Both the position numbers and the translations under genes were made by a program. Below, piece after piece: positions 1 through 7,526 of a stretch of 7,526 nt of DNA. How positions within the stretch are numbered: position 1 is the stretch's first letter; each line of letters opens with the position of its first letter. This DNA comes from Chitinivibrionales bacterium (GTDB taxonomy: Bacteria; Fibrobacterota; Chitinivibrionia; Chitinivibrionales; JANQEN01), in the NCBI GenBank assembly GCA_030593665.1, contig JAUVGS010000093.1, positions 1 through 7,526 on the forward strand, given 5' to 3'. A model generated the notes under the pieces. That model saw only the letters and a program-made list of their open reading frames with translations. It made no database searches and was not told where the DNA came from.

Positions 1-1
1 A

Positions 2-730
2 GGAAAAAACATTCACTCGACACTTAAAGTGACCATGTGCGGGACTCTGGGCCAACATAAAATATCTGATGGTAAGGATGAGGATTTCCCTTCAATTGTT
101 ACATTTGACCCTCGCTATATTAGCAAGGCTGTTTTGGGAGGATTGCAATTAGATATTAATCTTGACACCCGCGACAAAAAGGGACATTCAACGACCGGTA
201 CTCTCCTGAAGATAGCCGGTGGCTTTCGCGATGAAATTCGTAGATTAGGAGGACATGATACCTTCCGCAAAGAAATATATGGATTTTCACTTTTCACTGC
301 TGACCTTTCACAGTATGTACATTTACCCTGGAGTACCGGCCGGGTTATTGTGTTACGGATGGGTATGGAGACCCGGGAAGAGCTGCAAAATAAGTATATC
401 CCCTTTTATTTTCTAAGTGAATTAGGTTCAGATGGAACAATACGGGGATTTCAACGCGGACGGTTTCGTGATAAAGATGCACTGCTCGGTTCAGTTGAGT
501 ACCGTTACCCTATCTGGGCTGATTTTCCCAATTCACTTGACGCAGTGCTTTTTGTTGATGCCGGGCAGGTAACTGACAATCTTTTTTCCAATCTGAGTAG
601 AAAAAATATTCGTTTTGGATTCGGGGGCGGTTTCCGTTTTTATAATGATGAAGATGATGCCCTTGTAGGAAAAGTAATGTTTGGTTTCAGCAAGCATGAA
701 TTCCGGATACAATTTGCATTAAATGACTAG
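2..730 (+). CDS. Omp85/BamA-family outer-membrane beta-barrel protein, C-terminal part (5' end outside window)
   Basis: The reading frame is open from the left edge to the TAG at 728-730, giving 242 visible residues. The in-frame GTG at 29 and the ATG at 35 are internal codons, because the barrel needs more upstream sequence and any POTRA domains are missing. Seen: an early strand with DTRD; the family signature RGF in TIRGFQRGRFRD, with RGF at 443-451; then VEYRYPI; then FVDAGQV from 551; and a C-terminal strand near FRIQFALND. In Omp85 proteins the RGF motif lies in the loop-6 hairpin that folds into the barrel and is followed by E-R-P and F-D-G strands, exactly as here. The protein should sit in the outer membrane and act in outer-membrane protein insertion or in translocation. 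It could be BamA itself, TamA or another paralogue, which cannot be decided without the N terminus. The next gene starts 13 nt after its stop, or overlaps it by 8 nt if the earlier ATG is used. Confidence 0.9.
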   Translation, partial: GKNIHSTLKVTMCGTLGQHKISDGKDEDFPSIVTFDPRYISKAVLGGLQLDINLDTRDKKGHSTTGTLLKIAGGFRDEIRRLGGHDTFRKEIYGFSLFTADLSQYVHLPWSTGRVIVLRMGMETREELQNKYIPFYFLSELGSDGTIRGFQRGRFRDKDALLGSVEYRYPIWADFPNSLDAVLFVDAGQVTDNLFSNLSRKNIRFGFGGGFRFYNDEDDALVGKVMFGFSKHEFRIQFALND

Positions 731-733
731 GGA
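729..733 (+). promoter_or_regulatory. Possible Shine-Dalgarno for the secreted kinase-like gene
   Basis: AGGGA ends 10 nt before the ATG at 744. The alternative ATG at 723 has no purine-rich SD in front of it. The site overlaps the stop codon of the Omp85 gene, which suggests coupled translation. Confidence 0.45.
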
Positions 734-743
734 TACAGTACCT

Positions 744-2453
744 ATGAGAGCAAAGATACAAAACAGGTTATCCTTAAAAACAACATGGTTGTTATTTTTC
801 TTGATGCTTCATCTCCCGGTACTGTCAACCATTCATGCAAAAGACGAATTCGAAATCCCGACACCTCTTCCCCGTGATGACCGGCATATCCAAAAACCGG
901 AATTTACCGGCTACAATGTTCTGGCAACCGGGCTTGACCGACTTGCAGCGGAAACGCATGTCCGCTTTTTTGATGCGTCCCGTCATTTTAAAGAGTGGTC
1001 GGGCAATGAGACTGAGGCCATGAATGTGGACGCATTCGATGAGGTACCGAACTCGACCTGGTTTACAAACAGAAACGCTCACAAGAGAATGTCGCTTGAG
1101 AAAATTGCCCGAGGGCCGTATACCTCAACCGGCCCCGATACTGCAGGTGAATGGACAGTCACCAAAGCAAAAATAGTCGGCATGGCTCCGGGATTTTTTA
1201 TTAATGACAGTCGTGGTGACCGCTACATAATCAAATTTGATGTCATCGGCTATCCGGAACTTTCTACCGGCGCGGAAGTCGTCAGCACCAAGATCCTTCA
1301 TGCTGCCGGCTATCATGTGCCTGAAAATTATGTAACGGTCTTCGATCCGAAAAAAGTAAAGATGGGTGAAAAAATAAAATTTACCGACAACCGCGGCCGG
1401 AAGCGGTTCATGACCATGGCTGATCTGGAGGGAATTTTCAAACTCGTTGAGCACATGCCTGACGGTAAAATCAGGGGGCACGCCAGTAAATTTATAAACG
1501 GTATACCCGTCGGCAGTTTCCGCTTTCACGGCACCCGCCCTGATGACCCGAACGATTTTATTCCGCACGAGCACCGGCGCGAGGTACGGGGACTGCGCGT
1601 TATTGCTTCATGGATTCAGCACTACGACACAAACCTGGGAAACACCTTCGACTCGTATGTGGCCGACAATGGCAAAAGTTATGTCAGACACTACCTGATT
1701 GATTTTGGCGGCACCTTCGGCAGCTCCATATACGGGGCGATGCCTGCCACTTACGGCAACATTTATAACGTCGATATTCCTCAGACCCTTTTGTGGATCC
1801 TTACCTTTGGTTTTTATGTTCCTCCGTGGGAACGGTATGATACTATACCCCATCCGTCAGTCGGTGCCTGGGAATCTAAAACATTCCGCCCGGAAAAATT
1901 CAGGTTTATCAATCCCTGCGAGGCATTCGCTAATATGACCGACCGGGACAGTTACTGGGGAGCTAAGATTGTCATGTCATTCACTGACGAACAGATCGAT
2001 ACTCTCGTTCATGAGGGACAATATTCAAATAAGGACGCGGAAACATACATAGCGCGTATCCTGAAAGAGCGTCGTGATAAAATCGGGAGGTGGTATTACT
2101 CCCAGGTAAACCCGCTTGATAATTTTATACTGATTAGGCTGCAGTCCGGTAACTATGAACTCTATTTCGACGATATGTATGTAAAAGGGAATCTTTTAGC
2201 GCAGGATAAGATTACCTATACGCATCTACTTTCAACAGGAGACAAACGGGTACAATGGAAAACTGCGGAAAAAACCGAAAGCAATTGTATTCCCCTATCA
2301 AAAGATGATGTGCCGTCAGATGTAAGCGGTTTCTTAATTATGCATATTAAAGCTAAATACGATGGTAAAAAACGGTTGAGTAAAGAGATTCGGGTTTATT
2401 TACAAAAGTCAAAAGAAGGTAACCGTCTTTCATTAGTCGGTGCACGTCGTTAA
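744..2453 (+). CDS. Secreted/periplasmic protein with protein-kinase-like (HipA/Fam20-type) fold signature, function unknown
   Basis: 569 residues from ATG 744. An in-frame ATG at 723 would add 7 residues, but 744 has the better ribosome site and puts a basic n-region (MRAKIQNRLSLK) right before the hydrophobic core. Residues 1-32 look like a Sec signal peptide with likely cleavage after IHA; no lipobox Cys is present. I do not recognise a named family. Seen in order: loop GMAPGFF (146-152), YIIKF with K164, GAEVV with E178 fourteen residues later, GYHVPE (189-194), HEHRRE-VRGLR (275-284), HYDTNLGN (D295, N300) and LIDFGG (D320-F321-G322). These match the glycine loop, beta3 Lys, alphaC Glu, catalytic D-x4-N and DFG metal site of protein-kinase-like folds, closest in feel to HipA or Fam20-type atypical kinases. 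The region from about 450 to 569 is probably beta-rich and unassigned. Only two Cys remain after the signal (C392, C515). The kinase assignment is inference from motifs; substrate and activity are unknown. It is followed 13 nt later by a nucleotide-carrier-like gene. Confidence 0.9.
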   Translation: MRAKIQNRLSLKTTWLLFFLMLHLPVLSTIHAKDEFEIPTPLPRDDRHIQKPEFTGYNVLATGLDRLAAETHVRFFDASRHFKEWSGNETEAMNVDAFDEVPNSTWFTNRNAHKRMSLEKIARGPYTSTGPDTAGEWTVTKAKIVGMAPGFFINDSRGDRYIIKFDVIGYPELSTGAEVVSTKILHAAGYHVPENYVTVFDPKKVKMGEKIKFTDNRGRKRFMTMADLEGIFKLVEHMPDGKIRGHASKFINGIPVGSFRFHGTRPDDPNDFIPHEHRREVRGLRVIASWIQHYDTNLGNTFDSYVADNGKSYVRHYLIDFGGTFGSSIYGAMPATYGNIYNVDIPQTLLWILTFGFYVPPWERYDTIPHPSVGAWESKTFRPEKFRFINPCEAFANMTDRDSYWGAKIVMSFTDEQIDTLVHEGQYSNKDAETYIARILKERRDKIGRWYYSQVNPLDNFILIRLQSGNYELYFDDMYVKGNLLAQDKITYTHLLSTGDKRVQWKTAEKTESNCIPLSKDDVPSDVSGFLIMHIKAKYDGKKRLSKEIRVYLQKSKEGNRLSLVGARR

Positions 2454-2466
2454 AGGGGAAAAAAGG
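2452..2466 (+). promoter_or_regulatory. Ribosome binding site that decides the start of the NTT-like gene
   Basis: AAAGGGG at 2452-2458 lies 8 nt before ATG 2467, with a further AAAAGG directly before it. An upstream in-frame GTG at 2440 lies inside the previous gene and lacks an SD at proper distance, so ATG 2467 is preferred. The site overlaps the previous gene's TAA (2451-2453). Confidence 0.7.
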
Positions 2467-3795
2467 ATGGCTGCAAATAATTCAACAAAACCGCTTGATC
2501 GATTTCTCAATGTATTTACTGAAGTGCATGCTGGAGAAGGTATTTGTGCACTGGTTCTATCGTTGAATATTTTTTTAATTCTCACTGCATATTACATTAT
2601 CAAGCCTGTTCGGGAAGCGCTAATCCTTGCTGGAGGCGGTGCTGAAGTTAAAAGCTATGCTTCTGCGGGTCAGGCACTTCTTCTTCTCGGCGCAGTACCC
2701 CTCTATGGAATGCTTGCGAGCCGATTCCCCAGGCGAAAACTGATTAATACGGTAACGGTCTTTTTTGCCGGTTGCCTCATTCTTTTCTATTTGCTCGCCC
2801 AAATCAAGGTACCGCTCGGTATCATCTTTTACCTTTGGGTCGGTGTATTTAATCTTATGATTCCAGCTCAATTCTGGGCGCTTGCCAATGATCTGTACAC
2901 CCCAGCCGCAGGGAAACGCCTTTTTGTCATTGTCGCCTTCGGCGCATCTGCGGGTGCGGTGTTTGGCAGTTTTATTACCAGTAAATTAATTGAACCGCTC
3001 GGCGTATATCAACTGATGCTTTTGTCAAGCATTCTGTTAATTGCAAGTTTACTTCTTACAAATTATGTCGTCACTCATCAAAACCATGATACCAGGGATA
3101 ATGTCCCTCAGATACCGGAGGAACCGCTTAAAAAGGATGGGTCATTTAAACTGGTTTTTCAGCACAAATATTTGCTGATGATCGCCTTGCTTATGCTCAT
3201 TCTCAATTGGGTAAATACTACAGGGGAATATATCCTGAGCCGTACGATAGTGGCCGCTGCAGAGAATGCTGTAAAATCCGGAACAGCCGGTGATTTGTCT
3301 GTGGGTCAATATATCGGTAAATTTTATGCGTCCTTTTTTGGAATAGTCAATGCGGTAAGTTTGACACTGCAATTGTTTTTTGTCTCACGTATTTTAAAAT
3401 ATTTAGGTGTTCGTATTGCAATTCTTATTTTGCCTGTCATTGCCCTTGGCGGCTATTTTTTTATAGCCTTTTTCCCAATATTCTCTATTGTAAGATGGGC
3501 AAAAACAGCAGAGAATTCAACAGATTACTCTTTGCAGAATACTGTTCGCCAAGTGCTGTTTCTCCCTACTACCAGAGAGCAGAAATATAAGGCAAAGCAG
3601 GCTATTGACACCTTTTTCGTCCGTGCCGGGGATGTGCTGTCCGCCCTTATTGTTTATGTCGGCACAACCTTTCTGGCATTTCAGACAAAGCAATTTGCCC
3701 TGTTTAATTTAGGGCTTGTTGTTGTCTGGATTATTATCGCAGTTTTAATCGGACGTGAAAATGTGAGAATGACACAAGCAGACTCTTCAAAATGA
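2467..3795 (+). CDS. NTT-like (ATP:ADP antiporter family) membrane transporter, stand-alone
   Basis: 442 residues, inner membrane, about 11-12 hydrophobic segments: roughly 26-46, 66-84, 96-112, 117-138, 150-172, 180-198, a polar loop at 200-232, then 235-253, 283-306, 315-338, 388-406 and 408-428. Seen motifs: YYIIKPVREAL (42-52) at the first membrane segment; FWALANDLY then GKRLF (136-153) followed by a Gly-rich helix; and the C-terminal signature with KTAENSTDYS (346-355), LFLP (364-367), KYKAKQAID (373-381) and R386-A-G-D. This last block corresponds to the most conserved part of the nucleotide exchangers of chlamydiae, rickettsiae and plastids. In those proteins the family swaps ATP for ADP or imports NTPs; substrates of homologues in free-living bacteria are mostly unknown. 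The first-segment motif has R-E where classical ATP/ADP exchangers have K-D. It has no HEAT or cNMP extension, unlike the related protein on the other strand. Family membership is firm, nucleotide specificity is not. Confidence 0.9.
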   Translation: MAANNSTKPLDRFLNVFTEVHAGEGICALVLSLNIFLILTAYYIIKPVREALILAGGGAEVKSYASAGQALLLLGAVPLYGMLASRFPRRKLINTVTVFFAGCLILFYLLAQIKVPLGIIFYLWVGVFNLMIPAQFWALANDLYTPAAGKRLFVIVAFGASAGAVFGSFITSKLIEPLGVYQLMLLSSILLIASLLLTNYVVTHQNHDTRDNVPQIPEEPLKKDGSFKLVFQHKYLLMIALLMLILNWVNTTGEYILSRTIVAAAENAVKSGTAGDLSVGQYIGKFYASFFGIVNAVSLTLQLFFVSRILKYLGVRIAILILPVIALGGYFFIAFFPIFSIVRWAKTAENSTDYSLQNTVRQVLFLPTTREQKYKAKQAIDTFFVRAGDVLSALIVYVGTTFLAFQTKQFALFNLGLVVVWIIIAVLIGRENVRMTQADSSK

Positions 3796-3856
3796 TTTTC
3801 TTCACTTCGTTATTATCAATCAACAATACGATTTAGATAATAACACAGAAGAAAGT
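3795..3856. terminator. Imperfect inverted repeat between convergent genes, possible bidirectional terminator
   Basis: The inner arms 3809-3817 and 3836-3844 pair perfectly over 9 bp (GTTATTATC / GATAATAAC). The outer arms 3795-3803 and 3848-3856 pair over 9 bp with one G-U. They are separated by a small internal loop (5 nt against 3 nt). The apical loop can add 4 more pairs (3818-3821 / 3830-3833). The structure fills the 62-nt gap between two convergent stop codons. The stem is AT-rich and there is no clear U-tract on either side, so this is not a textbook Rho-independent terminator. Confidence 0.4.
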
Positions 3857-3857
3857 G

Positions 3858-4340
3858 TCACACAAAGGTCTTAACAATCTCAGTCTGCAGACTCTGTAAT
3901 TCTGAATAGGCCACATTAATTTCACCGATTTTATCATTCAGCTTTGATAAAAGCTTCTGCTTTTCCAATCCGTTCCTTATAATTATCAGTAAATCATCAT
4001 TACTCCAGGGCTTTTCAATATACTGATACAGGCCAACTTCATTGATAGCTTTGATAGCATTCTCTTTGTCTGCGTAGCCAGTGAGGATTATTCGGGGCAC
4101 CTGAGGTTTTAATTTTCGCACTTCACTGAGAAATTCAATACCATTCATATCAGGCATAAGATAATCTGAAATAACAAGATTTATCTCATTTTCCTTGATA
4201 TATTCCAGGGCTTTTTTCGGGGATTCAAATGTTTCAACAGTGTACTCTGTTTCGAGCGTTAAGAAAGAACTTAGACTCGTTAAAACTATCTCTTCGTCAT
4301 CAACAATAACAATAGTTGACTGATTCTGTTCGTCGGGCAT
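3858..4340 (-). CDS. Response-regulator receiver protein with short coiled-coil tail
   Basis: 160 residues. The CheY-like receiver spans about residues 8-125: acidic pair D14-D15 (IVIVDDEE), phosphoacceptor D59 in VISDYLMPDMNG, switch T87 in ILTGYA and the invariant K110 in YIEKPW. All catalytic positions are intact, so it should be phosphorylated by a histidine kinase that is not in this window. The KPW motif is common in receivers attached to HD-GYP or histidine-kinase outputs. Residues 126-160 form a charged, probably coiled helix ending in EIVKTFV, and no output domain follows; the codons past the TGA do not encode one. ATG 4340 has a good SD (AGGAG, complement of 4346-4350, 5 nt spacing). 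It is downstream of, and possibly cotranscribed with, the cNMP-domain gene across a 107-nt gap. The role is probably a phospho-switch acting by protein contact. Confidence 0.94.
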   Translation of the reverse strand: MPDEQNQSTIVIVDDEEIVLTSLSSFLTLETEYTVETFESPKKALEYIKENEINLVISDYLMPDMNGIEFLSEVRKLKPQVPRIILTGYADKENAIKAINEVGLYQYIEKPWSNDDLLIIIRNGLEKQKLLSKLNDKIGEINVAYSELQSLQTEIVKTFV

Positions 4341-4345
4341 AGTAA

Positions 4346-4350
4346 CTCCT
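4346..4350 (-). promoter_or_regulatory. Shine-Dalgarno of the receiver gene
   Basis: AGGAG on the minus strand, 5 nt before the ATG at 4340-4338. It supports this start. Confidence 0.75.
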
Positions 4351-4376
4351 GAAATTTTAACTATTACATTATTGGT

Positions 4377-4443
4377 AACTCATACAAAATAATACGCACC
4401 ATGAGGAAAAAGAAATATAGTGCGGAGTATAGAGGTATGAGTT
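4377..4443. repeat. Large imperfect hairpin in the gap between the cNMP-domain and receiver genes
   Basis: The outer arms AACTCATAC (4377-4385) and GTATGAGTT (4435-4443) are perfect 9-bp inverted repeats. Inside them CGCAC (4395-4399) pairs with GTGCG (4420-4424), and ATA (4392-4394) with TAT (4428-4430) after a 3-nt bulge. The loop is about 20 nt and A-rich. The right arm lies just past the cNMP gene's stop (TAA at 4450-4448 on the minus strand). There is no U-tract, so a transcript-processing or attenuation element is as likely as a terminator. AT-rich stretches towards the receiver gene could hold a promoter, but I see no convincing -35/-10 pair. Confidence 0.45.
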
Positions 4444-4447
4444 TCTT

Positions 4448-4891
4448 TTATTTCTTCCCTGAGTTAGGCAGAGAAACACGTCCCACCAGTCCTCTCAACT
4501 TTGTAGCCATAGCGCTGAGAATTGAGCGTGTTATTTCGGAGTGGTCGGCGAGCAGGTCATGAAAATCATTCTTTTCCAAACAAAGTAGCCGTGAATCAGT
4601 CAGGCAGGTAGCGGCGGCAACCCGTTCTTCCTCATCAAAAAGAGCCCACACCCCGAAGGTTGATTTCGGTTTCGCAACCAGAACCTCCCGGTCCCCGCGG
4701 TGAAGACGGACCTCCCCCTGTATGACAACATACATGGCATCCGCATACTCACCTTCGGAGTAGATATGATCACCTTCCTGAAACTCAACCTCCTCGGTAA
4801 TAACTGCAATATATCCAAGATACTCTGTAGAAACCGATTGAAGGATTTCAACTTCCTGCAGTAGTAACACCTTTTCTATTGTACTCAGCAT
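4448..4891 (-). CDS. Small cyclic-nucleotide-binding-domain (CRP-like sensor) protein, no DNA-binding domain
   Basis: 147 residues. A cNMP-binding fold fills residues about 5-135: helical start MLSTIEKVLLLQEVEIL, beta roll with EGDHIYSEGEYADAMYVV (39-56) and IQGEVRL, a phosphate-binding-cassette-like stretch FGVWALFDEEERVAAAT (79-95), then LTDSRLLCL and a C-terminal helix. There is no helix-turn-helix, so it is not a CRP/FNR transcription factor. The cassette Arg (R90) is kept, but the Glu that normally follows FG and holds the ribose hydroxyl is Val (V81), so ligand choice may differ or binding may be lost. It starts with ATG inside the last codons of the NTT-HEAT gene (7-nt overlap, different frame), so translation is very probably coupled. 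In related systems NTT-HEAT proteins carry a C-terminal cNMP domain, so this is likely the detached sensor of the same machine. Confidence 0.92.
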   Translation of the reverse strand: MLSTIEKVLLLQEVEILQSVSTEYLGYIAVITEEVEFQEGDHIYSEGEYADAMYVVIQGEVRLHRGDREVLVAKPKSTFGVWALFDEEERVAAATCLTDSRLLCLEKNDFHDLLADHSEITRSILSAMATKLRGLVGRVSLPNSGKK

Positions 4892-7526
4892 AGGTTACCT
4901 TCCAGTATTTGCTTCGCAGTTTCACGGGTAATTGTATCGGTATGTTCTGTATATTCTTTAAGTATATCGTGACTCTGTTCCGGTATAACCGTTCCCATCA
5001 TATAAAGGGTACATGCTCTCAACCAGTTATCATTTCCCTCAAGGGCCCTTTTTAACAATTGGGGATCGTTGGTATATTGTTCCCCACTGACTGGTCCCAC
5101 ACCCTGCCTGCTACCGGAATGAGAGTACTCTTCCGCAATCGGCACCAATACTTTTTTCAATTTTAAACTGAGGATAGTATCCAGAAACTCAATAGTATTT
5201 GCATTCATTTGAATATTGTTACTTTTAAGGCCTCGATAGGTTTGAAACATGTCACGTATCCCATACTGTAATCCGAGTATCATAAAAATCTTTTCCAGAG
5301 ACCGGTCGCATTTCTCATTTATTGCCTTTACAAAAAGGGTGTGAGCCTGCCCTGAAGTTCCGGCACGTTCATCTGAATTGTTATCCGCCGGATTGAAACG
5401 CATAATCTGTTTAAGATAATTAAAATGATCAATCTCCTTAAAGACATACGTCAGGATTACCGGCCGTGGAAAGCGTATACCTCTGAACTTGCCGCCAAGG
5501 GCGGTAAGCGCTCTGATAACTTCTGAAATATACGTAAAAGTGTCCTGATTTAAAAAAGAGAGCAATAGATCGGCAGACTGTTGTGCATTAATCTCTCCCA
5601 ATGTCCTGATAACGCCCTTACGGATATTTTCAGCAATCGAGTCATCTTTCAGTATTTTCTCCAACTCGGGAATAACTGACACACCATAACCGGCTAACGC
5701 TTTACGGGCATCTCTGCGTACTGATCTGGTTTCCAGTTTATTAATAAGTATTTGAATAAACGGTTTATGGCAAATTATCCCGGCACTTCGAATTGCCTCT
5801 TTTTGTACTGATAGTGACTCATCATGAAACAAAGGCTTAAGAGAATCGTTCAGTTCCGGTTGATGTGCTGCTGCGACAACTTTCGCGACAAGAATTTTTA
5901 ACGATTCATTTTCACCTTCACTATGCTTGATAATAGTTTGCAAACCTCTAAATACTTCTAATAAATCAGAAGATGCATTCTTGTGTTTTTTCTCTCCAAC
6001 AGCCGTTGCATAGTATAACAGTGCAGCAGATTTTACTTTTATATCCGAATCATATAAAAAATTCTGTAACGCTTTATTGGTATCAGTGCTTCTCCGGCAG
6101 ATATAACGAATCGCTTCTACACGAACATCCTGGTTTTCATCGCGTACTAACGTATTTATTTCATCAGCCACATTCTCCTGCTGAAAAGTATTAAGTAATT
6201 TAACAACGGCAACACGAATCGCCGCGTTACCATGTTTTAATAATGTTTTCAGTTGTGAGAATGAGTGCGTATCTTTTATCTCGGAAAGTAAATTTACTAT
6301 GAACAGTATCTGTTTTTCGTTGTATTGTGAAATGTCATGAAGCAGGCCCTCCAGAAGCTGTGTATCCTTGATATCAATTTCGAAATCAACACTTCTTTTT
6401 TCAATTGCCTGTCTGAAGGAATTGATATACTCTTTCCTTACCTTAATAATAATTATTAGAAGCTGGATAACAACCAGCGTTATTATTACATAACTGATAC
6501 TCTGCACCGAAAAATTAAGCTGATAGATTAAAAGAATCAGTACAACCCCGCCCAGACCTGTGGCAAAGGTGTCGGCAAACACATCGATAAAGGTCTTGGT
6601 TCTGCTTTTCAGACTGGTAGGAACCGGCACGGCTAGCAGTTCCAGGCCGCTTTTATCAATGGAATTTTTCAAACTGCCGCTTGTCATTTTCAGAACTACC
6701 GCAGCAACTATTCCGGGAGCGAGAAGTATCCCGGCGGCACCTGCTAATATTCCCAGCGGCAGGGTAAAAAGTGAAGGGAGTACACCAAATGTTTTAATTA
6801 TCTTCTGGGTAAGAAAAATCTGGATGCCGAGTGAAACGACACTGAGCGTCGAAAGCCAGAATCCGAAAAATGCAGCCAGTTTATTGGGGTCGGTAATAAA
6901 TTCCGATGCAAATGCACTGAACTGATAATCAACCAAGCTTGCGGTGAATACGCTCATTATAATCAATAGCATTATCGAAAAAAGCAGCGCAGAACCGGTA
7001 ATAAGCTTCACCGGATTGCCGGTTGTTTCACACGTACGGGCTGTACGGGAGGATTTGGTTTTAAATTTAAAATCTATATGAATTGCCTTTCTGACAATAA
7101 TTTGAACGAGCAGAATACAGAGCAGTAAACATAATGCCCCACACAGGAGGAGATTTTCAGAATGGATAAGCGGTGCAAGTATATTTGTCAGATACCCGCC
7201 GAAAATACCGCCCATAATGGCACCGATGCCAAGAAACCCAAAAAGCCGTTTGGCTTCACGGGCGTTAAAAACAAGGTGAGCCAGTAGCCAGAATTGAGCT
7301 GTTGCAATAAGGCTGAATATAGCGACCCAGACATAAAAAAGGTAAAAAAACCATCTCGCCTGATACTTTACTGTAAATAATATCCAGAAAAAGAGTATAC
7401 AGACAATTGAAAAAATCAACGTTGATGAAATGAGGGCGGCAAGATTGGTAACACGGTTCAGCCTGCCGTATATGGTAACGACAATCCCGGAAATCACTGC
7501 CACCAGTATATACACATGAGGGAGGT
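4885..7526 (-). CDS. NTT-like (ATP:ADP antiporter family) membrane domain fused to C-terminal HEAT repeats, N terminus outside window
   Basis: The frame is open to the right edge. The GTG at 7515-7513 gives 876 residues, but three more codons (L-P-H) lie upstream in frame and the first membrane segment seen in the other NTT gene is absent, so the gene is 5'-partial. Residue numbers count from that GTG. Residues 1-360 are the carrier: hydrophobic segments near 1-17, 26-47, 56-78, 90-112, 120-140, 172-195, 212-235, 245-275, 318-332 and 338-358; motif FWLLAHLVFNAREAKRLF (75-92) matching the same site in the other NTT gene; and conserved GSLKNSIDKSGLELLAVP then KTFID (279-311). Residues about 390-680 are HEAT-type alpha repeats (for example RDENQDVRVEAIRYI at 458-472, DSDIKVKSAALLYYA at 489-503, DESLSVQKEAIRSAG at 565-579). 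Residues 720-800 form a different helical module, followed by a last repeat-like unit (NDNWLRACTLYMMG). The HEAT part should lie in the cytoplasm as a binding scaffold. The signature lysines and acids of classical ATP/ADP exchangers are less well kept than in the plus-strand homologue, so transport or sensing is open. Confidence 0.92.
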   Translation of the reverse strand, partial: LPHVYILVAVISGIVVTIYGRLNRVTNLAALISSTLIFSIVCILFFWILFTVKYQARWFFYLFYVWVAIFSLIATAQFWLLAHLVFNAREAKRLFGFLGIGAIMGGIFGGYLTNILAPLIHSENLLLCGALCLLLCILLVQIIVRKAIHIDFKFKTKSSRTARTCETTGNPVKLITGSALLFSIMLLIIMSVFTASLVDYQFSAFASEFITDPNKLAAFFGFWLSTLSVVSLGIQIFLTQKIIKTFGVLPSLFTLPLGILAGAAGILLAPGIVAAVVLKMTSGSLKNSIDKSGLELLAVPVPTSLKSRTKTFIDVFADTFATGLGGVVLILLIYQLNFSVQSISYVIITLVVIQLLIIIIKVRKEYINSFRQAIEKRSVDFEIDIKDTQLLEGLLHDISQYNEKQILFIVNLLSEIKDTHSFSQLKTLLKHGNAAIRVAVVKLLNTFQQENVADEINTLVRDENQDVRVEAIRYICRRSTDTNKALQNFLYDSDIKVKSAALLYYATAVGEKKHKNASSDLLEVFRGLQTIIKHSEGENESLKILVAKVVAAAHQPELNDSLKPLFHDESLSVQKEAIRSAGIICHKPFIQILINKLETRSVRRDARKALAGYGVSVIPELEKILKDDSIAENIRKGVIRTLGEINAQQSADLLLSFLNQDTFTYISEVIRALTALGGKFRGIRFPRPVILTYVFKEIDHFNYLKQIMRFNPADNNSDERAGTSGQAHTLFVKAINEKCDRSLEKIFMILGLQYGIRDMFQTYRGLKSNNIQMNANTIEFLDTILSLKLKKVLVPIAEEYSHSGSRQGVGPVSGEQYTNDPQLLKRALEGNDNWLRACTLYMMGTVIPEQSHDILKEYTEHTDTITRETAKQILEGNLC
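4898..4903 (-). promoter_or_regulatory. Shine-Dalgarno of the cNMP gene, embedded in the end of the NTT-HEAT gene
   Basis: GGAAGG on the minus strand lies 6 nt before ATG 4891-4889. It is made by the codons for the last residues (LEGNLC) of the upstream gene. It supports a real separate start rather than a frameshift artefact. Confidence 0.65.

Follow-up and report, generated by a model that had tools for sequence, protein, structure and literature searches.

In a 7,526-nucleotide stretch of Chitinivibrionales DNA (contig JAUVGS010000093.1; hereafter the window), the reading frame that follows an Omp85-superfamily gene probably encodes an exported, outer-membrane-associated enzyme of the protein-kinase-like fold whose nucleotide site is intact. 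The best explanation that we can offer has at its core an envelope phosphotransferase working with its Omp85 partner, a proposal on which our confidence is evenly balanced. It rests on the predicted fold, the conserved K, D, N and D residues, an export signal or lipobox, the Omp85-kinase-NTT gene order and the co-occurrence of the kinase with nucleotide carriers of the NTT family. The fold is already known, and the family is absent from the Pfam, NCBIfam and PDB-sequence matches searched; what is new is the setting, a kinase beside Omp85, NTT carriers and exported phosphatases. Features of the window and of selected relatives are collected in Table 1.

Table 1. Positions of the features discussed, in the window unless a locus is given
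Feature	Position	Strand	Basis or remark
Omp85-superfamily beta-barrel, C-terminal part, gene cut by window start	2..730	+	PF01103, E 1.6e-15
Exported kinase-like-fold protein	744..2453	+	569 aa; ORF, homologue alignment, predicted model
Signal peptide, residues ~1-32	744..839	+	Model helix 2-29; AKD after hydrophobic helix (by eye)
Gly-loop-like GMAPGF, residues 146-151	1179..1196	+	G146 and G150 119/119 (from best 120)
K164, beta3-type lysine	1233..1235	+	End of predicted strand 160-164
E178, alphaC-type glutamate	1275..1277	+	Within predicted helix 173-188
HEHRREVRGLR family motif, residues 275-285	1566..1598	+	Conservation in homologues
Catalytic-loop D295-x4-N300	1626..1643	+	Conservation in homologues
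D320-F-G, metal-binding-type DFG	1701..1709	+	Conservation in homologues
C-terminal fibronectin-III-like domain, residues ~456-559	2109..2420	+	Predicted model
NTT/TLC nucleotide-carrier-family membrane protein	2467..3795	+	PF03219, 46.1 bits (cut-off 21)
Response-regulator receiver protein, 160 aa	3858..4340	-	PF00072, E 1.5e-28
Cyclic-nucleotide-binding-domain (cNBD) protein, 147 aa	4448..4891	-	PF00027, E 1.8e-18
NTT-HEAT protein, carrier domain and HEAT repeats, 5' end beyond window	4885..7524	-	PF13646 (HEAT_2), E 2.4e-25
Full-length Omp85 relative	L004:8592-9926		Modelled as barrel with N-terminal helices
Short kinase-fold relatives	L115:4624-5643; L116:4585-5829 and 2132-3121; L117:4371-5354; L118:5341-6432; L120:4590-5636

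A predicted kinase-like fold and its relatives

The reading frame is open and real, running from an ATG at 744 to a stop at 2451-2453, with a further in-frame ATG ahead of it at 723. An AlphaFold2 model of the product (pLDDT 93) combines a kinase-like fold with a fibronectin-III-like domain, and a structural search with this model found the closest solved folds, among the matches listed, in CtkA, Fam20 and PI4KII. The initial annotation had described a protein with the hallmarks of the kinase-like fold; the two lobes of the predicted model and these structural matches bear that out, and on the model's evidence we are nearly certain of the fold. The residues that had been singled out (G146-F151, K164, E178, H275-R285, D295, N300 and D320) all sit where they had been placed, and the GMAPGF loop falls at the turn between predicted strands 137-143 and 150-154. 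The beta3 Lys, the D-x4-N loop and the metal-binding Asp, by which membership of the protein-kinase-like superfamily is judged, are all conserved.

No Pfam or NCBIfam model claimed the window kinase, the sole Pfam row being CSTF_C at E 0.074, far under the cut-off, and PDB sequences gave no credible match; the two rows returned, 7m5f (E 1.2) and 6v3p (E 0.082), were taken as chance rather than as relatives. The protein had no Pfam match at E 1 to HipA_C (PF07804), to CotH (PF08757) or to the Fam20C, SelO and PI3/PI4-kinase families, models of which we take to be in the Pfam library. Comparison by hhalign gave 0.5% against HipA_C, represented by just two sequences, and 0.1% against 16 CotH domains. 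On the predicted model, Fam20 and the PI3/PI4 kinases resemble the window protein in fold only. Relatives of the protein itself are plentiful: 4757 of 7997 scored candidate proteins matched it at E 1e-3 or better, which contradicts the earlier supposition that such exported kinase-like proteins are rare in bacteria. Among the best 120 matches, none carried a precomputed Pfam domain and the source names were all 'hypothetical protein'. Viral contigs, searched with patterns from the window proteins only, held no confirmed relatives of the kinase or of the NTT-HEAT protein, and no defence-system model matched the kinase or NTT1.

Six short relatives (327-414 aa) from the Acidobacteriota sample lack the fibronectin-III-like domain and have, by eye, hydrophobic N-termini. 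They matched the family profile with a probability of 100% (E 1.2e-41) when the query profile also included these six, and matched the profile of alignment A1 (described below) alone at 98.5% (E 2.8e-15). All six keep the K, the helix E, the D, the N and the D; where the window kinase has D-F-G, they have D-L-G or a similar triplet. A Pfam scan of three of them assigned no family, the L118 copy giving a sub-cut-off BigA_N row (E 0.062). These short proteins are clearly related. Taken together, the family findings are most readily understood if the family forms a branch of its own within the kinase-like fold. A divergent 645-aa relative was also seen at L119:2020-3957 (minus strand), with the motifs HSERREVRG and CFDVRWDNN, a lipobox-like N-terminal stretch and no Pfam family.

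Conservation of the putative active site

Alignment A1 contained the window protein and 118 homologues sharing 42-77% identity with it, corresponding to 119 of the best 120 matches with the partial protein P0007 left out. Thirty-three of the 569 positions were invariant in it (by residue type, K 2/40, E 1/31, D 6/39 and N 3/26). K164, E178, D295 and N300 were each present in 119/119 and D320 in 118/119; a K, an E, a D and an N drawn at random would all prove invariant with a probability of 2.9e-5. A more divergent set consisted of 83 kinase copies from 80 loci, the best 80 of 450 confirmed stretches. Here K164 and D295 were each kept in 82/83 and N300 and D320 in 83/83, and E178 was Glu in just 62/83, with Asp in 7 of the 21 non-Glu copies. 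K164, D295, N300 and D320 are thus invariant or nearly so in both sets, and E178 is invariant in the closer set and less well kept in the divergent one. HEHRREVRGLR, which had been suggested as a family-specific motif, is a conserved motif of the family: H275, R278, R279 and R282 were invariant throughout A1, and R279 and R282 were kept in 83/83 divergent copies.

These counts bear on whether the protein is an enzyme at all. A dead kinase-like scaffold would fit the loss of Glu at E178 in the divergent copies and the Gly found at D295 in one second copy (L025 3943-5568), but it sits badly with the near-complete retention of K164, D295, N300 and D320 in the same set, and we consider it very improbable. 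Another reading is that the fold is intact and repurposed, serving nucleotidylation as in SelO, ligation of its target or ATP binding by a regulator of the Omp85 barrel, with no phosphotransfer. Kinase-fold families with other chemistries exist (SelO and SidJ), the present family lies far from every profile tested, and S248, W405 and R443, together with the four invariant residues of the HEHRREVRGLR motif, are invariant in A1 outside the usual kinase set. Against repurposing, the family retains the K, D-x4-N and D found in phosphotransferases, and phosphatases are frequent neighbours of the gene; we find this reading unlikely. We have good confidence that the kinase is an active nucleotide-using enzyme, and we lean towards phosphotransfer as its reaction.

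The L025 copy lies on the minus strand and adjoins NTT-HEAT and cNBD genes. Judged by its sequence, it may be a pseudokinase that partners the intact copy found at that locus.

Export and the Omp85 partner

By eye, the N-terminus of the window kinase resembles an ordinary signal peptide. A strict pattern found a lipobox Cys at the signal-peptide place in 91/119 proteins of A1 (from the best 120), and a relaxed pattern found one in 150/202 kinase proteins. In Escherichia coli, lipoproteins with an Asp after the lipobox Cys stay in the inner membrane. None of the lipoboxes found by the relaxed pattern had Asp at this place, so that rule predicts no inner-membrane retention. The earlier claim that the protein is exported is therefore supported by the signal-peptide-like N-terminus of the window copy and by the lipobox in most relatives examined, and the predicted location is likely the periplasm or the outer membrane.

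No neighbour accompanies the kinase more constantly than Omp85. Among the best 80 of 450 loci, 75 had an upstream ORF, and in 68 of these an Omp85 gene stood directly upstream on the same strand at a distance of at most 300 nt; the kinase copy at L036, in a Latescibacterota record titled as a chromosome (G005), does not have Omp85 directly upstream. An alignment of these partners (A4) comprised 61 of the 63 listed Omp85 proteins with 400-500 aa. In the full-length relative at L004 the barrel is present and a POTRA family appears in none of the Pfam rows; its model places about 110 residues before the barrel, including a predicted helical stretch of about 45 residues, with pLDDT below 50 at residues 28-53. 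The L060 Omp85 copy gave no Pfam family match at all.

Such a partner might secrete or display the kinase at the cell surface, in a two-partner or PlpD-type manner, and the enzyme would then act outside the cell. ATP would be scarce at the cell surface, which speaks against this, and the lipobox of many relatives fits a membrane-bound place. What recommends surface display, which would not be exclusive of kinase activity, is the constancy of the Omp85 neighbour, the modelled helices without a recognised POTRA before the L004 barrel and the existence of Omp85 proteins bearing patatin-type or PF00149 domains, known from the available text of PMC4104836. We regard it as improbable. In the same text the PF00149-bearing proteins form a separate Omp85 group, and the domain is called a metalloprotease.

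NTT carriers and phosphatases beside the kinase

In the window, the Omp85 gene ends at 730 and is followed by the kinase gene (744-2453) and an NTT carrier gene whose ATG sits 13 nt past the kinase stop; receiver, cNBD and NTT-HEAT genes lie on the opposite strand. A promoter scan of the window gave 10 sites against 7.6 (sd 3.1) in shuffles, and terminator-like sites numbered 8 against 3.6 (sd 1.8); neither was used as evidence. Across the best 80 of 450 loci, the largest neighbour clusters were Omp85 (70), NTT with cNBD (42), receiver/sensor (30) and metallophosphatase (22), the next reaching 12; the response-regulator label, being promiscuous, was left out of the evidence. By stricter labels an NTT gene lay within 10 kb of the kinase at 39/80 of these loci and at 41/80 it did not, many contigs being short. 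NTT-linked loci were spread over many phyla, and NTT presence was scattered on the kinase tree (24 changes, compared with a mean of 27 after shuffling; well-supported branches force 17 of the 24). In ten genomes, 9/16 NTT genes had a kinase gene within 10 kb, where random placement predicts 0.106.

The carriers resemble solved ADP/ATP carriers. A profile of 21 linked NTT1 proteins (A2) matched 9j3n at E 3.6e-33 and the chloroplastic carrier 9j3j at E 3.2e-27, and one of 21 linked NTT-HEAT proteins (A3) matched them at E 1.8e-23 and E 6.5e-22; the window NTT-HEAT protein matched 9j3j at E 1.7e-6, PF03219 was not reported for its cut copy, and its HEAT part matched the defence model HEAT-ARM at E 1.6e-7. 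K55, D151, R160, K382, K386, D390 and R395 were kept in 22/22 NTT1 proteins (those of the loci and the window), and, of the four charged residues that serve transport in AtNTT1 (K155, E245, E385 and K527), an acid near E385 seems kept in the linked carriers. The presumed place of AtNTT1 K527, judged by the GKSG motif, has no conserved lysine in the linked NTT1 proteins and is Asp in the window. As far as the available texts go, K527 is needed for ATP binding (PMC3306366) and is said to matter for triphosphates, not diphosphates (PMC4256464); because the K527 place seems not to be Lys, canonical ATP/ADP exchange by the linked carriers is in doubt. The receiver and cNBD neighbours suggest two-component and cyclic-nucleotide control of the carriers. 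Several loci, among them L003, L004, L013 and L018, likewise have the 160-aa receiver gene next to NTT-HEAT and cNBD genes.

Pfam scans of two members identified the product of the gene often found 3' of the kinase as a PF00149 phosphoesterase; by strict pattern, 13/20 of these products have a lipobox. The occurrence of PF00149 within known Omp85 proteins is an independent hint that phosphoesterase and Omp85 barrel belong together. A PAP2 phosphatase gene lies near the kinase at L072:11628-12503 (the scanned copy) and at L039, L046, L051, L054 and L063, and may be a possible alternative to the metallophosphatase. At Zixiibacteriota loci, a 423-450-aa protein of unknown family is encoded directly 3' of the kinase (L046:11620-12972, L051 and L063); its L046 copy had no Pfam match.

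Co-occurrence of kinase and NTT genes

We searched three genome samples with kinase and NTT models; the group names given here were inferred from loci L059, L013 and L040. The first pass was loose, so that absences may be misses, and the Fisher P values ignore shared ancestry, which inflates the kinase-NTT association. In the class of the Fodinibius genome G007 (164 genomes, completeness of at least 90 requested), 21 had both genes, 6 the kinase only, 7 NTT only and 130 neither (P = 1.6e-15, ancestry ignored); NTT was thus present in 21/27 kinase genomes and linked within 10 kb in 19/21. These counts include one weak match, G113, without which there are 26 kinase genomes and P is 3.7e-16. The phylum of G001 (Zixiibacteriota, 132 genomes) divided into 30, 5, 3 and 94 in the same order (P = 3.5e-21, ancestry ignored), with NTT in 30/35 kinase genomes and linkage within 10 kb in 18/30. 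In the phylum of G303 (Acidobacteriota, 199 genomes), kinase matches at E <1e-30 gave 31, 4, 30 and 134 (P = 3e-15, ancestry ignored), NTT being found in 31/35 and linked within 10 kb in 11/31; all 40 kinase matches, including weak ones, gave 31, 9, 30 and 129 (P = 5.8e-12, ancestry ignored). Thirty of the 61 NTT genomes of this phylum had no strong kinase match.

Two other kinase-fold families served as controls in the 132 genomes of the G001 phylum. CotH occurred in 16, of which 6 had NTT (P = 0.23), and its association with the exported kinase gave P = 0.13; HipA_C occurred in 3, one of them with NTT (P = 1.0). NTT is not obligatory for the kinase: in G005 the genome search found a pair of kinase genes and gave no NTT match.

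The co-occurrence can also be read the other way round: the extracytoplasmic phosphatases and the kinase-fold enzyme might act on external nucleotides or phosphorylated compounds, whose products the NTT carriers would import instead of feeding the kinase. NTTs of intracellular parasites import nucleotides (PMC5381601, available text), the presumed place of K527 is not Lys in the linked carriers, and metallophosphatase and PAP2 genes are nearby. An exported enzyme whose ATP-type site is conserved would, however, need a nucleotide source, and in the single sample for which both families were counted (132 genomes) NTT tracks the kinase but not CotH. We rate scavenging as rather doubtful; it would be compatible with an envelope phosphotransferase and would not exclude kinase activity.

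A possible envelope phosphorylation system

On the phosphotransferase proposal, the kinase would take a phosphoryl group from a nucleotide and pass it to an acceptor in the periplasm or outer membrane, which might be the Omp85 partner or a lipid. An exported kinase depends on a supply of nucleotide in a compartment that presumably contains little ATP. Here the inner-membrane NTT carriers may supply it, for example by passing cytosolic ATP out against ADP in; we put the chance that the linked carriers feed the kinase slightly short of even. The linked metallophosphatase or PAP2 phosphatase could reverse or complete the reaction, and the Omp85 barrel might anchor the kinase, be its substrate or place the modified product. 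The full picture would be one of free-living bacteria with a dedicated system for envelope phosphorylation, in which nucleotide export by NTT fuels the kinase alongside a POTRA-less Omp85 and exported phosphatases; it is tentative, and we would not yet bet on it.

If true, it would explain the role of NTT in many free-living bacteria and the ATP source of one class of exported kinases, and phosphorylation might then count as a further layer of control at the outer membrane, next to the Omp85 barrel. If the kinase-NTT link holds, both the carrier's role and the ATP source become testable in one operon, including in named strains, for example Fodinibius roseus DSM 21986 (L059) and Fodinibius salsisoli 1BSP15-2V2 (L060). 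Even without the carrier link, the company that the gene keeps hints at an outer-envelope phosphorylation system in some free-living bacteria, and a kinase-fold family of thousands without a match found in Pfam, NCBIfam or PDB sequences merits a name.

Comparison with known systems

Among the open-licence literature matches listed, no title or abstract describes the family or a kinase-NTT-Omp85 association. The CtkA and HipA-HipT kinases differ from the window protein, which is exported, has an N-terminal extension and a fibronectin-III-like domain, and is encoded beside Omp85 and NTT genes. CotH kinases have a kinase-like fold and share that likeness; they show no Pfam match to the window protein and, in the 132 genomes, no significant co-occurrence with NTT or with the exported kinase. 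The Fam20 secretory-pathway kinases are at most 12% identical to it in the listed structural rows, whereas the window protein is bacterial and stands beside Omp85 and NTT. In the available text of a Fam20 review (PMC7948968), the string 'bacteri' appears a single time, within the title of a reference, and neither CotH nor HipA is mentioned.

Two groups of Omp85 proteins described in PMC4104836 (Heinz and Lithgow 2014) come close to the partner found here, as far as the available text allows. The noNterm group shares a barrel without a recognised POTRA; it has no N-terminal extension, whereas about 110 residues with helices are modelled before the L004 barrel. The Metallo group carries PF00149 within the Omp85 protein, whereas here the domain is encoded by a separate neighbouring gene. 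The partner here is a kinase-fold protein, and 'kinase' has no occurrence in the available text of that paper.

NTT carriers are present in many free-living bacteria, according to the available text of PMC5381601 (Major et al. 2017); those that have been characterised belong to parasites or to endosymbiotic settings, and cyanobacterial NTT fusions were uncharacterised as of 2017. The window shares with the NTT and NTT-HEAT proteins of free-living bacteria the layout of carrier, HEAT repeats and a neighbouring cNBD gene. The available main text of that paper does not contain 'kinase', 'periplasm' or 'export' and names no partner enzyme, whereas here we find a recurrent partner.
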